Part shown: in pieces, positions 1 through 64,000 of the stretch
Layout of the letters: each line of letters opens with the position of its first letter
Numbering within the stretch: position 1 is the first letter of the stretch
Assembly: GCA_028293125.1 (NCBI GenBank)
Contig: JAQGPJ010000089.1
Coordinates: 1-64,000 of the forward strand
DNA length: 64,000 nt
Direction of reading: 5' to 3'
Origin: Verrucomicrobiales bacterium
Lineage (GTDB): Bacteria; Verrucomicrobiota; Verrucomicrobiia; Verrucomicrobiales; V1-33
Made by a program: the position numbers and the translations under genes
The notes under the pieces: generated by a model
Seen by the model: the letters and a program-made list of their open reading frames with translations, nothing else
Databases searched by the model: none
What the model was told of the DNA's origin: nothing

Positions 1-223
1 TGAGCTGGGAGGCGTCGGTGCCGGTCTCCAGCTCCGCGCTGACCGTGGCGCAGAAGGAGCGCATTTCCCGGGCATACGCGGCCAGGACGGGATCGGCGGC
101 CATCTCTTTTTCGAAAGCGGCGCGCTCCGCGGAGTCCATCTGGTCCAGCGCCCAGGCGGTGGCGCGGATCTCCGCATCGCCGGGCGGAGGGAAATCGGTT
201 TCTGGATCGGATTGCGTGTTCAT
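1..223 (-). CDS. N-terminal part of an anti-sigma/VWA-type partner protein (runs off window)
   Basis: The gene starts at ATG 223-221 and leaves the window at base 1, so only about 74 residues are seen. The segment has no signal peptide and reads AWALDQMDSAERAAFEKEM, then a negatively charged helix ending in a methionine/glutamate-rich stretch. This resembles the short helical N-terminus of proteins that pair with ECF sigma factors. In Verrucomicrobia such proteins often continue into a von Willebrand A (YfbK-like) domain, but that part is outside the window, so it is inference. The gene starts 15 nt downstream of the sigma factor stop, on the same strand, so the two are almost certainly co-transcribed. 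It could also be a plain anti-sigma factor. Confidence 0.55.
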   Translation of the reverse strand, partial: MNTQSDPETDFPPPGDAEIRATAWALDQMDSAERAAFEKEMAADPVLAAYAREMRSFCATVSAELETGTDASQL

Positions 224-238
224 GGGTTTTGAAAAAGA

Positions 239-898
239 TCAGGAAAGGGAGGGCAGGGATTCAGCGGCGGCATACCTGCGCCGCAGAGTGTCGAGCGCCT
301 GATGCAGCAGGGTGCCGACATTGGTGACGCTGAGTCCGGTGGCAGCGGCGATGTCGCGGTAGCTGAGACCGCCGTGGAACTTCAGGCGCAGCAGATCCTG
401 CTGCCGCGCCGGCAGGGTGGCGATGATCTGGGAGAGGCGGCTGGAGGCCTCGCGGCTCTCCGCCTGGGCGGCGGGGCTGGGCGCCGGATCCGCGGCGTCC
501 GGAAGAGTCAGGGTTTCCATGGGAATGAGGCGTTGGTTTTTGCGCTGGAGGCTGATGAGACGGTTGCGGCAGACCGTGAAGAGCCACGGTGCCAGACTTT
601 CCACCTCCCCCGCCGGCGGCTGCCGGGCGAGGCGCAGGAACGTGTCCTGCACCGCGTCCCGCGCCGTCTCGATGTCCCCGCACACCGACCGGGCGAAGGC
701 GATGAGCGGGCGCTCAAAGCGCTCCAGCGCGGCCAGCAGCCGCTGCCGGTCCGGCGGTGCCGTGGAGGATGCCGGCGGCATGGGCAGTGGCGGTTGCTGG
801 GCCGGCACCGCGGACGGCTGGCCGGGGAGAGAGTCGGAGGATGCAGTCACAGGGGAGGAAAGCGGAGGTTGGAGGCCGGGGCAACGATGAGTCGTCAT
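239..898 (-). CDS. ECF-type RNA polymerase sigma factor
   Basis: Up to 219 residues. Residues about 50-115 form sigma region 2 (RPLIAFARSVCGDIETARDAVQDTFL, with the DAVQDTF core-binding motif and a WLFTVCRN promoter-melting segment). Residues about 150-210 form region 4 (LPARQQDLLRLKF, then the helix-turn-helix SYRDIAAATGLSVTNVGTLLH). The first 45 residues are proline/alanine-rich and unlike a sigma factor. An internal ATG at 781-779 would give a 180-residue protein of normal ECF length and may be the true start. The next gene begins 15 nt downstream and looks like a cognate regulator. The regulon is not visible here. Confidence 0.9.
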   Translation of the reverse strand: MTTHRCPGLQPPLSSPVTASSDSLPGQPSAVPAQQPPLPMPPASSTAPPDRQRLLAALERFERPLIAFARSVCGDIETARDAVQDTFLRLARQPPAGEVESLAPWLFTVCRNRLISLQRKNQRLIPMETLTLPDAADPAPSPAAQAESREASSRLSQIIATLPARQQDLLRLKFHGGLSYRDIAAATGLSVTNVGTLLHQALDTLRRRYAAAESLPSLS

Positions 899-1203
899 TG
901 GGCATCACGCCCCGGTCTTGGTTTTCCTGGGGAATATTTTCGCCTGGCTGACATGCATGCCGGTCAGGACATCCGCTCCGGATCCAATCCGCCAGCCCCG
1001 GCGGGACTGGCCGGCGTTCGGATGTTTCCGGAAGCTGGGGTGTTTTTCCGGCAGCGAAGAATGGTTCCGGAGCTGTGGAGTCAGGCGGTGCGGGCACTGG
1101 TTCCGGTGCATCATCAGCCGTATCGGCAGCCATGCCACAGGCATCCGGAAAATGAAAAATGGATTTTCTTCTTTTATATCCTTAGTGGGATTACCTTTGT
1201 GGC

Positions 1204-1361
1204 CCGTTTTTCGGGCTGACCCCGACCCGTTTTTTGGCCCACCCATAGGCCGTTTTTTGGGCGGGGTTATTTTGGGGCCGGCCCATTTTTTGGACCATAC
1301 CCAGTCCGGTTTTTGGGCGGGGTCAATATTTGGGCCGGCCCATTTTTTGGATCGGACCGCA
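1204..1361. repeat. Imperfect 56-57 bp tandem repeat
   Basis: Two copies, about 1250-1305 and 1306-1361, share the core TTTTTGGGCGGGGT, then a GGGCCGGCCC palindrome, then CATTTTTTGGA. The second copy holds the perfect 12-bp palindrome TGGGCCGGCCCA. A more degenerate partial copy precedes them at 1204-1249 (CCCGTTTTTCGGGCTGACC and CCCGTTTTTTGGCCC). T-runs and G-runs alternate throughout. On the minus strand the repeat translates as recurring KKWAGP, which is a by-product of the DNA repeat and not evidence of a protein. Confidence 0.75.
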
Positions 1362-1463
1362 TCCGGGAGGCGACGGCGTTTCTCTCCATGCGGGCTAGGT
1401 CGGACATAGGCAAAAATGGCCCCGGCTTTGAACGCTCCGGGGGTGGTCGCATCCCCTGCGGGC

Positions 1464-1568
1464 ATGGCTTTAACAAGAGGCAGAACAGAAACGTTAGACA
1501 TTGATGACCTAGTTATTCTTAATGAAGCACCGGACCTCATTTCGCGCAAGGGATTTCACGGGAAGTAA
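1464..1568 (+). other. Short AT-rich open frame, possible gene remnant
   Basis: ATG 1464 to TAA 1566-1568 encodes 34 residues containing TLDIDDLVILNEAPDLISRK. The codon use is A/T-rich (TTA, AGA, GTT, ATT), unlike the neighbouring genes. The acidic/hydrophobic stretch followed by LNEAPDL is faintly like the region after the catalytic aspartates in minimal nucleotidyltransferases, but the match is too short to assign. It may be the tail of a lost, horizontally acquired gene or chance. No ribosome binding site stands out. Confidence 0.2.
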
Positions 1569-1796
1569 AGCCGTTTAACACCATAAAACGGCGTGTGGGT
1601 GGAGCTGGCGAAGGGCGTAAAAAGATTGGAAAAAGGCTTTTTTACGGCTCCCGGTCTTGCATTTTCACCGCGTCGATCCTATAATGTGTATTTTATGGTC
1701 TATGCATTGATATGCGGATTTTGGCAATTGCTTCGATGGCTTGTTATCATCCGGGCACCTCTTTGCCGATATCCGGCATCCGCAGTGCCTCCGCCC

Positions 1797-3062
1797 TCAC
1801 TCTGCCTGCCAGCGGGCGTTGGTTTCCGACACCAGCCGCAGCAGCTCCGCACGGATATTGGCAGTGGTGACATTCCAGTCGGCATCCTGTCCTTTGAAGT
1901 CAAAAACCCACAGGGCCGCCAGTGGGACGCGGTTCTGATCCAGCGCCTCCAGCTGGGATCGGAACTGCTGGCGCGATTCCTCCGTGGGCGCTCCGGGCAC
2001 GCCGAATTCCCCGATGAACAGAGGCGTGCCCGCGCGCCTGGCCTCCGCGGCGGCGGCGGGCAGGAACTCGAGATCGCTGGCGGCGTAAATCCGGCCGGTG
2101 AGGGTGGAAATAAGCGGGGGATTGTCGCGGTCCAGCATTTCCAGCCGTTGCGCCGCGGAGTCCCTGTCCCAAGTGCGGCGGTGCATCTGATGCCACGCCG
2201 AGACCCGGGGAAAGGCATTGCCGCTCAGGATCAGGCGGTGCGGATCGTGCCGCCGCACCTCCTGGGAAAATTCTGTCAGGGCGGTGCGGATATCGGCGTG
2301 CCGCAGGTCATCGCGCTCCGACCGCGCGGCGGCGGTGCCCAGGGCCGGCGCCACGGGCGCCCGGTGCTCCGCGGCGTTGGGCAGGTCGGCGGGGAGATTG
2401 AACTCATTGCCGAACTCCCAGGCCCAGACGGTTTTCGAGCCTCGGAGCCGGGTCACGGTCTCCTTGGTGTAAGCTCTCATGAAAGCGATGGTTTTGCTGG
2501 CGGGGTTTCCCCATTCCTGAAGGGCCTCGCCCACCAGATCGGAAACGGTGGGCTGGTGCCAGAACAGCGAGGGGATGACCCCGATACCATTTTTCTCCGC
2601 GCACCTCACCACGGTGTCCAGACGCCGGAAATATTCCTCCCGGTCCGTCCGGTAAAGGCTCCAGTCCGCCGGCCAGTAGCCGCAGGCGGAAAAACGCACA
2701 AAGGGAATTTTGGCGTCGGCCAGCGCCCGGAAACCGGCCTCCACGTCCCCGGCTTTGCCGTCCCCCAGCAGCCGGGCAAAGGCATCGTAATAGTTCACCC
2801 CCAGACCGCGCCAGGGTTTGCCATTCCGCAGGAGGCCGCCCTCCTTTCCCGCGGACAGCACCGGCGTGGCGGTGGTCTCAGCATCCGCCGCCACCGCCGG
2901 GGCCGCTGCTCCGGCGAGAATCAGCAGCATAACCGCTGCCGCCTGGGCGGGTGCCCGTCTCCTCCAGGAGGAAAGACCGCCGCCGGGAACGCAAAGAAAC
3001 CTGACGGCGGGGTTGAGGAGGGCAGAGGAGCGGCGGTTGCCAGGAGAGAGGGGAAAGGGCAT
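1797..3062 (-). CDS. Secreted GH5-type glycoside hydrolase (cellulase/mannanase-like)
   Basis: A 421-residue protein with a long basic N-terminus (WRRRAPAQ) and a hydrophobic export segment at residues 41-57 ending AVA-AD, so mature protein probably begins near residue 60. A start at an internal codon (for example Met45) is possible. From residue 75 the chain reads as a (beta/alpha)8 glycosidase: GKPWRGLGVNYYDAF near the start, the acid/base glutamate E220 in WEFGNEFN, and the nucleophile E352 in FIGEFG. The same pattern occurs in GH5-like endo-beta-mannanases and cellulases, so it probably acts on polysaccharides outside the cytoplasm. The exact substrate and subfamily cannot be read from sequence. 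It stands alone and is transcribed divergently from tdh. Confidence 0.8.
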   Translation of the reverse strand: MPFPLSPGNRRSSALLNPAVRFLCVPGGGLSSWRRRAPAQAAAVMLLILAGAAAPAVAADAETTATPVLSAGKEGGLLRNGKPWRGLGVNYYDAFARLLGDGKAGDVEAGFRALADAKIPFVRFSACGYWPADWSLYRTDREEYFRRLDTVVRCAEKNGIGVIPSLFWHQPTVSDLVGEALQEWGNPASKTIAFMRAYTKETVTRLRGSKTVWAWEFGNEFNLPADLPNAAEHRAPVAPALGTAAARSERDDLRHADIRTALTEFSQEVRRHDPHRLILSGNAFPRVSAWHQMHRRTWDRDSAAQRLEMLDRDNPPLISTLTGRIYAASDLEFLPAAAAEARRAGTPLFIGEFGVPGAPTEESRQQFRSQLEALDQNRVPLAALWVFDFKGQDADWNVTTANIRAELLRLVSETNARWQAE

Positions 3063-3223
3063 GGGAAAGGCGGTAAGCCGCCGGTCTCATGGAGTTTTCA
3101 CCACTGGAGGGGATTTTGGCCGGAGAAGTTTGTTTTGTATGGAAATTCTGTCAGCCAAAGGCTGCGAATTCCATTGCGGGAACGCCGGGGCGCATGGAAA
3201 TGAGCCCAACCTTACCCCACCGC

Positions 3224-4252
3224 ATGAAAGCCCTTGTCAAAAAACACGCGGAGCCCGGACTCTGGCTGTGTGATGTTCCCGAACCGGAAACCGGCATCAA
3301 CGATGTCCTCATCAAAATACGCAAAACGTCCCTCTGCGGCACGGATCTGCATATTTACAAATGGGACGCCTGGGCGCAGCGGACGATCCCGGTGCCCATG
3401 ACGGTGGGCCATGAATTCTGCGGCGAGATCGTGTCCGTGGGCAGCAATGTCCATGATTTCCATCCCGGCGAGATCGTCAGCGGGGAAGGACACCTGGTCT
3501 GCGGCCGCTGCCGCAACTGCCTGGCCGGGCGGCGTCATCTGTGCGCCCACACGCGTGGAGTGGGGGTGAACACCACGGGGGCCTTTGCGGAATACTTCGC
3601 GCTGCCGATGACCAACGTGTGGCATGCGGATCCCAAAATTCCGGAGGAGATCATTTCCTGCTTTGACCCGCTTGGCAACGCCACGCACACGGCGCTGTCA
3701 TTTGATGTTTTGGGCGAGGACGTGCTGATCACCGGCGCCGGCCCGATCGGCTGCATGGCGGCGGCGATCGTGCGCCACGCCGGGGCGCGCCACGTGGTGG
3801 TCACGGATGTGAACCCCTGGCGTCTGGAGCTGGCCAAAACCCTGGGGGCCACCCGTGTGGTCGATGTGTCGCGGGAGGACCTCGGCGCGGTGCAGAAGGA
3901 ACTGGGCATGACCGAGGGTTTCGACGTCTGCCTGGAGATGTCAGGCTCGCCGAAGGCCATGGATACCATTGTGGACAACGCCTGCCATGGCGGGCGCATC
4001 GCCCTGCTGGGCATTTTTCCGGAGCAGTTCGCCATCGACTGGGACAAGGTGATTTTCAACATGCTCACTATCAAAGGCATCTATGGCCGCGAGATGTATG
4101 AGACCTGGTATAAAATGACCACTATGATCCAGAGCGGCCTGAATATTGTTCCGGTGATCACCCACCGCCTCCACTACTCGGAGTTCAACGAGGGCTTCCA
4201 AGCCATGAAGTCCGGGCAGGCGGGCAAAGTGGTGCTGGACTGGACTGCTTGA
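3224..4252 (+). CDS. tdh: L-threonine 3-dehydrogenase
   Basis: NAD-dependent oxidation of L-threonine to 2-amino-3-ketobutyrate. At 342 residues it is nearly the same length as the E. coli enzyme when started at ATG 3224 ([12 protein letters not shown]). The frame is open upstream, but nothing there resembles the family. The zinc alcohol dehydrogenase fold is complete: catalytic zinc ligands C38 and H63-E64 ([16 protein letters not shown]), four structural zinc cysteines C93, C96, C99 and C107, and the nucleotide-binding GAGPIG motif near residue 175. kbl follows 98 nt downstream and takes the unstable product, so this is the classical threonine degradation operon. It acts in the cytoplasm. 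Confidence 0.97.
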
Positions 4253-4350
4253 TTCCACTGTTCCGGCCCCGTTTTTGAGCCGTCCTGGTGTGGAGCTGTT
4301 TCCGCCGGCTCCCAGCGCGGTCCCAATGTTTATTTCCATATTATTCAGCC

Positions 4351-5538
4351 GTGAATCCCGACTTCTCCTCCCATCTCCAATCCATCCTCGGTCAGATCGA
4401 GGCCGACGGGCTTTTCAAAACCGAGCGCCTCATCGCCACCCCGCAGGGCGGCCGCGTCACCCTCGACAGCGGACGCGAGGTCATCGTCATGTGCGCCAAC
4501 AACTATCTCGGCCTGGGCAACCATCCGGAGATTGTGCAGGCCGCCCATGAGGCTGTGGACCAATGGGGTTACGGCATGGGCAGCGTGCGCTTCATCTGCG
4601 GCACCCAGACGCTGCACCGCCAGCTGGAGGAGGCCATCTCCGACTTTCTGGGCACGGAGGACACGATCCTTTACTCCTCCTGCTTCGACGCCAACGGCGG
4701 GCTTTTTGAAACCCTGCTGGGACCGGAGGACGCCGTGATCTCCGATGCCCTGAACCACGCCAGCATCATCGACGGAGTGCGGCTCTGCAAAGCGAAGCGT
4801 TTCCGCTATCAGAACCGGGACATGCAGGACCTGGAGGCCCAGCTACAGGCCGCCGATGCGGCGGGCGCGCGCTTCAAGCTCATCGCCACCGACGGGGTGT
4901 TCAGCATGGATGGCACCTACGCCCCCATGCGGGCGATCTGTGATCTAGCAGACAGATACAAGGCGCTGGTGATGATGGACGACTCCCACGCCGTCGGCTT
5001 TGTCGGCCCCCAGGGACGCGGCACCCATGAGCGGGAAGGGGTGATGGGCCGGGTGGATGTGATCACCGGCACCCTGGGGAAGGCCCTCGGCGGCGCCAGC
5101 GGCGGCTACACCAGCGGCAGCCGGGAGATCATCAGCCTGCTGCGCCAGCGCTCCCGGCCGTATCTGTTCTCCAACACCCTCGCGCCAGTCATCACCGCCG
5201 TCTCACTCAAGGTGCTGGAGCTGCTGAAGCGCGATGACTCGCTGCGGAAGGTCCTGTGGGCCAACACCGGGCAGTATGTCGCCGGCATGCGCGGCAACGG
5301 CTTTGACGTCGGCGAGGCCCAGCACCCTATCATTCCCATCATGCTCGGCGACGCCGCGCTGGCCCAGAAAATGGCGGCACGCCTGCTGGAGAAGGGGGTT
5401 TACGCCGTGGGCTTCTTCTTCCCCGTCGTGCCCCAGGGCAAGGCCCGCATCCGCACCCAGATCAGCTCCGCGCTCACGCAGCGGGACATCACGGAGGCTG
5501 TCAGGGCTTTCGCGGAGTGCCGGGCGGAGTTTGGCTGA
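4351..5538 (+). CDS. kbl: 2-amino-3-ketobutyrate CoA ligase (glycine C-acetyltransferase)
   Basis: PLP enzyme that cleaves 2-amino-3-ketobutyrate with CoA into glycine and acetyl-CoA, the step after tdh. A GTG start at 4351 gives 395 residues beginning [13 protein letters not shown], the size of E. coli Kbl. The frame stays open to 4288, but that extension ([13 protein letters not shown]) is unlike the family. Key features are [11 protein letters not shown], the substrate loop [16 protein letters not shown], the [10 protein letters not shown] cofactor aspartate/histidine, and the PLP lysine K244 in [10 protein letters not shown]. Co-transcription with tdh is likely. Confidence 0.97.
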
Positions 5539-5576
5539 GTGCCCGGTGTCAGTGATGGCGACCGGTCGGCCGGCCA

Positions 5577-5678
5577 TCACTCGCTGTCAGCCGGAGCCAA
5601 CACACTGTGCAGGACCCCTCCAAGGATCGCGCCCACGATGGGGGCTGCCCGGAAGAGCCAGAGGTTTGAAATGGCGGT
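5577..5678 (-). pseudogene. C-terminal remnant of a second aquaporin gene
   Basis: On the minus strand an open segment ends at TGA 5579-5577 and reads LHTAISNLWLFRAAPIVGAI followed by LGGVLHSVLAPADSE. This aligns with the last transmembrane helix of the intact aqpZ just upstream ([20 protein letters not shown]). Nothing upstream of about 5680 matches the rest of an aquaporin and no start codon is present. It is therefore the tail of a decayed tandem copy, left about 100 bp downstream of the functional gene. The similarity is visible at both protein and DNA level (for example AGAGCCAGAG compared with AAAGCCAGAG). Confidence 0.75.
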
Positions 5679-5778
5679 GTGGAGACTGATTTTTTCCTTC
5701 ATCCGCGCGGTGATGGCCGCCCTTTACACCGCTGACAACCTGTGGCAGTCAATGGGGACAAGCTCCAAGGCAGATGGA

Positions 5779-6549
5779 TTAGACTTTCGCCTCGCCGACG
5801 ATGTCCTCCATTGAGGAGGACGAAGCCGGCGTTTCAGCTTCCAGCCAGCGATAGACAAAACCGGCAATGACGGCCCCGATGATCGGGGCAACCCAGAAAA
5901 GCCAGAGTTGGGTTATAGCCCAGCCGCCTTCAAATACTGCCGGTCCCGTGCTGCGTGCGGGATTGACGGAAAGATTGGTGACGGGAATGCCGATGAGGTG
6001 GATTAAAGTCAGACCAAGTCCAATGGCCAACGGTGCGAAGCCTTTGGGAGCGCGTCCGTCAGTGGCTCCGAGGATGATCATGAGAAAGAAAAAAGTGAGC
6101 ACGATTTCCGCCACGAGGCAGGCGGGTAAGGAGTATCCGCCCGGGGAATGTGCGTCAAACCCATTGGAGGCAAACCCGGCATGCACGTCAAATCCACTCT
6201 GACCCGACGCAATCAAGTAAAGAACCCCGGCACCCAGAAGCCCGCCGACGACCTGGGCAACGATATAGGGAAGAAGATCCCGGGCCGGAAACCGTTTGCC
6301 TGCCCAAAGTCCGACGGAAACCGCCGGATTGAGATGACAGCCGGAAATGTGGCCGATGGCATAGGCCATGGTCAGGACCGTAAGTCCAAAGGCAAGGGAG
6401 ACGCCAACGAAACCGATGCCCAAGTTGACCGCACCATCGGCGGTCATGAATTTGGCGGCGAGAACAGCGCTGCCGCAACCGCCGAAAACCAGCCAGGCGG
6501 TGCCAAGCATTTCAGCCGCCGCGCGTTTGCCAAGTGTGATGGTGGACAT
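5779..6549 (-). CDS. aqpZ: Aquaporin Z-type water channel
   Basis: Inner-membrane channel of the MIP family, 256 residues, with the six-helix, two-repeat layout. Both pore motifs are intact: [10 protein letters not shown] at about residues 69-78 and [11 protein letters not shown] at about 194-204. The arginine of the second NPA motif and the small side chains of the selectivity filter suit a water channel rather than a glycerol facilitator. The C-terminus is slightly extended ([20 protein letters not shown]). A fragment of a second aquaporin lies immediately downstream on the same strand. No partner genes are evident. Confidence 0.95.
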
Positions 6550-7299
6550 AAGGATGTGGATTTGGTTTGATATTACGGTGGTAAGGTGGAGGCACAGGGA
6601 ATGCCGTGGTGAAGGTTACTGCGCAAACAGGAATGTTATCCGGAGCGATCACTGAATAGGGAAAAAATTGCTTGTCAGGGATTGGAGTTGCTTCCTGCTT
6701 TTAAGGCGCACTGAGGAAAACCCGGTGGCGCACAACATATGCAGTCTGGGAGCCAAGCATGAAATCGTCAAGCATTCTTCGGATCATGCGTACATTCCAC
6801 CTTGGTTTATTTGCTTCCATTTCGCTTATTTTTAATGTTTAATTATTGATAATCAACGAGTTATGCAAAGTGTGAGGGGGTTGTCCGCGAAAGCGGTAAA
6901 TTCCTGATTCTGAATGAGTCACGGGTTAAGCGTGGTAAGTCGGTGTTATAATGTCCAGGTTTCCGCCATGGCAGCCCGCGCAGCGGGTCACTGCTGACTT
7001 CGCCAATGCTGATTCCGGACCAGGCCGCCAATAGGCCTTCCGACCCCACTCCTGTTGCGTAATGTCAAATCCTTATAGCGCATTTCCGCCAATGTCGCAG
7101 CCCCGCTTCCCAAGACAATCAACCTCAAAATGGCTGCAACATTGGGAGAATTGCTCCAAAAACCGGGGAGCCCATATTACTTGCCAAAGGTATCTCGCGG
7201 AATGGGAGGGAATTTCCCTGTTGAATGCGCGGCTTTCCGAAAAGGATTTATGGAAAATGATATAAGATTCAGCAAAACAAAGCTTGTCCGCATGAGGGC
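6550..7299. other. 750-bp AT-richer gene-poor stretch between aqpZ and aroE
   Basis: I see no recognisable gene. The bases 6660-6860 and 7060-7290 are markedly AT-richer than the surroundings. A short open frame at 6759-6842 encodes 27 residues (MKSSSILRIMRTFHLGLFAS, then ISLIFNV) with a positive start and a hydrophobic run, resembling a signal peptide with no protein attached. Other short frames at 7062-7265 and 7130-7486 lack familiar motifs and the latter runs into aroE on the opposite strand. The stretch looks like degraded DNA of foreign composition. Confidence 0.5.
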
Positions 7300-8214
7300 T
7301 TATATGTCCGCGACGGATGCAACGGCGGCCTCCAGTCCGGCCCGCATGGCCCCCACGGGGGCGGGCTGGTTGAACCACCACTCAAAGGACTGCGCTCCCT
7401 GCCAGAGCAGCATGGGCAGGCCGTTGATGGCTTTGGCTCCGGCGGCGCGCGCGGTGGCGATCAGAGGGGTGACGAGCGGTTTGTAGACCATGTCGTAAAC
7501 GAGGTGATCCCTCGTCAGGCAGCCATCCGGGAGCAGGGGCGGATCGTCCGGGGACATGCCGAGGGAGGTCCCGTTGATGATGAGATCGATATCCGGCAGC
7601 GCCCGCGCGAGGTCATCGGCGGTCCAAGGCAGAGTGCGGCAGCGGTCGCCGGGGAGCAGGTCGCCCAAAGTGGCGGCCAAGGTCCGGGCTTTGGACTCCG
7701 TGCGGTTGGTCAGGATCAATTGACTGCAGCCCTCCAGAGCGCTCTGCACGGCCACCGCCCCGCCGGCTCCTCCGCCGGCTCCGAGCAGCAGGATGCGGAG
7801 ATCCCCAACATCCGACCGGAACTCCTCCTGAATGGTGCGGACAAATCCCGGACCATCGCTGTTGCGGCCCAGGGTGGTGCCGTCCGGACGGAAGAGGATG
7901 GTATTGACGGCCCCCAGGCGGCGGGCGGCGGGTTCAACCTCATCCACGCTGTCGAGTGCTGTGAACTTGTGGGGAATAGTGACGTTGGCCCCGACGAACT
8001 GCAGCTCCCTCAAAGCCCGCAGGGCAGGGAGAAATTCCTCGGTTTTGACCTGCAGCCGCACATACGAGGCATCGATTCCGCAGGCCGCCAGAGCGGGATT
8101 GTGCATCTGGGGCGACAGGGAGTGACCCACGGGATCGCCAAAAACCGCCAGACGCGCCGGAGGGGACAAGCGGGCGGCGGATTGGATGTTTTGAAGGGTG
8201 TAAAAGGGAAACAT
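7300..8214 (-). CDS. aroE: Shikimate dehydrogenase
   Basis: NADPH-dependent reduction of 3-dehydroshikimate to shikimate in aromatic amino acid biosynthesis; cytoplasmic. The 304-residue protein has the substrate-binding SLSPQMHNPA near residues 32-41, the catalytic lysine in NVTIPHK, the aspartate in GRNSDGPGF, the nucleotide-binding LLGAGGGAGGAV near residue 145 and the NRT motif typical of the NADP-specific AroE class. It carries about 20 more N-terminal residues (MFPFYTLQNIQSAARLSPPA) than E. coli AroE, and a later start is possible. It lies downstream of rpsI but is separated by a strong terminator and an inverted repeat, so it probably has its own promoter. Confidence 0.95.
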   Translation of the reverse strand: MFPFYTLQNIQSAARLSPPARLAVFGDPVGHSLSPQMHNPALAACGIDASYVRLQVKTEEFLPALRALRELQFVGANVTIPHKFTALDSVDEVEPAARRLGAVNTILFRPDGTTLGRNSDGPGFVRTIQEEFRSDVGDLRILLLGAGGGAGGAVAVQSALEGCSQLILTNRTESKARTLAATLGDLLPGDRCRTLPWTADDLARALPDIDLIINGTSLGMSPDDPPLLPDGCLTRDHLVYDMVYKPLVTPLIATARAAGAKAINGLPMLLWQGAQSFEWWFNQPAPVGAMRAGLEAAVASVADI

Positions 8215-8224
8215 GGGAGGGAAA

Positions 8225-8322
8225 AAGTTTTCAGTTTTCAGTTTTCAGAAATTGAGACCGAACCTGTTATTGGAAGCCGGAAGTGCTGTCCCAATGGACT
8301 GAAAACTGAAAACTGAAAACTT
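8225..8322. repeat. Inverted repeat made of TTTTCAG heptads
   Basis: The left arm (8225-8248) is three copies of the heptad TTTTCAG. The right arm (8299-8322) is its reverse complement, three copies of CTGAAAA. The arms match over about 23 bp and enclose about 50 bp. It lies between the aroE start and the rpsI terminator. A related run, interrupted by one variant heptad, occurs at 47886-47909 after pstB2. The form suggests a small intergenic repeat family, possibly palindromic REP-like or miniature elements. Confidence 0.7.
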
Positions 8323-8340
8323 CTCCAAAACTTTCCCATA

Positions 8341-8378
8341 AAAAAACGGCACCCGTTCCGCACGGGTGCCGTTTTTGG
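8341..8378 (-). terminator. Rho-independent terminator after rplM-rpsI
   Basis: A stem of CGGCACCCGT pairing with ACGGGTGCCG around a five-base loop, flanked by A-runs on the left and T-runs on the right, lies 12 nt past the rpsI stop. On the minus strand the stem is followed by TTTTTT, the expected terminator form. The symmetrical A/T flanks mean it could work in both directions. Confidence 0.85.
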
Positions 8379-8389
8379 GAAGGCTTCGG

Positions 8390-8782
8390 TTAGCGCTTGC
8401 TGAACTGGAAGCGCTTGCGGGCACCGGGCTGGCCGGACTTTTTACGCTCCTTGGCACGGGCGTCGCGGCGGAGGTGCAAGCCGGCCTTGAGGACGGGGCG
8501 TAGCTCGGTGTCCACGGTGAGCAGGGCGCGGGCGATGGCAAGGCGGGCGGCACCGGCCTGTCCGTTGAGACCGCCGCCGGTGGTCAGCAGGGTCACGTCG
8601 AATTTGGTGGTGTTCCCCGTGGTCTGCAGCGGGGAAAGGACCGCCAGCTGCTGGGCGGGGGTCACGAAGTAGTCCTCAAAGGCGCGGTCGTTGACCGTGA
8701 TGCGGCCCTCGCCGGCGACCAGACGGGCGCGGGCGATGGCTGTTTTCCTTCTGCCGGTGGCGGAGAATGTGGGTTCGGCCAT
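8390..8782 (-). CDS. rpsI: 30S ribosomal protein S9
   Basis: Small-subunit ribosomal protein whose C-terminal tail reaches the P-site tRNA. The 130 residues contain the family opening SATGRRKTAIARARL, the GEGRITVNDR loop, the GGGLNGQAGAARLAIARAL core and the conserved basic end RKRFQFSKR. It starts 27 nt after rplM, giving the usual L13-S9 operon, and a terminator follows directly. Confidence 0.98.
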   Translation of the reverse strand: MAEPTFSATGRRKTAIARARLVAGEGRITVNDRAFEDYFVTPAQQLAVLSPLQTTGNTTKFDVTLLTTGGGLNGQAGAARLAIARALLTVDTELRPVLKAGLHLRRDARAKERKKSGQPGARKRFQFSKR

Positions 8783-8809
8783 AATGCTGAAAGTAGTTGG
8801 AATAAAATG

Positions 8810-9238
8810 TTAGAACTGGTGGGGAACGGGTTGCTGGGCAACGTGGGGATGCTCCGTGCCGCGGTAGATGCGCAGCTTGGTGAGAATCTGGCGGCCCAGG
8901 CGGTTGTGGGGAATCATGCCGCGGATGGCAAGGGTAAGCAGCTGCTCGGGACGGCGGGCGCGCAGGCTTTTCGGCGTGTCGCTGTGGTGGCCGCCGACAT
9001 AGCCGGAAAAGCGGGTGTACAGCTTGTTGGTTTCCTTTTTACCGGTGAAGACAGCCTTCTCCGCATTGAGAATGACGACGTGGTCGCCATTGTCAATGTG
9101 CGGGGTGTAGGTGACTTTGTTTTTGCCGCGGAGGAGATTGGCGGCTTCCACGGCAACGGCACCGATGACGCGCTTGTTGGCGTCAATGATGAACCATTTC
9201 CTCTGTTGTTCCTCGTTTTTGGCGGAGAATGTTTTCAT
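8810..9238 (-). CDS. rplM: 50S ribosomal protein L13
   Basis: Early-assembling large-subunit protein. Starting at ATG 9238-9236 gives 142 residues (MKTFSAKNEEQQRKWFIIDA), exactly the E. coli length. The frame extends 25 codons upstream without family similarity. Conserved segments include GKNKVTYTPHIDNGDHVVIL, the YTRFSGYVGG and LRARRPEQLL blocks, and RGMIPHNRLGRQ. It is the first gene of the rplM-rpsI operon. An autoregulatory leader is possible but not evident. Confidence 0.98.
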   Translation of the reverse strand: MKTFSAKNEEQQRKWFIIDANKRVIGAVAVEAANLLRGKNKVTYTPHIDNGDHVVILNAEKAVFTGKKETNKLYTRFSGYVGGHHSDTPKSLRARRPEQLLTLAIRGMIPHNRLGRQILTKLRIYRGTEHPHVAQQPVPHQF

Positions 9239-9414
9239 GGCAGGAGTGAAAGTAATGCCGGAAAACCCTCCGGCGGGGGACGGCGATCCTACATGGCCGG
9301 TGCCGGCTGTCAAATGGATTTGAGGTTTTCACGTGCCAGTACTCGCTGAAAATGAATGCTTTCCAGCACGAAGCCGGTCTAAGCTGTTGGTTTTGAGGGC
9401 TCCAGCCTGATTTA

Positions 9415-10194
9415 TCAATCCCCTGCGGGATTCCGGTTCCAGTCCAGGCATTCGGCGTAGGTGACTCCCCTGCCGCCGAAAATATCCAGCGCACTGCCGA
9501 TGGTGACATCGACCCTGCCCCCGGTAAGGTCCTGAGCCAGCCTCAGGTCGTCCAGCGACCGCGCCCCGCCCGCGTAGGTGACGGGGATGGGGCTGTGGCG
9601 TGCGAGGAAGGCGAGGAGCGCCTCATCCATGCCCGCGCATTTGCCCTCCACATCGGCGGCGTGGACCAGATACTCCGCGCAGGAGCCCGCCAGACGCTCC
9701 AGCACCTGCGGCGTCAGGTCCAAGGTGGTCCGGGTCTGCCAGCGGTTCATGCAGACGCTCCAGCCGCCCTCCGGATCGCGGCGGCAGCTGAGATCGATCA
9801 CCAGTTTTTTCGGGGTGGTGATATCCCGCAGCTCCTCCAGCCGGTCCGGCAGCCACTGCCCTTCCGGCGAGAACAGCCAGGAGGTGACGATGACGTGGGA
9901 AGCCCCCGCCTCCAGCCACGCGGCGGCGTTGTCCGCCCGGATGCCACCCCCGGCCTGCAGCCCGCCCGGCCATGCAGCCAGCGCTGCGCGCGCGGCCTGC
10001 TCATTGCCGGGCCCCAGCATGATAAGATGTCCCCCGGTCAGGCCATCACGGCGGTAAAGATCCGCATAATACTCCGCTGGGTATCCGCTTTCAAAATTGG
10101 TGACCAGCCCGCCGCCATCGTCCGACAGCGTGCCCCCCACAATCTGCTTCACACGGCCATGATGGAGATCGATACAGGGACGGAACCGGGTCAT
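9415..10194 (-). CDS. hisA: ProFAR isomerase HisA of the eukaryotic (HIS6) type
   Basis: Amadori isomerase that converts ProFAR to PRFAR in histidine biosynthesis; cytoplasmic TIM barrel of 259 residues from ATG 10194. The motifs match the fungal/plant HIS6 type rather than common bacterial HisA: FRPCIDLHHGRVKQIVGGTL, VTNFESGYPAEYYADLYRRD, LTGGHLIMLGPGNEQAA, GGLQAGGGIRADNAAAW, ASHVIVTSWLF, LVIDLSCRRDPEGGW, AADVEGKCAGMDE and SALDIFGG. Catalytic aspartates are CIDL near the start and ADVEG in the second half. No other his gene is near. Confidence 0.9.
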   Translation of the reverse strand: MTRFRPCIDLHHGRVKQIVGGTLSDDGGGLVTNFESGYPAEYYADLYRRDGLTGGHLIMLGPGNEQAARAALAAWPGGLQAGGGIRADNAAAWLEAGASHVIVTSWLFSPEGQWLPDRLEELRDITTPKKLVIDLSCRRDPEGGWSVCMNRWQTRTTLDLTPQVLERLAGSCAEYLVHAADVEGKCAGMDEALLAFLARHSPIPVTYAGGARSLDDLRLAQDLTGGRVDVTIGSALDIFGGRGVTYAECLDWNRNPAGD

Positions 10195-10344
10195 GGGAAT
10201 GGAAATTATTAATAACAAAAAAGAAAATCACACGGAAAGCCGTGGGCAGAAAAAAGCGGACAGCTGCCCGGATCGGTTTTTTCCACCAGCAAACCCCAAT
10301 AACTATTAACCAATAACCCTTTCACCCTCCTCCCCCGCCCACCC

Positions 10345-11142
10345 TCAATCCACCAGGCCCACAGCCCTGAGACAAATGGCCGCCGTCTCGGCAATCACTC
10401 CTTTGACACCGGCACTTTGGCGATACCACTTGGCGGGATCGTATTCGGAGCTGGGAATGCTGTGGATACCGACCTGCCATTCAGGCCCCAGAACATCCTG
10501 AAAAACATCACGGGAGCGCCGGGCATGGGTCCCTTGGGAGACCAAGTTGATTTTCCGATCCGAGGCGGGGATCCCTTCGCCGTCCAGCACCTCCTTCAGT
10601 CCCATGGCCATGGCGCGGGTGCGGTCCACTTTGGCGGCCCCGCCCGCGGCCGGGCAGATCCGCTGCGGGTCCACGCCCAGTTTTGCCAGTGTGATGGCGG
10701 TGACGTCGGCATCCGTTTTCCATGCCGCCAGATAGTGTCCTTTCTCCAAAGGCATGCCCGTGCAGAAAATGCGGACGGCATGGGTGTCGTCGGCGATCTC
10801 CTGGGTCCTGCGGGCCACCTCATCGGGAGCCCAGCCCTCGATTGCGATGTATTTGGCCCCGCTGACGGGATCCGTGACCGCCAGCCAGGAGTGCAGTTGG
10901 GAGCCGACGCCCAGCGTGATGGCGGCGGCGGTGCCCAGCGCGCAAAGCCAAAGCCGCCAGGTGGGCAGCGGGACCGACCGCCGGCGGAACCAGAAACCCT
11001 CCCACTTTTTGGAGGAAGGCGCTGGCTTGCCAATGGCTGAGGGCGGGGTGGGGGCCGCCGCAGGTGCGGATGCGGATGCGGGTGCCGGTGTCAGGCTGAG
11101 GGAGCCGGCAGCCGGTGCGGAGGCCGGGAGATCTTCATTCAT
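10345..11142 (-). CDS. YdcF/ElyC/SanA-family membrane-anchored protein
   Basis: 265 residues. Residues 1-50 are alanine/proline-rich and probably cytoplasmic, and one transmembrane segment follows (about 64-82, LWLCALGTAAAITLGVGSQL). The rest forms a DUF218-like domain with IAIEGWAPDEVARRTQEIA, ICPAAGGAAKVDRTRAMAMG and a final NLVSQGTHARRSRDVFQDVLG. YdcF/ElyC-type proteins are linked to envelope polysaccharide homeostasis, but the precise reaction is not known. The classical ELG.GL.-type motif is weak, so this is a divergent member. It follows the GT2 gene after 30 nt and probably shares its transcript, which supports an envelope role. Confidence 0.7.
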   Translation of the reverse strand: MNEDLPASAPAAGSLSLTPAPASASAPAAAPTPPSAIGKPAPSSKKWEGFWFRRRSVPLPTWRLWLCALGTAAAITLGVGSQLHSWLAVTDPVSGAKYIAIEGWAPDEVARRTQEIADDTHAVRIFCTGMPLEKGHYLAAWKTDADVTAITLAKLGVDPQRICPAAGGAAKVDRTRAMAMGLKEVLDGEGIPASDRKINLVSQGTHARRSRDVFQDVLGPEWQVGIHSIPSSEYDPAKWYRQSAGVKGVIAETAAICLRAVGLVD

Positions 11143-11172
11143 AAGCGCAGGTGGGTGATGCCGGCTGCCGGG

Positions 11173-11934
11173 TCAAGGGCAAGCCGCGGACCCGACGGCG
11201 GGAACCCGCCAGGAGCCCAGACGCTGCCGCAGAGTCCACAGGCTGCTGACCATGCCCCAGACGCTGCCGGGACGCAGCCGGCTGCCGGGGCGCTCACTCC
11301 AGTCGATCGGCACCGCCAGCAGGGGAGTGCCCTGCCGCAGCAGATGCCAGGTGAGATCGACATCGAAACAGAACCGGTTCTCCCGCAGATGCGGCCGGCA
11401 GAGATGCCAGGCGGCGGCGGGCACGATCTTGAATCCGCACTGGGTGTCCGGCAGCGGAAAGCGGAACAGGGTTTTGACAATGCCGCGGAAAACCAGTCCC
11501 GCGATTTTCCGCCCCAGGGTGCGCTCCACCAAGGTGCCGTCCGCGCCGGTGCGGATGCCGTAACAGGCGCTGTCGGGCACGCCAGGGGCAAGGTGGATCA
11601 GTCTGATGGCCTCCCGCGGGGGGATAGCTCCGTCCGCATCCACAAACGCCAGATGTGTCACCTCCGCACCGGCGGTGGCCCATCCGGCGTATACGGCCCC
11701 TCCCTTGCCCGCATTCTCCGGCAGCAACAAGGGGAGGCGCAGCGATGCAAATTCCCGGCGCATTTCCTCACAGTAATTCCGCAGCCACGCCTGCTCCCCG
11801 GCTCCTGATCCGTCATCGACCGTCAGAACCTCCACCCGGCTGCCCAGCGGCTGAAGGGCACCCAGCAGTCCAGGCAGAAAACCGGGCAGCCTTGCGCTTT
11901 CGCGAAGGCAGGGAATGACGAGGAGGAGCTTCAA
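11173..11934 (-). CDS. Family 2 glycosyltransferase (dolichol-phosphate-mannose-synthase-like)
   Basis: 253 residues with a GT-A fold: LLLVIPCLRESARLPGFLP at the N-terminus, VEVLTVDDGSGAGE (nucleotide-sugar binding aspartates), NAGKGGAVYAGW, then the DxD-like FVDADGAIP, and the late QCGFKIVPA and DVDLTWHLL segments. This layout fits transferases that load a sugar onto a polyprenyl-phosphate. There is no C-terminal membrane helix pair, so it is probably a peripheral membrane enzyme. The YdcF-like gene follows 30 nt downstream. Donor and acceptor cannot be predicted. Confidence 0.85.
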   Translation of the reverse strand: MKLLLVIPCLRESARLPGFLPGLLGALQPLGSRVEVLTVDDGSGAGEQAWLRNYCEEMRREFASLRLPLLLPENAGKGGAVYAGWATAGAEVTHLAFVDADGAIPPREAIRLIHLAPGVPDSACYGIRTGADGTLVERTLGRKIAGLVFRGIVKTLFRFPLPDTQCGFKIVPAAAWHLCRPHLRENRFCFDVDLTWHLLRQGTPLLAVPIDWSERPGSRLRPGSVWGMVSSLWTLRQRLGSWRVPAVGSAACP

Positions 11935-12035
11935 GGTGAGCGACTCTCCGCATGGAGCCGGTATCCGGTCAATGAAAATGAACGTCCTTTCATGTGGATG
12001 CTGTAAAAGCCCTCCGGACTGCGCCGCGGACCGGG

Positions 12036-12776
12036 CTATGAAGGGCTGCGGGGAGTGCGCATCGCGGTCTCGGCTTCAGACAAAACAGCTTGGTTATCCC
12101 AGTCGGAAAGTGCGGTGCCGGAGCCCGGCGTGCTGAATTCCGCCAGATCCGCCAGCCGGGGCAGGCAGCGGGTGAGATTGTCCACAATGGTGATTTGGGC
12201 GGTGCGGGCGGTGCGGGAGAGGGGATTGAGGTCGATGGTGATGACCTGCTTGCCGTTTTTGACCAGGGCTTCGCAGCGGTCACCGTCCTCCAGAGGCACG
12301 CAGACCACGTCGGCCATGAGGATGCCCTCGGGATGCACCCACTTCCGGTTGTGGTCGATGTGGCTGATGGCGTGGGTCCGCGAGGGCATCAGCACCCTGT
12401 CCGCTCCCGCCTCCAGCAGCATGGCGCGGATGGCCTGCTCCCGCTCCGGCGAGGTGTGGAAGATATTCACCTCCAGCCGCGCGCCGGTGGCTTTGGCGAG
12501 CCGCACCAGATCGCCCGCCGCCATGGCGCAGGCATTGCCGTTCACGGAGATCACCGGATGCCGTGCCGCCCTCAGCGCGGCGGCGGCGGCGGCGATGGCG
12601 CGCTGCGCAAAAGGATGGGTCCGCTCCCCCAGCAGGTAATCAAACGCCTCGCCCCGGCCATGGGCGATCAGGCCATGGAGGGAGGTGACCCCACGCTGCA
12701 CCCCCGCCACGATGCGCTCGCGGGTGATGAGGGAAAGGTAACGCGGATGAGTGGTGGGGACATCGGAGGCGGGCAT
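12036..12776 (-). CDS. Archaeal-type 4-phosphopantoate--beta-alanine ligase (phosphopantothenate synthetase)
   Basis: 246 residues from ATG 12776. The frame is open upstream but that part is unrelated. Signature blocks match the archaeal PPS family (formerly DUF137): HPRYLSLITRERIVAGVQRG, LIAHGRGEAFDYLLGERT, PVISVNGNACAMAAGDLV, ADVVCVPLEDGDRCEALVKN and ITIDLNPLSRTARTAQITIV. In archaea the enzyme joins 4-phosphopantoate and beta-alanine with ATP to make 4'-phosphopantothenate, replacing the bacterial PanC/PanK order. If active, the organism should also have a pantoate kinase, which is not in this window. About 40 residues past the conserved core look family-unlike. The gene stands alone behind an AT-rich upstream region. 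Confidence 0.88.
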   Translation of the reverse strand: MPASDVPTTHPRYLSLITRERIVAGVQRGVTSLHGLIAHGRGEAFDYLLGERTHPFAQRAIAAAAAALRAARHPVISVNGNACAMAAGDLVRLAKATGARLEVNIFHTSPEREQAIRAMLLEAGADRVLMPSRTHAISHIDHNRKWVHPEGILMADVVCVPLEDGDRCEALVKNGKQVITIDLNPLSRTARTAQITIVDNLTRCLPRLADLAEFSTPGSGTALSDWDNQAVLSEAETAMRTPRSPS

Positions 12777-13002
12777 GACAGGGAAAACGTGAATATGGGA
12801 CCGCTCCACAGCTTGGAAAGACGAAAAAGCGACCGAAAAACTAGCTTGTTTTTTATTTTTACTTGCGGAAATGATGGGATGGGATATGCATTCGCCATGC
12901 GTCTCCTCATTCACAGCATTCCCTGAATGTCGCGGCGGTCCGCCACCAGTGGACCCCGCCTATTCCCCTGGCCTTTCCATACCGCGTGCGGTTTTTGGAT
13001 CA

Positions 13003-13026
13003 TTCACGGGCGTTATTACCCGTGAA
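13003..13026. promoter_or_regulatory. Perfect inverted repeat, possible operator or hairpin
   Basis: Arms TTCACGGG and CCCGTGAA enclose the 8-nt CGTTATTA. It lies about 330 bp upstream of the 856-residue orphan gene and 17 bp from a second dyad. It lacks a following T-run, so a protein-binding site is at least as likely as a terminator. Confidence 0.4.
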
Positions 13027-13043
13027 CGCCGCAATGCAAAAAG

Positions 13044-13062
13044 CTGACTGAAATTCAGTCAG
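13044..13062. promoter_or_regulatory. Perfect 19-bp palindrome, possible operator
   Basis: CTGACTGAA-A-TTCAGTCAG has two 9-bp arms around one central base, the form expected of a binding site for a dimeric regulator. No regulator gene is adjacent, so the factor is unknown. Confidence 0.4.
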
Positions 13063-13352
13063 ACAGGGAAGCGCCGCTGAGAGGATAATACCCGGCTTCA
13101 CCGGGGATTTTACTCGTCAGGCGTGTATCCTGCCCCGGATCACCGGGCATTGCGCGGTTCAGAAGCAGGACAGCTCCGGAGCCGGTTCAGCCGACGGCGG
13201 GAATATCAGGCCAGGACATCACCGCGGACGGTCTCCGTCTCCTTCGCCGGAGCGCGCCCGCGTGCCGTTTTCGAACACCGCACAATCCCCGCAGACGCAG
13301 GGAAGGGGAGTGCTTTGCTTTGATAGTATCCCTGCATTTATAGCGATTTTTT

Positions 13353-15923
13353 GTGAAACGAACTGTGATTTATCCCGTGCTTCGCGTGGACCGGGATCTG
13401 ATACTGCTGGAAAAATTCGAGGCCGCCAGACCGCACCGGGACTGGCATGCCTGCCCTCTGGGCACCATGGATTCCGGTTGGCGGATGAGGCGGCGCCCGC
13501 TGCTGAAAGGCCCGCTGCCGTCGCCGGCGCTGCGCGGCCTGGCGGCGGCCTGGCAGCGGCTGGGCGTGGCGGTGCCTTCAGCGGAAACCCTGGCGGACCT
13601 GCTGCTGGTGCTGCGGATGGTCCCGGCGTCCCCAGCGGGGGCGAACACCCGGTCGGCCGCTCCGCCGGGGCTGAGCCACCGCGGGCCGGTGGATATCCGT
13701 GGAGGGCTCGGCTGCGGCCAGGCGGTCCGGCGGATGCTGGACCTGCTGCATCCGCACCGCCATGAGGCGCTGCGCCAATTGAGACGGCAGGGGCTGGACC
13801 CGGCGGACTTCAGGCCGTGGCTGGACGGGGATGCGGCTCCGCCCGCCAATCCGCTTGAGGCCCTGCCGGCGGCAGTGGCTGAAAAATGGGTGCCCTGGCT
13901 GAAGCCTGACAGGGTATCCCCGGAAGAAGGCACCGCTTTTCTGAGAGTGATCCAGGGAGTGGAGCTGGACCGGGAGGCTCTGACGGTTTCCGCCGCCGGC
14001 ACCGGCTGGCTGCCGCTGATCGCCGGCGAGCCGCCGGAGATGCGTTGCGCCCTGCTGAGGGTGCTGCTGGCAACGGGGGCGCTGGAGCGGAATCCGCCCC
14101 CGCGCACGCACCGGCTGCTGGCCACTCTGCGCTGCCTTTCGCAGCCTGACACCTGGCTGGAAAGAGCGCGATGGACTTTGAAGGCCTTGGCGGAGGGGGC
14201 TGCTCCCGCTTACATCGCAGCCACTCTGCGCTGGCATTTGAGGCACAGCCTCCATCTGCCGGAGATTCCGCCGGATGCCGCCAAACCCCCCGCGCGGCTG
14301 CTGCGCCTGCTGATGCGGCACGGCGGCGGCGACCACAAAGATGAGCCGGCGGAGGTCTGGCGGGCGCTGAGCCTGGACCGCGACGGCACTTTTGGCCAGG
14401 CGGCCCGCGCCTTTCTCGGCCGTGGTAGCCGTATTCCGTCGTGGGGACGGAATCTTTTCAGTGATTTCTCCCGCTTGGATCCCAAAAATCCTGATCACCT
14501 GTGGCGCCGCGCCCTTTATCTCCGGTTGGCGCCCCGCCTTCTGGCTGAGGCCCGGGTCATGAATCCTGAAAACAGGCATGCCTGCTGGTGCTTCACGGAA
14601 AAGTGGATCAATGATGTCCCCGAGACTTGGCCGGGGATGGAGGAGGATCTGCTGTTCTGGCTAAGACGGACGGGGGCGGCACCGGTGGCGCTGCCAAGTA
14701 ACGGCTCATGGTTCCTTGCCTGCTGCTGCACTCGGCTGACGCCGCAGGGAAGGGCTTTACTGCGGACCTGGACCGCCGAGGACTTCCGGCGTTTCCGCAG
14801 ACTGGCCGACAGCTGGGGCTTTAACCGCAGCATCACGGACGCTCTGGTGCCGGACAACATTCCGCGTGAATTTTTATCCCGGGCTCTGCACCGTCATATG
14901 CGGCAAATGGTGGCCATCCTGTCGGCTCTGTCACAGCTGAGGCCGGAGCATATCCGGCGCGTCTGGCAATCCATGGCGGAGCATCCGCTGTGCTCCTGCC
15001 ATCCGGAGACCATGCCGCTGCGGGAGGCGGTGGTCCTGCTGGAGGCGGTGTCCGCGGGACGCCAGGGAGTGCCGGCCCTTCCGGGGTCGGTGCGGCGGCT
15101 TATTGCTGAAACGGACAGCGGTGATGGCACCTCATTCGGAAAGGCACAGGGTCCTGTCCCCGCCGCGCGCTTCGCGGAGGCCCGGAGCCAATTGGCCAAA
15201 CGGTGGTGGCAGCTGGCCGTGCAGGTGCTGGATCAGCTGGTGGATTGGGAAATCCGCCGTGGATTCCCCGGTCTGCGGAACGACAGCGGGGTGCAGCTGC
15301 ACACCCTGTGCATGGCCATCAGCAACCGGGAGTCGGAGGAAAATGCCGCCGCCACCCGGAGCATCGTGCGCGCCGGCAGCCATGGGCACGCGGACCGGAA
15401 CTGGGCTCTGGATCTGCCTTTGAACCGGCGCTGGTTGGCCACGCATCCGAAGGCGGGGCATTCCGTCTGGCGGGAGGGTTTCGCCGTGGCGGTGCGGATT
15501 CCGGAGGCGGGTGAAATCACCCTGTCCTTTGAGGACGACCTTCAGGAGATCCTCCGCATGGGCACCCGGTTCGGCACCTGCCTGAGCTTGGGCGGCTGCA
15601 ATGATCACTCGGCGGCGGCAGTGGCCTTGGATGCCAACAAGCGGCTGCTTCAGGCCCGCGACGCCTCCGGGAAAATCATCGCCCGGCAGCTGCTGGCCCT
15701 GTCCGAGGAGGGAATGCTGGTCTGCTTCGCGGTCTATGCGCACCGGAGCCGGACGGAGCTAAATGCCGCTTTCGCCACCTGCAATCTGATGTTGTCCCAA
15801 GTGCTGCGGCTGCCCATCTGGCGCAGCCGTGAGGACTATGAGGTGGCCGGCATTGTCTGCAAAGACTGGTATGATGACGGGGTCTGGGATTACTGGAAGG
15901 AATCGGTGCCGCTGGCCTCCTGA
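13353..15923 (+). CDS. Orphan 856-residue protein of unknown function
   Basis: GTG start at 13353. No signal peptide and no transmembrane segment, so probably cytoplasmic. Residues about 1-700 are arginine-, leucine- and tryptophan-rich and look like stacked helices without a recognisable repeat. The C-terminal 140 residues look like a separate conserved domain: ITLSFEDDLQEILRMG, FGTCLSLGGCNDHSAAAVAL, DANKRLLQARDASGKIIARQ, and a final CKDWYDDGVWDYW. This layout, a buried cysteine followed by an ARD-G-IAR strand pair, recalls large hypothetical proteins of Planctomycetes and loosely the PcfJ-like fold; I would not assign a function from that. It is a single gene with no partner. Confidence 0.8.
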   Translation: MKRTVIYPVLRVDRDLILLEKFEAARPHRDWHACPLGTMDSGWRMRRRPLLKGPLPSPALRGLAAAWQRLGVAVPSAETLADLLLVLRMVPASPAGANTRSAAPPGLSHRGPVDIRGGLGCGQAVRRMLDLLHPHRHEALRQLRRQGLDPADFRPWLDGDAAPPANPLEALPAAVAEKWVPWLKPDRVSPEEGTAFLRVIQGVELDREALTVSAAGTGWLPLIAGEPPEMRCALLRVLLATGALERNPPPRTHRLLATLRCLSQPDTWLERARWTLKALAEGAAPAYIAATLRWHLRHSLHLPEIPPDAAKPPARLLRLLMRHGGGDHKDEPAEVWRALSLDRDGTFGQAARAFLGRGSRIPSWGRNLFSDFSRLDPKNPDHLWRRALYLRLAPRLLAEARVMNPENRHACWCFTEKWINDVPETWPGMEEDLLFWLRRTGAAPVALPSNGSWFLACCCTRLTPQGRALLRTWTAEDFRRFRRLADSWGFNRSITDALVPDNIPREFLSRALHRHMRQMVAILSALSQLRPEHIRRVWQSMAEHPLCSCHPETMPLREAVVLLEAVSAGRQGVPALPGSVRRLIAETDSGDGTSFGKAQGPVPAARFAEARSQLAKRWWQLAVQVLDQLVDWEIRRGFPGLRNDSGVQLHTLCMAISNRESEENAAATRSIVRAGSHGHADRNWALDLPLNRRWLATHPKAGHSVWREGFAVAVRIPEAGEITLSFEDDLQEILRMGTRFGTCLSLGGCNDHSAAAVALDANKRLLQARDASGKIIARQLLALSEEGMLVCFAVYAHRSRTELNAAFATCNLMLSQVLRLPIWRSREDYEVAGIVCKDWYDDGVWDYWKESVPLAS

Positions 15924-16224
15924 AAAAGCGGCAGGTCAGGTCCCCATCCGCCGCTCCGGAAAACCGGCTTCCCACCGGTGCCGGGGCGGAGGGCGGAGGA
16001 CAGACGGGGAAGGGGTGGCGGACTGGCCGTCCGGCCGCCGGCAAGGCGCTGATCAGGCATCCAGCATCCTGTTCCCCGCGGTCATTTCACCGGGCCGCCG
16101 GCAGGTTTTTTATTGCGCGGGGAGGCGGGCGCGTGGCATGTGTCAGAACTTCGCGGATGCGGCGTATTGAAGTAACCGCCAAACCGCCGCGTTTGTTTCC
16201 CCAACCCATACCGACCACCGACTC
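15924..16224. other. Non-coding gap
   Basis: About 300 bp between the orphan gene and the TIM-barrel gene. GC-rich, with no recognisable gene or strong terminator. The last 60 bp, ending AACCCATACCGACCACCG, are the immediate leader of the next gene and contain no clear Shine-Dalgarno sequence. Confidence 0.4.
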
Positions 16225-17229
16225 ATGCCAAGACCTGTCACCCTTTTCACCGGCCAGTGGGCCGACCTGCCGATCGAGACCCTGCTCAAAAAAGCGAAGG
16301 CTTTCGGTTATGACGGCGTGGAGCTGGCCTGCTGGGGCGATCACTTTGAAGTCGCCAAGGCGGACCAGGCCTGGTGCGATGACCGCCGCGCCCTGCTGGA
16401 CCGCCACGGCCTGAAGTGTTATGCCATCTCCACCCACCTCGTGGGGCAGGCGGTGTGCGACCTGATCGATGAGCGCCACAAGACCATCCTGCCGGACTAC
16501 GTCTATGGCGACGGTGATCCCGAGGGCGTGCGCCAGCGCGCGGCCGAGGAGCTGATCAAAACCGGCCAGGCCGCCGCCCGGTTCGGCGTGAAGGTGGTGA
16601 ACGGCTTCACAGGCTCCAGCATCTGGCACCTGTGCTACAGCTTCCCGCCGGTGCTGCCGGGCCAGATCGAGAACGGCTTCAAGGACTTCGCCCGCCGCTT
16701 CAAGCCCATCCTCGATGAATATCAGAAGCTGGGCATCCGCTACGCGCTGGAGGTGCATCCCACGGAGATCGCCTTCGACATCGCCAGCGCCGAGCGCGCC
16801 CTGCAGGCTCTCGATTACCATCCCGCCTTCGGCTTCAACTACGACCCCAGTCACTTCGGCTATCAGGGCGTGGACTACGTGGGCTTCATCCGCAAGTTCC
16901 ACGACCGCATTTTCCACGTCCACATGAAGGACGTGGCTTGGAGCGACACCCGCACCGAGGCCGGCGTCTTCGGCGGCCATGTCGATTTCCACAAACCCAA
17001 CCGCTACTGGGACTTCAAGTCCGTGGGCCGCGGCAATATCAACTTCGAGAAGATCATCCGCGCCCTGAACGACATCGGCTACGCCGGACCCCTGAGCATC
17101 GAATGGGAGGACGGCGGCATGGACCGCGAGTTCGGAGCCGCCGAAAGCTGCGCCTACACCAAGCGCGTGGACTTCCCCAGCTCCAACATCGTCTTCGACG
17201 CCCAGTTCGACAAAGCGAAGCAGTCGTAG
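16225..17229 (+). CDS. Sugar phosphate isomerase/epimerase-family TIM-barrel protein
   Basis: 334 residues of the AP-endonuclease-2-like TIM barrel. Visible landmarks are [20 protein letters not shown] and [16 protein letters not shown] at the first strands, [15 protein letters not shown] (metal-binding glutamate and histidine), [20 protein letters not shown] (aspartate and histidine), IFHVHMKDV and LSIEWEDG (late metal glutamate). These residues suit a divalent-metal isomerase of sugars or inositols. No signal peptide. It has its own terminator and no linked gene, so the substrate is unknown. Proteins of this type in Verrucomicrobia often sit near Gfo/Idh/MocA oxidoreductases, but here the nearest is 8 kb away. 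Confidence 0.88.
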
Positions 17230-17269
17230 GCGCAGGCGGGAAAAGGCTTTTGGTTTGAATCCTCAAGCA

Positions 17270-17307
17270 CCCGCCCGCCGCAGCTTTTGCGGCGGGCGGG
17301 TTTTTTA
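17270..17307 (+). terminator. Rho-independent terminator after the TIM-barrel gene
   Basis: A perfect 12-bp stem (CCCGCCCGCCGC with GCGGCGGGCGGG), a 7-nt loop, then a T-run TTTTTT. It starts 41 nt after the stop codon. Confidence 0.92.
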
Positions 17308-17460
17308 TTGAATGTAAGAGTCTTGCAAATGCCTTGATGAGGGCAAGACTGAGGATTACAAGGCGCGACGGCTGGATGGGACATTAACGCTTTGAGGATT
17401 CAGACCATTTCAAACAGGAACCATGCGAAGAGTGACCATCAGCGCAGCGAAATTGGTGAT

Positions 17461-17983
17461 ATGCGTTCCAGAGGCTTTGATCCTTCAACCATCCAGGAGG
17501 CGCGGACCGCCTATGAGAGGGGTCTGATGGCCGATCAGCTGATTGTCAGGATTGAGGCGGCTTTTCATGACGTGGTTCTGGGGGACGGAATCGGGCTGTC
17601 GGAGGGCCAGGGAATGGATGACTATGCGGATGCGGCCGCACGCGCCACCCTGCGGGAGGATGATGAGAAGGAGGACTGGAAGCATGCCGCCTGATGTTTT
17701 GACCACATGCGGCAGCAGTCTTTCCTTCTTCGACGCTAAGGGAATGCGATTTCACCTGCCCGCCTTCATGACCGCGGAGCTGCGTGATCAATACGACGGC
17801 TTTCTAATTTCCACGCTGACGCTGCGGGTTGGATCCGGACGCGATTGTTTCGCCGCTCTGAATCAGGATCAGCGCCGGGTGGTCCGCGAATTCCTTCTGT
17901 TTTTGAAGGACGATCCGGATTACAGGTTCAGCAAACACGAAATGGAGCGCAGCCTCACAGAATTTTGGAGCGAACAAGAATGA
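17461..17983 (+). pseudogene. DUF6714-like gene split by a frameshift
   Basis: Two overlapping frames together make one family-like protein. The first (ATG 17461, stop 17692-17694) supplies LIVRIEAAFHDVVLGDGIGL and DDYADAAARATLREDDEKEDW. The second (ATG 17684, stop 17981-17983) supplies MPPDVLTTCGSSLSFFDAKG, MRFHLPAFM and QDQRRVVREFLLFLKDD. DUF6714 proteins carry both halves in a single chain, with the W and the PP-D-L about three residues apart, as would result here if two bases were restored near 17680. The overlap of 11 nt would also permit re-initiation at 17684, so two half-proteins could be made. Function of the family is unknown. A sequencing error is possible. Confidence 0.75.
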
Positions 17984-18288
17984 CCGCCATCATTCAAAAC
18001 TGGATTTATGAGGAGAACCTCCATCCGTTCATGACGGCCTTGGGATGGATCTCCGGGTACCATTTTGATGAGGATGGCTGGACGGCGGTCAACTTTGGAG
18101 CGCGCTCAGCTGATGAGGGTGCCGGAGTGTGGTTTCATTATGCCTTGGAAGGCGATTCCATGATTGAGGCGGGGATCACGCAGGAGCGCGGGGAATCCGT
18201 GTTCACGGTGAGAATTGAGGCTGATGAAAAGCTCGCCGCCCGGGTGGGGCTGAGCATTGATTTCTGTCAAAACTTCCGTTTCGCCTGA
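17980..18288 (+). CDS. Small hypothetical protein coupled to the DUF6714-like gene
   Basis: ATG 17980 overlaps the preceding TGA (ATGA), a sign of translational coupling. 102 residues, acidic, without signal peptide: MTAIIQNWIYEENLHPFMTA, ALGWISGYHFDEDGWTAVNF, then a beta-rich second half ending VGLSIDFCQNFRFA. I do not recognise a family. The size, acidity and beta content recall immunity-type or small binding proteins, but no toxin gene is present. Confidence 0.75.
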   Translation: MTAIIQNWIYEENLHPFMTALGWISGYHFDEDGWTAVNFGARSADEGAGVWFHYALEGDSMIEAGITQERGESVFTVRIEADEKLAARVGLSIDFCQNFRFA

Positions 18289-18403
18289 GCGGTGAAAGGG
18301 GCTGGTGGATTGACGGGGCAGGAGAAAGAGGGTGGGTAAGCCTTCAGCTTCCAGTCATCCAAAGTTTGACATCTCTGGATGAAATGGATGGGATGCGGGT
18401 ATC

Positions 18404-20008
18404 ATGAAACCGCGTCTCCGGCCTCCTTTGCTCAGTCTGCTGGTTTTTGGCTTTTTCCTGTCCTGTGGCAATGCCCAGGAATCCGCACCGCCGCCCTCGT
18501 CAAAACAGCCCAATGTGCTGTTTCTTTTCGCGGACGATCTGGCCTGTGACGGGGTGCACGCCTTTGGCGGTGTGGATGTGAAGACGCCGAATCTGGACCG
18601 GCTGGCGGCGCGGGGGACCATTTTCACGGATGCCCATAACATGGGGGCTTGGAATGGCGCGGTATGCATCGCCAGCCGCGCCATGCTGCTGACCGGGCGC
18701 AGCCTGTGGCATGCCAGGGCGGTGGCGGGCCACGCGGAACTGGAGGCGGAGAATGCGGCGGGAAGGCTGTGGCCGGGCATGATGAGGGCCGCCGGTTACC
18801 GAACCTTCATGACGGGCAAGTGGCACAATGAAATCGCTCCCGACGCCTGCTTTGATGTGGTGCGGATGCCGCGCGTCATGGGAATGCCCGGCACGGTGAA
18901 ATCCGCCTACAACCGCCCGCCCGCCAACGCCGGGGAGGATGCGTGGAGTCCGACGGACACCTCCCTCGGTGGCTACTGGCAGGGCGGCCGACACTGGACG
19001 GAGGTGGCGGCGGAAACGGCTGTCGGATTCATTCATGAAGCCACTGCCGGTGCGGCTGCCGGGCAGGCTCAGCCTCCGTATTTTGCGTATGTGGCTTTCA
19101 ATGCGCCGCATGATCCGAGGCAGTCGCCGCAGAAGTTTCTGGATCTCTACAAAACAGAGAACATCACTGTGCCGGAGAATTTCCTTCCGGAGTATCCATG
19201 GCGGGATGCGGTGGGGCAAGGGCCTGATTTAAGGGATGAGGCTCTGGCGCCCTTTCCCCGCACGCCGCATGCGGTGCAGGTCCACCGTCGGGAATATTAT
19301 GCGCTTATCAGCCATCTCGACGCCTGGGTGGGCAAAATCCTGGAGACGGTGGAGAAGTCCGGTCAGGCGGACAACACCCTCATCATTTTCACTGCCGACC
19401 ATGGGCTGGCGCTGGGCCGCCACGGATTCATGGGCAAGCAGAGCCTGTACGATCACAGCACCCGCGTCCCTCTGATTTTGTCAGGACCCGGAGTGCCCGT
19501 CGGGGGCAGGGTGCAGGCACCGGTGTATCTTCAGGACACCATGGCCACCGCTCTGGAGGCGGCGGGTGCGGCCAAAGCGGACCATGTCGAATTCCGGAGC
19601 CTGCTGCCACTGCTTCAGTCGGATGCCGCGAAGGCAAAGGACAAGGGCCGCAAAGCCATCTACGGCTCCGACCTTGAGCGCCAGCGCTCCATCACCGTGG
19701 ATGGCTGGAAACTCCTGGTGTATCCCAAAGCGCACGTGCTTCGGCTTTATGATCTGGCTCAGGACCCATTGGAGATGAAGGATCTTGCCGCCGGCCCGGA
19801 GCAGAAGGACCGGTTGGCAAGCCTGTTTCAAACCTTGCAGGATGAGCAGGCCGCCTTGGATGATCCATTGGATTTGACGCTTATGGACCCGGCTATCACA
19901 AACCACCCTGTAAAGCCGGCTGAGCCTACCAGGCGGGATAGGGACAGTCCCCCCACCCGAGGGCGGGGAAACTTCTTGAAAAGATTGCCCGGCAGCGGCG
20001 GTTCCTGA
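18404..20008 (+). CDS. Secreted sulfatase (formylglycine-dependent)
   Basis: 534 residues. An N-terminal export segment (LLSLLVFGFFLSCGNAQ) has a marginal lipobox at C21, so it is either a lipoprotein or a periplasmic protein. The sulfatase core begins PNVLFLFADDLACDGVHAFG (metal aspartates D44-D45). The active-site motif is C88-I-A-S-R92 within CIASRAMLLTGRS, a cysteine-type site in which alanine replaces the usual proline. Later landmarks are FMTGKWH, FVAFNAPHDP-like FAYVAFNAPHDPRQSP and IFTADHGLALGRHG. It removes sulfate from an unknown ester, probably a polysaccharide. The last 40 residues (PTRRDRDSPPTRGRGN) look unstructured. The next gene starts 42 nt downstream. Confidence 0.93.
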   Translation: MKPRLRPPLLSLLVFGFFLSCGNAQESAPPPSSKQPNVLFLFADDLACDGVHAFGGVDVKTPNLDRLAARGTIFTDAHNMGAWNGAVCIASRAMLLTGRSLWHARAVAGHAELEAENAAGRLWPGMMRAAGYRTFMTGKWHNEIAPDACFDVVRMPRVMGMPGTVKSAYNRPPANAGEDAWSPTDTSLGGYWQGGRHWTEVAAETAVGFIHEATAGAAAGQAQPPYFAYVAFNAPHDPRQSPQKFLDLYKTENITVPENFLPEYPWRDAVGQGPDLRDEALAPFPRTPHAVQVHRREYYALISHLDAWVGKILETVEKSGQADNTLIIFTADHGLALGRHGFMGKQSLYDHSTRVPLILSGPGVPVGGRVQAPVYLQDTMATALEAAGAAKADHVEFRSLLPLLQSDAAKAKDKGRKAIYGSDLERQRSITVDGWKLLVYPKAHVLRLYDLAQDPLEMKDLAAGPEQKDRLASLFQTLQDEQAALDDPLDLTLMDPAITNHPVKPAEPTRRDRDSPPTRGRGNFLKRLPGSGGS

Positions 20009-20050
20009 TAATCCTTGGCCGCAACTCATCCGACCACCCCGCCGCCGCCT

Positions 20051-23000
20051 ATGAAACATCTGTTCTTTCTCCTGACACTTGGAGCCATCGCCAACGGCTC
20101 CGCCGCCGCCAGCCCAGTGCCGGTGAAGGACGGGCTGGTGCTGCATTTGGACGCCATGGATCAGGCCGGGGCGCGGCAGCGGGTTTCTCTGCCTCCCGCC
20201 GCCAATATGCGGCCGGTGGACCAGTGGCTGGACTCCTCCGGCGGGGGACTGGCGGCGGCGCAGCAGGCGGCGGGATCGCGTCCGGTGTTCCACGCCGACG
20301 GAACGGAGGCGTTTGTCCGCTTCGATGGCCGTGATGACTTTCTGCCCATCACCGGTCCGCGCCGTCTGACGCCGGCCATGACGGTGTTTGTGCTGGCCGC
20401 GCCGCGGGGCAATCCCGGCGGGTTCTCCGCGCTTTTCTCCACGGCGGAGTCCGGGAAAAACGACTACACCAGCGGGTTGAATCTGGACTTTGGACCGCTG
20501 GGCACCAAACAGCTGAGCGTGCTGAATGTGGAGAGCGCCGGATGCACAGGCTTCCGCGATTTGCTGGAGCCCGCCAAAAATCTGGCGGCGGAGCTTCCGT
20601 TCGAGGGGTTTCACGTCTTCACCGTGAGATCCAAAATCGGGGAAAAGGGCAACCAGCTGTTTCTCGACAGCATCCTGCTGGGGGACCGGCTGCGCATGGA
20701 GTCCAACATTGGTCTCGACCAGATGAACATCGGGGCGCGCCTCTGCTCCAATGACCCCGGCGAGCCGCCCTTCGCCCAAGGGTTTTTCCAAGGCGATCTG
20801 GCGGCGGTGCTGGTTTATAACCGGGCGCTGGATGATGCCGAAATCACGAAGGTGGAGGAGTATCTTTTCGCCCGCACACCGGCGCTCAATGCCCTCGCGT
20901 CCGGCAGCACTGGCCATGCGCTGGAGCAGGTGAAGAACCCGCCGCCGGTGCAGATGCTGGTGCCGGGATTCTCCGTGGACGAGCTGCCGCTGAAGCTCAC
21001 CAACCTGACCAATCTGCGCTACCGCCACGACGGAAAGCTGGTGGCGCTGGGTTACGATGGCCGCATCCATCTGCTGACGGACACGGATGGCGACGGGCTG
21101 GAGGATAAAGAGTCGATTTTCTGGGATCAGTCCGTGCTGCGCGGCCCTATCGGCATCGCCCTGCTGCCGGCGGGCGATCCCCGCGGCGACGGGCTGTTTG
21201 TGGCCAGCAAGGGCAAGGTGTCGCTGATCGTGGACCGCGACCGCGATGGCCGGGGCGATGAGGAGATCGTTGCCGCCACCGGGTGGAAGGAGAACTTCAC
21301 CAATGTGGACGCCACGGGCATGGCGGTGGATCCGAGGGATGGCTCTCTTTATTTCTGCCTGGGGGTAGAAAACTTCGCAAACGCCTATCTGGTCGATCCG
21401 GCCACGGGAAAATCGAATTTTGATATCGCCACCGACCGCAGCTCCATCCAGCGGGTGACGGCGGATTTCAAAAAGCGGGAAACCGTCTGCACCGGCGTGC
21501 GCTTCGCCTGTGCGCTGGCCTTCAATGCGGAGGGCGATCTGTTCGCCACCGAGCAGGAGGGGGCCACCTGGCTGCCCAACGGCAATCCCTTTGATGAGCT
21601 GCTGCACATCCAGCACGGCAGGCATTATGGCTTTCCGCCCCGCCACCCGAAGTTCCTGCCCCGCGTGATCGACGAGCCGGCAGTGATGGAATACGGCCCG
21701 CAGCATCAGAGCGCGGTGGGCATGGTCTTCAATGAGGGGGTGAACGGAGGCCCGGTTTTCGGGCCGGCGTTCTGGAAAGGGGATGCCTTGATCTGCGGCG
21801 AGTCGCGGGGGAAAATCTACCGCACCAGGCTGGTGAAAACGCGGGAGGGCTATGTGGGGCAGAACCAGATCATCGCCTGTCTGAGCCTGCTGACGGTGGA
21901 CAACTGCGTTTCCCCGCAGGGCGATCTGCTTATCGCCTGCCACACAGGTCCGCCCGACTGGGGCACCGGTCCCGCGGGGGAGGGCCATATTTTCAAAGTT
22001 CGCCACAAAGCGCCGCAGGCACCGCAGCCGGTGCTGGCCTGGGCGGCGGCTCCTGACGAGTTCCGCGTGGCTTTCGACCGCCCGCTGAAGCCGGAGGAGT
22101 GGGCGGGCGTGAGGGATCGGGTGAAGGTGGAGGCCGGGCGCTATGTGGCGGCGGGCGACCGCTTCGAGGTCATCCGTCCGGGTTATCAGGTGGTGCGTGA
22201 CCAGATGGGGGCCTCCCGCCGCTGGGTGGAGGTGCAGAGCCTGGCGCTGACCGCCGACCACCGCACTCTGGTGCTGCGGGTGCCGGCGCAGACGGAGGCG
22301 GTGTCCTACTCCATCACCCTGCCGCTTCCCGCCTCCTGGCGCACGGAGAGCAAAATCCCGCAGAGTCCGGAAATGGACTTGGGCCTGACGCTGAACGGCA
22401 TCCAGATGACGCTGGCCGATGGCCGCCGCGCGGTGATGCCGCACCCTTCCCTGGCGGTGGCCGGCGCCTTTGCGGAGGGCTCGGCGGATCATGCGGACTT
22501 CCTTGAAGCCTTGGTGAAAGGGGACGGGAAACTGACGGTGCGCGGGCAGGTGGATGTCTCCAATATTTTCCAGCCCATCACCCAGCCGGGCTCCGTGCTG
22601 GACTGGGATGTCGGTCAGGACGCCTTTGCCAAGCGCACCATGACGGTGCGCGAGGATTTCTCCCAGGAGGATCCGAAGACGGTGACTTTAAAAAGCGAGG
22701 ACCATGCCCCCGGCAGGGAGCTGCGGATTGAAGTCGCCTCCGGACTGGAGCGGGAGGGCAGCGGCCTGACCTTTGAACTGGATGGCCGGGTGCGCCCGGT
22801 GAGTGAGCGCCGGCTGTTTGTCCCCTGGGCGACCACCGGCGCGGCGGAGAAGCCGGCGGGACCCGCCGTGGCGCGCACGGATGTGAAGGGCAACTGGCTG
22901 CATGGCCGACGGATCTTTTTCGGCAAGGGGGCCTGCTTCACCTGCCACCGCACCCGCAACGAGGGGGCGGAGTTTGGACCGGATCTGACCAACCTGATTC

Positions 23001-24103
23001 ACCGCGATCGGGAATCCGTGACCCAGGATATTCTGAACCCCTCCGCCACCCTCAATCCCGAGCAGACGGGCAGCACGGTCACCTTCACGGATGGCGCGGT
23101 GCTCAACGGCATTGTGCGCACCCTGACCGATGAGCGCATCGTGCTCAGCCTGCCTGGCGGCGCGAATATGGACCGGCCACGGACGGAGGTGAAATCCATC
23201 GCGCCCATGAAGGAGTCGCTGATGCCCGAGGCCCACGGCAAAAACCTCAGTGCGGAGGAGATGGAGGATCTGCTCACCTTTTTGCTGACCCAGCCGCTGG
23301 AGCCCGCTCCCATCACCCGGCTGGATCCTGGCCCACCCATGGCCCGCAGCGCGGCGGAGGTCACGCCGTTCCTGTCCGTGGCGGATCCGTCGGCGTCCCC
23401 CGCCGCCGCTCCCGCCCCGCTGCGCATTCTGCTTTCCGCCGGGGCCAAGGACCACGGACTGAACGAGCATGACTACCCGCTTTGGCTGGAGCGCTGGTCG
23501 AAGCTGCTGCCGCTGGCGGACAACGTCACCGTCAGCACCTGCATGGGCTTTCCCACCCGCGAGCAGCTGGCCAATGCCGATGTCACCGTTTTCTATTCCG
23601 CCAATGTGGGCTGGAATCCCAACAGCGCCATCCTGATGGACGAATACCAGAAGCGCGGCGGCGGCTTGGTTTACCTGCACTGGGCGATGGAGGGCGGCAA
23701 GGAGGCGGCGGCGCTGTCGGAGCGCATCGGGCTGGCAACCGCCTTCTCCAAATACCGTCACGGTCCGCTGGATCTGGTCTTCACCCAGCCGGATCACCCC
23801 ATCACCAAAGGCTTCAAAACCTTGGCGGTGCTGGATGAATCCTACTGGGCATTGCGGGGGGATGTGTCCCGTGTCGGCGTGCTGGCCACCTCCTTGGAGG
23901 AGAACAACGCCGAGCCCCAGCTCTGGGTGATGCACCGGGGGGACAGCCGCGTCTTCGGCTGCATCCCCGGCCACTACACCTGGACCTTCGACGATCCACT
24001 CTACCGCCTGATCGTCCTGCGAGGCATCGCCTGGGCGGCCCGGCAGCCGGATGTGGGCCGTTTGGCGGAGCTGATGACAGTGGGGGCCCGTGTCGCCCCG
24101 TAA
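20051..24103 (+). CDS. Large secreted LamG / PVC dehydrogenase / cytochrome c / ThuA-like protein
   Basis: 1350 residues from ATG 20051 (an in-frame TTG lies 36 nt upstream). Signal peptide 1-24 (MKHLFFLLTLGAIANGSAAA). Residues about 30-285 form a LamG/concanavalin-like domain (VKDGLVLHLDAMDQAG, FDGRDDFLPI, VLVYNRALDDAEITKVEEYL). Residues about 298-640 form the PVC-type dehydrogenase propeller (LRYRHDGKLVALGYDGRIHL, TDTDGDGLED). The cytochrome domain follows with one heme site, C962-F-T-C965-H966 (KGACFTCHRTRNEGAEFGPD). From about 1120 to the end lies a ThuA-like domain (LRILLSAGAKDHG, VTVFYSANVGWNP, GGLVYLHWAMEGGKEA). The protein is probably periplasmic and couples sugar oxidation to electron transfer, as suggested by the neighbouring sulfatase. 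The substrate is unknown. Confidence 0.88.
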   Translation: MKHLFFLLTLGAIANGSAAASPVPVKDGLVLHLDAMDQAGARQRVSLPPAANMRPVDQWLDSSGGGLAAAQQAAGSRPVFHADGTEAFVRFDGRDDFLPITGPRRLTPAMTVFVLAAPRGNPGGFSALFSTAESGKNDYTSGLNLDFGPLGTKQLSVLNVESAGCTGFRDLLEPAKNLAAELPFEGFHVFTVRSKIGEKGNQLFLDSILLGDRLRMESNIGLDQMNIGARLCSNDPGEPPFAQGFFQGDLAAVLVYNRALDDAEITKVEEYLFARTPALNALASGSTGHALEQVKNPPPVQMLVPGFSVDELPLKLTNLTNLRYRHDGKLVALGYDGRIHLLTDTDGDGLEDKESIFWDQSVLRGPIGIALLPAGDPRGDGLFVASKGKVSLIVDRDRDGRGDEEIVAATGWKENFTNVDATGMAVDPRDGSLYFCLGVENFANAYLVDPATGKSNFDIATDRSSIQRVTADFKKRETVCTGVRFACALAFNAEGDLFATEQEGATWLPNGNPFDELLHIQHGRHYGFPPRHPKFLPRVIDEPAVMEYGPQHQSAVGMVFNEGVNGGPVFGPAFWKGDALICGESRGKIYRTRLVKTREGYVGQNQIIACLSLLTVDNCVSPQGDLLIACHTGPPDWGTGPAGEGHIFKVRHKAPQAPQPVLAWAAAPDEFRVAFDRPLKPEEWAGVRDRVKVEAGRYVAAGDRFEVIRPGYQVVRDQMGASRRWVEVQSLALTADHRTLVLRVPAQTEAVSYSITLPLPASWRTESKIPQSPEMDLGLTLNGIQMTLADGRRAVMPHPSLAVAGAFAEGSADHADFLEALVKGDGKLTVRGQVDVSNIFQPITQPGSVLDWDVGQDAFAKRTMTVREDFSQEDPKTVTLKSEDHAPGRELRIEVASGLEREGSGLTFELDGRVRPVSERRLFVPWATTGAAEKPAGPAVARTDVKGNWLHGRRIFFGKGACFTCHRTRNEGAEFGPDLTNLIHRDRESVTQDILNPSATLNPEQTGSTVTFTDGAVLNGIVRTLTDERIVLSLPGGANMDRPRTEVKSIAPMKESLMPEAHGKNLSAEEMEDLLTFLLTQPLEPAPITRLDPGPPMARSAAEVTPFLSVADPSASPAAAPAPLRILLSAGAKDHGLNEHDYPLWLERWSKLLPLADNVTVSTCMGFPTREQLANADVTVFYSANVGWNPNSAILMDEYQKRGGGLVYLHWAMEGGKEAAALSERIGLATAFSKYRHGPLDLVFTQPDHPITKGFKTLAVLDESYWALRGDVSRVGVLATSLEENNAEPQLWVMHRGDSRVFGCIPGHYTWTFDDPLYRLIVLRGIAWAARQPDVGRLAELMTVGARVAP

Positions 24104-24297
24104 GTGGGGAAATGGGCAGGAATGTATGTATAATGTGTGGACAGATTTTTGAGTGGTCATAGGGTGGAAACACGGGGGCAGGCTGCTCCAACCGCCGTAT
24201 TCCCCTCTTCTGTTCCGTCAAGCGTTCACCATTTCTGACCCGGTCCAAATTTTCCCGGAAACCCTTATGGATCCTGCTTTGCGGGACCGGGTTTGCG

Positions 24298-25590
24298 GTG
24301 ACGGCTTTCCGGATGCGGGATGATTTGGTGGAGGCTGGGCTTTTGCCTGTCTCCTGGCGGGCTGCGTGGCAGCAGTGGACGGATAATGACCGGCCGGAAT
24401 CGGGCAGTGGCGGGGCTAAGGCCGGCATCTCCACGCTTTCAGCACAGCCAGGCGGAAAAAAGGCGGGTGATCCGAGCCTTGGCGCTTTTGGCGTCCGGGG
24501 AATTCCCGGACAATCCACGAAAGTGGACAACGGAGAGGGCAGGGAAACAGCTGACCAAAAACAGGCAGCGGGCAGGACAGGCTTGGAAATGAAGGAATGG
24601 GCGGGCAGGATCGTGGCTCTCAAGGGCTCCCCACAGCTGGAGGCGGAGCTTGAGGAGTTCATGATCCAGCTCACCCCTGACAACTGGAGGGAGGCTATCG
24701 ACACCGCCCTGCCGCTTTATGATTTTCTCCATCCCGACAAATGGGGCGCCCTGATGATGCGGGTGGGAGCGGTGGGTGGTGAGGCGTCGGCGAGGCACTT
24801 CAGGCCGGACAATGAGCTTGTGGATTACGAAGGTTTCGGCTCGCGGAATGTGGTGCGGGGCTGGGCGGCGGTGGACCGGGCCGCGGCTCAGGCCTTTGTG
24901 GAGTCACTGCCCGAGGGGCGCTACCGCGACGGCATGGGAATCGGTTTTCTGTGGGGTATTGATGAGGCATCGGTCGCCTCCCTCGACAAGCTGTATGACC
25001 GGCTGCCCAAGGGGTTGTGGCCGCAGATCGCCGCCGCTCAGAGGGATATGGCCCGCTGGGAATCCGCCGGACCCGAGAGCGGGGTGGAGGGTTGGCTGGC
25101 AAGGACGGAAGCGGAGTTTGGCCGTGACTCCGAGCGTTTCCGGGTGGCTCAGGAAACCGCCGATCTTCATTTCCTGGAGGGAGCCATGTGGGACAAGGAT
25201 TCCGGAAAAGTGGAGAATCTGACGAATGAATACCTGAACCGGTCCGGGAAGCTGACCACTGACCGTGTGCTTAGAACCGCTTTGACAAGCCTCGGGCAGT
25301 TGGATCCGGTCAAATCCCTGGACTTGGTGCTGGCGAATCTTTCCACTCATCCGGTTCTCGGCAGCAGCGTGCCCATGATCATGACGGACTGGACAAAGAG
25401 GGATACCGGAGCTCCGGGAAACTGGCTGAATGCCAACCAGGACGCACCGGTTTATGATAAGGCCGCCGCCTATTATGCGTGGGGAATCAAAAAGGAGGAT
25501 CCCGCCGCAGCCAAAGCATGGGCCGGCACTATCAAATCCGCCTCCCTGCAGGTGATGGTGCTGAAAGGAATGCCGGGACGCTTGAAATAG
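24298..25590 (+). CDS. Hypothetical helical protein, probably exported, start uncertain
   Basis: From GTG 24298 the protein has 430 residues, but the same frame is open upstream and reads KPLWILLCGTGFAVTAFRM across the GTG, which looks like a hydrophobic export segment. The true start may therefore be a rarer codon upstream (for example CTG 24235). After a low-complexity linker (residues about 30-100) the chain is helical and contains AWAAVDRAAAQAFVESLP-like phrases (WAAVDRAAAQAFVESLPEGR, AWAGTIKSASLQVMVLKGM). Such A-W/D-A repeats are common in verrucomicrobial hypothetical proteins. I do not assign a function. The gene is followed by a hairpin and faces the oxidoreductase gene. Confidence 0.7.
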   Translation: MTAFRMRDDLVEAGLLPVSWRAAWQQWTDNDRPESGSGGAKAGISTLSAQPGGKKAGDPSLGAFGVRGIPGQSTKVDNGEGRETADQKQAAGRTGLEMKEWAGRIVALKGSPQLEAELEEFMIQLTPDNWREAIDTALPLYDFLHPDKWGALMMRVGAVGGEASARHFRPDNELVDYEGFGSRNVVRGWAAVDRAAAQAFVESLPEGRYRDGMGIGFLWGIDEASVASLDKLYDRLPKGLWPQIAAAQRDMARWESAGPESGVEGWLARTEAEFGRDSERFRVAQETADLHFLEGAMWDKDSGKVENLTNEYLNRSGKLTTDRVLRTALTSLGQLDPVKSLDLVLANLSTHPVLGSSVPMIMTDWTKRDTGAPGNWLNANQDAPVYDKAAAYYAWGIKKEDPAAAKAWAGTIKSASLQVMVLKGMPGRLK

Positions 25591-25593
25591 AAA

Positions 25594-25622
25594 AGGACGC
25601 CGGTGGTGAACCGGCGTCCCTT
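25594..25622. terminator. Hairpin between convergent genes
   Basis: Stem GGACGCCGG with CCGGCGTCC around a 7-nt loop, flanked by AAAA and CTT. It lies immediately after the stop of the plus-strand gene and before the convergent oxidoreductase gene. The T-run is short, so it may be bidirectional or Rho-assisted. Confidence 0.6.
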
Positions 25623-25679
25623 GAACCATGACAGTGCGGATATGGAGGCGGGCCCTATATTCGGAGGCCGCAGCACGCA

Positions 25680-26993
25680 TCAGGCGAAATCCGCCTGGGT
25701 GTAAGGGCTGCGGTAGGGGCGGTTGAGGAGCTTGGAGGCCTCCGCATTGTTGAGGATCTCCTCCTTGGCCACGTCCCACTGGATTTTGCTCTTGGAGAGC
25801 ATGGAGATGAGGCAGAGGTGGCCCGGGGTGGCGGAGTGGTGGGCGGTCCGGACCGGAGTAATGGTGGGCTTGCCGGAAAGGGCGCAGTCCACCCAGTTTT
25901 TGAAGTGGTTGGTGGAGCGGTAGATGTCCGCCTTGCGCATTTTTTCGGGCAGCACGCGGAATCCGCGCCAGGAGGGGTCCGAGGCTTCAAAAGCGCCGCG
26001 GTCCACATGGATCCAGCCTTCGGTGCCGATCCACTTGGTGCCGCCCGCGATATCGGAATGGCCTCCGGCGATGGTCATTTTGATATCCTTGGGATACTTC
26101 AGTTCGCCACGGTATTTGGTGCAGGTGTTCCACATGGCGTCCGCAGGCGGGAATTCGCCCTCGCATTCCACTTCACTGGGGCCGCCGTTGTCCATGTCCA
26201 TGCCCCAGTGGGCGATGTCGCAGTGGTGGCCGATCCAGTCCAGGAGCTGGCCGCCGCCAAAATTGTAGTGCCAGCGCCAGTTGCGGTGCACGCGGGCCTC
26301 AATGTAGGGCACCATGGCTGAGGGGCCGACCCATTTTTCGTAATCCAGATTTGCGGGGGGCTCCGTGACCGTGTTGCTTTTGGCGGTGCCGGCGAAGTCG
26401 TTATGGCCGGAGGGCAGGCCCACCTGAACCTCCTTGATCTGGCCGATGTAGCCGCCGCGCACCAATTCCACGGCCTTGGTGAAATTGTCCACGCTGCGCT
26501 GCCAGGAGCCGGTCTGCCAGATGACCTTGTGGTCCTCCACAGCTTTCACGATGGCCTGCTGCTCGGCGATGGTGCGGGCCAGCGGCTTTTCCCCCCAGAT
26601 GTGCTTGCCGGCCTTGGCGGCGGCGGTGGCCACGAGGGCGTGCCAGTGGTCGGGCACCGCGAGGGTCACGGCGTCGATGTCCTTGCGGGCGAACATCTCC
26701 TTGTAGTCTGTGTAGGCCTTGCAGTCCTGGTTTTTGTAAAACCCGTTCACGGCGTCCGTGGCCTGGGACAGATGGTTTTTGTCCAGATCACAGACCGCGA
26801 CCACCTGGGCGTTGGGCAGGGACATGGTGGATTGGGTATTGCCCGGTCCCTGCATTCCCCAGCCGACAGCGGCGACGGTGAGGCGGTTGGAGGGGGCCAC
26901 GGCGCCATCCGCCCCGCGCGCGGCGGCAGGGATGATGACCGGAATGGCGAAGGCGGCGGATTTTTTGATGAACTGTCGGCGGGATGTGCTCAT
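25680..26993 (-). CDS. Tat-exported Gfo/Idh/MocA-family oxidoreductase
   Basis: 437 residues from ATG 26993 (MSTSRRQFIKKSAAFAIPVI), a twin-arginine signal peptide cleaved near RGADG. A Rossmann domain follows with VAAVGWGMQGPGN, VVAVCDLDKNHL and AVTLAVPDHWHALVATAAAK. The conserved EKP motif is in GKHIWGEKPLARTI, and the C-terminal substrate domain includes NFGGGQLLDWIGHHCDIAHW. This class of exported Gfo/Idh/MocA proteins is abundant in Verrucomicrobia and Planctomycetes and is thought to oxidise sugars with a tightly bound nicotinamide. Substrate unknown. It is transcribed alone. Confidence 0.95.
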   Translation of the reverse strand: MSTSRRQFIKKSAAFAIPVIIPAAARGADGAVAPSNRLTVAAVGWGMQGPGNTQSTMSLPNAQVVAVCDLDKNHLSQATDAVNGFYKNQDCKAYTDYKEMFARKDIDAVTLAVPDHWHALVATAAAKAGKHIWGEKPLARTIAEQQAIVKAVEDHKVIWQTGSWQRSVDNFTKAVELVRGGYIGQIKEVQVGLPSGHNDFAGTAKSNTVTEPPANLDYEKWVGPSAMVPYIEARVHRNWRWHYNFGGGQLLDWIGHHCDIAHWGMDMDNGGPSEVECEGEFPPADAMWNTCTKYRGELKYPKDIKMTIAGGHSDIAGGTKWIGTEGWIHVDRGAFEASDPSWRGFRVLPEKMRKADIYRSTNHFKNWVDCALSGKPTITPVRTAHHSATPGHLCLISMLSKSKIQWDVAKEEILNNAEASKLLNRPYRSPYTQADFA

Positions 26994-27276
26994 GAGAAGT
27001 GGGTGAAAAACGAGCATGACCGGTCCGGCATTTCGCTGGAAGCAAAAATTCATGCGCAGGTGCGGGATTATGTGCGGCGTTCACCCAGGCGCATTTCCGG
27101 TGCGGCGGGGCCGGAGCCAGGCAAAGGTGGGTCTACGGTAATGGCGGAGCCCTTTTTTGCGGTGGCCGGCGATTCTCGTTCTGCTTAATGCCGGCCGGGA
27201 CCGCGGTTCTGCTTGGTTTTGATAGTTTGCCGGCCCCCACTGTCTTTCTCCTTCTCCTCCATTTCCCCTCCCCAGC

Positions 27277-28077
27277 ATGAATGATTCAGGCTTTCAGTAT
27301 GCGGTGTGCCATTTGAGCGTGGCTCCGGTGAGGCGCTGGGCGGATGCGACGGGGGAAATGACCACTCAGGCGAGGGCGGGGGAGGCGGTCCAAATTCTGG
27401 AGGAAACGCGCGGACTGTGGCGGGTGCGGCTGCTGGCGGATGGTTATGAGGGCTGGGTGGACAGCCGGCAGTTCACACCGCCACAGCAGGAAAAACCTCC
27501 GGAGGGCATGGTGCTGACCGATGAGGTGACCGCCTGGGCACGCTGCGGGGACCGGACCCTGCTGCTGCCCTTGGGCACTGCGCTGCCGGCTTTCTTACCG
27601 GAGGACCATACGTTCCGGCTGGGGGACGAAGTCTGGACTTGGGAAGGCCGGGTGCACTGTCCTCCGCCCGTGCCGGACTGGCCGGCCCTGCTGCGGGAAT
27701 CGCGGCAATACCTGGGCGCACCCTATCTATGGGGCGGACGGACGCTGTGGGGCATCGACTGCTCGGGGCTGATGCAGACTCTGTTCCGGCACCAGGGCAT
27801 TGCCCTGCGGCGGGACTGCGTGGATCAGATCACCCAGGGGGAAGCGGTGGACGGTCTGCACAAGGCGAGGCCGGGGGATTTGGCATTTTTTGAAACCACC
27901 CGCGACGGCGGCCGGCATGTCGGGCTGGTGCTGGGCGGCGGGGAGGTGCTGCATTCCAGCGCTTTCGTGCGCATTGACGAGCTGTCGGAGCGCGGCATCA
28001 CGGTCCGAAGCAGTGGGGCGCATTCCCACCGTCTGACCGCCACCCGCCGGATTTGGCCAGGCCACAGCCGGGAGTGA
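27277..28077 (+). CDS. NlpC/P60-family cysteine peptidase with SH3-like domain
   Basis: 266 residues without a signal peptide. Residues about 10-70 form an SH3b-like domain (GLWRVRLLADGYEGWVDSRQ). The catalytic domain begins near 135 (YLGAPYLWGGRTLWGIDCSG) with C162 in DCSG, H214 in GRHVGLVLG and H226 in VLHSS, the expected Cys-His-His triad. It hydrolyses peptide bonds in murein peptides. The SH3-NlpC/P60 layout without export signal resembles the YkfC/AvPCP-type gamma-D-glutamyl-diamino acid endopeptidases, which recycle murein peptides in the cytoplasm. That role is inference. Confidence 0.92.
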   Translation: MNDSGFQYAVCHLSVAPVRRWADATGEMTTQARAGEAVQILEETRGLWRVRLLADGYEGWVDSRQFTPPQQEKPPEGMVLTDEVTAWARCGDRTLLLPLGTALPAFLPEDHTFRLGDEVWTWEGRVHCPPPVPDWPALLRESRQYLGAPYLWGGRTLWGIDCSGLMQTLFRHQGIALRRDCVDQITQGEAVDGLHKARPGDLAFFETTRDGGRHVGLVLGGGEVLHSSAFVRIDELSERGITVRSSGAHSHRLTATRRIWPGHSRE

Positions 28078-28329
28078 GGCTCTGGTTTGCGCGGTCGGAA
28101 CCAAGCAAACCGGAGCGGTGGGCAGGGACCGGTGGCGGATAACTTTTTCAGAGCGGGGCTTCTGACGAATTGACGGCCCTGTTTCCCTGGATTCCTGTGA
28201 GTTGCCCGGAGCCGGAGACTCCCTCGGCTGCCGGCCCCGTTTCGGGCGGGGAAGGTGGCTGGCAGAGGGAGAATATCCGGAGCCTCTCCGCAGGCTCGTT
28301 TTAATTGAAGTCCATTTTCCACCGAGTTC

Positions 28330-30303
28330 ATGCCTGACCTCCTTTCTCCGCGACGGGTTTCCTGGAGCCGCCGCCTCGCCCAACGCTGGCGGGGACTGGC
28401 GCGGTGCCGGCTGACGGGTTGCGGGCACCGGGGACTGACGGGGCAGATCAGACTTTCCAAAGGGTTTATCCGGGAAGGATGGAAAGCGGGTGCGGCGGTG
28501 CGGACAGGGCTTCTTTTGCTGCTGGCGCTGTCGGTGGCCACCGTGTGGGTGACCGCCGGGCAGGGCGGGGGATTTCCGCTGGGGGGGCCGCAGCCAGGCA
28601 TTCCCACCATGATTCTGGCCGGGCTGGCGTGGTCGGCGGCCTGTGCGGCGGCGGCCTCGCTGCCCCTGTGGGGTTTTGGCTTGGTGTCGTTCTGGCTGGC
28701 CTATCATGGACTGCTGTTGATGGCCCCCTGGGTGGGCACAGCGGTCATGCCGCTGCCGGTGTTGTGGCTGGTGGCGGTGGGGCTGGCCGTGGGCGCGCGG
28801 CGGGGCACGGCGCCGGGTTGGGGGCCTTTGGCGGCCTGGCTGGCGCTGTGCGCGGGAGCGGGCTGGTTTCTGGCAGCACCGCTGGGATTGAACAGGCTTT
28901 TTGGTGGAATCAGCCTGCTCAGGGAGTGGGCCGGCCCTCTGATGCTGGCAGCCCTGCTGGCACCGGCTTGGAGGCTGCGGTCATGGTTCCGGCGGCGGCG
29001 GTGGACGGAGCCGGAATTCGGCCGGGTGCTGGCGGGCAGCGTGGCGGTGATCGGCCTTGGGCTTGCGGCCTCGAGCCTCCGCCACGGTCCGGAGGCCACC
29101 CAGGGCTGGGCGGCGGAGGTGGTCAATGACTGCGGGTATCTCGCCCTCCTGGCGTGGTATTGGCTGGCGGGCGGGTTTGCGGTCTGTTTTCTCAAAATCA
29201 TGGAGAGCGTCACCCGTCTGACGGTGCGCGGACTGACACTGCGGACGGTGAGCCGGCTGTTTCCCCTCCTGTGGGCCGCAGTGACGGTGATTGAGTGGCT
29301 GAGCAGCCATGAAAGCGCGGAGCGGCTGCGCATCGGAATCGGTCCCGGACGGCTGGATCACTGGATGGCGTCCTGGCCTTGGGAGCTCCAAGTGGCCGCC
29401 TGGGGGCATGTCTGGGCGGGGGTGGCGGTGCTGGCTGCGGGGGTGGGATTTTTGTGGCAGGGCCGGGAGGGGGTGCGGCTGCTGCCCCGGCTGCACGCGC
29501 TGTGGATGGCCTCCTTTTTCTGCGTTCTGGCGGTCAGTCCAGTGCTGGCGGCTTTTATCACCCCGGTGCCCGCCCATGCCGGGCAGATCTGGTGGTGGGC
29601 CCCGCTGGTGCTGCTGGGCGGAATGCTGCGGGATCTGGCGCAGGCCGGGCGGGAGCAGGGTGTCCATGCCGCGGAAGGCCTGCCCGCCCGCGTGGGCTGG
29701 CGGGTGACGATGCTGGCGGTCCTGCTGACCCTGGAGTGGCGGAACGCGGCCCCATGGCCGGTCCATGGCGGCATGGCGGCCCTGCTGGGCATCCTCCATC
29801 TGGCGCTCCCCAGGGCTTTGCATCAATGGTGGACGCGGGGGCGGGGGGGAATGGGCACGCTGCCCGTCTCCACCCAGATCTGGATCTCCGCCGCCGGCAT
29901 GGCCGCAGTGCTGCCCATCCTGCATCACAACAGCCAGAGTATTGCGGTGCTGGCTTTCGCCCCCGTGGTCTGGCTGCCGGTGCTGTTGTGGCTGCGCTGC
30001 CACCGGCCCGGGCTTGCCGCCTCCTCCGGAGCGCTGGCGGGGGCGCTGCTGGGGTCGGGGACCGTCGCCGCCTGGTGCCGCCCGGACCTGCTGCTGCCGG
30101 AGGTGCCGGTGCTGTCTTTTCTGAATGCCCCGCCGGCGGTTCTGGCGGCGGAGGCCATGGCCGCGCGCCCGTTTCTGGACCCGGCGCATTTCACCCTGCT
30201 GCTGCTGCTGACCACCACCGGAGCCGTGCTGGGGGCCATTGTTTTCCGCTGCCATCCCCCGGCAGGTGAAATTCCTATTGCAATTGCGGAACCGGCGGCT
30301 TAA
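28330..30303 (+). CDS. Large polytopic membrane protein of unknown function
   Basis: 657 residues. An arginine-rich cytoplasmic head (residues 1-55) is followed by roughly a dozen or more hydrophobic segments, for example TGLLLLLALSVATVWVTAG, AGLAWSAACAAAASLPLWGF and ILAGLAWSAACAA-type runs, continuing to the C-terminus. Charged loops are short, and there is no ATPase, protease or transferase motif. It resembles integral membrane proteins of unknown family. The gene ends about 50 bp before the small basic protein gene. No function can be assigned from sequence. Confidence 0.8.
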   Translation: MPDLLSPRRVSWSRRLAQRWRGLARCRLTGCGHRGLTGQIRLSKGFIREGWKAGAAVRTGLLLLLALSVATVWVTAGQGGGFPLGGPQPGIPTMILAGLAWSAACAAAASLPLWGFGLVSFWLAYHGLLLMAPWVGTAVMPLPVLWLVAVGLAVGARRGTAPGWGPLAAWLALCAGAGWFLAAPLGLNRLFGGISLLREWAGPLMLAALLAPAWRLRSWFRRRRWTEPEFGRVLAGSVAVIGLGLAASSLRHGPEATQGWAAEVVNDCGYLALLAWYWLAGGFAVCFLKIMESVTRLTVRGLTLRTVSRLFPLLWAAVTVIEWLSSHESAERLRIGIGPGRLDHWMASWPWELQVAAWGHVWAGVAVLAAGVGFLWQGREGVRLLPRLHALWMASFFCVLAVSPVLAAFITPVPAHAGQIWWWAPLVLLGGMLRDLAQAGREQGVHAAEGLPARVGWRVTMLAVLLTLEWRNAAPWPVHGGMAALLGILHLALPRALHQWWTRGRGGMGTLPVSTQIWISAAGMAAVLPILHHNSQSIAVLAFAPVVWLPVLLWLRCHRPGLAASSGALAGALLGSGTVAAWCRPDLLLPEVPVLSFLNAPPAVLAAEAMAARPFLDPAHFTLLLLLTTTGAVLGAIVFRCHPPAGEIPIAIAEPAA

Positions 30304-30354
30304 CTCAACCTTCCCTTTTGGAAATACCCTAACTTTTTCCCTTTTCCGAATTCC

Positions 30355-30513
30355 ATGTCCCAGCATCCCAGTCTCAGATCCGGCGGCGGTTCCATCGGAG
30401 CCAAGCGCAGTGTTCTCAAGCGTTTCGAGCGCGTGAAGCTTCTCAGGAAGCGCGGTCTCTGGAAAGAGGGCCAGAGCCCTCTGAACCTGCCCAAAACCAC
30501 GCCGGACATCTAA
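30355..30513 (+). CDS. Small basic protein of the Verrucomicrobia/Chlamydiae type
   Basis: ATG 30355 to TAA 30511-30513, 52 residues: MSQHPSLRSGGGSIGAKRSV, then LKRFERVKLLRKRGLWKEGQ and SPLNLPKTTPDI. The VLKRFERVKLL-KRGLWKEGQS core is the hallmark of the short basic protein family found in Verrucomicrobia and Chlamydiae (TIGR04137). It is strongly basic and probably binds RNA or the ribosome, but its role is not established. The gene lies 51 nt after the membrane protein gene and ends before a terminator; rluB, an rRNA pseudouridine synthase, follows, which fits a ribosomal connection. Confidence 0.9.
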   Translation: MSQHPSLRSGGGSIGAKRSVLKRFERVKLLRKRGLWKEGQSPLNLPKTTPDI

Positions 30514-30600
30514 AACCCGGGCTCCCCGTGACTCTTGGGTTTTCCGGCCATTCCGTGCCTGATTTCCCGGTGGAGTTCCGTTGAAACAGCGTTTTATGTG

Positions 30601-30645
30601 AACCGGGCTGGACGTCTCCGCCGTCCAGCCCGGTTTTCGTTTTTC
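30601..30645 (+). terminator. Rho-independent terminator after the small basic protein gene
   Basis: A 13-bp stem, ACCGGGCTGGACG pairing with CGTCCAGCCCGGT, with a loop of about 8 nt and the tail TTTTCGTTTTT. It lies 88 nt after the stop codon. Confidence 0.88.
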
Positions 30646-30686
30646 CCGTCAGTCCATTTTCCGTTTCCTGCTTTCCCTTATCCGCC

Positions 30687-31430
30687 GTGGCCGAAGAAGA
30701 AACCCTGCGCCTGAACCGCTACCTCGCCCTCGCGGGGCTGGGATCCCGCCGCGCCTGCGAGGTTCTCATCGCCAATGGCGAGGTGGAGATCAATGGCCGC
30801 ATTGTCACCAATCTCGCCACCCAGGTGAAGCCCTCGGATGAGGTCCACGTGGGCGGCAAGGAGGTCAATGCCTCGCGGCTGCAGACCATCGTGCTGCACA
30901 AACCCCCCGGCGTGATCTGCACCCGCAGCGACCCCAAGGGCCGCCCCACGGTTTACAGCCTGGTGGCTCCGCAGCATAAAAAACTGCACTATGTGGGCCG
31001 GCTGGACATCGAAAGCGAGGGTCTGCTGGTCATGACCAATGACGGCGACCTGACCCAGCGGCTCACCCATCCCAGCCACAAGGTGGAGAAGGAGTATATC
31101 GTCACTCTGGACCACCCCTGCCGCAGCGAGCGTGTCGCGGAGCTGCTGGAGGGCATTCAGCTGGAGGAGGGTCTGGCCAAAGCCGAGGCCATCCATGTTA
31201 TTTCCCCGCGCCGCATGGTGATGGTCCTGCAGCAGGGCATGAACCGCCAGATCCGCCGCATGTTTGACCATCTGGACCTGAAGGTGGAGCGCCTCATCCG
31301 CGTGCGCATCGGCAATCTCGTTCTGCCGGATTTGAAGATGGGCAAATGGCGGGTGCTGGATCCGCGGGAGATCGCCAAGCTCACCGAAACCTGGAGCCGC
31401 CGTAAAAAGGGGACTGAGCCGGCCAAATAG
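30687..31430 (+). CDS. rluB: Ribosomal large subunit pseudouridine synthase (RluB-like)
   Basis: Converts uridine to pseudouridine in 23S rRNA. GTG start at 30687; 247 residues. Residues 1-60 form an S4 RNA-binding domain (RLNRYLALAGLGSRRACEVL). The catalytic domain contains HYVGRLDIESEGLLVMTNDG with catalytic D107, KVEKEYIVTL and the late MNRQIRRMF. The layout is that of the RsuA/RluB/RluE/RluF subgroup. The exact site (U2605-type) is inferred. It is preceded by a strong terminator, so it has its own promoter. The downstream SufU-like gene starts 115 nt later. Confidence 0.9.
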   Translation: MAEEETLRLNRYLALAGLGSRRACEVLIANGEVEINGRIVTNLATQVKPSDEVHVGGKEVNASRLQTIVLHKPPGVICTRSDPKGRPTVYSLVAPQHKKLHYVGRLDIESEGLLVMTNDGDLTQRLTHPSHKVEKEYIVTLDHPCRSERVAELLEGIQLEEGLAKAEAIHVISPRRMVMVLQQGMNRQIRRMFDHLDLKVERLIRVRIGNLVLPDLKMGKWRVLDPREIAKLTETWSRRKKGTEPAK

Positions 31431-31545
31431 CCCCCTCAAAGGGTCCAGCCCGGCCTGCTTTTCCGCCGCCGGCTGCGGCTCCGGACAGTTTTGAAATCAA
31501 AGATTTTCCATGGAGCATCAGGCTCCTTTCCCCGTTTGCAGGGAT

Positions 31546-31992
31546 ATGTCTGACGATCCTTTTGCCGATCCTGAAATCTGTCAGGCCGTCCTGATGGATT
31601 ACCACCGCCATCCGCGCTGCGCCGGAGTCTGTGAATCCCCCACCCATGGCGGAGAGGCCTGCAACCCGGCCTGCGGGGATATTGTGAAGCTGGGATTTCA
31701 GGTGGCCGACGGCGTGATCCGCCAGGCACGGGCTGCGGGAGCCGGCTGCGCGGTCAGCCAGGCCGCAGCGTCCTTGCTGGCCGAGCGGCTGGAGGGAGCC
31801 CCGCTGGCGGAGGCCGCCGCCGTGCTGGCGGAATTGGAAAAAATGCTGTCAGGACAGCCGGCTCTGGATGCCGCGCTGCTGGGCAATCTTGCGGCGCTGC
31901 GTCTGATCACCGGCAATCCCGGGCGGGTCCGCTGCGCCTTCACTGCGGGTCAGGCGGCGGACAGTGCAGGGATCCGGACAGTGGACGGGTGA
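31546..31992 (+). CDS. SufU/NifU-type iron-sulfur scaffold protein
   Basis: 148 residues from ATG 31546; an earlier in-frame ATG at 31510 would add 12. Zinc/iron ligands of the SufU type are present: C43 and D45 in CNPACGD, C68 in AAGAGCAVSQAA and C130 in RVRCAF. Such proteins accept sulfur from a cysteine desulfurase and pass it to iron-sulfur cluster assembly. No desulfurase or other suf gene is in the window, so it may serve a partner elsewhere. The final region (TAGQAADSAGIRTVDG) is probably flexible. Confidence 0.88.
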   Translation: MSDDPFADPEICQAVLMDYHRHPRCAGVCESPTHGGEACNPACGDIVKLGFQVADGVIRQARAAGAGCAVSQAAASLLAERLEGAPLAEAAAVLAELEKMLSGQPALDAALLGNLAALRLITGNPGRVRCAFTAGQAADSAGIRTVDG

Positions 31993-32061
31993 GGAGCCAT
32001 TCCAGGCGCTGCGTGCGTTTTGTGCCTCCTGCGCCATTGATCATTTATAGAATAAAACCGG

Positions 32062-32283
32062 CGAAAGCCGGGGCGATAACATTTCCGATATCGCAGTGAC
32101 CGGCGTCGGTTATCCCAAGGGGCGCCTGCAGGACATGCCTTGGGAGACATTCCGGATTTACGCCTCCCATGACCTGAAGGAGTGGAAGGGCTGGAGCTCG
32201 CCACTCCTCTGGGCAGCAATCAGGAATTTGTGGATCCGGAGGCGCCCTCCGGACTCAATGTCCGCCGCTACTACCGCGGTTCA
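32062..32283 (+). pseudogene. Frameshifted C-terminal remnant of a secreted protein
   Basis: Two frames, spliced at about 32190, read ETFRIYASHDLKEWKG and then LELATPLGSNQEFVDPEAPS followed by GLNVRRYYR. The pattern (S-DL-W-L, then -EFVDP, then -RRYYR) is a familiar ending of large secreted verrucomicrobial proteins. There is no start codon or N-terminal part nearby, and the reading frame is broken within it, so it is a relic. The parent gene could have been a large adhesin- or autotransporter-like gene. Confidence 0.5.
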
Positions 32284-32310
32284 GGAATAAAGCCGGAAAG
32301 CCGGCGGTCC

Positions 32311-32358
32311 GGCCTCCGCGCCAGTCCTCATTCCTTGAGGACTGGCGCGGAGGCCTTT
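32311..32358 (+). terminator. Very strong hairpin with short T-run
   Basis: A perfect 20-bp stem (GGCCTCCGCGCCAGTCCTCA with its complement TGAGGACTGGCGCGGAGGCC) around the loop TTCCT, then TTT. It is 27 nt downstream of the decayed gene end and probably its surviving terminator. Confidence 0.75.
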
Positions 32359-32798
32359 CCATGCACGGAAACAAGCGCGCAAAATAAATCCGGTAATGCC
32401 CTTGCCCGGCATGGGCTGCCATGATACCAAGGGTTATACCCTGTCATTTAACACTATTACTGATCCGCATGAAGGCCACACCGCCAGCTCTGTTTGATTC
32501 CAGCAGTCCACCCGCTGTTTCTGAATCCATTCCGCTTCGGAAAAGCACCATGTCACCCCGGCGTCCGATGACGCGGAGTGTCGGAACTGAATAAAGCACA
32601 CGTCCCTCCAACTGCGTTTTTGAGGAAGCGGACAGCGTGGCAGGGAAGTCACCCGGCCCTCATTTGGACCGTCGTAACAGGCAGGCATTCCGTCAGGCTT
32701 CAGGCTGTGCCATGCCTGTCCGCCGCCGCCCTTCACGCGCCCGCAAAGCCGCAGTCCGGAGATTGCCCCCGCCACACATATCCTGACAGAGCTTTTTT

Positions 32799-33521
32799 AT
32801 GGCCCGTCATCGAGTCACCCCCGCGGAGCGGTCCGGAGCCCGCAAAGCCTCCCCCGTCATCTCTGAGAGCGCCAGTCCCGCCGCCCGCGCGGCCCGTCTT
32901 TTTGCTGAAATGCTTGCCCTCTCCATGGATGAGGCCGCGCTCGGCATCGCCGTGGGCGACTTGGACTGCGCCACTCTCTCGCCCGTGCCGACGCAGCACG
33001 GCTCCGGGCTCACCAAATCCCGCCGCCGCCAGCGCCGCCATGCGCTGGAGTCCGCGGGGTTCCTCCTGAGCCCCGCCGCCTCGCGGCTGTGCCTGGATCT
33101 GGGCACCACCCCCTGCGATGCCTTTGCCCGGACCCGGAGCCTCGCGGAGGAAAAGACCCCCCGTGCGTGCATCCTGCTGGAGCGCGAGGCCAAAGCCCGG
33201 GCCCGCGCCGCCGCCGCGGAGGCGCTGCGCCTTGCCCGGCGCGATGCCGCCACCGGGATCCGGATTCTATGCGAATCCGACGCCATTGCGGATAAAGCGG
33301 AGTCCTTCCGCGGGGAGGACCTCTCCGGCCGCACTTTCGGACTGCTCACCGTCCTGCGCCGGGCCGGGCTCAAAGGGCACATGCGCCTGTGGGAGGTCCG
33401 CTGCCGCTGCGGTGCTGTCAAGCAGATCGCCCGCAAGATGATCGGCCGCGTTCACAGCTGCGGCTGCACCCTCCCGGAGGCTGCTCTTCATGCTGGCGAT
33501 GTCTCCGTCCCCCCTGACTGA
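32799..33521 (+). CDS. Protein with a phage-type C-terminal zinc ribbon
   Basis: 240 residues. The first 130 are basic, alanine/arginine-rich and unfamiliar, ending in a helical stretch (EAKARARAAAAEALRLARRD). The last 65 residues are FRGEDLSGRTFGLLTVLRRA, then CRCGAVKQIARKMIGRVHSC and GC. The D-L-G-FG-LTVL opening and the C-x-C, x(n), C-G-C zinc-binding cysteines match a domain found in phage homing endonucleases and AP2/HNH-associated proteins, where it binds DNA or zinc. No HNH motif is present, so any nuclease activity is unproven. Neighbouring genes are not phage genes, so it may be a prophage leftover or domesticated gene. Confidence 0.75.
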   Translation: MARHRVTPAERSGARKASPVISESASPAARAARLFAEMLALSMDEAALGIAVGDLDCATLSPVPTQHGSGLTKSRRRQRRHALESAGFLLSPAASRLCLDLGTTPCDAFARTRSLAEEKTPRACILLEREAKARARAAAAEALRLARRDAATGIRILCESDAIADKAESFRGEDLSGRTFGLLTVLRRAGLKGHMRLWEVRCRCGAVKQIARKMIGRVHSCGCTLPEAALHAGDVSVPPD

Positions 33522-33720
33522 ATACCGTCACCGCCGGTGCGTTTTTGTTTTGCCGCCGGCTGGCCAGTCCGGCGGCGGAATGTCTTCCCTCGGTCTCCGC
33601 AGGGATGACCGCCAGCCCCACGCGATCACGGAACCGGAACCCGCGGAGCAACAATTGCATCCGGGGCGCGTATGGTTTTTGCTGGGCTGCACAAAATCAC
33701 GCAGCCCGCTCTGCTTTCCC

Positions 33721-36279
33721 ATGCCCGTTTTCTCATTGGCCCGTTCCGCATTTCCAGTTCTGCCGCTGCTGGCTGGAATGGTGGGATGTGTCCTTCAATC
33801 CCCGGCGCGGGCGGAGGATATCAAAACAGAGGCGGAGACGGATTTTGAAAAAAACATCCGCCCAATCCTGCAGGAGCACTGCTTTGACTGCCATGCGGAC
33901 GGGGCGGACAAGGGAAGTGTGAGCTTCGACGCCGGATCCCTGGAGGAACTGACGGGCCGCACGGATCTGTGGGTGCATGTGCTGAGAAATGTCCGCAGCG
34001 GACTGATGCCCCCGCCCAAAAAGGACCGCATGCCGGGGGAGGAGCTGGAGAAGCTGCAGGCATGGATCAAAAGCAGCGCGCTGAAACTGGACCCGGCCAA
34101 TCCCGATCCGGGCCGGGTGACGCTGAGGCGGCTGAACCGCATCGAATACCGCAACACCATCCGGGACCTGATGGGAATCGATTTCCGGACGGATGAGGAG
34201 TTTCCCGCCGATGATACCGGCTATGGTTTTGACAATATCGGCGACGTGCTGACCACCTCGCCGCTGCTGCTGGAGAAATACATGCAGGCGGCGGAAACCA
34301 TCACCGCCAAAGCAGTGCCGCTGGTGGAGTGGGTGATTCCGCAGCGCCAGATTGGCAAGGACGACTTCCACGGCAAAGGCGATCACTTCAAACGAGGCGG
34401 GGAAATCATCATGCCTGTGTATGAGGCGGCGGATGTGACCGCGGAAGTGAAAATCACAAGGCCCGGCACCTACCGCATCAAATTGGAGGCCATGGTGGTG
34501 GGCTCGTTCCCCTATGATCCCGGCAAGGCCACGGTCACATGGTCGATTGCTGACAAGGAGATTCTTCAAAAAACCATCCAATGGCACGCCGGACAGCGGC
34601 TGGAATCTGACACGGAGCTGAAATGGGAGCCCGGCACCTACCCGCTGCGCATAGTGCTGGAGCCGCAGCAGGGGCGGGACAAACAACCGCCGGAAATCCC
34701 TGGCGAGGGCAAACCCTTTGTCGATCTGCGCCTGCGCGGGGCCACGCTGGAGGGGCCGCTGGAGAAGGAGGCGGCGGCCCGGCCGCCAAATTTCGCACGC
34801 TTTTTCCCCCGCGAAACCATTCCGGACCAACCGGCGGACCGCCGGCAGTACATGGCGGAGATTCTGCGCCGCATGACTGCCCTGGCTTTCCGCAGGCCAG
34901 TGGATGAGGCCACGGTGGAGCGTCTGACCGGACTGGCGGAGCAGACCGCCGGCGCGCCGGACGGCTCCTTTCAAAAAGGCATCGCCCGCGCCCTGACCGC
35001 GGTGCTTGCCTCCCCGCGCTTTCTGTTCCGCATGGAGGACACCCTGCCGGTGGAGGATCCCAAGGCCTACCCGCTGCTGGATGAGTATGCCCTGGCGTCC
35101 AGACTGTCCTATTTCCTGTGGTCCACCATGCCGGACGCGGAACTGCGGGAGCTGGCGGAGCGCGGGACTTTGAGGCAAAACCTGCCCGCCCAGGTGCGGC
35201 GGCTGCTGGCGGACGAACGGTCCAACCAGTTTGTCAGCAACTTCGCCGGCCAGTGGCTGCAGACACGCGATGTCGAAAGCGTCAGCATCGATGCCCGGAC
35301 CGTGCTGTCCCGCGACGCGGGATCGGAGCGCGATCTGCGCGAGCGCTTCCAGCGCCGGCGGGAACTGAATGCCGCCATTGACGAGGCGGAGAAGGCGCAC
35401 GATCAGGTGAAAGTGGCGGCGCTGAAGGCGGAGATGGCCAAGCTGCGCAACCTGCTGGGCACCCGGCGGATCGAGTTCAGCGGCGATCTGCGCTCGGCCA
35501 TGCGGCAGGAGGCGGAGCTGTTTTTCCGCTATCTGCTGCGGGAGGACCGCAGCGTGCTGGAGCTGGTGGACACCCGCCAGACGTTTCTCAATGAAATCCT
35601 CGCCAACCACTACGGCGTGCCGGGCGTGACCGGAGGCAACATGCGGCTCGTGGACCTGCCGCCGGACAGTCCGCGCGGCGGGGTGCTGACCATGGGCACG
35701 GTGCTGGCGGTGACCTCCAATCCCACCCGTACCTCGCCAGTAAAGCGGGGGCTTTTCATCCTGGACAATATTCTTGGCACTCCGCCACCGCCCCCGCCGC
35801 CGGATATTCCCTCGCTCGAGGCTTCGGAAAAACCGCACCAGGATGGCAGCGATCCCACGCTGCGCGAGGCCTTGGAGATGCACCGCGCCAAACCGCTCTG
35901 CGCCTCCTGCCATCAGCGGATGGACCCGCTGGGGCTGGCGCTGGAAAACTTCAACGCCATCGGTCTGTGGCGCGATCAGGAGCGCGGCCAGCCGCTGGCG
36001 TCCCCGGCGGGCCAGCTGGTAACCGGCGAGGCGTTCCAGGATGTGCGGGAACTGAAGCGCCTTCTGGTCACCGACCGGCGGATGGACTATTACCGCTGCC
36101 TGACGGAAAAGCTGCTGACCTACGCCTTGGGGCGCGGGCCGGAGCCCTGCGATATCCAGACCGTTGACGGCATCGTGAACCGCCTTGAGCAAAGCCACGG
36201 AAAATTCTCCAGTCTGATCACGGGCATCATTGATTCCCCAGCCTTTCAAAAACGCCAACGTCAAAGCCAAGCGCCATGA
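33721..36279 (+). CDS. Planctomycete-type cytochrome protein with DUF1587/1592/1588/1585 domains
   Basis: 852 residues from ATG 33721; the frame extends upstream into unrelated sequence. An N-terminal export segment (residues 1-31) is followed by a PSCyt1 domain with C54-F-D-C57-H58 (EHCFDCHADGADKGSVSFD). Then come the DUF1587-type RLNRIEYRNTIRDLMGIDF, the DUF1595/1592 region (SRLSYFLWSTMPDAELRELA), the DUF1588 region with a second heme-type site C727-A-S-C730-H731 and the DUF1585 end (KLLTYALGRGPEPCDIQTVD). The family is typical of Planctomycetes and Verrucomicrobia and is presumed to be a periplasmic redox protein. It overlaps the DUF1552 gene by 4 nt (ATGA). Confidence 0.95.
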   Translation: MPVFSLARSAFPVLPLLAGMVGCVLQSPARAEDIKTEAETDFEKNIRPILQEHCFDCHADGADKGSVSFDAGSLEELTGRTDLWVHVLRNVRSGLMPPPKKDRMPGEELEKLQAWIKSSALKLDPANPDPGRVTLRRLNRIEYRNTIRDLMGIDFRTDEEFPADDTGYGFDNIGDVLTTSPLLLEKYMQAAETITAKAVPLVEWVIPQRQIGKDDFHGKGDHFKRGGEIIMPVYEAADVTAEVKITRPGTYRIKLEAMVVGSFPYDPGKATVTWSIADKEILQKTIQWHAGQRLESDTELKWEPGTYPLRIVLEPQQGRDKQPPEIPGEGKPFVDLRLRGATLEGPLEKEAAARPPNFARFFPRETIPDQPADRRQYMAEILRRMTALAFRRPVDEATVERLTGLAEQTAGAPDGSFQKGIARALTAVLASPRFLFRMEDTLPVEDPKAYPLLDEYALASRLSYFLWSTMPDAELRELAERGTLRQNLPAQVRRLLADERSNQFVSNFAGQWLQTRDVESVSIDARTVLSRDAGSERDLRERFQRRRELNAAIDEAEKAHDQVKVAALKAEMAKLRNLLGTRRIEFSGDLRSAMRQEAELFFRYLLREDRSVLELVDTRQTFLNEILANHYGVPGVTGGNMRLVDLPPDSPRGGVLTMGTVLAVTSNPTRTSPVKRGLFILDNILGTPPPPPPPDIPSLEASEKPHQDGSDPTLREALEMHRAKPLCASCHQRMDPLGLALENFNAIGLWRDQERGQPLASPAGQLVTGEAFQDVRELKRLLVTDRRMDYYRCLTEKLLTYALGRGPEPCDIQTVDGIVNRLEQSHGKFSSLITGIIDSPAFQKRQRQSQAP

Positions 36280-37652
36280 TCCTTCAATCCACCAGCCGCC
36301 GCCGCTTTCTCCGCGGCATGGGAGCCTGCCTCTCTCTGCCTGTCTTTGAGTCCACCCTCAGCCGCGCCGCCACGGCCACAGCCACGGCGGGGGCCGGTTC
36401 CGCCATGGCCACCACGGCCACGGGGGCACCGCTGCGCATGGGCTTCATCTATTTCCCCAACGGGGCCATCCACAACGACTGGTGGCCGACCGGGCAGGGG
36501 AGGGATTTCGCCTTTGGCCCCACGCTGTCGCCTCTGGAGGCGCTGAAGCACCGCGTGCAGGTCGTCTCCGGCCTGGAGCATAAAAACGCGGAGGCCGGCA
36601 ACGACGGCGCCGGCGACCACGCCCGCGCCAACGGCACCTTTCTGACGGGAGTGCGGGTCAAGAAGACAGCGGGCAGCGACATTTATGCCGGCATCTCCGT
36701 GGACCAGATCGTGGCCCGGCACATCAGCGGGCAAACCCGCTTCGCCTCGCTGGAGCTCTCCACCGATCCCCATCGGAAATCCGGCGGCTGCGACTCCGGC
36801 TACTCCTGCGCCTACGAGGCCAATCTGGCTTGGCGCTCGCCGACCTCCCCGCTGTCCCCGGAGTCAAACCCCCGGCTGGTGTTCGAGCGTCTTTTTGGAG
36901 CCGGAGTCCCTGGCGAGCGCTCCGCCAGCCTGCTCCAGCGCCGGCAGCAGCAGCGCTCCATCCTCGATTTTGTCATGGACGACGCCAAAGCCGTCCAGAA
37001 AACCCTAACCCACCGCGACAAGGCCAAGCTGGAGGAATACCTCACCGGTGTCCGGGAAATCGAGGAGCGCATCACCATCGCCGAGCGCTTTGCCGACCGC
37101 ACTCCGGATCCCTCCATTCCCACTCCGGATGGTATCCCCTCCGCTTATGACCAGTACATCAAGCTGATGTTCAGCATGATGGCCCTGGCATTCGAGACGG
37201 ACTCCACCCGCGTGGCCTCCCTGATCCTGGCGCACGACGGCAGCAACCGCCCGTTCAGCGAAATCGGGATTTCGGAAGGGCACCACAGCCTTTCCCACCA
37301 CCGCAACGATGCCGACATGATCGCCAAGGTGGCGCGCATCGACCAGTTCTACGTGACCCGGCTGGCGGAGTTTCTGACGGAACTGGAGTCCAAAAAGGAC
37401 CTCGACGGCCAGTCGGTGCTGCATAACTCCACCATCGTCTACGGCTGCGGCAACTCCGACGGCAACCGCCACACCCACACCAACCTGCCCATCCTTGTGG
37501 CCGGCAACGGCGGCGGCGCGGTCCACCCCGGTCGCTTTCTGAAGCTGGACGATACTCCCATGTGCAACCTGTATCTGAACATGCTCGACCACATGGGTAT
37601 TCCCGGCATGGAGCGTTTCGGCGACAGTACGGGGAGGCTGGCGGATATTTGA
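36276..37652 (+). CDS. DUF1552-family exported protein
   Basis: 458 residues starting within the stop codon of the previous gene (ATGA), so the two are translationally coupled. A twin-arginine-like signal SRRRFLRGMGACLSLPVFES (residues 7-26) leads. The mature part contains FIYFPNGAIHNDWWPTGQG, HARANGTFLTG and LILAHDGSNRPFSEIGI-type conserved blocks, and GCGNSDGNRHTHTNLP. Members usually sit beside a DUF1592 protein, as here, and are probably its periplasmic partner. The biochemical role is unknown. Confidence 0.95.
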   Translation: MILQSTSRRRFLRGMGACLSLPVFESTLSRAATATATAGAGSAMATTATGAPLRMGFIYFPNGAIHNDWWPTGQGRDFAFGPTLSPLEALKHRVQVVSGLEHKNAEAGNDGAGDHARANGTFLTGVRVKKTAGSDIYAGISVDQIVARHISGQTRFASLELSTDPHRKSGGCDSGYSCAYEANLAWRSPTSPLSPESNPRLVFERLFGAGVPGERSASLLQRRQQQRSILDFVMDDAKAVQKTLTHRDKAKLEEYLTGVREIEERITIAERFADRTPDPSIPTPDGIPSAYDQYIKLMFSMMALAFETDSTRVASLILAHDGSNRPFSEIGISEGHHSLSHHRNDADMIAKVARIDQFYVTRLAEFLTELESKKDLDGQSVLHNSTIVYGCGNSDGNRHTHTNLPILVAGNGGGAVHPGRFLKLDDTPMCNLYLNMLDHMGIPGMERFGDSTGRLADI

Positions 37653-37846
37653 GGACGGGTTGCGCACAGGTTTTTCTGTAGAGTCGGGATGTCCTCCTCA
37701 CGCGGAGAGATCCCACAATTTGAAAAGGTTGCCCACACCTGATACTGATGGCTCCTTTTTCCCGGCATCCTGGGGAAACGATGGACGCCTGACGGAAATG
37801 ATGCTCCCTGTAAGGATTCCCGCCCTTTCCGTGTCCGCCTGATCCA

Positions 37847-39622
37847 ATGACCTTTCTGGCCCCGCTCTTTTTCTGGTCGTTTCTCAGTCTGTTGCCGCTG
37901 GTGGCGGTTTATTTCCTGAAAGTCCGGCCCCGGAGACGGGAGACGACGGCTTATTTCCTTTGGGAAAAGGTTTTCACGGAGAAAAAGACGGCCTCCCTGT
38001 TCCAGCGGCTGCGGGATCTGTGGTCGCTGGCGCTGATGGCGCTGATGTTTGGCGCGGTCTGTCTGGCGCTGACCAAACCGGAGCTTTCCGCCACCGCCCG
38101 GCAGGACCTGCTCATCCTGCTGGATAATTCCGCCTCCATGGCCGCCGGCGCGGGCGGTGACCAGCGCATGGCCTTGGCGCGGGAGGCGGCGGGGGATCTG
38201 ATCCGCGGGATGGACGGCACGCAGCGCGCGGCGGTAGCCACGGTGGCCGATGAAGTCACTTTTCTATCCCATCAGACTGATAATCCCCGACAGCTTCTGG
38301 ACGCCATCGCCGGGGTGGCCCCGACCTCACTCTCCCTGCGTCCGGCGGCGCTGGCGGCCCTGCGTTCGGGGGATTCCGCGGAGTGGATGAAAAACCACCG
38401 GGTGATCCTCATTACGGACGGCTGCTTCACGGGAACCGCTCCGCCGCCGGAGGGTATCGAAATTTTGAAGGTTGGCACCCCGCTGGAGAATGCCGGCATC
38501 GTGGCCGCCGATGCCCATTATCTGCCGGGCTCCGGCAACCGGCTGTCCTTTTACCTGCGGGCGGCCTCCTCCTTCAAACAGCCGGTGCGGACGGATCTGG
38601 TGCTGAAACCGGAAGGCTCCGAAGCGATTGGAAAGCTGATCTCCCTGACTCTCCAACCGGGACTGAATGCCGGCGAGACTTTCACCATTGAGGACGCCGT
38701 TCCGGGCAAATGGACCGCCACTCTGGAACTCAAGGACGCTTTTCCGGGGGACAACACCGCTTTTCTGGCAGTCATGCGCCCGCCCGCGCTGCGGGTGCGG
38801 GTGGAGGCTGCGGACAAATACTTCCTTGAGCACTCCGTGACTGCGTTCTCCGGCGATTCCGGATTTCTGACCTTGGTGCAGGATTCACCCCAGCTGGTGC
38901 TCTCCAAAGGCGGCGCGCCGGATGCCCCTTTGTCAATGATTTTCCAGCCTGAAGGCGACTCGGCCTGGTGGAGCAAATTAGGGGATCCCTTGGAGAACGT
39001 GGTGCCACAGGTGAAAATCCCGGATCACCCCGTGCTGCGGCATGTGGACGCCGCCAGTCTCAGCTTTGCCGGCGCGCGTCAGCTGACCGCGCCCGAGGGG
39101 GCGCTGGTGCTGGTGGACACCGGGGACGGCGTGCCGCTGCTTTACATCGCCCGGTCAGGCGGCCGGGCGGCGGCGGTGGTGAACATGGATCCGCTGGCGG
39201 CGGAGTTTTATTACTCCGCGTGGTTTCCGGTGCTGGTTTACACGACCGCCTCCAGCCTGGCCTCGCGGGGTGAGCCCCTGGCGGCGGCCTATGCGCCCGG
39301 CAGCACCATTGCTGTGCCCGGGGCAGGGGAGGGAAAGACCACGCAAATCACCGCTCCGGACGGCACCACCGGCGAAACCGCCGCCGCCACCTATGGTCCG
39401 CTGGCCGTGCCCGGTTTTTATTCCCTGACCAATGCCGCGGGCACCTGGCTGACCGCGGCCTCGCTGATGGCTCCCGGCGAAAGCCTGCTGGACAACTCCG
39501 CCACCGCCACCACGCTCCAGCCCATCGCCCGGGGCTGGCCGCCCTATCTGCTGCTCACCCTGGCGGCTCTGGTGCTTCTTCTTCTGGAATCCGTGTTGTA
39601 CCACCGGCGTAAAGTGGGCTGA
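37847..39622 (+). CDS. BatA-like membrane protein with VWA domain
   Basis: 591 residues. The N-terminal BatA segment is membrane-anchored (FLAPLFFWSFLSLLPLVAVY, then a cytoplasmic LKVRPRRRETT). A second transmembrane helix (about 60-80) leads into a von Willebrand A domain with the metal-binding motif DNSASM in LLILLDNSASMAAG and a later VILITDGCF. A long beta-rich extracytoplasmic part and a C-terminal helix (LLTLAALVLLLLESVLYHRR) complete it. Related proteins usually belong to MoxR-DUF58-VWA clusters, but no MoxR or DUF58 gene is present here. It is probably an envelope protein-interaction module; function unknown. Confidence 0.85.
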   Translation: MTFLAPLFFWSFLSLLPLVAVYFLKVRPRRRETTAYFLWEKVFTEKKTASLFQRLRDLWSLALMALMFGAVCLALTKPELSATARQDLLILLDNSASMAAGAGGDQRMALAREAAGDLIRGMDGTQRAAVATVADEVTFLSHQTDNPRQLLDAIAGVAPTSLSLRPAALAALRSGDSAEWMKNHRVILITDGCFTGTAPPPEGIEILKVGTPLENAGIVAADAHYLPGSGNRLSFYLRAASSFKQPVRTDLVLKPEGSEAIGKLISLTLQPGLNAGETFTIEDAVPGKWTATLELKDAFPGDNTAFLAVMRPPALRVRVEAADKYFLEHSVTAFSGDSGFLTLVQDSPQLVLSKGGAPDAPLSMIFQPEGDSAWWSKLGDPLENVVPQVKIPDHPVLRHVDAASLSFAGARQLTAPEGALVLVDTGDGVPLLYIARSGGRAAAVVNMDPLAAEFYYSAWFPVLVYTTASSLASRGEPLAAAYAPGSTIAVPGAGEGKTTQITAPDGTTGETAAATYGPLAVPGFYSLTNAAGTWLTAASLMAPGESLLDNSATATTLQPIARGWPPYLLLTLAALVLLLLESVLYHRRKVG

Positions 39623-39725
39623 GGCCTCCGCGCCGAATGCAAGGATTTTGTAAAATGCTGATTGGCAAGCCCTGGCTCCCACATTAGCCAGTGCGCGGCT
39701 TTCATCCGTTCTTTCTCCCGCACCC

Positions 39726-41096
39726 ATGTCCCCTTGGCTCGATGTCCTGATTCAAGCGCTCCCGGACCGCGTCCACACCGACGCCGTCACGCTGACCGCC
39801 CATGCCGCCGACAAGTGGTTTGCCTCCCAGGAGCCGGAGGCCGTGGTGCTGGCCTCCAATACGGAAGAGGTCTCCAGGGCCATGCGCATCGCCCATGAGC
39901 ACCGCGTGCCTGTCACCACCCGCGGAGGCGGGGTCGGTTACGTCGGAGGCTGCGTGCCGGTGAAGGGAGGCCTGGTCATTGCCTTGGCGGGCATGAACCA
40001 GATTCTGGAAATCAACCCGCAGGACGGGGTGGTGGTGGTGCAGCCCGGCGTCATCACCGGCGACCTTCAGGATGCTGTGCGGAAACTGGGCTGGTATTAT
40101 CCCCCGGATCCCGCGAGCCTGCGCGAGTGCAGCCTGGGCGGCAATGTGGCCACGAACGCCGGCGGTCCGCGCTGCCTTAAATACGGTGTCACCCGCCCCT
40201 ACGTGCTGGGGCTGGAGGTGGTGCTCGCCAATGGCGATATCCTGCGCACCGGGGGGCGATGCCATAAAAACCGCCAGGGATTCGACCTCACGGGAGTATT
40301 TGTGGGCAGCGAGGGCATGTTGGGCATCATTACGGAGATCACCCTGCGCATCATCCCCCATCCGCCGACCCGCGCGCTGCTGGGAGCCACCTTCCGCACT
40401 TTCCCGGAAGCCGCCGCCGCCGTGCAGAAAATCCTGGGGGCCGGCCATCTGCCGTCCGCCTTGGAGATTACGGACAAATTCACGCTGCAGGCGGCCCGCA
40501 ATTTTCTGGGAGAGGAACGCACCCCGCACGGCGACGCCCACCTGTTTGTGGAGACGGACGGACACGCCGAGGCCGTGGGCGCGGAGGCAAAAAAACTGAC
40601 CGCCCTCCTGCGCGGAGCCGGAGCTATCGGCATCAAGACTGCCACCACCGAGCAGGAGGTGGAGAATCTGTGGTCGCTGCGGCGGGAATTTTCCTACAGC
40701 CTGCGGGCCACCGGCCTGACCAAGCTCAACGAGGATGTGGTGGTGCCGCGCAGCCGTCTGGTGGATCTGGTGCAGTTCGCCGAGTCCCTGCAGGCGCAGA
40801 GCGGCTTCCCCATCGCCTGCTTCGGCCATGCCGGGGACGGGAATATCCACGTGAACATCATGGTGCCGGACATGGAGGATCCGGTGCAGAGGGAGCGGGC
40901 GGAGGGGGCGCTGGACCGGCTTTTCCATCATGTGCTCAGCCTCGGCGGTGTCATCAGCGGGGAGCACGGCATCGGTCTTGCCAAAAAGCGCTGGTTTCCC
41001 GACGCCGTCGGTGAGGTGGCGGTGCAAACCCATGCCGCCCTCAAGGCCGCACTGGACCCGCTGGGGCTCCTTAATCCTGGCAAGTTTCTGGATTGA
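39726..41096 (+). CDS. GlcD-type FAD-linked oxidoreductase
   Basis: 456 residues, no signal peptide. The N-terminal FAD-binding domain carries PVTTRGGGVGYVGGCVPVKG, GVVVVQPGVITGDLQDAV and ECSLGGNVATNAGGPRCLKY. The C-terminal domain carries CFGHAGDGNIHVNIMV, with the histidines that position the substrate, and ISGEHGIGLAKKRW. This is the glycolate oxidase subunit D / D-lactate dehydrogenase family, oxidising a 2-hydroxy acid. There are no partner GlcE or GlcF genes next door, so the acceptor is uncertain. It starts 103 bp after the VWA gene and is followed by a 155-bp gap before pstS. Confidence 0.92.
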   Translation: MSPWLDVLIQALPDRVHTDAVTLTAHAADKWFASQEPEAVVLASNTEEVSRAMRIAHEHRVPVTTRGGGVGYVGGCVPVKGGLVIALAGMNQILEINPQDGVVVVQPGVITGDLQDAVRKLGWYYPPDPASLRECSLGGNVATNAGGPRCLKYGVTRPYVLGLEVVLANGDILRTGGRCHKNRQGFDLTGVFVGSEGMLGIITEITLRIIPHPPTRALLGATFRTFPEAAAAVQKILGAGHLPSALEITDKFTLQAARNFLGEERTPHGDAHLFVETDGHAEAVGAEAKKLTALLRGAGAIGIKTATTEQEVENLWSLRREFSYSLRATGLTKLNEDVVVPRSRLVDLVQFAESLQAQSGFPIACFGHAGDGNIHVNIMVPDMEDPVQRERAEGALDRLFHHVLSLGGVISGEHGIGLAKKRWFPDAVGEVAVQTHAALKAALDPLGLLNPGKFLD

Positions 41097-41251
41097 GCCG
41101 GGGGCGGAAGGCCCAGAGTTACGGTATTGTCACAGAGGATTATTTGTCCGGCGGGATTGCCGGCGCTCATGTGAGGCGTGGTCAGCAGAGCCGCGGCTGA
41201 AGGGGGATTTCCCCGTGCCGCCCGAGCCGATCCAGCATCCCACCTCACGTT

Positions 41252-42235
41252 ATGAAACTGAACTTCCCGTCACTCAAAAACCTCCAACTCGCTCTGGTGC
41301 TGGCCGTGGCCGCCACGACCGCCGCCCAGGCTGAAAATGTCAAGGTTGATCCCGCCATCAAACCTTACAAGTCCGTGAGCGGTGTCTCCGGCACGCTGAA
41401 CTCTATCGGTTCCGACACTCTGAACAATGTGATGACCCTGTGGGCGGAGAGCTTCAAGAAGCAGTATCCCAACGTCACCATTCAGATCGAGGGCAAGGGC
41501 TCGGCCACCGCGCCTCCCGCCCTCATCGAAGGCACCGCCCAGCTGGGCCCGATGAGCCGCCCCATGAAGCAGGACGAGCTGGACAAGTTTGAGAAAAAAT
41601 TCGGTTACAAGCCGACGGAGGTGAAAGTGGCCATCGACGCCTTGGCGGTGTTTGTGCACAAGGACAATCCCATCAAGGGCCTCACGATGCAGCAGGTGGA
41701 CGGCATCTTCTCCTCCACCTACAAGGCGGGCGGCAAAAACATCGCTGTCTGGAGCGATGCCGGTGTGGATGCCTGGTCCGGCAAGGCTATCTCCATTTTT
41801 GGCCGTAACAGCGCCTCCGGCACCTACGGCTTCTTCAAGGAGCACGCGCTGGCTAAAGGCGACTTCAAGCCCACCGTCAATGAGCAGCCGGGCTCCAGCG
41901 GCGTGGTGCAGGGCATCGCCTCCAATCAATATTCCATCGGCTATTCCGGTATCGGTTATGGCACCCCCGGTGTGAAGACGGTGCCGCTGGCGGCCAAAGC
42001 CGGTGCCCCCTTCTCCGCCGCCACCTATGAGAACTGCCTCAGTGGTGACTATCCCATGGCCCGTTTTCTGAGCATCTACGTCAATAAGAAGCCCAACCAG
42101 CCCATGGACAAGCTGACGGCGGAGTTCCTGAAATTCGTGGTGTCCAAGGAGGGACAGGAGGTTGTGGTCAAGGACCACTACTACCCGATCACTCCTGAAA
42201 TCGCCAAGGAGCTGGTGACCGGCGCTAAAAAGTGA
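41252..42235 (+). CDS. pstS: Phosphate ABC transporter substrate-binding protein
   Basis: 327 residues with a signal peptide (KNLQLALVLAVAATTAAQA). The mature protein begins with the phosphate-binding loop in SGTLNSIGSDTLNNVMTLW and contains GKGSATAPPALIEGTAQLGP, IFGRNSASGTYGFFKEH and QPGSSGVVQGIASNQYSIGY, the four segments that cradle phosphate. It captures phosphate in the periplasm for PstC/PstA. It heads the pst cluster, and the large hairpin after it probably raises its level relative to downstream genes. Confidence 0.96.
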   Translation: MKLNFPSLKNLQLALVLAVAATTAAQAENVKVDPAIKPYKSVSGVSGTLNSIGSDTLNNVMTLWAESFKKQYPNVTIQIEGKGSATAPPALIEGTAQLGPMSRPMKQDELDKFEKKFGYKPTEVKVAIDALAVFVHKDNPIKGLTMQQVDGIFSSTYKAGGKNIAVWSDAGVDAWSGKAISIFGRNSASGTYGFFKEHALAKGDFKPTVNEQPGSSGVVQGIASNQYSIGYSGIGYGTPGVKTVPLAAKAGAPFSAATYENCLSGDYPMARFLSIYVNKKPNQPMDKLTAEFLKFVVSKEGQEVVVKDHYYPITPEIAKELVTGAKK

Positions 42236-42272
42236 CCGTGCCCGGCCCATCGCCTGTCTGACCATTCCTGGA

Positions 42273-42302
42273 GATGCGGTCCGGGGTCATCCTGGACCGC
42301 AT
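42273..42302 (+). promoter_or_regulatory. Intercistronic hairpin between pstS and pstC
   Basis: Stem ATGCGGTCC with GGACCGCAT, extended by partly matched GG/CC around GTCAT. It lies 38 nt past the pstS stop and about 50 nt before pstC, without a strong T-run (CCCTTTCC). This form is known to protect or attenuate the first cistron of high-expression binding-protein operons, so it probably sets more PstS than permease. Confidence 0.6.
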
Positions 42303-42353
42303 TCCCTTTCCCCAGCCATTCCTTCCGGCCCATGGCCGGCTGTTTTCCCTGTC

Positions 42354-44654
42354 ATGCCCCCCACCTCCCCCGACGTGCCCGGCCGCTTTCTGGTCTCCAA
42401 GGGCATCCTGCGGATTGACCGCTTCATGACCGCCGCCATCCGGCTTGGCGGACTGGGCATCATCATCGCGGTTTTCGGCATTTTCGTTTTTATTGTCAGT
42501 CAGGTGCTGCCTCTCTTCCGCGGTGCGAAGGTGGAGGAGACGTCAGCCATTCCCTTTGCGGCCGGCAAGGCGCCGCTGGTTTTCGGAATCGATGAGTGGG
42601 CGGAGCTTCCTTTTTATTATGAGGGGGGAAGCGAAGTCACCTTTGTGGATGCCACCGGCGCCAAACCGCCGCAGACGCTGCCGTTGACACTGCCCGGGGG
42701 GGCACAGGTCACGGCAGCGTCATACATTTCCGCCGATCAGTTGGTGGTGGTCGGCACCGCCGACGGGCAGGTGGGCACCTTTACGGTGTCCTACGACGCA
42801 GAGTTCGGGGACAGCGGCAAACGCTCCATCGTGCCCTCCGTAACCATAGGGGAGTTTTATCCCGTCGGCACTTCGGGCGGCTCCATCCGCAGCGTGGGAT
42901 ACGGAGACAGCGGCGACTCCAAGGTGGCCGCCGCCGTGCAGGAGTCCGGCGGCAAACTGGAGGTCCACGCCGTCTTGCTGAGGCAGAAGCGGTCTCTCAT
43001 GGGCTCAGGCAAGCTGACCAAGGAGGGCGCCTACGATCTGACCCCCCTGCTCACCGGCGCTCCCCTGCAGCTGCGGGTCCCGCGCACCGGGGACTCCGTG
43101 CTGGTGACCACCGCCGAAGGCGTGGTGGATTATATCTTTTTGGGAGGTGACGCCCCGGAGAAGCGTCAGGAATTCAAGCCCTTCGGCGAGGGCCGCAAAA
43201 TCGGCTCCATCGATCTGGTCTTCGGCGATGTCTCATTGGTGCTGACCGACGATCTGGGGGAGATGTCCATTTTCAGCCTGCTGGTGCCCGAGGGTGGCGA
43301 GCAGCGGGTGTTTGTCAAAACCAAGACCCTGCCCAATCTGGCGGGACCCGCCTCCTTTTTCGCCCGCAGCCAGCGGAACAAGCTCTTCCTGACCGGCAGC
43401 GGCGCGCAGGTGAGCCTGCGGCATTCCACCACCGAGCAGGTGCGCTGGGAAAAGACCGTGGGTTTTGAGGTCAAGGGGGCGGTCATTGATGCCAAGTGCG
43501 CGAGCTTCGCCCTGCTGGACTCGGATGGGAATCTGCACCGCTACTCCCTTGATGATCCGCATCCGGAGGCGGGCTGGAAAGCCTACTTCGGCAAGGTCTG
43601 GTACGAGGGCGCGACCAAGCCGGACTACACTTGGCAGTCCACCAGCGGGACGGATGATTTCGAGCCCAAGCTTTCGCTGCGTCCGCTGATCCACGGCACG
43701 CTGAAAGGCACGTTCTGGGCTCTGTTCTTCGCGGTCCCGATCGCCCTGCTGGCGGCTGTCTACACGGCCCAGTTCCTCCGGGTGGAGGTGAAGCGGGTGG
43801 TGAAACCCATGATGGAGATCATGGCCTCGCTGCCCTCCGTGGTACTGGGTTTCCTGGCCGCGCTGTGGCTGGCGCCGATCATTGAGAGCCGGGTGCCATC
43901 GGTGTTTCTGACTTTCGCCGGGGTGCCGCTGACCGCGGCCGTGGTTGGCGTGGCTTGGAGCCGCCTGCCAGCCCAGCACCGGGCGCGGCTGCGCCCAGGC
44001 ATGGAATGGGTGGCTTTCATCCCCATTATGCTGGTGGCGGCTTGGATTTTCTGGTCGCTGGGACCGGTGCTGGAAAGCTGGATCTGCGTGGTGAGGGATG
44101 CGTCGGGAAATCCGGTGACTGATCCCGCCACCGGCCGCACGGTCATGGACTTCCGCGCCTGGTGGCCGCAGGCCACGGGCACGCCCTTCGAGCAGCGGAA
44201 CTCCCTCGTTGTCGGCATCATGATGGGCTTCGCGGTGATCCCGGTCATCTTCACCATCGCTGAGGATGCGCTGTCCAATGTGCCGGCCTCCCTCACTGCT
44301 GCCTCCGCCGCCTTGGGGGCCAGCCGCTGGCAGACGCTGCGGAAGGTGGTGCTGCCCATCGCCAGCTCGGGGATTTTCTCCGCGCTGATGATCGGTCTCG
44401 GCCGCGCGGTGGGTGAGACCATGATCGTGGTCATGGCCACCGGCAACACGCCGGTGATGGACTGGAACCTTTTCAACGGCATGAGAACCCTCTCGGCCAA
44501 TATCGCGACCGAACTGCCGGAGGCCCCGGTGCATTCGACGCTCTACCGTACGCTCTTCCTGGGCGCGCTGGTGCTTTTCGCCCTCACCTTCCTGCTGAAC
44601 ACGGCGGCGGAGCTGCTCCGCCACCGCCTGCGGGAAAAATACAAACTTGTCTGA
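42354..44654 (+). CDS. pstC: Phosphate ABC transporter permease PstC with a long extracytoplasmic domain
   Basis: 766 residues, over twice E. coli PstC (319). A first transmembrane helix lies at about 37-55 (IIIAVFGIFVFIVSQVL). Residues about 60-430 form a beta-rich domain like a propeller (ISADQLVVVGTADGQVGTFT, SIDLVFGDVSLVLTDD). The permease core begins near 445 (LKGTFWALFFAVPIALLAAV) and contains an EAA-type loop in the cytoplasmic ALSNVPASLTAASAALGASR segment, followed by helices to the end. The core resembles PstC and the position between pstS and pstA agrees. The insert is longer than even the extended PstC of pseudomonads. The next gene starts right after the stop. Confidence 0.94.
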   Translation: MPPTSPDVPGRFLVSKGILRIDRFMTAAIRLGGLGIIIAVFGIFVFIVSQVLPLFRGAKVEETSAIPFAAGKAPLVFGIDEWAELPFYYEGGSEVTFVDATGAKPPQTLPLTLPGGAQVTAASYISADQLVVVGTADGQVGTFTVSYDAEFGDSGKRSIVPSVTIGEFYPVGTSGGSIRSVGYGDSGDSKVAAAVQESGGKLEVHAVLLRQKRSLMGSGKLTKEGAYDLTPLLTGAPLQLRVPRTGDSVLVTTAEGVVDYIFLGGDAPEKRQEFKPFGEGRKIGSIDLVFGDVSLVLTDDLGEMSIFSLLVPEGGEQRVFVKTKTLPNLAGPASFFARSQRNKLFLTGSGAQVSLRHSTTEQVRWEKTVGFEVKGAVIDAKCASFALLDSDGNLHRYSLDDPHPEAGWKAYFGKVWYEGATKPDYTWQSTSGTDDFEPKLSLRPLIHGTLKGTFWALFFAVPIALLAAVYTAQFLRVEVKRVVKPMMEIMASLPSVVLGFLAALWLAPIIESRVPSVFLTFAGVPLTAAVVGVAWSRLPAQHRARLRPGMEWVAFIPIMLVAAWIFWSLGPVLESWICVVRDASGNPVTDPATGRTVMDFRAWWPQATGTPFEQRNSLVVGIMMGFAVIPVIFTIAEDALSNVPASLTAASAALGASRWQTLRKVVLPIASSGIFSALMIGLGRAVGETMIVVMATGNTPVMDWNLFNGMRTLSANIATELPEAPVHSTLYRTLFLGALVLFALTFLLNTAAELLRHRLREKYKLV

Positions 44655-44655
44655 C

Positions 44656-46272
44656 ATGGCCAAAGACCATCCTATCTTAACCTATTCCGTCAAACCACCC
44701 AAGGGTGAAGCCCAGGTGTGGCTCACCGCCATGGGCTTGGCCATTGGCATTGTGATGGTGGTCGGCCTGCTGGGCCTGATTTTGAAGCGCGGCACGGATG
44801 TCTTCTGGCCCAAGCGGGTGGTGGAGATCCAGCTGAAGGAGGGCGGCTCCCTGCTGGGCGAAATCGTCCTGCGCCAGAAGAACCTCAAAACCGGCCGCGA
44901 GGAGTGGCTGGTGCATTCCGGCAACAAATCCAAGGATGATCCGGGCAGCGCCTACCGTTATGTGGACACCGGGGAAGTGACTGGCACCACGGAGCCCGCG
45001 GGGGTCATGAAGGCGAAGCGGATGGAGTATGGTGATGCTCTCTTTTATCCCGTAAACCTGACCGCCCGCGACGGTGCCAGCCTGAGGGTTTCGGATGCCG
45101 GCTTCAACGAAAAGCTCAAGGCCCTGATGAAAACGGGCGAATCCGAACGCCGTCAGGTGGAGAAACTGGAGAAGGTGGAGATTGGCCGGATCAATCAGAA
45201 AATCCAGGATCTGGATAACAAAATTAAAGTCAACCCTGCCAGCGCGGAATCCCTGACGGCGGAAAAAGCCTCCCTTCAGGCGGAATACGAAAAGCTGGCG
45301 GCGCAGGCCCGCGGCCTGCATGAGGCGCTGGGCAAGGATATCCTCCGCTGCCGCCTGGTGGGCGGGGAGGAGAGGGATCAGGCCATCGGCGAGCTGATCC
45401 GGATTTATGAGCCCAACAAACTGGGATTCTGGAGCCGGCTTAGAACCGCCATCAGCCAGTTCTGGGACTTCCTCAGCGAGGATCCCCGGGAGGCCAACAC
45501 GGAGGGCGGCATTTTCCCCGCCATCTTCGGCACTTTCGTGATGACCATCCTGATGAGTGCCGTGGTCACGCCGCTGGGGGTGATCGCAGCGATCTATCTG
45601 AGGGAATATGCCAGGCAGGGGCTGCTGGTGCAGGTGGTGCGCATCTCTGTCAACAACTTGGCGGGTGTGCCCTCCATCGTGTTCGGCGTTTTTGGCCTGG
45701 GCTTCTTTGTCTACACCATCGGCAGTCATGTGGATGAGTGGTTCTTTTCCGATGCCCTGCCGACCCCGACCTTCGGCACCGGCGGCATTCTCTGGGCCTC
45801 GCTGACCTTGGCGCTGCTGACGCTGCCCGTGGTCATCGTGGCCACGGAGGAGGCGCTGGCCGCCGTGCCCCGTGGGGTACGGGAGGCCGCGCTGGCCTGC
45901 GGGGCCTCCAAGTGGCAGACCATCCAGCGGGTGGTGCTGCCGGCCTCCGCGCCGGGGGTGCTGACCGGCGTGATCCTGGCCATGGCGCGCGGCGCCGGCG
46001 AGGTGGCCCCGCTGATGCTGGTGGGCGTGGTGAAGCTGGCCCCCGCACTTCCTTTGGACACTCAGGCGCCATTTATCCACGCGGAGCGGAAGTTCATGCA
46101 TCTTGGCTTCCACATTTTCGACGTCGGCTTTCAGTCGCCGGACTCCCTGGCGGCCCAGCCGATGGTGTACGCCACCACCCTGCTGCTGATCACCCTGGTG
46201 GTGATCATGAATCTGGCGGCCATTCTTCTGCGCAACAAACTCCGCAAAAAATATGCCGCCGGCACATTCTGA
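44656..46272 (+). CDS. pstA: Phosphate ABC transporter permease PstA with a coiled-coil insert
   Basis: 538 residues from ATG 44656, immediately after the pstC stop. One N-terminal transmembrane helix (about 22-38) is followed by a soluble region of some 240 residues, which includes charged helices suited to a coiled coil (residues about 165-225, [20 protein letters not shown] and [20 protein letters not shown]). The permease core starts near 285 ([20 protein letters not shown]) with the loop [20 protein letters not shown], the EAA motif that meets PstB. The C-terminal helix ends [12 protein letters not shown]. The soluble insert is unusual for PstA (296 residues in E. coli). Confidence 0.94.
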
Positions 46273-47077
46273 ACCTTTGACGGTGACCGTATCACGCCAA
46301 TCCCCCGCCGTGCCCGCTCTGAATCCCGCCTACATTAACGTCCAAGATTTCAATTTCTGGTACGGACCCAAGCACGCCATCAAAAGCGTGAGCATGGCCA
46401 TCCCGGAATGCCAGGTCACCGCTTTCATCGGTCCCAGCGGCTGCGGCAAAAGCACCCTGCTGCGCAATCTGAACCGCATGAACGACCTTGTGGACGGCGT
46501 GCGCCACAGCGGGGACATCACTCTGAACGGCACCAGCCTCTATGATCCCTCCGTGGAGGTGATCTCGCTGCGGAAGCGGGTCGGCATGGTGTTCCAGAAG
46601 TCAAATCCTTTCGCCAAATCCATCTACGAGAACGTCATCTTCAGTCTGCGCGTCGCCGGGCAGAATAAAAAGTCGGAACTTGATGAGGTGGTCGAGCGCA
46701 GCTTGGCGGGGGCAGCCCTCTGGGATGAGGTCAAGGACCGCCTGCACGAAAGCGCCTACGGACTTTCCGGGGGCCAGATGCAGCGGCTCTGCATTGCGCG
46801 GGCCATCGCCAACCGGCCTCAGATTCTGCTGATGGATGAGCCCTGCGCGGCTCTGGATCCCATCGCCACGCTCAAAATCGAGGACCTTATCCAGGATCTG
46901 AAAAAGGAGTTCACCATCGTGATCGTCACCCACAACATGCATCAGGCCACGCGTTGCGCAGACCGCACCGCCTTCTTCTATCTCGGGGAACTGGTGGAGT
47001 ACGACACCACCGGCGTTATTTTCAACACCCCGGCGCAGGATCGCACCGAGGCCTATATCCGGGGACTTTTCAGCTGA
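46253..47077 (+). CDS. pstB: Phosphate ABC transporter ATP-binding protein, copy 1
   Basis: 274 residues if started at ATG 46253, which overlaps pstA by 20 nt; GTG 46283 is an alternative. Walker [15 protein letters not shown]-loop QKSNPF, signature [14 protein letters not shown], Walker [14 protein letters not shown] and the switch histidine in TIVIVTHNM are all intact. It supplies ATP hydrolysis for PstCA. It is most similar to copy 2 immediately downstream. Confidence 0.96.
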
Positions 47078-47082
47078 CACCC

Positions 47083-47877
47083 ATGACGGTTACAGAATCC
47101 AACGGAGCCACTGCCGCCGCCAAGCCGGCCATCGAAGTGAACGGCGTCGATTTCTGCTACGGCAGCAAGAAGGCGCTGAGCGATATCCATCTGACCATTG
47201 CCCCCCGCCAAGTCACCGCCTTCATCGGTCCCAGCGGCTGCGGCAAAAGCACGCTGCTGCGCTGCTTCAACCGCATGAACGACATGGTGCACGGCGCTAG
47301 GGTCACCAAGGGGGAAATCCTCGTGGAGGGGGTGAACATCTACGAGCCCCGACTGGAGGTCATCGACCTGCGCCGCCGGGTGGGCATGGTGTTCCAGAAG
47401 TCGAATCCCTTTCCCGACAGCATTTACGAAAACATCGCCTACGGCCTGCGCCTCGCCGGGGAGCGGAATAAAAAAGTGCTGGACGAGGCGGTGGAGCAGA
47501 GCCTGACCGCCGCCGCCCTGTGGGACGAGACCAAGGACCGCCTGCATGAAAGCGCCTTCGGCATGAGCGGCGGCCAACAGCAGCGCCTCTGCATCGCCCG
47601 CGCCGTGGCCGTGAAGCCGGACATCATCCTGATGGACGAGCCGTGCAGTGCCCTCGATCCCATCGCCACGCTGCGCATCGAGGAGCTGATCCACCACCTG
47701 AAGCAGGATTTCACCATCGTCATCGTGACCCACAACATGCAGCAGGCCACCCGCTGCGCGGACCGCACGGCTTTTTTCTATCTGGGTGAAATGGTGGAGG
47801 AGGGGCCCACGACCAAAATCTTCAGCACGCCGGAGAAGCAGAGGACGGAGGATTACATCAGTGGGAGGTTTGGTTGA
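47083..47877 (+). CDS. pstB: Phosphate ABC transporter ATP-binding protein, copy 2
   Basis: 264 residues from ATG 47083, 5 nt after copy 1. All nucleotide-binding motifs are intact ([38 protein letters not shown]). The chain is closely parallel to copy 1 ([17 protein letters not shown] and [17 protein letters not shown]), so it arose by tandem duplication. PstB normally works as a homodimer; the pair may form a heterodimer suited to the enlarged permeases. No phoU follows. Confidence 0.95.
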
Positions 47878-47885
47878 AGGGGGAG

Positions 47886-47912
47886 AGTTTTCAGTATTTC
47901 AGTTTTCAGAGT
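47886..47912. repeat. TTTTCAG heptad repeat after pstB2
   Basis: The sequence AGTTTTCAGTATTTCAGTTTTCAG repeats the heptad TTTTCAG three times (once as ATTTCAG), just after the pstB2 stop. It is the same unit as the inverted repeat at 8225-8322, but here only one arm is present. Confidence 0.6.
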
Positions 47913-47937
47913 CCGGGCGCGATGGCGGGCTGGTGTC

Positions 47938-48804
47938 TCAGTACGGAGCTTCGATTGGCGTGAATTTGAGTTCCCGGCCATCCCAAAGCACTTTGGCCCC
48001 CTCCAGACCGATGGATTTCAATGGGGCGGCATAAAGCATGTTGTCCGCTGTCCAGACCACGCGGTCGCGCGGAGCGTCAAAGTCGGCGGATATCCAGTCC
48101 GGCAGCCGGCTGACTTCATTTTGCGGGGAAACCAAAGCAAAAGTTTCAAAAGTGGGTTCACGGTCGGGATCGTCGGTATAGTTTCCATGCCAATGAGTCA
48201 TTTGAAGTTTCCATCCATAAGCTGGAGCTTTTTCAAAAATCATGTGGTAAGTTCCACGGGTTCTGGGCCATCGCAGAATTTCCTTCACCTCCGCGCTTGA
48301 ACTGCGTTTCCATGGAGCGGCAAGCCTCCAGCCGTCGCGCAGCCACTGAATGATGGGAATGCCCTCTTTCCCGAAACTCTCCCACTCCGGCGGGCAATCC
48401 GGGATCATCTCCACTCCAAGCAGATTCCGATCTGGTTTGAAGCGTTGGCCGAAGGTGCAGATTTTAGGATGTCCCGAAGCACTGCCAGGCAGAAAAAGTG
48501 ACCGCAATGGATATTCTCCGCAGAAGGTCAGCGCTTTGAGCCAAGGGCTGCGGGAGATGCCACTGTAGCAAGGGTGTTCCCTGAGTGGGTTGTTGGTGTT
48601 CACATAGTAACTGAAATATTGTCCATCCGGTGAGAGATCCGGGAATTGAAGCCGGTACCGCAGACATTGGCCCAACTGAAAGGTATCCCTCCGCCGGTCC
48701 CAGCCCACCGTGCAGGAGTATCGGTTGGGTCCTTTCCGAGATCCTGATTTGATGAGAACCGCAGTGTGGGAGCGGGTAGCCAGCAGCAGACTGAGTCGGG
48801 CCAT
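47938..48804 (-). CDS. Conserved hypothetical protein, tandem copy 1 (intact)
   Basis: 288 residues from ATG 48804 (MARLSLLLATRSHTAVLIKS). The frame is open to TTG 48981, but the neighbouring paralogue also starts at MAHLHLLLAT, which supports this start. Conserved stretches are CTVGWDRRRDTFQLGQCLRY, DLSPDGQYFSYYVNT, SRSPWLKALTFCGEYP and the late WISADFDAPRDRVVWTADNM and KVLWDGRELKFTPIEAPY. The family (GWD-R-DTF-GQ, then DLSPDG-YF-Y) occurs in several bacteria and has no known function. No signal peptide or transmembrane segment. It is convergent with pstB2. Confidence 0.85.
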   Translation of the reverse strand: MARLSLLLATRSHTAVLIKSGSRKGPNRYSCTVGWDRRRDTFQLGQCLRYRLQFPDLSPDGQYFSYYVNTNNPLREHPCYSGISRSPWLKALTFCGEYPLRSLFLPGSASGHPKICTFGQRFKPDRNLLGVEMIPDCPPEWESFGKEGIPIIQWLRDGWRLAAPWKRSSSAEVKEILRWPRTRGTYHMIFEKAPAYGWKLQMTHWHGNYTDDPDREPTFETFALVSPQNEVSRLPDWISADFDAPRDRVVWTADNMLYAAPLKSIGLEGAKVLWDGRELKFTPIEAPY

Positions 48805-48932
48805 GGGGGCAGCATGGCATTTCATGGCCGCGAAGGCAATTTCCAACACGTCATCCGCACGCAGGGAAAGATGCCATACGAATCGAAATCGTAAGGAGCA
48901 GCGCTTTGACATTTCCATGCCAGACGAGCCTG

Positions 48933-49780
48933 TCAATAAGGTGCCTTGATAGGCGTGAACTTCAGTTCCCGGCCGTCCCAAAGCATTTTGACTTCTCCCA
49001 GGCCATTCTCCCGCACTGAAGCCGCATACAGCACATTGTCCGCTGTCCAGACCAACCGGCCGTGTGGAGCGTCAAAGTCGGCGGAGACCCAGTCCGGCAT
49101 CTGATGGACTTCATTTTGCGGGGAAATCAGGGCGAAGGTTTCAAAGGCTGCGCTTCGGTTGGGCATCCTGTTGCCTCCGCTCCAACGAGCCATTTCAGTT
49201 TCCAGCCATGCGGCAAACGCTTTTCCAAAACACATTGCAGACTGGCAGCCCTTCCCTCCCAGTTGGGAGAATGGTTGGGTTCAGCCTGCTCCGTGGCTCC
49301 TGACGTGACAGCGCTCCATCCATCCCGCTGCCACTGAAAGTAAGGTGATAGGAATTTTTCCCAGCGCCGTGGAAGTTTGGAGGTGACTTTGGTATCCAAA
49401 TAGTCCCATTTTGGCAAACTGGGGTTGCAGGTGAAGATATTTGGACGTTCGGAGTTGTTTCGAAGAAAAAGGGAGCTTCCCGGATGTGGGTCGCCTCCTC
49501 CGGTGGCCCAGAATGCCCGTGCCTTGAGCCAGGGACTGAGTGAAATGACCCGGTAGCTTTTATGCTTCCTGTGGGGATTCCAAGTATTGACGCAATAACT
49601 GAAATACCGCCCGTCTGGTGAAATGTCCGGACATTCGAGCCGCTGCCGCAGGCACTGTCCCATCTGGAAGGTGTCCCGCTCCCGGTCCCAGCCCACAGTG
49701 CAGGAGCCGGAGCCGGGCCCGTGTTTGATGAGGATGGCGGCTGGAGAATCTGTTGCCAGCAGTAAGTGCAGGTGGGCCAT
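48933..49780 (-). pseudogene. Tandem copy 2 of the hypothetical protein, broken by a 1-nt deletion
   Basis: ATG 49780 opens MAHLHLLLATDSPAAILIKH, GSCTVGWDRERDTFQMGQCL and DISPDGRYFSYCVNTWN, matching copy 1 throughout. Just after GWKL the frame shifts: copy 1 reads AAACTTCAAATG where copy 2 has AAACTGAAATG, one base fewer at about 49196. The original frame then ends at TGA 49129-49127, while the shifted frame continues exactly as copy 1 (RSAAFETFALISPQNEVHQM, VWTADNVLYAASV, KMLWDGRELKFTPIKAPY) to 48933. There is no other damage, so the break is recent or is a sequencing error. Confidence 0.85.
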
Positions 49781-49904
49781 TGGGGAAAGTCCGCAGGCTA
49801 CACCAGGCATGCGTGCTCCGCACCTCCATCCTGTTCGTCGCAGTGAAGCGAATGAAGGGACATGGCCTTGCGCAGGGCGGGGGACCGGGGCAGGGCTAGC
49901 GGCC

Positions 49905-50786
49905 ATGTTTCCATGGTATTTGATGATCCCGCTGCTGGCGGGGGCGGTTTATGCGGGAGCGTCGATGCTTTTCAAGCAGGCGTATGCGGCGGGAGTGGAC
50001 AGCCGGGCGGTTTTCCTGTGGGTCAATCTGACAGGGATGCTGATGTTTCTGCCGCTGTTCGCTTTGCAGCGGGGGATGCCGCCAATGGGTGAATGGTGGA
50101 AGCCGGTGGTGATGGGGCTGCTGTATTATACAGGACACTGGACGACCTTCGCGGCGATCAAGGCAGGGGATGTCTCCTTGGTGACGCCCCTGATGGGCAC
50201 CAAGGTGGTGCTCACGGCGCTGGTGGTCTCGTGGGTGTCAGGGACGGCGCTGCCGGGTGGACTGTGGATGGCGGCCCTGCTGACCACGGTGGGCATTCTG
50301 ATTCTGGGGGCGCGCGACCTGCGGCGCGGAGCCAGCGCGGCGGCGGTGGGCTGGTGCCTGCTCAGCGCGGTCATCTTCGCGGTCGCGGATGTGCTAATCG
50401 GGCACTGGGCGTCCGGGTTTGGAAAGCCGGGCTTTCTGGGGGCCACCTTTTTCCTGCTGGGAGTGTTCTCCATGTTCTCCGCCCGGTTCCGGATTTCCGC
50501 CCTGCGGGTGCCGGTGGCGGCCCGCAGGTATTTGTTTCAGGGCGCGGTGCTGGTGATGGGGCAGAGCATGGCCATGGCCATGGGGCTGGCGTGGTTCAAT
50601 GACCCCGCCGGCATGAACATCCTCTACGGCACGCGCGGGCTGTGGTCGCTGGTGCTGGTGTGGTTCGCCGGGCGCTGGTTCGGGAACACCGAGCGCCACA
50701 CCGCCCAGGGCGTGATGGGCCTGCGGCTGGCGGGATCACTGCTCATTCTCGCCGCCGTGGCCGTGGCGGTCACGGTCAGGCATTGA
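49905..50786 (+). CDS. EamA/DMT-superfamily permease
   Basis: 293 residues from ATG 49905 (MFPWYLMIPLLAGAVYAGAS) with about ten transmembrane helices in two repeats. Motifs include GALAGAVYAGASMLFKQAY-type first helix, the YYTGHWTTFAAIKAGDVSLV loop and TPLMGTKVVLTALVVSWVSG, as in drug/metabolite exporters. The substrate is unknown. The frame runs to 49623 upstream, but that part reads against the duplicated gene on the other strand. It starts only 124 bp from the divergent gene's start, so they may share a control region. Confidence 0.85.
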   Translation: MFPWYLMIPLLAGAVYAGASMLFKQAYAAGVDSRAVFLWVNLTGMLMFLPLFALQRGMPPMGEWWKPVVMGLLYYTGHWTTFAAIKAGDVSLVTPLMGTKVVLTALVVSWVSGTALPGGLWMAALLTTVGILILGARDLRRGASAAAVGWCLLSAVIFAVADVLIGHWASGFGKPGFLGATFFLLGVFSMFSARFRISALRVPVAARRYLFQGAVLVMGQSMAMAMGLAWFNDPAGMNILYGTRGLWSLVLVWFAGRWFGNTERHTAQGVMGLRLAGSLLILAAVAVAVTVRH

Positions 50787-50932
50787 GCCAGGCGCTGCTG
50801 CTGCTGTCATGCCGCGCCGCGCCGCATGGCGCTGCCGGCCATCCGCATTGCGGCTTGCGGCAGAGGCGGGGAAGGGGCATGGAACCGACCAGGTTCCACA
50901 ACCTTTTTTTCAATTCAATCCCCCCATTTGTT

Positions 50933-51244
50933 ATGAATATCGCCAAAATGATGAAGCAGGCTCAGGACATGCAGAGCAACATGCAGACCCTGCAGGCCGA
51001 ACTCGCGGCCCGCACGGTGGATGTCACGGTGGCCGGCAAGGTCAGCGTCACCGCCAACGGCGCGGGGGATGTGCTCTCGCTGCGCATCGACCCCTCCGTG
51101 GTGAGCGCGGATGATGTGGAGATGCTTGAGGATCTGGTCCTGACAGCGGTGCGCCAAGCCATCGGCAAAGGCCGCGACATGGCGGCGGAGGAGATGAAGA
51201 AGCTCACCGCCGGCATGGGACTGCCGCCCGGCTTCGGCTTCTGA
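50933..51244 (+). CDS. ybaB: YbaB/EbfC nucleoid-associated protein
   Basis: 103 residues from ATG 50933. The family opening MNIAKMMKQAQDMQSNMQTL and the core ARTVDVTVAGKVSVTANGAG and VLSLRIDPSVVSADDVEMLE are plain. The dimer binds DNA nonspecifically, and in many bacteria it sits beside recR or dnaX, but not here. The C-terminus is glycine-rich (AGMGLPPGFGF). It begins 146 nt after the permease gene. Confidence 0.92.
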   Translation: MNIAKMMKQAQDMQSNMQTLQAELAARTVDVTVAGKVSVTANGAGDVLSLRIDPSVVSADDVEMLEDLVLTAVRQAIGKGRDMAAEEMKKLTAGMGLPPGFGF

Positions 51245-51404
51245 GAGCCGGCCCGCGCACGGACGGACGGACGGGCTGAAAAGACGGATGGCCCGGTTCC
51301 GGCCGCCGGCCTGCCGGACTGGGCTGTCACCAGTTTCCGAACCGCTTCTGTTTCACCACTCCGCCGCTCCGCCGCCATCATACCCGCCGCTTCCACTTTC
51401 CGCC

Positions 51405-52430
51405 ATGCGCCGCCTGTTTCACCTCACGGTCACCACGCTGCTGCCGGCGGGGGCGCTGCTGCTGCATGGGATTATCTTTATCAGCTATGCCCGGAGGTGG
51501 GACAAGGTGGCGGCGCTGACGGTTTTTCCCTTCTGGGCCTGGGCGCTGCTGGGCATGCTGATGGCCGGGTCCGCCTGGCTTTTCACCCGCCGGCGGCTGG
51601 CTCTGGGAGTGGCGGCGCTGTGGCTGGTGACGATGCTGGTCTACTCCGACGAGACCGTGCCGCTGCTGCGCCCGTCCTCGCGGATGCCCCAGCCCGGCCC
51701 TGCCGCGCCCGCGCCCGACGGCAAACCGGTGCTGCGCATCGCGACGCTGAACTGCAAGGCCGGGCACTTCAATCCCAGATCCCCGTATGAGGTCATTCCG
51801 TGGAGTCCGGACATCGTGCTGCTTCAGGAGTCCGCCAACAGCGGCGTGCTGCAGGATGTCGCCCGGCAGCTTTATGGAGGGGATCCTGCGGGCCATTATG
51901 CCGGAGGATGGGAGTGTGGACTGATCACCCGCGGTAGGACCACCAAGATGGTCACCGGCAACTTTCAGCACTCCCTGCTGGCCACCGTCCATTTTGGAAA
52001 GGACGCCCAGGGGGTTGACCGGATCGTGGAGGTGGCCTGCGTGCATCTGCAGGGAGCGGAGACGGATCTCCGGCTTTACAGCCGGGAGACCCTGTCCAAA
52101 CACGCCCTCAACCGCCTGCGCCGCCGGGCGGAGCTGCAGGAGGTGCTGACCATCCAGACGCTCATCAGCGGCCGCCGGCCGGCGGTGGTGGGCGGGGATT
52201 TCAATGCCCCGCAGGGCGACGCCATCTTCCGGTTGCTGAGCGCCGCCGGCTTCCGGGATGCCTTCGCGGAGGCGGGGGCGGGCTGGCCGAACACCTTTCC
52301 CAACTACGCCCCCATGCTGCGCATCGACCAGCAGTGGAGCAATGCCCGGCTGATTCCCGTGCGCGGGCGCACGGTGCGCAGCCAGCACTCCGACCACCGC
52401 ATGGTCATCTGCGACTACGTGTTGGAGTGA
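51405..52430 (+). CDS. Membrane-anchored endonuclease/exonuclease/phosphatase-family protein
   Basis: 341 residues from ATG 51405. Two or three N-terminal transmembrane helices (about 10-90: LLPAGALLLHGIIFISYA, ALLGMLMAGSAWLF, LALGVAALWLVTMLV) are followed by an EEP domain with the expected catalytic set: N in TLNCKAGH, E in VLLQESANS, the D-x-N of VVGGDFNAP, RIDQQWS, and the late SQHSDHRMVICDYVLE. The domain faces the periplasm if the anchor is as predicted. Substrate could be a phosphodiester in nucleic acid, lipid or sugar phosphate; no context to choose. Confidence 0.85.
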   Translation: MRRLFHLTVTTLLPAGALLLHGIIFISYARRWDKVAALTVFPFWAWALLGMLMAGSAWLFTRRRLALGVAALWLVTMLVYSDETVPLLRPSSRMPQPGPAAPAPDGKPVLRIATLNCKAGHFNPRSPYEVIPWSPDIVLLQESANSGVLQDVARQLYGGDPAGHYAGGWECGLITRGRTTKMVTGNFQHSLLATVHFGKDAQGVDRIVEVACVHLQGAETDLRLYSRETLSKHALNRLRRRAELQEVLTIQTLISGRRPAVVGGDFNAPQGDAIFRLLSAAGFRDAFAEAGAGWPNTFPNYAPMLRIDQQWSNARLIPVRGRTVRSQHSDHRMVICDYVLE

Positions 52431-52568
52431 AAAAGGGGGGGCGGCCCGCGGACCAGGTCCGGCGGGAAGACCGGGGATTACACGCCTGCGCCATTGAGAA
52501 TCCGCCGCTTTTCCGCGAGGTGAGGCGCTTCACGATCGTATTTTCCCCACCGGTTGCCGATTTTTCCC

Positions 52569-53831
52569 ATGCTGACTTTCCCCCGGATTTTACTTTCAAT
52601 GCTCACGGTGCTGGCCGCCGGGACCACCGCCAGGGCGGCCCGCGAGCCGTGGCAGGACTTCAAGGCTCCGCCGCACAACTACTGGTCCCGGCCCGTCACC
52701 GACCGGTTCTCCCTGTTGAAGGCCAGTCTGGAGTCCGGGGCCATCCCCCTCGACTCCAGCAGCGAAAAGGCCTTTGTGGTCAGCCTGCTGGGAGCGCTGA
52801 AAGTGCCGGTGAGCTCCCAGATGCTGGTGTTTTCCGCCACCAGCCTGCAGCTGCCGCGGATCTCTCTGCGCAATCCCCGCGCCCTGTATTTCACGGACGA
52901 CCTCTATGTGGGCTGGGTGCCGGGCGGGCAGCTGGAGATCGTGTCTCTGGACCCTGCGCTGGGCGGGATTTATTACATCATGGATGTGCCCCGCCGGACC
53001 GGGGGGCCGATGAATATCGAGCGCTCCACCCGCTGTATGAACTGCCATGGGGCCACGGACACCGGGTTTGTGCCGGGGCTGGTGTTGAGCTCTGTAATTC
53101 CCGGAGCCAATGGCGGCAGCCTCATCTCCTTCCGCCAGGAGACCTTGGGGCATGGGGTGCCGCTCAGCGAGCGCTTCGGGGGCTGGCTGGTCACCGGGCT
53201 GGGCAGCCTGACGGAGCATCATGGCAATGTGACGGGCCGCCTCTCCGAAGGAAACCTGACCACCACCCCGGTGGAGTGGGGCACCACTTTCGATCCCGGA
53301 CGCTATCCCTCCACCGGCAGCGATCTGCTGCCCCAGCTGCTGCATGAGCATCAGGCCGGCTTTATCACCCAGGTGCTGGAGGCCACCTACCGCAGCCGCG
53401 TGGCTCTGCAGGCCGGCAACGGCACCGTGCCGCCGGACCGGGAGGAGGAAATGAACACGGTGGCGGAAGCCGTGACCCGCTACCTGCTGTTCCGGGATGA
53501 GGTGCCGCTGCCGGCGGGCGGCGTGGCCGGCGAGCCCGCCTTTTTGAAGGATTTCACCGGCACCGGCCGTCTGGCGGACAGCGAGGGCCGCTCGCTGCGC
53601 GATCTGGACCTGAAAAACCGGATGCTGCGTCACCGTTGCAGCTACATGATCCACTCCCCCGTCTTCACCGGCCTGCCGCCGGATATGAAATCACGGGTCT
53701 TCGCCCGCATGCGCCGAGCTTTGGATCCCGCGGTGCCGGACGGGGATTACGCCTATCTGGGGGCCGGGGAGAAAACCGCCATCCGCAGCATTCTGAAAGC
53801 CACTCTGAAGGACCTGCCGACGGACTGGTGA
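52569..53831 (+). CDS. Secreted single-heme cytochrome protein
   Basis: 420 residues from ATG 52569. Signal peptide MLTFPRILLSMLTVLAAGTT with cleavage near ARA-A. One c-type heme site C156-M-N-C159-H160 lies in STRCMNCHGATDTGFVPG. Surrounding blocks are conserved in Verrucomicrobia/Planctomycetes: PRALYFTDDLYVGWVPGGQL, YYIMDVPRRTGGPMNIERS and HGVPLSERFGGWLVTG. The C-terminal half is helical and ends in ILKATLKDLPTDW. Probably a periplasmic electron carrier or peroxidase-like protein; partner unknown. No co-transcribed gene. Confidence 0.85.
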   Translation: MLTFPRILLSMLTVLAAGTTARAAREPWQDFKAPPHNYWSRPVTDRFSLLKASLESGAIPLDSSSEKAFVVSLLGALKVPVSSQMLVFSATSLQLPRISLRNPRALYFTDDLYVGWVPGGQLEIVSLDPALGGIYYIMDVPRRTGGPMNIERSTRCMNCHGATDTGFVPGLVLSSVIPGANGGSLISFRQETLGHGVPLSERFGGWLVTGLGSLTEHHGNVTGRLSEGNLTTTPVEWGTTFDPGRYPSTGSDLLPQLLHEHQAGFITQVLEATYRSRVALQAGNGTVPPDREEEMNTVAEAVTRYLLFRDEVPLPAGGVAGEPAFLKDFTGTGRLADSEGRSLRDLDLKNRMLRHRCSYMIHSPVFTGLPPDMKSRVFARMRRALDPAVPDGDYAYLGAGEKTAIRSILKATLKDLPTDW

Positions 53832-54026
53832 TGGTGAAAGGGTGACGCACGCGCGGTTGATTCCGGATTCCGCGAAGCTTTCCAGCGGTGGCCGCCACAG
53901 CCGAAAACTGCGGAATTCCGCTTGCGCCTGCAGACCTCTGTGGCAAAATGCCCGACTTCCCGAGGGGCGGGAAGGGGAGGCCATGCCGTCGGCGGGCTTC
54001 CGAACTTTACGGCCAACTATTCATCA

Positions 54027-54296
54027 ATGAGCAACACCACCGTCAATAAGGACATCAATCTGAAGGACTATCAACTTCACGAGAAGGACACCGGCAGCGC
54101 CGACTACCAGGTCGCCTCCCTCACCAAGCGCATTCTGCATCTCACCGCGCATCTCGCGGTCCACAAGAAGGATTACTCTTCCCGCCGCGGTCTTCTCCGC
54201 GCCGTGGCTGAGCGCCGCCGCCACCTCGACTACGTGCGCAACACCGCCGAGGAGCGCTACCAGAAGCTCATCAAGAGCCTCGGCCTGCGCCGCTGA
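54027..54296 (+). CDS. rpsO: 30S ribosomal protein S15
   Basis: 89 residues from ATG 54027. After a short unusual N-terminus, the core GSADYQVASLTKRILHLTAH and SSRRGLLRAVAERRRHLDYV and the end YQKLIKSLGLRR are standard. It binds 16S rRNA early in assembly. pnp follows in the common rpsO-pnp order, separated by a hairpin and a 365-nt leader. S15 often represses its own translation by an RNA pseudoknot over the start site; no such structure is clear here. Confidence 0.97.
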   Translation: MSNTTVNKDINLKDYQLHEKDTGSADYQVASLTKRILHLTAHLAVHKKDYSSRRGLLRAVAERRRHLDYVRNTAEERYQKLIKSLGLRR

Positions 54297-54661
54297 TCCG
54301 GGTTCTCCGCCCGGACGGACCCACCGATATGAGTTAAGTCTTTGTGATCCCGCCCGGACATCCGTTCAGGCGGGATCAAATTTTTTTCAGATATTAATCC
54401 CTGGAGGCGGCGCTTACCGGGTTTTCATGGCGGACCCTGATTCCGCTCTCTTTGCCAACCCCAGCCGCCGCCATCCCGCCCCGCCAGCAAGCACGCCAGG
54501 GCTTTGTCCCTGTTTTGTTTCCGGTTCCGGTTTTCCTCCCAGCTCCGCTCCGCACTTTCCCCAAAGCGGCGGGTTGTCTCCGGAAGTAAACCCCCGTCGT
54601 CCTGGCATTTCATTCCGCGCACCACGCGGCCTTTTCCTACAAGAAGCAACAAAAACACAAT
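54297..54661 (+). other. rpsO-pnp intergenic leader
   Basis: The gap holds the hairpin at 54346-54388 and then about 270 nt of GC-rich sequence containing CCCCGCC- and CCAG-rich runs before the pnp ATG, with the purine-rich AAGAAGCAAC just upstream of it. In other bacteria this leader carries the RNase III/PNPase autoregulation stem, but I could not draw a comparable structure with confidence. Confidence 0.35.
54346..54388 (+). terminator. Hairpin terminator between rpsO and pnp
   Basis: Stem GATCCCGCC with GGCGGGATC, 14-nt loop, then the tail AAATTTTTTT. It begins 49 nt after the rpsO stop. As in other rpsO-pnp pairs, it probably lets only part of the transcript continue into pnp, or pnp has its own promoter. 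Confidence 0.8.
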
Positions 54662-56878
54662 ATGAGTATCCATACCACCACGAGCCAGGTCGGCTCAACC
54701 CGCCTCATCATCGAAACCGGCAAGATGGGCCGTCTGGCCGATGGGGCCGTCACCGTCCAGATGGGCGAAACAGTCGTGATCGTCACTGCCGTCTCCTCCA
54801 CCAGCCTCAAGGAGGGGCAGGACTTTTTCCCGCTTTCCGTCGAGTACAAGGAGAAGGCCTCCGCCGCCGGCAAATTCCCTGGCGGTTATTTCAAACGTGA
54901 GGGACGCCCCACGGAAAAGGAAATCCTCACCTGCCGCATGACGGACCGCCCGCTGCGTCCGCTGTTCCCCAAGGGATATTTTTACGACACCCAGATCGTC
55001 GCGATCCTCCTCTCGGCTGACGGCGAGAATGACTCCGACATCCCCGCCATGAACGGTGCCTCCGCGGCCTGTTATATTTCGGATCTCCCCATGGCCAAGC
55101 CCTTTGGCGCGGTGCGTGTGGGCCGGATCGACGGGAAATTCGTGGCCAACCCCACCAACACCGAGCGTGAAGTCAGCGACCTCGATCTCATTTACGTGGG
55201 TTCCGAGACTGAGGTGATCATGATCGAGGGCGCGGCGCAGGAGATTCCCGATGAGGAGTTCATCAAGGCTCTGCACTTCGCCCATGAGGCCGTGCAGCCC
55301 CTGATCAGCGCTCAGAAGCAATTGCGGGAACTCTGCGGCAAGCCCGTGCGCCAATACAAAATCCTCAGTGCCCGCGAGGACCTGCTGGAGATCGCCTATG
55401 AGGTGGCCGGCAGCCGGATTGAGGGTGCCATCTACACTCCCGGCAAAGTCGCCCGCAGCAGCGCGGTTGGCGCCCTGAAAAACGAAGTGAGGGAAGCCAT
55501 CCTGGCCAAATATCCGGATGCCGGCTCCTTTGAGATCAGCCAAGCGTTCGATTATCTTCAGAAAAAGGCCTTCCGCATCTCCATACTTGACAAGCAGGTG
55601 CGCTCCGACGGACGCGGTCTTGATGAAATCCGCCAGCTCAGCGGCGAGGTGGATGTGTTGCCCCGCGTTCACGGCTCCGCACTCTTCGCCCGCGGCGAGA
55701 CCCAGGCTCTGGCCCTCGCCACCCTGGCCCCGCTCGACGAAGGCCAGAACATGGACAACTACACGGGCGGCGTGGACAGCAAACGCTTCATCCTGCACTA
55801 CAACTTCCCTCCCTTCTCCGTGGGTGAAACCGGCCGTTTCGGTGGTCAGAACCGCCGCGAGATCGGCCACGGCGCGCTCGCCGAGCGCTCCATCGAGCCG
55901 GTGATCCCCGCCATTGAGGACTTCCCCTACGCCATCCGCGTGAGCAGCGAGGTCATGGAGTCCAACGGCTCCACCTCCATGGCCTCCACCTGCGGCGGCG
56001 TGCTGGCCCTTTATGCCGCCGGCGTGCCCCTGAAACGCGCGGTGGCCGGCATCTCCGTGGGCCTGGTCACGGAGTTCGACGAGCAGGAGAACATGAAGCG
56101 CTACCTCACGATGATGGACATCATCGGCAGCGAGGACCACTTCGGCGACATGGACTTCAAACTTTGCGGCACCGAGCTCGGCGTCACCGGCTACCAGCTG
56201 GACCTCAAGCTCCCCGGCATTCCGCTGAGCATTCTGGAGGAGGCGGTCCACAAGGCCCGCAAAGGCCGCCTGGACATCCTGAATTACATGAATTCGGTGA
56301 TCAGCAGCCCCAAATCCATCAGCCAGTATGCCCCGCGCATCGAGAGCACCAAGATCCCGCCCGACCGTATCGGCGAGCTCATCGGCCCCGGTGGCAAGGT
56401 CATCAAAGGCATCCAGGCGGAGACCGGCGCCAAGATCGACATTGAGGACGACGGCACCGTGCACATCTACGCCATCAAGAAGGAGGGTCTGGACGCCGCT
56501 CTGCGCCTGATCCGGAACATCTTCGCGGAGGCGGAGGTGGGCGCGCTCTACACAGGCCGCGTGGTCAGCACCACCGCCTTCGGGGCGTTCATGGAGCTCT
56601 TCCCGGGCCGTGATGGTCTGATCCACGTCTCCGAACTGGCGGATTTCCGCGTCAACAAGGTTGAGGACGTGGTCAAAACCGGTGACATCGTCACCGCCAA
56701 GTGCATCGGTGTTGACGAGAAGGGCCGTGTGAAGATGAGCCGCCGCGCCGTCCTCAGGGACAAGGAGCGCGAACTCTCCAACCAGCCCGCCTCCAAAGGC
56801 GCCGAAGCTCCGGCTCCGGCACCTGCCGGGGTTCCCGCCGAAGGCAGCACGGAGGCTGAAGCTCCCGTCGGCAACTGA
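54662..56878 (+). CDS. pnp: Polyribonucleotide nucleotidyltransferase (PNPase)
   Basis: 3'-to-5' phosphorolytic RNA degradation, core of the degradosome-like activity. 738 residues: first RNase PH domain (about 10-150, RLIIETGKMGRLADGAVTVQ), linker helices, second RNase PH domain (about 300-520, DGRGLDEIRQLSGEVDVLPR; SVGETGRFGGQNRREIGHGA), a KH domain (about 560-620, IPPDRIGELIGPGGKVIKGI) and an S1 domain (about 625-695, GALYTGRVVSTTAFGAFMEL). The terminal 40 residues are a proline/alanine tail (GAEAPAPAPAGVPAEG), probably flexible. A terminator follows. Confidence 0.98.
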   Translation: MSIHTTTSQVGSTRLIIETGKMGRLADGAVTVQMGETVVIVTAVSSTSLKEGQDFFPLSVEYKEKASAAGKFPGGYFKREGRPTEKEILTCRMTDRPLRPLFPKGYFYDTQIVAILLSADGENDSDIPAMNGASAACYISDLPMAKPFGAVRVGRIDGKFVANPTNTEREVSDLDLIYVGSETEVIMIEGAAQEIPDEEFIKALHFAHEAVQPLISAQKQLRELCGKPVRQYKILSAREDLLEIAYEVAGSRIEGAIYTPGKVARSSAVGALKNEVREAILAKYPDAGSFEISQAFDYLQKKAFRISILDKQVRSDGRGLDEIRQLSGEVDVLPRVHGSALFARGETQALALATLAPLDEGQNMDNYTGGVDSKRFILHYNFPPFSVGETGRFGGQNRREIGHGALAERSIEPVIPAIEDFPYAIRVSSEVMESNGSTSMASTCGGVLALYAAGVPLKRAVAGISVGLVTEFDEQENMKRYLTMMDIIGSEDHFGDMDFKLCGTELGVTGYQLDLKLPGIPLSILEEAVHKARKGRLDILNYMNSVISSPKSISQYAPRIESTKIPPDRIGELIGPGGKVIKGIQAETGAKIDIEDDGTVHIYAIKKEGLDAALRLIRNIFAEAEVGALYTGRVVSTTAFGAFMELFPGRDGLIHVSELADFRVNKVEDVVKTGDIVTAKCIGVDEKGRVKMSRRAVLRDKERELSNQPASKGAEAPAPAPAGVPAEGSTEAEAPVGN

Positions 56879-56961
56879 TACTTTGCCGGCTTCATGCCGG
56901 TCAAGCCCTGTTCCCTCAGTCATCACAGGCTGATGGCGGGCGCCAAAGATCCTCCCCACTC

Positions 56962-56996
56962 AAAGGGCACCCCATCCGGGGTGCCCTTTTCCTTAT
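56962..56996 (+). terminator. Rho-independent terminator after pnp
   Basis: Stem AAAGGGCACCCC with GGGGTGCCCTTT around the loop ATCC, followed by TCC. It lies 84 nt past the stop. Confidence 0.88.
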
Positions 56997-57156
56997 CCGG
57001 GGAGGAGGAATGGAGTGCCGGCCATTCCCGGATTGACGGCGGATTTTCCCGCCTGCATCCGTGGGCGCGCATGGAATCCCGCCACGTTTCCACGCGTATC
57101 TGCTGGAACCCGGCGGGCCTTTGGAAAACCGCGGGGCACCGATGCCGAACACTGCC

Positions 57157-58440
57157 ATGAAGATTGTCCACCTCACCCCCGGAACCGGAAATTTCCACTG
57201 CGGCAGCTGCCTGCGCGACAATCATCTGGTGAAGGCCCTGCGCCGCATGGGGCACGATGTGGTGATGGTGCCGCTTTATCTCCCGCTGGTGACCGATCAC
57301 GAGGCTGCCAGCGGCCCGCTGCCGGTCTTTGCGGGCGGGATCAATCTTTACCTCCAACAGAAATTCCCCTCCTTCCGCCGTCCCGCCTGGCTGCGCCGGC
57401 TGCTGGATTCGCCCCCGCTGCTGCGGCTGGCGGCCTCCATGGCCTCCATGACCAGCGCCCGGGAACTGGGGGAGATGACGGTGGGCAGCCTGCGGGGGCT
57501 GGATGGCCGGCAGGCCGCCGAGTGGCAGCGCCTGATCGACTGGATCGGCACCGAGGGCAAACCGGACCTCGTTTCGCTGTCCAATGGCCTGCTGAATGGC
57601 CTCGCGCCTGGCATCCGCCGCGATCTGGGTGTGCCGGTGATCTGCAGCCTTCAGGGGGAGGACTCCTTTCTGGACACACTGCCCGAGCCGTGGAAATCGG
57701 ACGCTTGGGATGCCTTCCGGGCCAACAATGCCGACGTGGCCCTCTACATCGCCACCAGCGATTATTACCGGGACGTGATGGCCGCCCACCTGCGGCTGCC
57801 ACCCGGCCGAATCATCACCGTGCGCAACGGCATGGACTTCACCGGTTTCACGCCCGCGCCCGCGCCGCCGGAGGTGCCGGTGATCGGTTTTCTGGCCCGG
57901 CTGTGTTATGGAAAAGGGCTGAAGGCGCTGGTCGATGCTTTTCTGCTGCTGGCTCCCCGGCTGCCACAGGCGCGCTTGGCGATCGCCGGCACCACCACCA
58001 AGGCGGACGAGCCGTTTATCGCCCAGCTGAAAAACACCCTCGCCACCGCCGGGCTGACGGACCGTGTGTCCTGGCGGGAGAATCTGGATTTTGACCAGAA
58101 GATCCAGCACCTGCAGAGTCTCAGCGTCCTCAGCGTGCCCGCCACCTACGGCGAGGCCTTCGGGCTGTATATCATTGAGGCCAATGCCTGCGGTATTCCG
58201 GTGGTCGAGCCCGATCACGCGGGGTTGGGAGAGGTGGTGCGGGCCACGGGCGGCGGGGTGCTGTGCGCGCCGGACGATCCCGCCGCGCTGGCGGAGGCCT
58301 TGGAATCCCTGCTGCTCGACGAGCCCCGGCGGCGGGCGCTGGCGGAGGCGGGACGGGAGGCCGTAACGAGGGATTTCACCTCCGAACGCATGGCGCGGGA
58401 CTTTGAAGCCGCCTGTCTGGGACTTCTGGGGAAACCCTGA
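57157..58440 (+). CDS. Family 4 glycosyltransferase
   Basis: 427 residues from ATG 57157; ATG 57142 is an alternative adding five residues. The N-terminal Rossmann domain begins [20 protein letters not shown], with [13 protein letters not shown] and [13 protein letters not shown]. The C-terminal domain has [40 protein letters not shown] (the E-x7-E type nucleotide-sugar motif, [10 protein letters not shown]) and [14 protein letters not shown]. It transfers a sugar from a nucleotide donor to an unknown acceptor in the cytoplasm. No adjacent glycosyltransferases or transporters, so it may act in a small envelope or storage pathway. Confidence 0.9.
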
Positions 58441-58570
58441 ATGCGGAGAAAAATTTCAGCGCCAGGATAACTGCCGCACCGCGTATCAGTGGTCTGCGGG
58501 TTCCTCTGATCCCGGAGTCCGCGCTTTTGAATCCCCGGTATCCTCCTCATTCCAGTCTTTCCGATCCTTT

Positions 58571-59344
58571 ATGCACACTCCATCCTCCCGCCGCGAGTTC
58601 ATCGCCCTTACCGCCGCCGCCGCTCTGGCCGGCTCCGCCCGTGCCCAAAGCAAGCCGGCGGCGACCGCCGCCGCCGCGCCCTCCGGTCCCTTTGCCTTGG
58701 ATCCGTTGCCGTACGCGGCCAATGCCCTGGAGCCGCATATTGATGCCAAAACCATGGAGATCCACCATGGCAAGCACCACCAAGCTTATATCAACAACCT
58801 GAACACGGCAGTGAAAGCCAGCGCCGGTCTGGAGAAAAAATCTCTTGAGGAGCTCATCAGCGGTATCTCCTTCCTGCCGGAAAGCGCCCAGATGCCCGTG
58901 CGCAACAACGGCGGCGGCCATTGGAACCACACTTTTTTCTGGGAGAGCATGGCCGCACCCGGCGGGGTCGGTGTGGGCGGCACCCCGGAGGATGCGGCGT
59001 TGTCCGCCGGCATCACCAAGGCGTTTGGGGACTTCGATAAATTCAAAGCCAAGTTCGGGGAGGCTGCCACCAAGCGCTTCGGCTCCGGCTGGGCTTGGCT
59101 TATCGCGAAGGAGGATGGCAGCTTGGCGGTGGTCTCCACGCCGAACCAGGACAATCCTCTTATGCAGGGCATCGTTCCCAACACCGACCGCGGCACGCCG
59201 CTGCTCGGTCTGGATGTCTGGGAGCACGCCTACTATCTGAATTATCAGAACCGCCGTCCTGAATACATCGCCGCCTGGTGGAATGTGGTGAACTGGCCCG
59301 CGGTGGCCGCCCGCCTGAAGGCGGCTGGCAAAAAGGGAAAATAA
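58571..59344 (+). CDS. sodA: Tat-exported superoxide dismutase, Mn type
   Basis: 257 residues from ATG 58571. A twin-arginine signal ([20 protein letters not shown]) leads. The mature chain shows the family pattern [20 protein letters not shown] and [15 protein letters not shown]. Metal ligands are H56, H120 ([10 protein letters not shown]), D215 and H219 ([11 protein letters not shown]). The glycine in GGGHWNH together with Q193 in [11 protein letters not shown] is the MnSOD rather than FeSOD signature. It dismutates superoxide outside the cytoplasm. Most SODs of this family are cytoplasmic, so export is notable. Confidence 0.94.
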
Positions 59345-59512
59345 GCCGGCGGAACTGACCAGTTCCGCACAGCGGTCCTTTTCTTTTTCAGTCAAAAAGA
59401 GGGCCGGTGATTCCGGGACAGCACACACACACCGGCGTGGCTGTTCCGGGATGGCCGGTCCTTTCTCCTTTTGTGCTCTGTTCCTTCCGCTGCCATTGGC
59501 CGGTCCTTGCCG

Positions 59513-60247
59513 TCAGACCCGCCGCTCCCACAGGGTGCCCAGCGCGACGCTCCACTGGAATTTCCGTGCGTGCTCACGGATGAGGAACGGCAGATCAACC
59601 CGCCGACGCAGGGTAAAGGCGGGCGACAGCAGATGCTGAAGCCAGTCGAAGGTGCGGACCGCCGGCATGTTTTCCAAGGGAGTGAACTCCTCCAGCCAGG
59701 TGCAGGGCGTGGTGAGAAGAAGAAAACCGCCGGGCTTCACCAAAGCCGGCAGCCGGTCCAGAAACCGCCGGGGCTCCGTCAGCCGGCAGACCAGATTGGC
59801 CGCATGCACCAGGTCGAAGGTTCCCAAATCATCCGGCAGGTTCATGGCATCGCCTTGGAGGAAGCGCACCCGTCCGGGATGGGCTCCATCGGGGAGGGCG
59901 GCGGTGCGGGTGCTGGTGAAACGCCCCTCCTCAGTGACCTGATAGGAAAGCGGCCCCGCCGTGCGCATTTCCTCCGCAGCGTTCACGAAGGAGTGGGAGA
60001 AGTCGATGCCGGTGACCTCCTGGCAGAACTTGGACAGTTCAAAGCTGGAGCGTCCCACGGCGCAGCCGATGTCCAGGGCCCGCGCCAACTCCCGGCCTTC
60101 CTCCGGCTGGAGCTCCGTGACGCTGCGCACAGGAAAGTGCAAGGCCGCCTGCGGCCCCGCGGGCCACGGCAGGATATCCTGACTGCTCCCGTAGTGGAAC
60201 AGCAGGTATTCATCAAGCAGGCGGCGGGTTTCGTAGAGATTGGGCAT
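59513..60247 (-). CDS. Ovothiol-type N1-methyltransferase (OvoA C-terminal-like)
   Basis: 244 residues from ATG 60247; the frame extends a little upstream. The opening MPNLYETRRLLDEYLLFHYG is followed by LPWPAGPQAALHFPVRSV, and the SAM-binding RALDIGCAVGRSSFELSKFC and VTGIDFSHSFVNAAEEM. The end has TWLEEFTPLENMP, VDLPFLIREHARKFQWSVAL. This is the pattern of the putative 4-mercaptohistidine N1-methyltransferase family (TIGR04345), the C-terminal half of OvoA in ovothiol biosynthesis. The OvoA sulfoxide synthase half is not in this window. Confidence 0.85.
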   Translation of the reverse strand: MPNLYETRRLLDEYLLFHYGSSQDILPWPAGPQAALHFPVRSVTELQPEEGRELARALDIGCAVGRSSFELSKFCQEVTGIDFSHSFVNAAEEMRTAGPLSYQVTEEGRFTSTRTAALPDGAHPGRVRFLQGDAMNLPDDLGTFDLVHAANLVCRLTEPRRFLDRLPALVKPGGFLLLTTPCTWLEEFTPLENMPAVRTFDWLQHLLSPAFTLRRRVDLPFLIREHARKFQWSVALGTLWERRV

Positions 60248-60280
60248 CAGCCAACAGATAGAGGGGAAGCGGGAAAAGAA

Positions 60281-60323
60281 AACCGCCGCCATCCGCGGGT
60301 TTGAAGAGCGGAGGCGGCGGTTT
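60281..60323 (-). terminator. Hairpin terminator of the lipoprotein gene
   Basis: Arms AACCGCCGCC and GGCGGCGGTT around a 22-nt loop. On the minus strand the stem is followed by TTCTTTTCCC. It lies about 60 nt after the stop of the lipoprotein gene and upstream of the methyltransferase gene. Confidence 0.65.
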
Positions 60324-60381
60324 GTGAAGGGATGACGGAATCGATAACTGACCGCGCCTTATCGGCAGGGCGGCCCATCCG

Positions 60382-60864
60382 CTACTGGTCGTAGGAGGAT
60401 CCAACGTTCCGCCGCTGGCTGGAGTAAGGAGAGGGACCGCCAGGAGTGTATCCGCTGGGACGTCTGTCATCATAGCGGATGAAGATGGCAGTGATCTCGC
60501 GGGGCTGGTCGAAAGCCGGGCCGGTGCTGCCGCCATACGGGCGGTCCGCCGGGTCCTGAATGATCACTCCCTGAGCATTCCGGGAGCGGGCCTGACGCTC
60601 AAAGGTGTTGCGGATGGTCTCCGGGGACTCGCGGCCATCGGTGGCGAGACGCACCTCGCCGATCACCCGGTGAAGCCCTTTGATTTCAGAGGAGGAGCGG
60701 TAAACATCGATCCGTTGGGGAGCCGGAGCCGGGGCCTTCATGAGGGGGGTGGGATCGGAGGCGCCGGGGCCGGGCAATTCACCTTTCTCCGGCATCGGAG
60801 GATAGGGCGTTTCGCAGGAGGCCAGAGCCAGCAGCGGCAGGATCAGCAAATAACGGGGTGACAT
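60382..60864 (-). CDS. Small secreted lipoprotein of unknown function
   Basis: 160 residues from ATG 60864 (MSPRYLLILPLLALASCETP) with the lipobox LASC, so it is a lipid-anchored protein. The linker is rich in proline. The folded part (about 50-135: RIDVYRSSSEIKGLHRVIGE, RSRNAQGVIIQDPADRPYGG, EITAIFIRYDDRRPSG) looks like a short beta-alpha domain with no recognisable family. The end is rich in serine, tyrosine and proline. The gene is followed by a terminator. Confidence 0.85.
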   Translation of the reverse strand: MSPRYLLILPLLALASCETPYPPMPEKGELPGPGASDPTPLMKAPAPAPQRIDVYRSSSEIKGLHRVIGEVRLATDGRESPETIRNTFERQARSRNAQGVIIQDPADRPYGGSTGPAFDQPREITAIFIRYDDRRPSGYTPGGPSPYSSQRRNVGSSYDQ

Positions 60865-61008
60865 GGGATTGCTTGAAGGGATGGAATGGGAGGATAAGCT
60901 GGGAATAAGGCGTGTGTCCGGCAAATGGCAATGGCTGCCGCAGGACTGGTTTCAACATGATAAAATGGCATCCAGCGATGTCCGTCACATAAGGGGAAAG
61001 TCAGCAGG

Positions 61009-62199
61009 TCATTTAAGGGCATCCGGCTTTTCAGGAGTTTCAGCAGCCGATGAAGGGGCGGGCGGGACGGGTTCCGAAGCCGAGGCAGCACCCGGTGATG
61101 GTGGCAGGGACTGGTCCGCTGCGGTGGGAGCTTTGGGGGCTTCCTCGGGATCAAGACGCAGGAAAGCCGCGGTTTCGAGCATGTCCTGAGTCTGCTGCAG
61201 CACGGGGTCGGGCAGGACAGCGGGCGGCGGCGGAGCTGCGAGACGTCCGGGCAGTTCAGGGTCGGTCCCGGCCATCAGGGCGGCCTCGTTCAAATGAGGG
61301 CGGTCCGTCTCACGCAGGGCCGGCAGCAGGCCGGCGGGATCGGTCAGTGCCATCAGGGGCTGTTTGAGGGCGGCGTCCGGCCCGATGCCGAAGGACGGCT
61401 TGACGGACTGTCCGGCGGCCTGGGTGCCGTCGGCGAGCACCGGGGAGGTGCCGGGCACGCGCAGCACATGCCCGGTCCCCAGCGGAATCTCCGCGAATTC
61501 CACGGCTTTGCCCGCTGTGGGGCTGCCAATCGTCCGGACGTCCGGCTGGCGGGAAAGAATCAGGGCCGCGAGCTCCAGATCATTGGGGGTGTCCCCGTCC
61601 ACCAGCAGCCAGAGCCGGCGGTACCAGCAACGGGGGCCATGGGCGGAAAAGCTGACTTTCCCACCACTGGAGGGGATATCAAAAAGGCGGGTGTTTTCCG
61701 GAACCAGCAGGCCTGTCAATTCCGCCGCCGGAGCCAGCGGCTGCGGCGGGCTTGGAGCCCGCAAATCCAGCACCAAAGTTTTGATTTCCGGTGGCTGGTC
61801 CGTCAAAAACCGGCGGATGACGGTGATATGGTCCGGAATCAAACGTCCCGGGCGCACATACACCGACGTTTGGGACAGAGCCGCGCAGAGCGGGGTGCCG
61901 GGCAGGGTGGTCTCCCAGCCCGCAGTGTCGAGGAGAACAACCGACGCTCCGGTTTGGCCGTGCTCCAGAATCCCTCTCAGCGCGGCGCGGTTCAGCGCCT
62001 CCTGCGAAAGAGCGCCGGGATCCGCAGGGCTGCGGAGCAGAAGCTGAAAGCTTTTCTGCACCGTGTCGGCGCGCAGCGCGTCCCAGTCAGGACCGGCCAC
62101 CGGTTTGGCGGGCGCAGAGCTTTCACCGGCGGCGGCCACCGGTCCGGTCAGAAAAGCCGCAGGGAGGAGAAAGCAAAGAAGTCTGTGAAAGACCGGCAT
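61009..62199 (-). CDS. Exported S41-like protein with a degenerate active site
   Basis: 396 residues with a signal peptide (MPVFHRLLCFLLPAAFLTGP, cleavage near VAA-AG). The middle resembles the core of S41 C-terminal processing proteases: IKTLVLDLRAPSPP, then RLWLLVDGDTPNDLELAALI, DVRTIGSPTAGKAVEFAEIP and LGTGHVLRVPGTSPVLADG. In active S41 enzymes the second segment is V-x-SASAxE with the catalytic serine; here it is VDGDTPNDLE, without a serine. The protein is therefore probably a non-catalytic relative or scaffold. The C-terminal 70 residues are proline/alanine-rich. The S41 reading is by motif only and should be taken as likely rather than proven. Confidence 0.7.
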   Translation of the reverse strand: MPVFHRLLCFLLPAAFLTGPVAAAGESSAPAKPVAGPDWDALRADTVQKSFQLLLRSPADPGALSQEALNRAALRGILEHGQTGASVVLLDTAGWETTLPGTPLCAALSQTSVYVRPGRLIPDHITVIRRFLTDQPPEIKTLVLDLRAPSPPQPLAPAAELTGLLVPENTRLFDIPSSGGKVSFSAHGPRCWYRRLWLLVDGDTPNDLELAALILSRQPDVRTIGSPTAGKAVEFAEIPLGTGHVLRVPGTSPVLADGTQAAGQSVKPSFGIGPDAALKQPLMALTDPAGLLPALRETDRPHLNEAALMAGTDPELPGRLAAPPPPAVLPDPVLQQTQDMLETAAFLRLDPEEAPKAPTAADQSLPPSPGAASASEPVPPAPSSAAETPEKPDALK

Positions 62200-62438
62200 A
62201 AATTGGAAATGACCCGCCGGATGCGGAAAGGAAAACGGGAAGACCGGGAGTTCGGCTCTTTCCCGTCAAATTCGTCCGCTTTTCGCGGCGGCATTCGTAA
62301 AAATGACCCGGCGGCAGGCCGGACCGGGCAATGAAGGCTCCGGGCCGGGCACCGCTGCCGGGTGGCTTGAGTGATATGACAGGCTTTTCAAAACCGGCCT
62401 GTTTTCCTCAAAGGAATGTCAAAGCCGGAATGGCGGCC

Positions 62439-63617
62439 TTACTTCGCGGGAGTCGGGGCCGGGGCGGGCGGGGGCACCGGGGCCGCAGGAGGCGCGGGCG
62501 GAGGAGGAAGAGACGCGCCGGGTTTCAAAGGCGTGACCGGCGGTGGGGGAACCTGAACGGGAGCGGACACCGCCTTGCCCGGAGCAGGGGGGATGTCCAC
62601 TGCGACCGGAGGGGTCACCGCGCTGACCGGACGCTGGCCGGAGACTGAGGGAGCAGCGGATGGCGGCGGGGTCTCGCTGGAGATGAGCTCGACCTCATAA
62701 TGCAGCACGGAGTTGCCCTTGAGCACCGCGCCGCGGGGATTTTCGCCGTATCCGAGCACCGGAGGGACCCAGAAGCTGCCTTTGCCGCCGGCTTTGAGCA
62801 TCAGGATACCCTCCTGAAGCCCCTTGGGCATGGCGGCCAGGGAGCGGCGGGCCGGGGCACCGGCAGGGGATTTGTCAAATTCAGCGCCCTCGGTGTTGGT
62901 GCCGGAGATGTTGACGGTCACGAGGTCCTTGGGGGCGGGAGCTTTGCCCGCGCCGGGATTCTCAATTTTGTACTGGAGGCCGGAGGGGGAAGTCTTCACA
63001 CCCTCTTTTTTGGCGTTCTCCGCCAGCCATGCATTGGAGAGTTCAAGGTTTTTGGTTGCCTCCTCCTTCTGTTTGGCGGCTTGGCGCTGCTGGATGGAGG
63101 TCTGGATCTCCTGCATGATGGTCTGGACATCGGGAGCCGGGATTTTGGCCTCCTTGTTCTCCAGAGCGGTGCGGACCGCCTCGACAAGCACCGCTTGGTC
63201 GATATCCACACCGGAACGCTTGATCTGGCCCGCCATGGCGAGGCCGTTGGTGTAGTCCAGGGATTTCGCGCCGGCGAGTCCGTCCTGCAGGCCGGCGAGG
63301 ATCTCGGCGGCGTTCAGCCCCGGTTTGTCCGGGTTGGCGGCGGCATTGGTCTTCTCGCGGTTGCCGAGGAAAGTCCCCAAGCCGTAGCTGTGGCGCTCCT
63401 TGATATCCTTGAAAGGGCCGAGCGGCGCGGGAGCCGGGGTGGCCGGGGGCGGCAGCAGCGGAGCGCCGGCGGGCGCTCCCGGAGCCGGGGCGGGAGGAGG
63501 AGCAGGCGCGGCGGCGGGCGCTGGAACCGGAGCCGGAGCGGCGGGAGGAGCGGCAGGCTGCTGGGCGAACGCCGGCAGGGCGAAGGAAAGGATCAGCAGA
63601 GGACGAAGGATTTGCAT
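62439..63617 (-). CDS. Exported FKBP-type peptidyl-prolyl cis-trans isomerase
   Basis: 392 residues from ATG 63617. Signal peptide (MQILRPLLILSFALPAFAQ). A proline/alanine-rich linker (about 20-65) leads to a Mip/FkpA-like helical dimerisation segment (about 70-205: FKDIKERHSYGLGTFLG, LAGLQDGLAGAKSLDYTN) and the FKBP domain (about 210-320: TSPSGLQYKIENPGAGKAPA, DLVTVNISGTNTEGAEFDKS, MPKGLQEGILMLKAGGKGSF, VPPVLGYGENPRGAVLKGNS). A second proline-rich tail follows. It accelerates proline isomerisation in the periplasm or outer envelope. Confidence 0.93.
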   Translation of the reverse strand: MQILRPLLILSFALPAFAQQPAAPPAAPAPVPAPAAAPAPPPAPAPGAPAGAPLLPPPATPAPAPLGPFKDIKERHSYGLGTFLGNREKTNAAANPDKPGLNAAEILAGLQDGLAGAKSLDYTNGLAMAGQIKRSGVDIDQAVLVEAVRTALENKEAKIPAPDVQTIMQEIQTSIQQRQAAKQKEEATKNLELSNAWLAENAKKEGVKTSPSGLQYKIENPGAGKAPAPKDLVTVNISGTNTEGAEFDKSPAGAPARRSLAAMPKGLQEGILMLKAGGKGSFWVPPVLGYGENPRGAVLKGNSVLHYEVELISSETPPPSAAPSVSGQRPVSAVTPPVAVDIPPAPGKAVSAPVQVPPPPVTPLKPGASLPPPPAPPAAPVPPPAPAPTPAK

Positions 63618-63896
63618 GATATTTCGGATTGGACGGATAAAACGGGAAACAAAACAAACTTCAAACAACCGGACCGGATCCTGATCCGGCGCGGGACGCC
63701 AGATTAACGGGTCGCGTGGAAAGCGTCAACACTTCCGGCCTGTGTGCTTTTTTCTGACCGCCGGCGGCTGGTAATGTGAAAATTTTAATCACGCGGTCTC
63801 CGCCGGATGCGGCACCTCCAACCGGAAAACCATCGGCAACGATTTGTCCGCAGCGCCTTGCCGCGGGGCCGGCATGTGCTACGGCTGGGGCCATTC

Positions 63897-64000
63897 ATGT
63901 TTCATCTCGCGCTCAAAATGCTGATCGGCGACAAGGCGAAGTTCCTGATGCTGTTGGGCGGACTGTTTTTTGCGGCGCTGCTGATGACCCAGCAATGCGC
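63897..64000 (+). CDS. N-terminal start of a DevC-like ABC transporter permease (runs off window)
   Basis: ATG 63897 opens MFHLALKMLIGDKAKFLMLL, GGLFFAALLMTQQC and continues past base 64000 (about 34 residues seen). The KMLIGDKAKF then long hydrophobic run matches the first segment of DevC/MacB-type permeases with the extracytoplasmic domain. The partner ATPase is not visible. The gap of 279 bp to the divergent FKBP gene probably holds both promoters. Confidence 0.7.
   Translation, partial: MFHLALKMLIGDKAKFLMLLGGLFFAALLMTQQC

Follow-up and report, generated by a model that had tools for sequence, protein, structure and literature searches.

Cells cannot do without coenzyme A (CoA), and the way it is made is a textbook example of how the domains of life differ. 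In bacteria, PanC condenses pantoate with beta-alanine first and pantothenate kinase (PanK, as CoaA or CoaX) phosphorylates afterward, PanK being the usual point of CoA feedback. The archaeal route to 4'-phosphopantothenate, described for Thermococcus kodakarensis, runs through pantoate kinase (PoK) and phosphopantothenate synthetase (PPS, 4-phosphopantoate--beta-alanine ligase), a pair described in 2019 as unique to archaea, and CoA feedback in T. kodakarensis acts on ketopantoate reductase (PMC6650551). The PanK of Picrophilus torridus, cited in PMC6650551, also concerns a crossing between the archaeal and bacterial routes, but in the opposite direction, with an archaeon possibly relying on a route of the PanK type. 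The present case involves a bacterial family, related to Akkermansia, that appears to make CoA with the two enzymes thought to be confined to archaea and to have lost the two bacterial ones. In a search of open-access literature, which takes in few subscription papers and no preprints, no report of PoK or PPS in bacteria was found.

The starting point is a single gene in the window, by which is meant the whole 64,000-nucleotide stretch of DNA that was analyzed. The gene lies at positions 12036..12776 on the minus strand and encodes 246 amino acids from an ATG at 12776; its product begins MPASDVPTTHPRYLS..., and homologues start at about the same position. The plus-strand frame over this interval is broken by a stop, and the three peptide blocks from which the initial annotation had recognized an archaeal-type 4-phosphopantoate--beta-alanine ligase all fall in the one open minus-strand frame. 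Curated models match over nearly the full length of the protein, with 208 bits against Pfam PF02006 (cut-off 26.4), 321 bits against NCBIfam NF010324 (cut-off 227), and a narrow pass at 303.9 bits against the equivalog NF041123 (cut-off 300). The nearest solved structure is the T. kodakarensis ligase itself (PDB 3wdk, E 4e-64), together with 4mb0 (E 2.5e-63); identity to the solved T. kodakarensis and T. onnurineus enzymes is 50-52% (50% for T. kodakarensis) over a nearly full-length alignment. Across 76 aligned PPS sequences, the solved archaeal enzymes among them, 86 columns are at least 97% conserved, and the window protein keeps 85 of these. Its AlphaFold model (pLDDT 87) finds PPS structures in all of its top 18 PDB fold matches (E 4e-21 to 4e-19, TM 0.86-0.91), and the first match of any other kind follows at E 3e-4. 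Chance is excluded as the source of such a match. With curated cut-offs passed, 3wdk nearest, and the fold in agreement, the family assignment is confirmed, and the protein is predicted to carry out the ATP-dependent ligation of 4-phosphopantoate and beta-alanine. Neither of the two observations that might have unsettled the assignment was made: all but one of the strongly conserved residues are in place, and the phylogeny did not move the protein into an unrelated enzyme group.

An archaeal-type gene in a bacterial assembly raises the question of contamination, particularly as many genomes of the window's family are metagenome-assembled genomes (MAGs). In the source genome (6.48 Mb, 99.1% complete), the contig that holds PPS spans at least 64 kb and carries ordinary bacterial genes, among them the neighbors tdh, kbl, and aqpZ (bacterial-type by NCBIfam) and hisA, with aroE and the genes for ribosomal proteins S9 and L13 recognized nearby by eye from their translations. 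Third-position GC content (GC3) is 0.83 for PPS and 0.63-0.88 for its neighbors. The closest relatives of the protein belong to MAGs that bear the titles Verrucomicrobiales and Akkermansia, 11 further family genomes have an orthologue, and in three other assemblies the orthologue adjoins the same sugar-isomerase-like gene. The bacterial neighbors, the similar GC3, and the orthologues elsewhere in the family thus rule out an archaeal contaminating contig, and contamination of the bacterial MAG as the origin of PPS is left with a vanishingly small probability. Two neighboring genes deserve mention in their own right. The HisA encoded three genes from PPS (window 9415-10194, minus strand) is a second non-standard enzyme, scoring 347.6 bits with the eukaryotic-type model TIGR02129 and just 54.5 bits with the bacterial TIGR00007, each with a cut-off of 229. 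An open reading frame of 856 amino acids adjoining PPS (window 13353-15923, plus strand) has no Pfam or NCBIfam match.

Whether such a gene adds to a bacterial pathway or stands in for part of one depends on what else the genome encodes. PanC (PF02569), CoaX (PF03309), and CoaA (TIGR00554) were searched for in the nearly complete source genome and none was found. CoaA likewise gave nothing over its cut-off of 235 bits in the ten genomes of the family that were searched; matches of 41 bits in G005 and 24 bits in G061 were rejected on that ground. The search for type II PanK gave no match, but no control genome gave one either, so its outcome says nothing about the enzyme's absence. With that reservation, a duplicate pathway, one of the options offered in the initial annotation, is unsupported.

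The same genome does encode an archaeal-type pantoate kinase homologue, for which the initial annotation had recommended a search. A motif search for GHMP kinases beside PPS gave nothing useful, since the homologue carries the motif FGCGFGMSG and not the usual GLGSSA; a family search then recovered five GHMP kinases in the source genome, one of which is the PoK homologue. Its gene lies outside the window, non-adjacent to PPS, on the plus strand of contig C48 (134851-135693; locus L114:3852-4694). In the PDB the protein is closest to the pantoate kinase of T. kodakarensis (6jbc, E 1.4e-14), followed by a homoserine kinase at 0.003, and when the family profile is used the same structure leads at E 1.9e-24 with the next at 1.2e-7. 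Among NCBIfam models, the two for pantoate kinase score 147.9 bits (NF040725) and 76 bits (NF041122), and any other model 31 or less. The score against NF040725 falls short of the equivalog cut-off of 380 bits, which was reached by no searched genome and by none of 14 control genomes, four archaea included, and is consequently very strict. The C48 protein is best described as a PoK homologue with a predicted PoK function and not as a member of the NF040725 equivalog. The residues of the T. kodakarensis motif GLGDV-x-x-Q-x-x-GG are all kept, except L136, in at least 26 of 27 PoK sequences. For structure, the homologue of a Latescibacterota MAG (L075) stood in for the window genome's copy; its AlphaFold model (pLDDT 92.6) matches 6jbc at E 1.6e-22 and TM 0.84, with the next match at 7e-15, some seven orders of magnitude behind in E-value.

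The distance of this likeness (25% identity between the L075 homologue and T. kodakarensis PoK, and a score under the NCBIfam cut-off) leaves room for a different reading, in which PPS takes unphosphorylated pantoate or works with an unrecognized pantothenate kinase, the bacterial order of steps is kept, and the GHMP kinase acts on another substrate. The lack of a type II PanK match in the control genomes is a further point in its favor. However, pantoate kinase leads the matches in both sequence and fold by many orders of magnitude, searches for CoaX and CoaA found neither, and, as set out below, PoK and PPS co-occur over several phyla, adjacent in five bacterial loci and with CoaBC next to them in one bacterial locus and one archaeal. 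A retained bacterial order is accordingly quite improbable.

Within the order, 12 of the 13 genomes sampled from the window's family have PPS, against none of 44 from the other families, whereas PanC shows the reverse (0/13 against 42/44), as does CoaX (0/13 against 29/29). Each of the three contrasts gives a Fisher p of about 1e-11, a value that treats the genomes without regard to relatedness. PoK orthologues are present in 11 of the 13 family members, the two without being 75% and 77% complete, and none was found elsewhere in the order. The swap thus follows taxonomy and is family-wide, something the initial annotation did not foresee. Since none of the 13 sampled members yielded PanC or CoaX, it probably took place before the family diversified. 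In two genomes from another family of the order (G044 and G053, family f3), neither PanC nor PPS was found, and these organisms may be auxotrophs, incompletely assembled, or users of another route.

Absence of PanC and PanK would by itself be consistent with auxotrophy, and the cells might salvage pantothenate or later precursors, with PPS and PoK surviving as relics or serving another pathway. A relic, however, would neither retain nearly all of its conserved residues nor persist in almost every genome of a family. PanB, which makes ketopantoate, has been retained, and salvage of pantothenate itself needs a pantothenate kinase, of which none was found. Salvage is on this evidence a very improbable explanation, and replacement of the bacterial enzymes by PoK and PPS continues to be the preferred one.

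The genes on either side of the exchanged steps have a different history. PanB of the source genome groups with PanB from other families of the order (support 97/98), and CoaB, in the short unfused form found in its order and not as a CoaBC fusion, groups there as well (96/97). Because PanB and CoaB group with the order, whose other families yielded neither PoK nor PPS, the ends of the pathway appear native and the middle exchanged. In the PoK tree, which has one outgroup row, the window's family forms one clade (99/97). In the PPS tree, with four archaeal rows, bacterial and DPANN sequences lie together across a long branch from Thermococcus (100/100), and one row of the family (L003) is weakly placed (70/42); a search of the archaeal phylum of G067 for more rows added one sequence. 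As a separate observation, PanB in the source genome is part of a FolK-PanB fusion, a single 456-amino-acid frame on contig C88 (locus L164:1471-2838, minus strand) with FolK (HPPK) at residues 29-156 and PanB at residues 200-446. Similar frames are present in L167, L170, and L171; the fusion was not seen in L168, L173, L176, or L177 or in the other families of the order that were looked at.

The initial annotation likewise gave no hint that the swap recurs in several other bacterial phyla. Relatives of the window PPS at about 55-63% identity are found in many Poribacteria, in Latescibacterota and Gemmatimonadota, in one Levyibacteriota MAG, and in two DPANN archaea, a list that is a lower bound, as its search patterns were short segments taken from the window protein, and whose phylum labels are MAG record titles, some of which may be wrong. 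PPS is rare in the one DPANN phylum that was sampled (2 of 80 genomes), and plasmid and viral collections held no relative at the limits used. The combination of a PoK homologue and PPS, with PanC and CoaX not found, recurs in each of the eight Poribacteria chromosomes that were tested and in MAGs from Latescibacterota, Gemmatimonadota, and Levyibacteriota. One of 23 further genomes tested, the Poribacteria MAG Plut_88885 (G078), has a PanC of 335.6 bits (contig C499:12208-13032). No other genome found here to carry PPS has PanC as well, and this one may owe it to a binning error or may possess a true double pathway.

Gene order in these phyla bears directly on function. PoK and PPS are adjacent in four bacterial loci (L071, L074, L075 from Latescibacterota, and L077 from Gemmatimonadota); the order is CoaBC-PoK-PPS in Levyibacteriota (L054) and PanB-CoaBC-PoK-PPS in a woesearchaeote (L030). 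Such clustering with other genes of CoA synthesis strongly supports a CoA role for the pair. The Gemmatimonadota locus additionally has a gene of the ComA (phosphosulfolactate synthase) family upstream of PoK-PPS (L077:1492-2286).

Taken as a whole, it is highly probable that PPS and the PoK homologue provide the archaeal route from pantoate to 4'-phosphopantothenate, replacing bacterial PanC and PanK within a patchwork pathway. PoK would phosphorylate pantoate with ATP, and PPS would then condense 4-phosphopantoate with beta-alanine, again using ATP, such that phosphorylation would precede condensation, the inverse of the bacterial order. PanB upstream and CoaB downstream, presumably along with CoaC, CoaD, and CoaE, would be the organism's own bacterial enzymes, giving a pathway with bacterial ends and an archaeal-type middle. 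We infer both activities as well as the exclusivity of the route; the supply of ketopantoate reductase and beta-alanine is presumed, and any direction of transfer is likewise presumptive. Of the mixed and archaeal-style routes suggested initially, the mixed one fits best, PanB and CoaB grouping with the order's own copies and PoK and PPS occurring in no other family of the order.

Compared with the T. kodakarensis route, both enzymes belong to the same families, keep the conserved residues, and take the place of PanC and PanK. Unlike in that system, the host is bacterial, the bacterial PPS groups with a few DPANN archaea and apart from Thermococcus, and PanB and the short CoaB group with bacterial relatives of their own order. 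With the bacterial PanC-PanK route the pathway shares its start (pantoate and beta-alanine), its end (4'-phosphopantothenate), PanB, and CoaB; it differs in that PanC, CoaX, and CoaA were not found and in the order in which the two steps would occur.

More broadly, if a bacterial family and several further phyla have fully replaced their enzymes, the archaea-only rule for PoK and PPS would be broken, and groups that look auxotrophic under standard annotation would be given a sensible CoA route. A more far-reaching proposal, to which we give somewhat less than an even chance, is that PoK-PPS is an established bacterial route to CoA, the sole one in several phyla, representing an old lineage shared with a few DPANN archaea and missed by annotation because bacterial PoK scores below model cut-offs. 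If so, given that Levyibacteriota (CPR) have it, the rare DPANN copies could have come from bacteria and not the reverse. Finally, because PanK, the usual point of feedback in bacteria, was not found, control of CoA synthesis in these organisms would have moved and would have to sit elsewhere.
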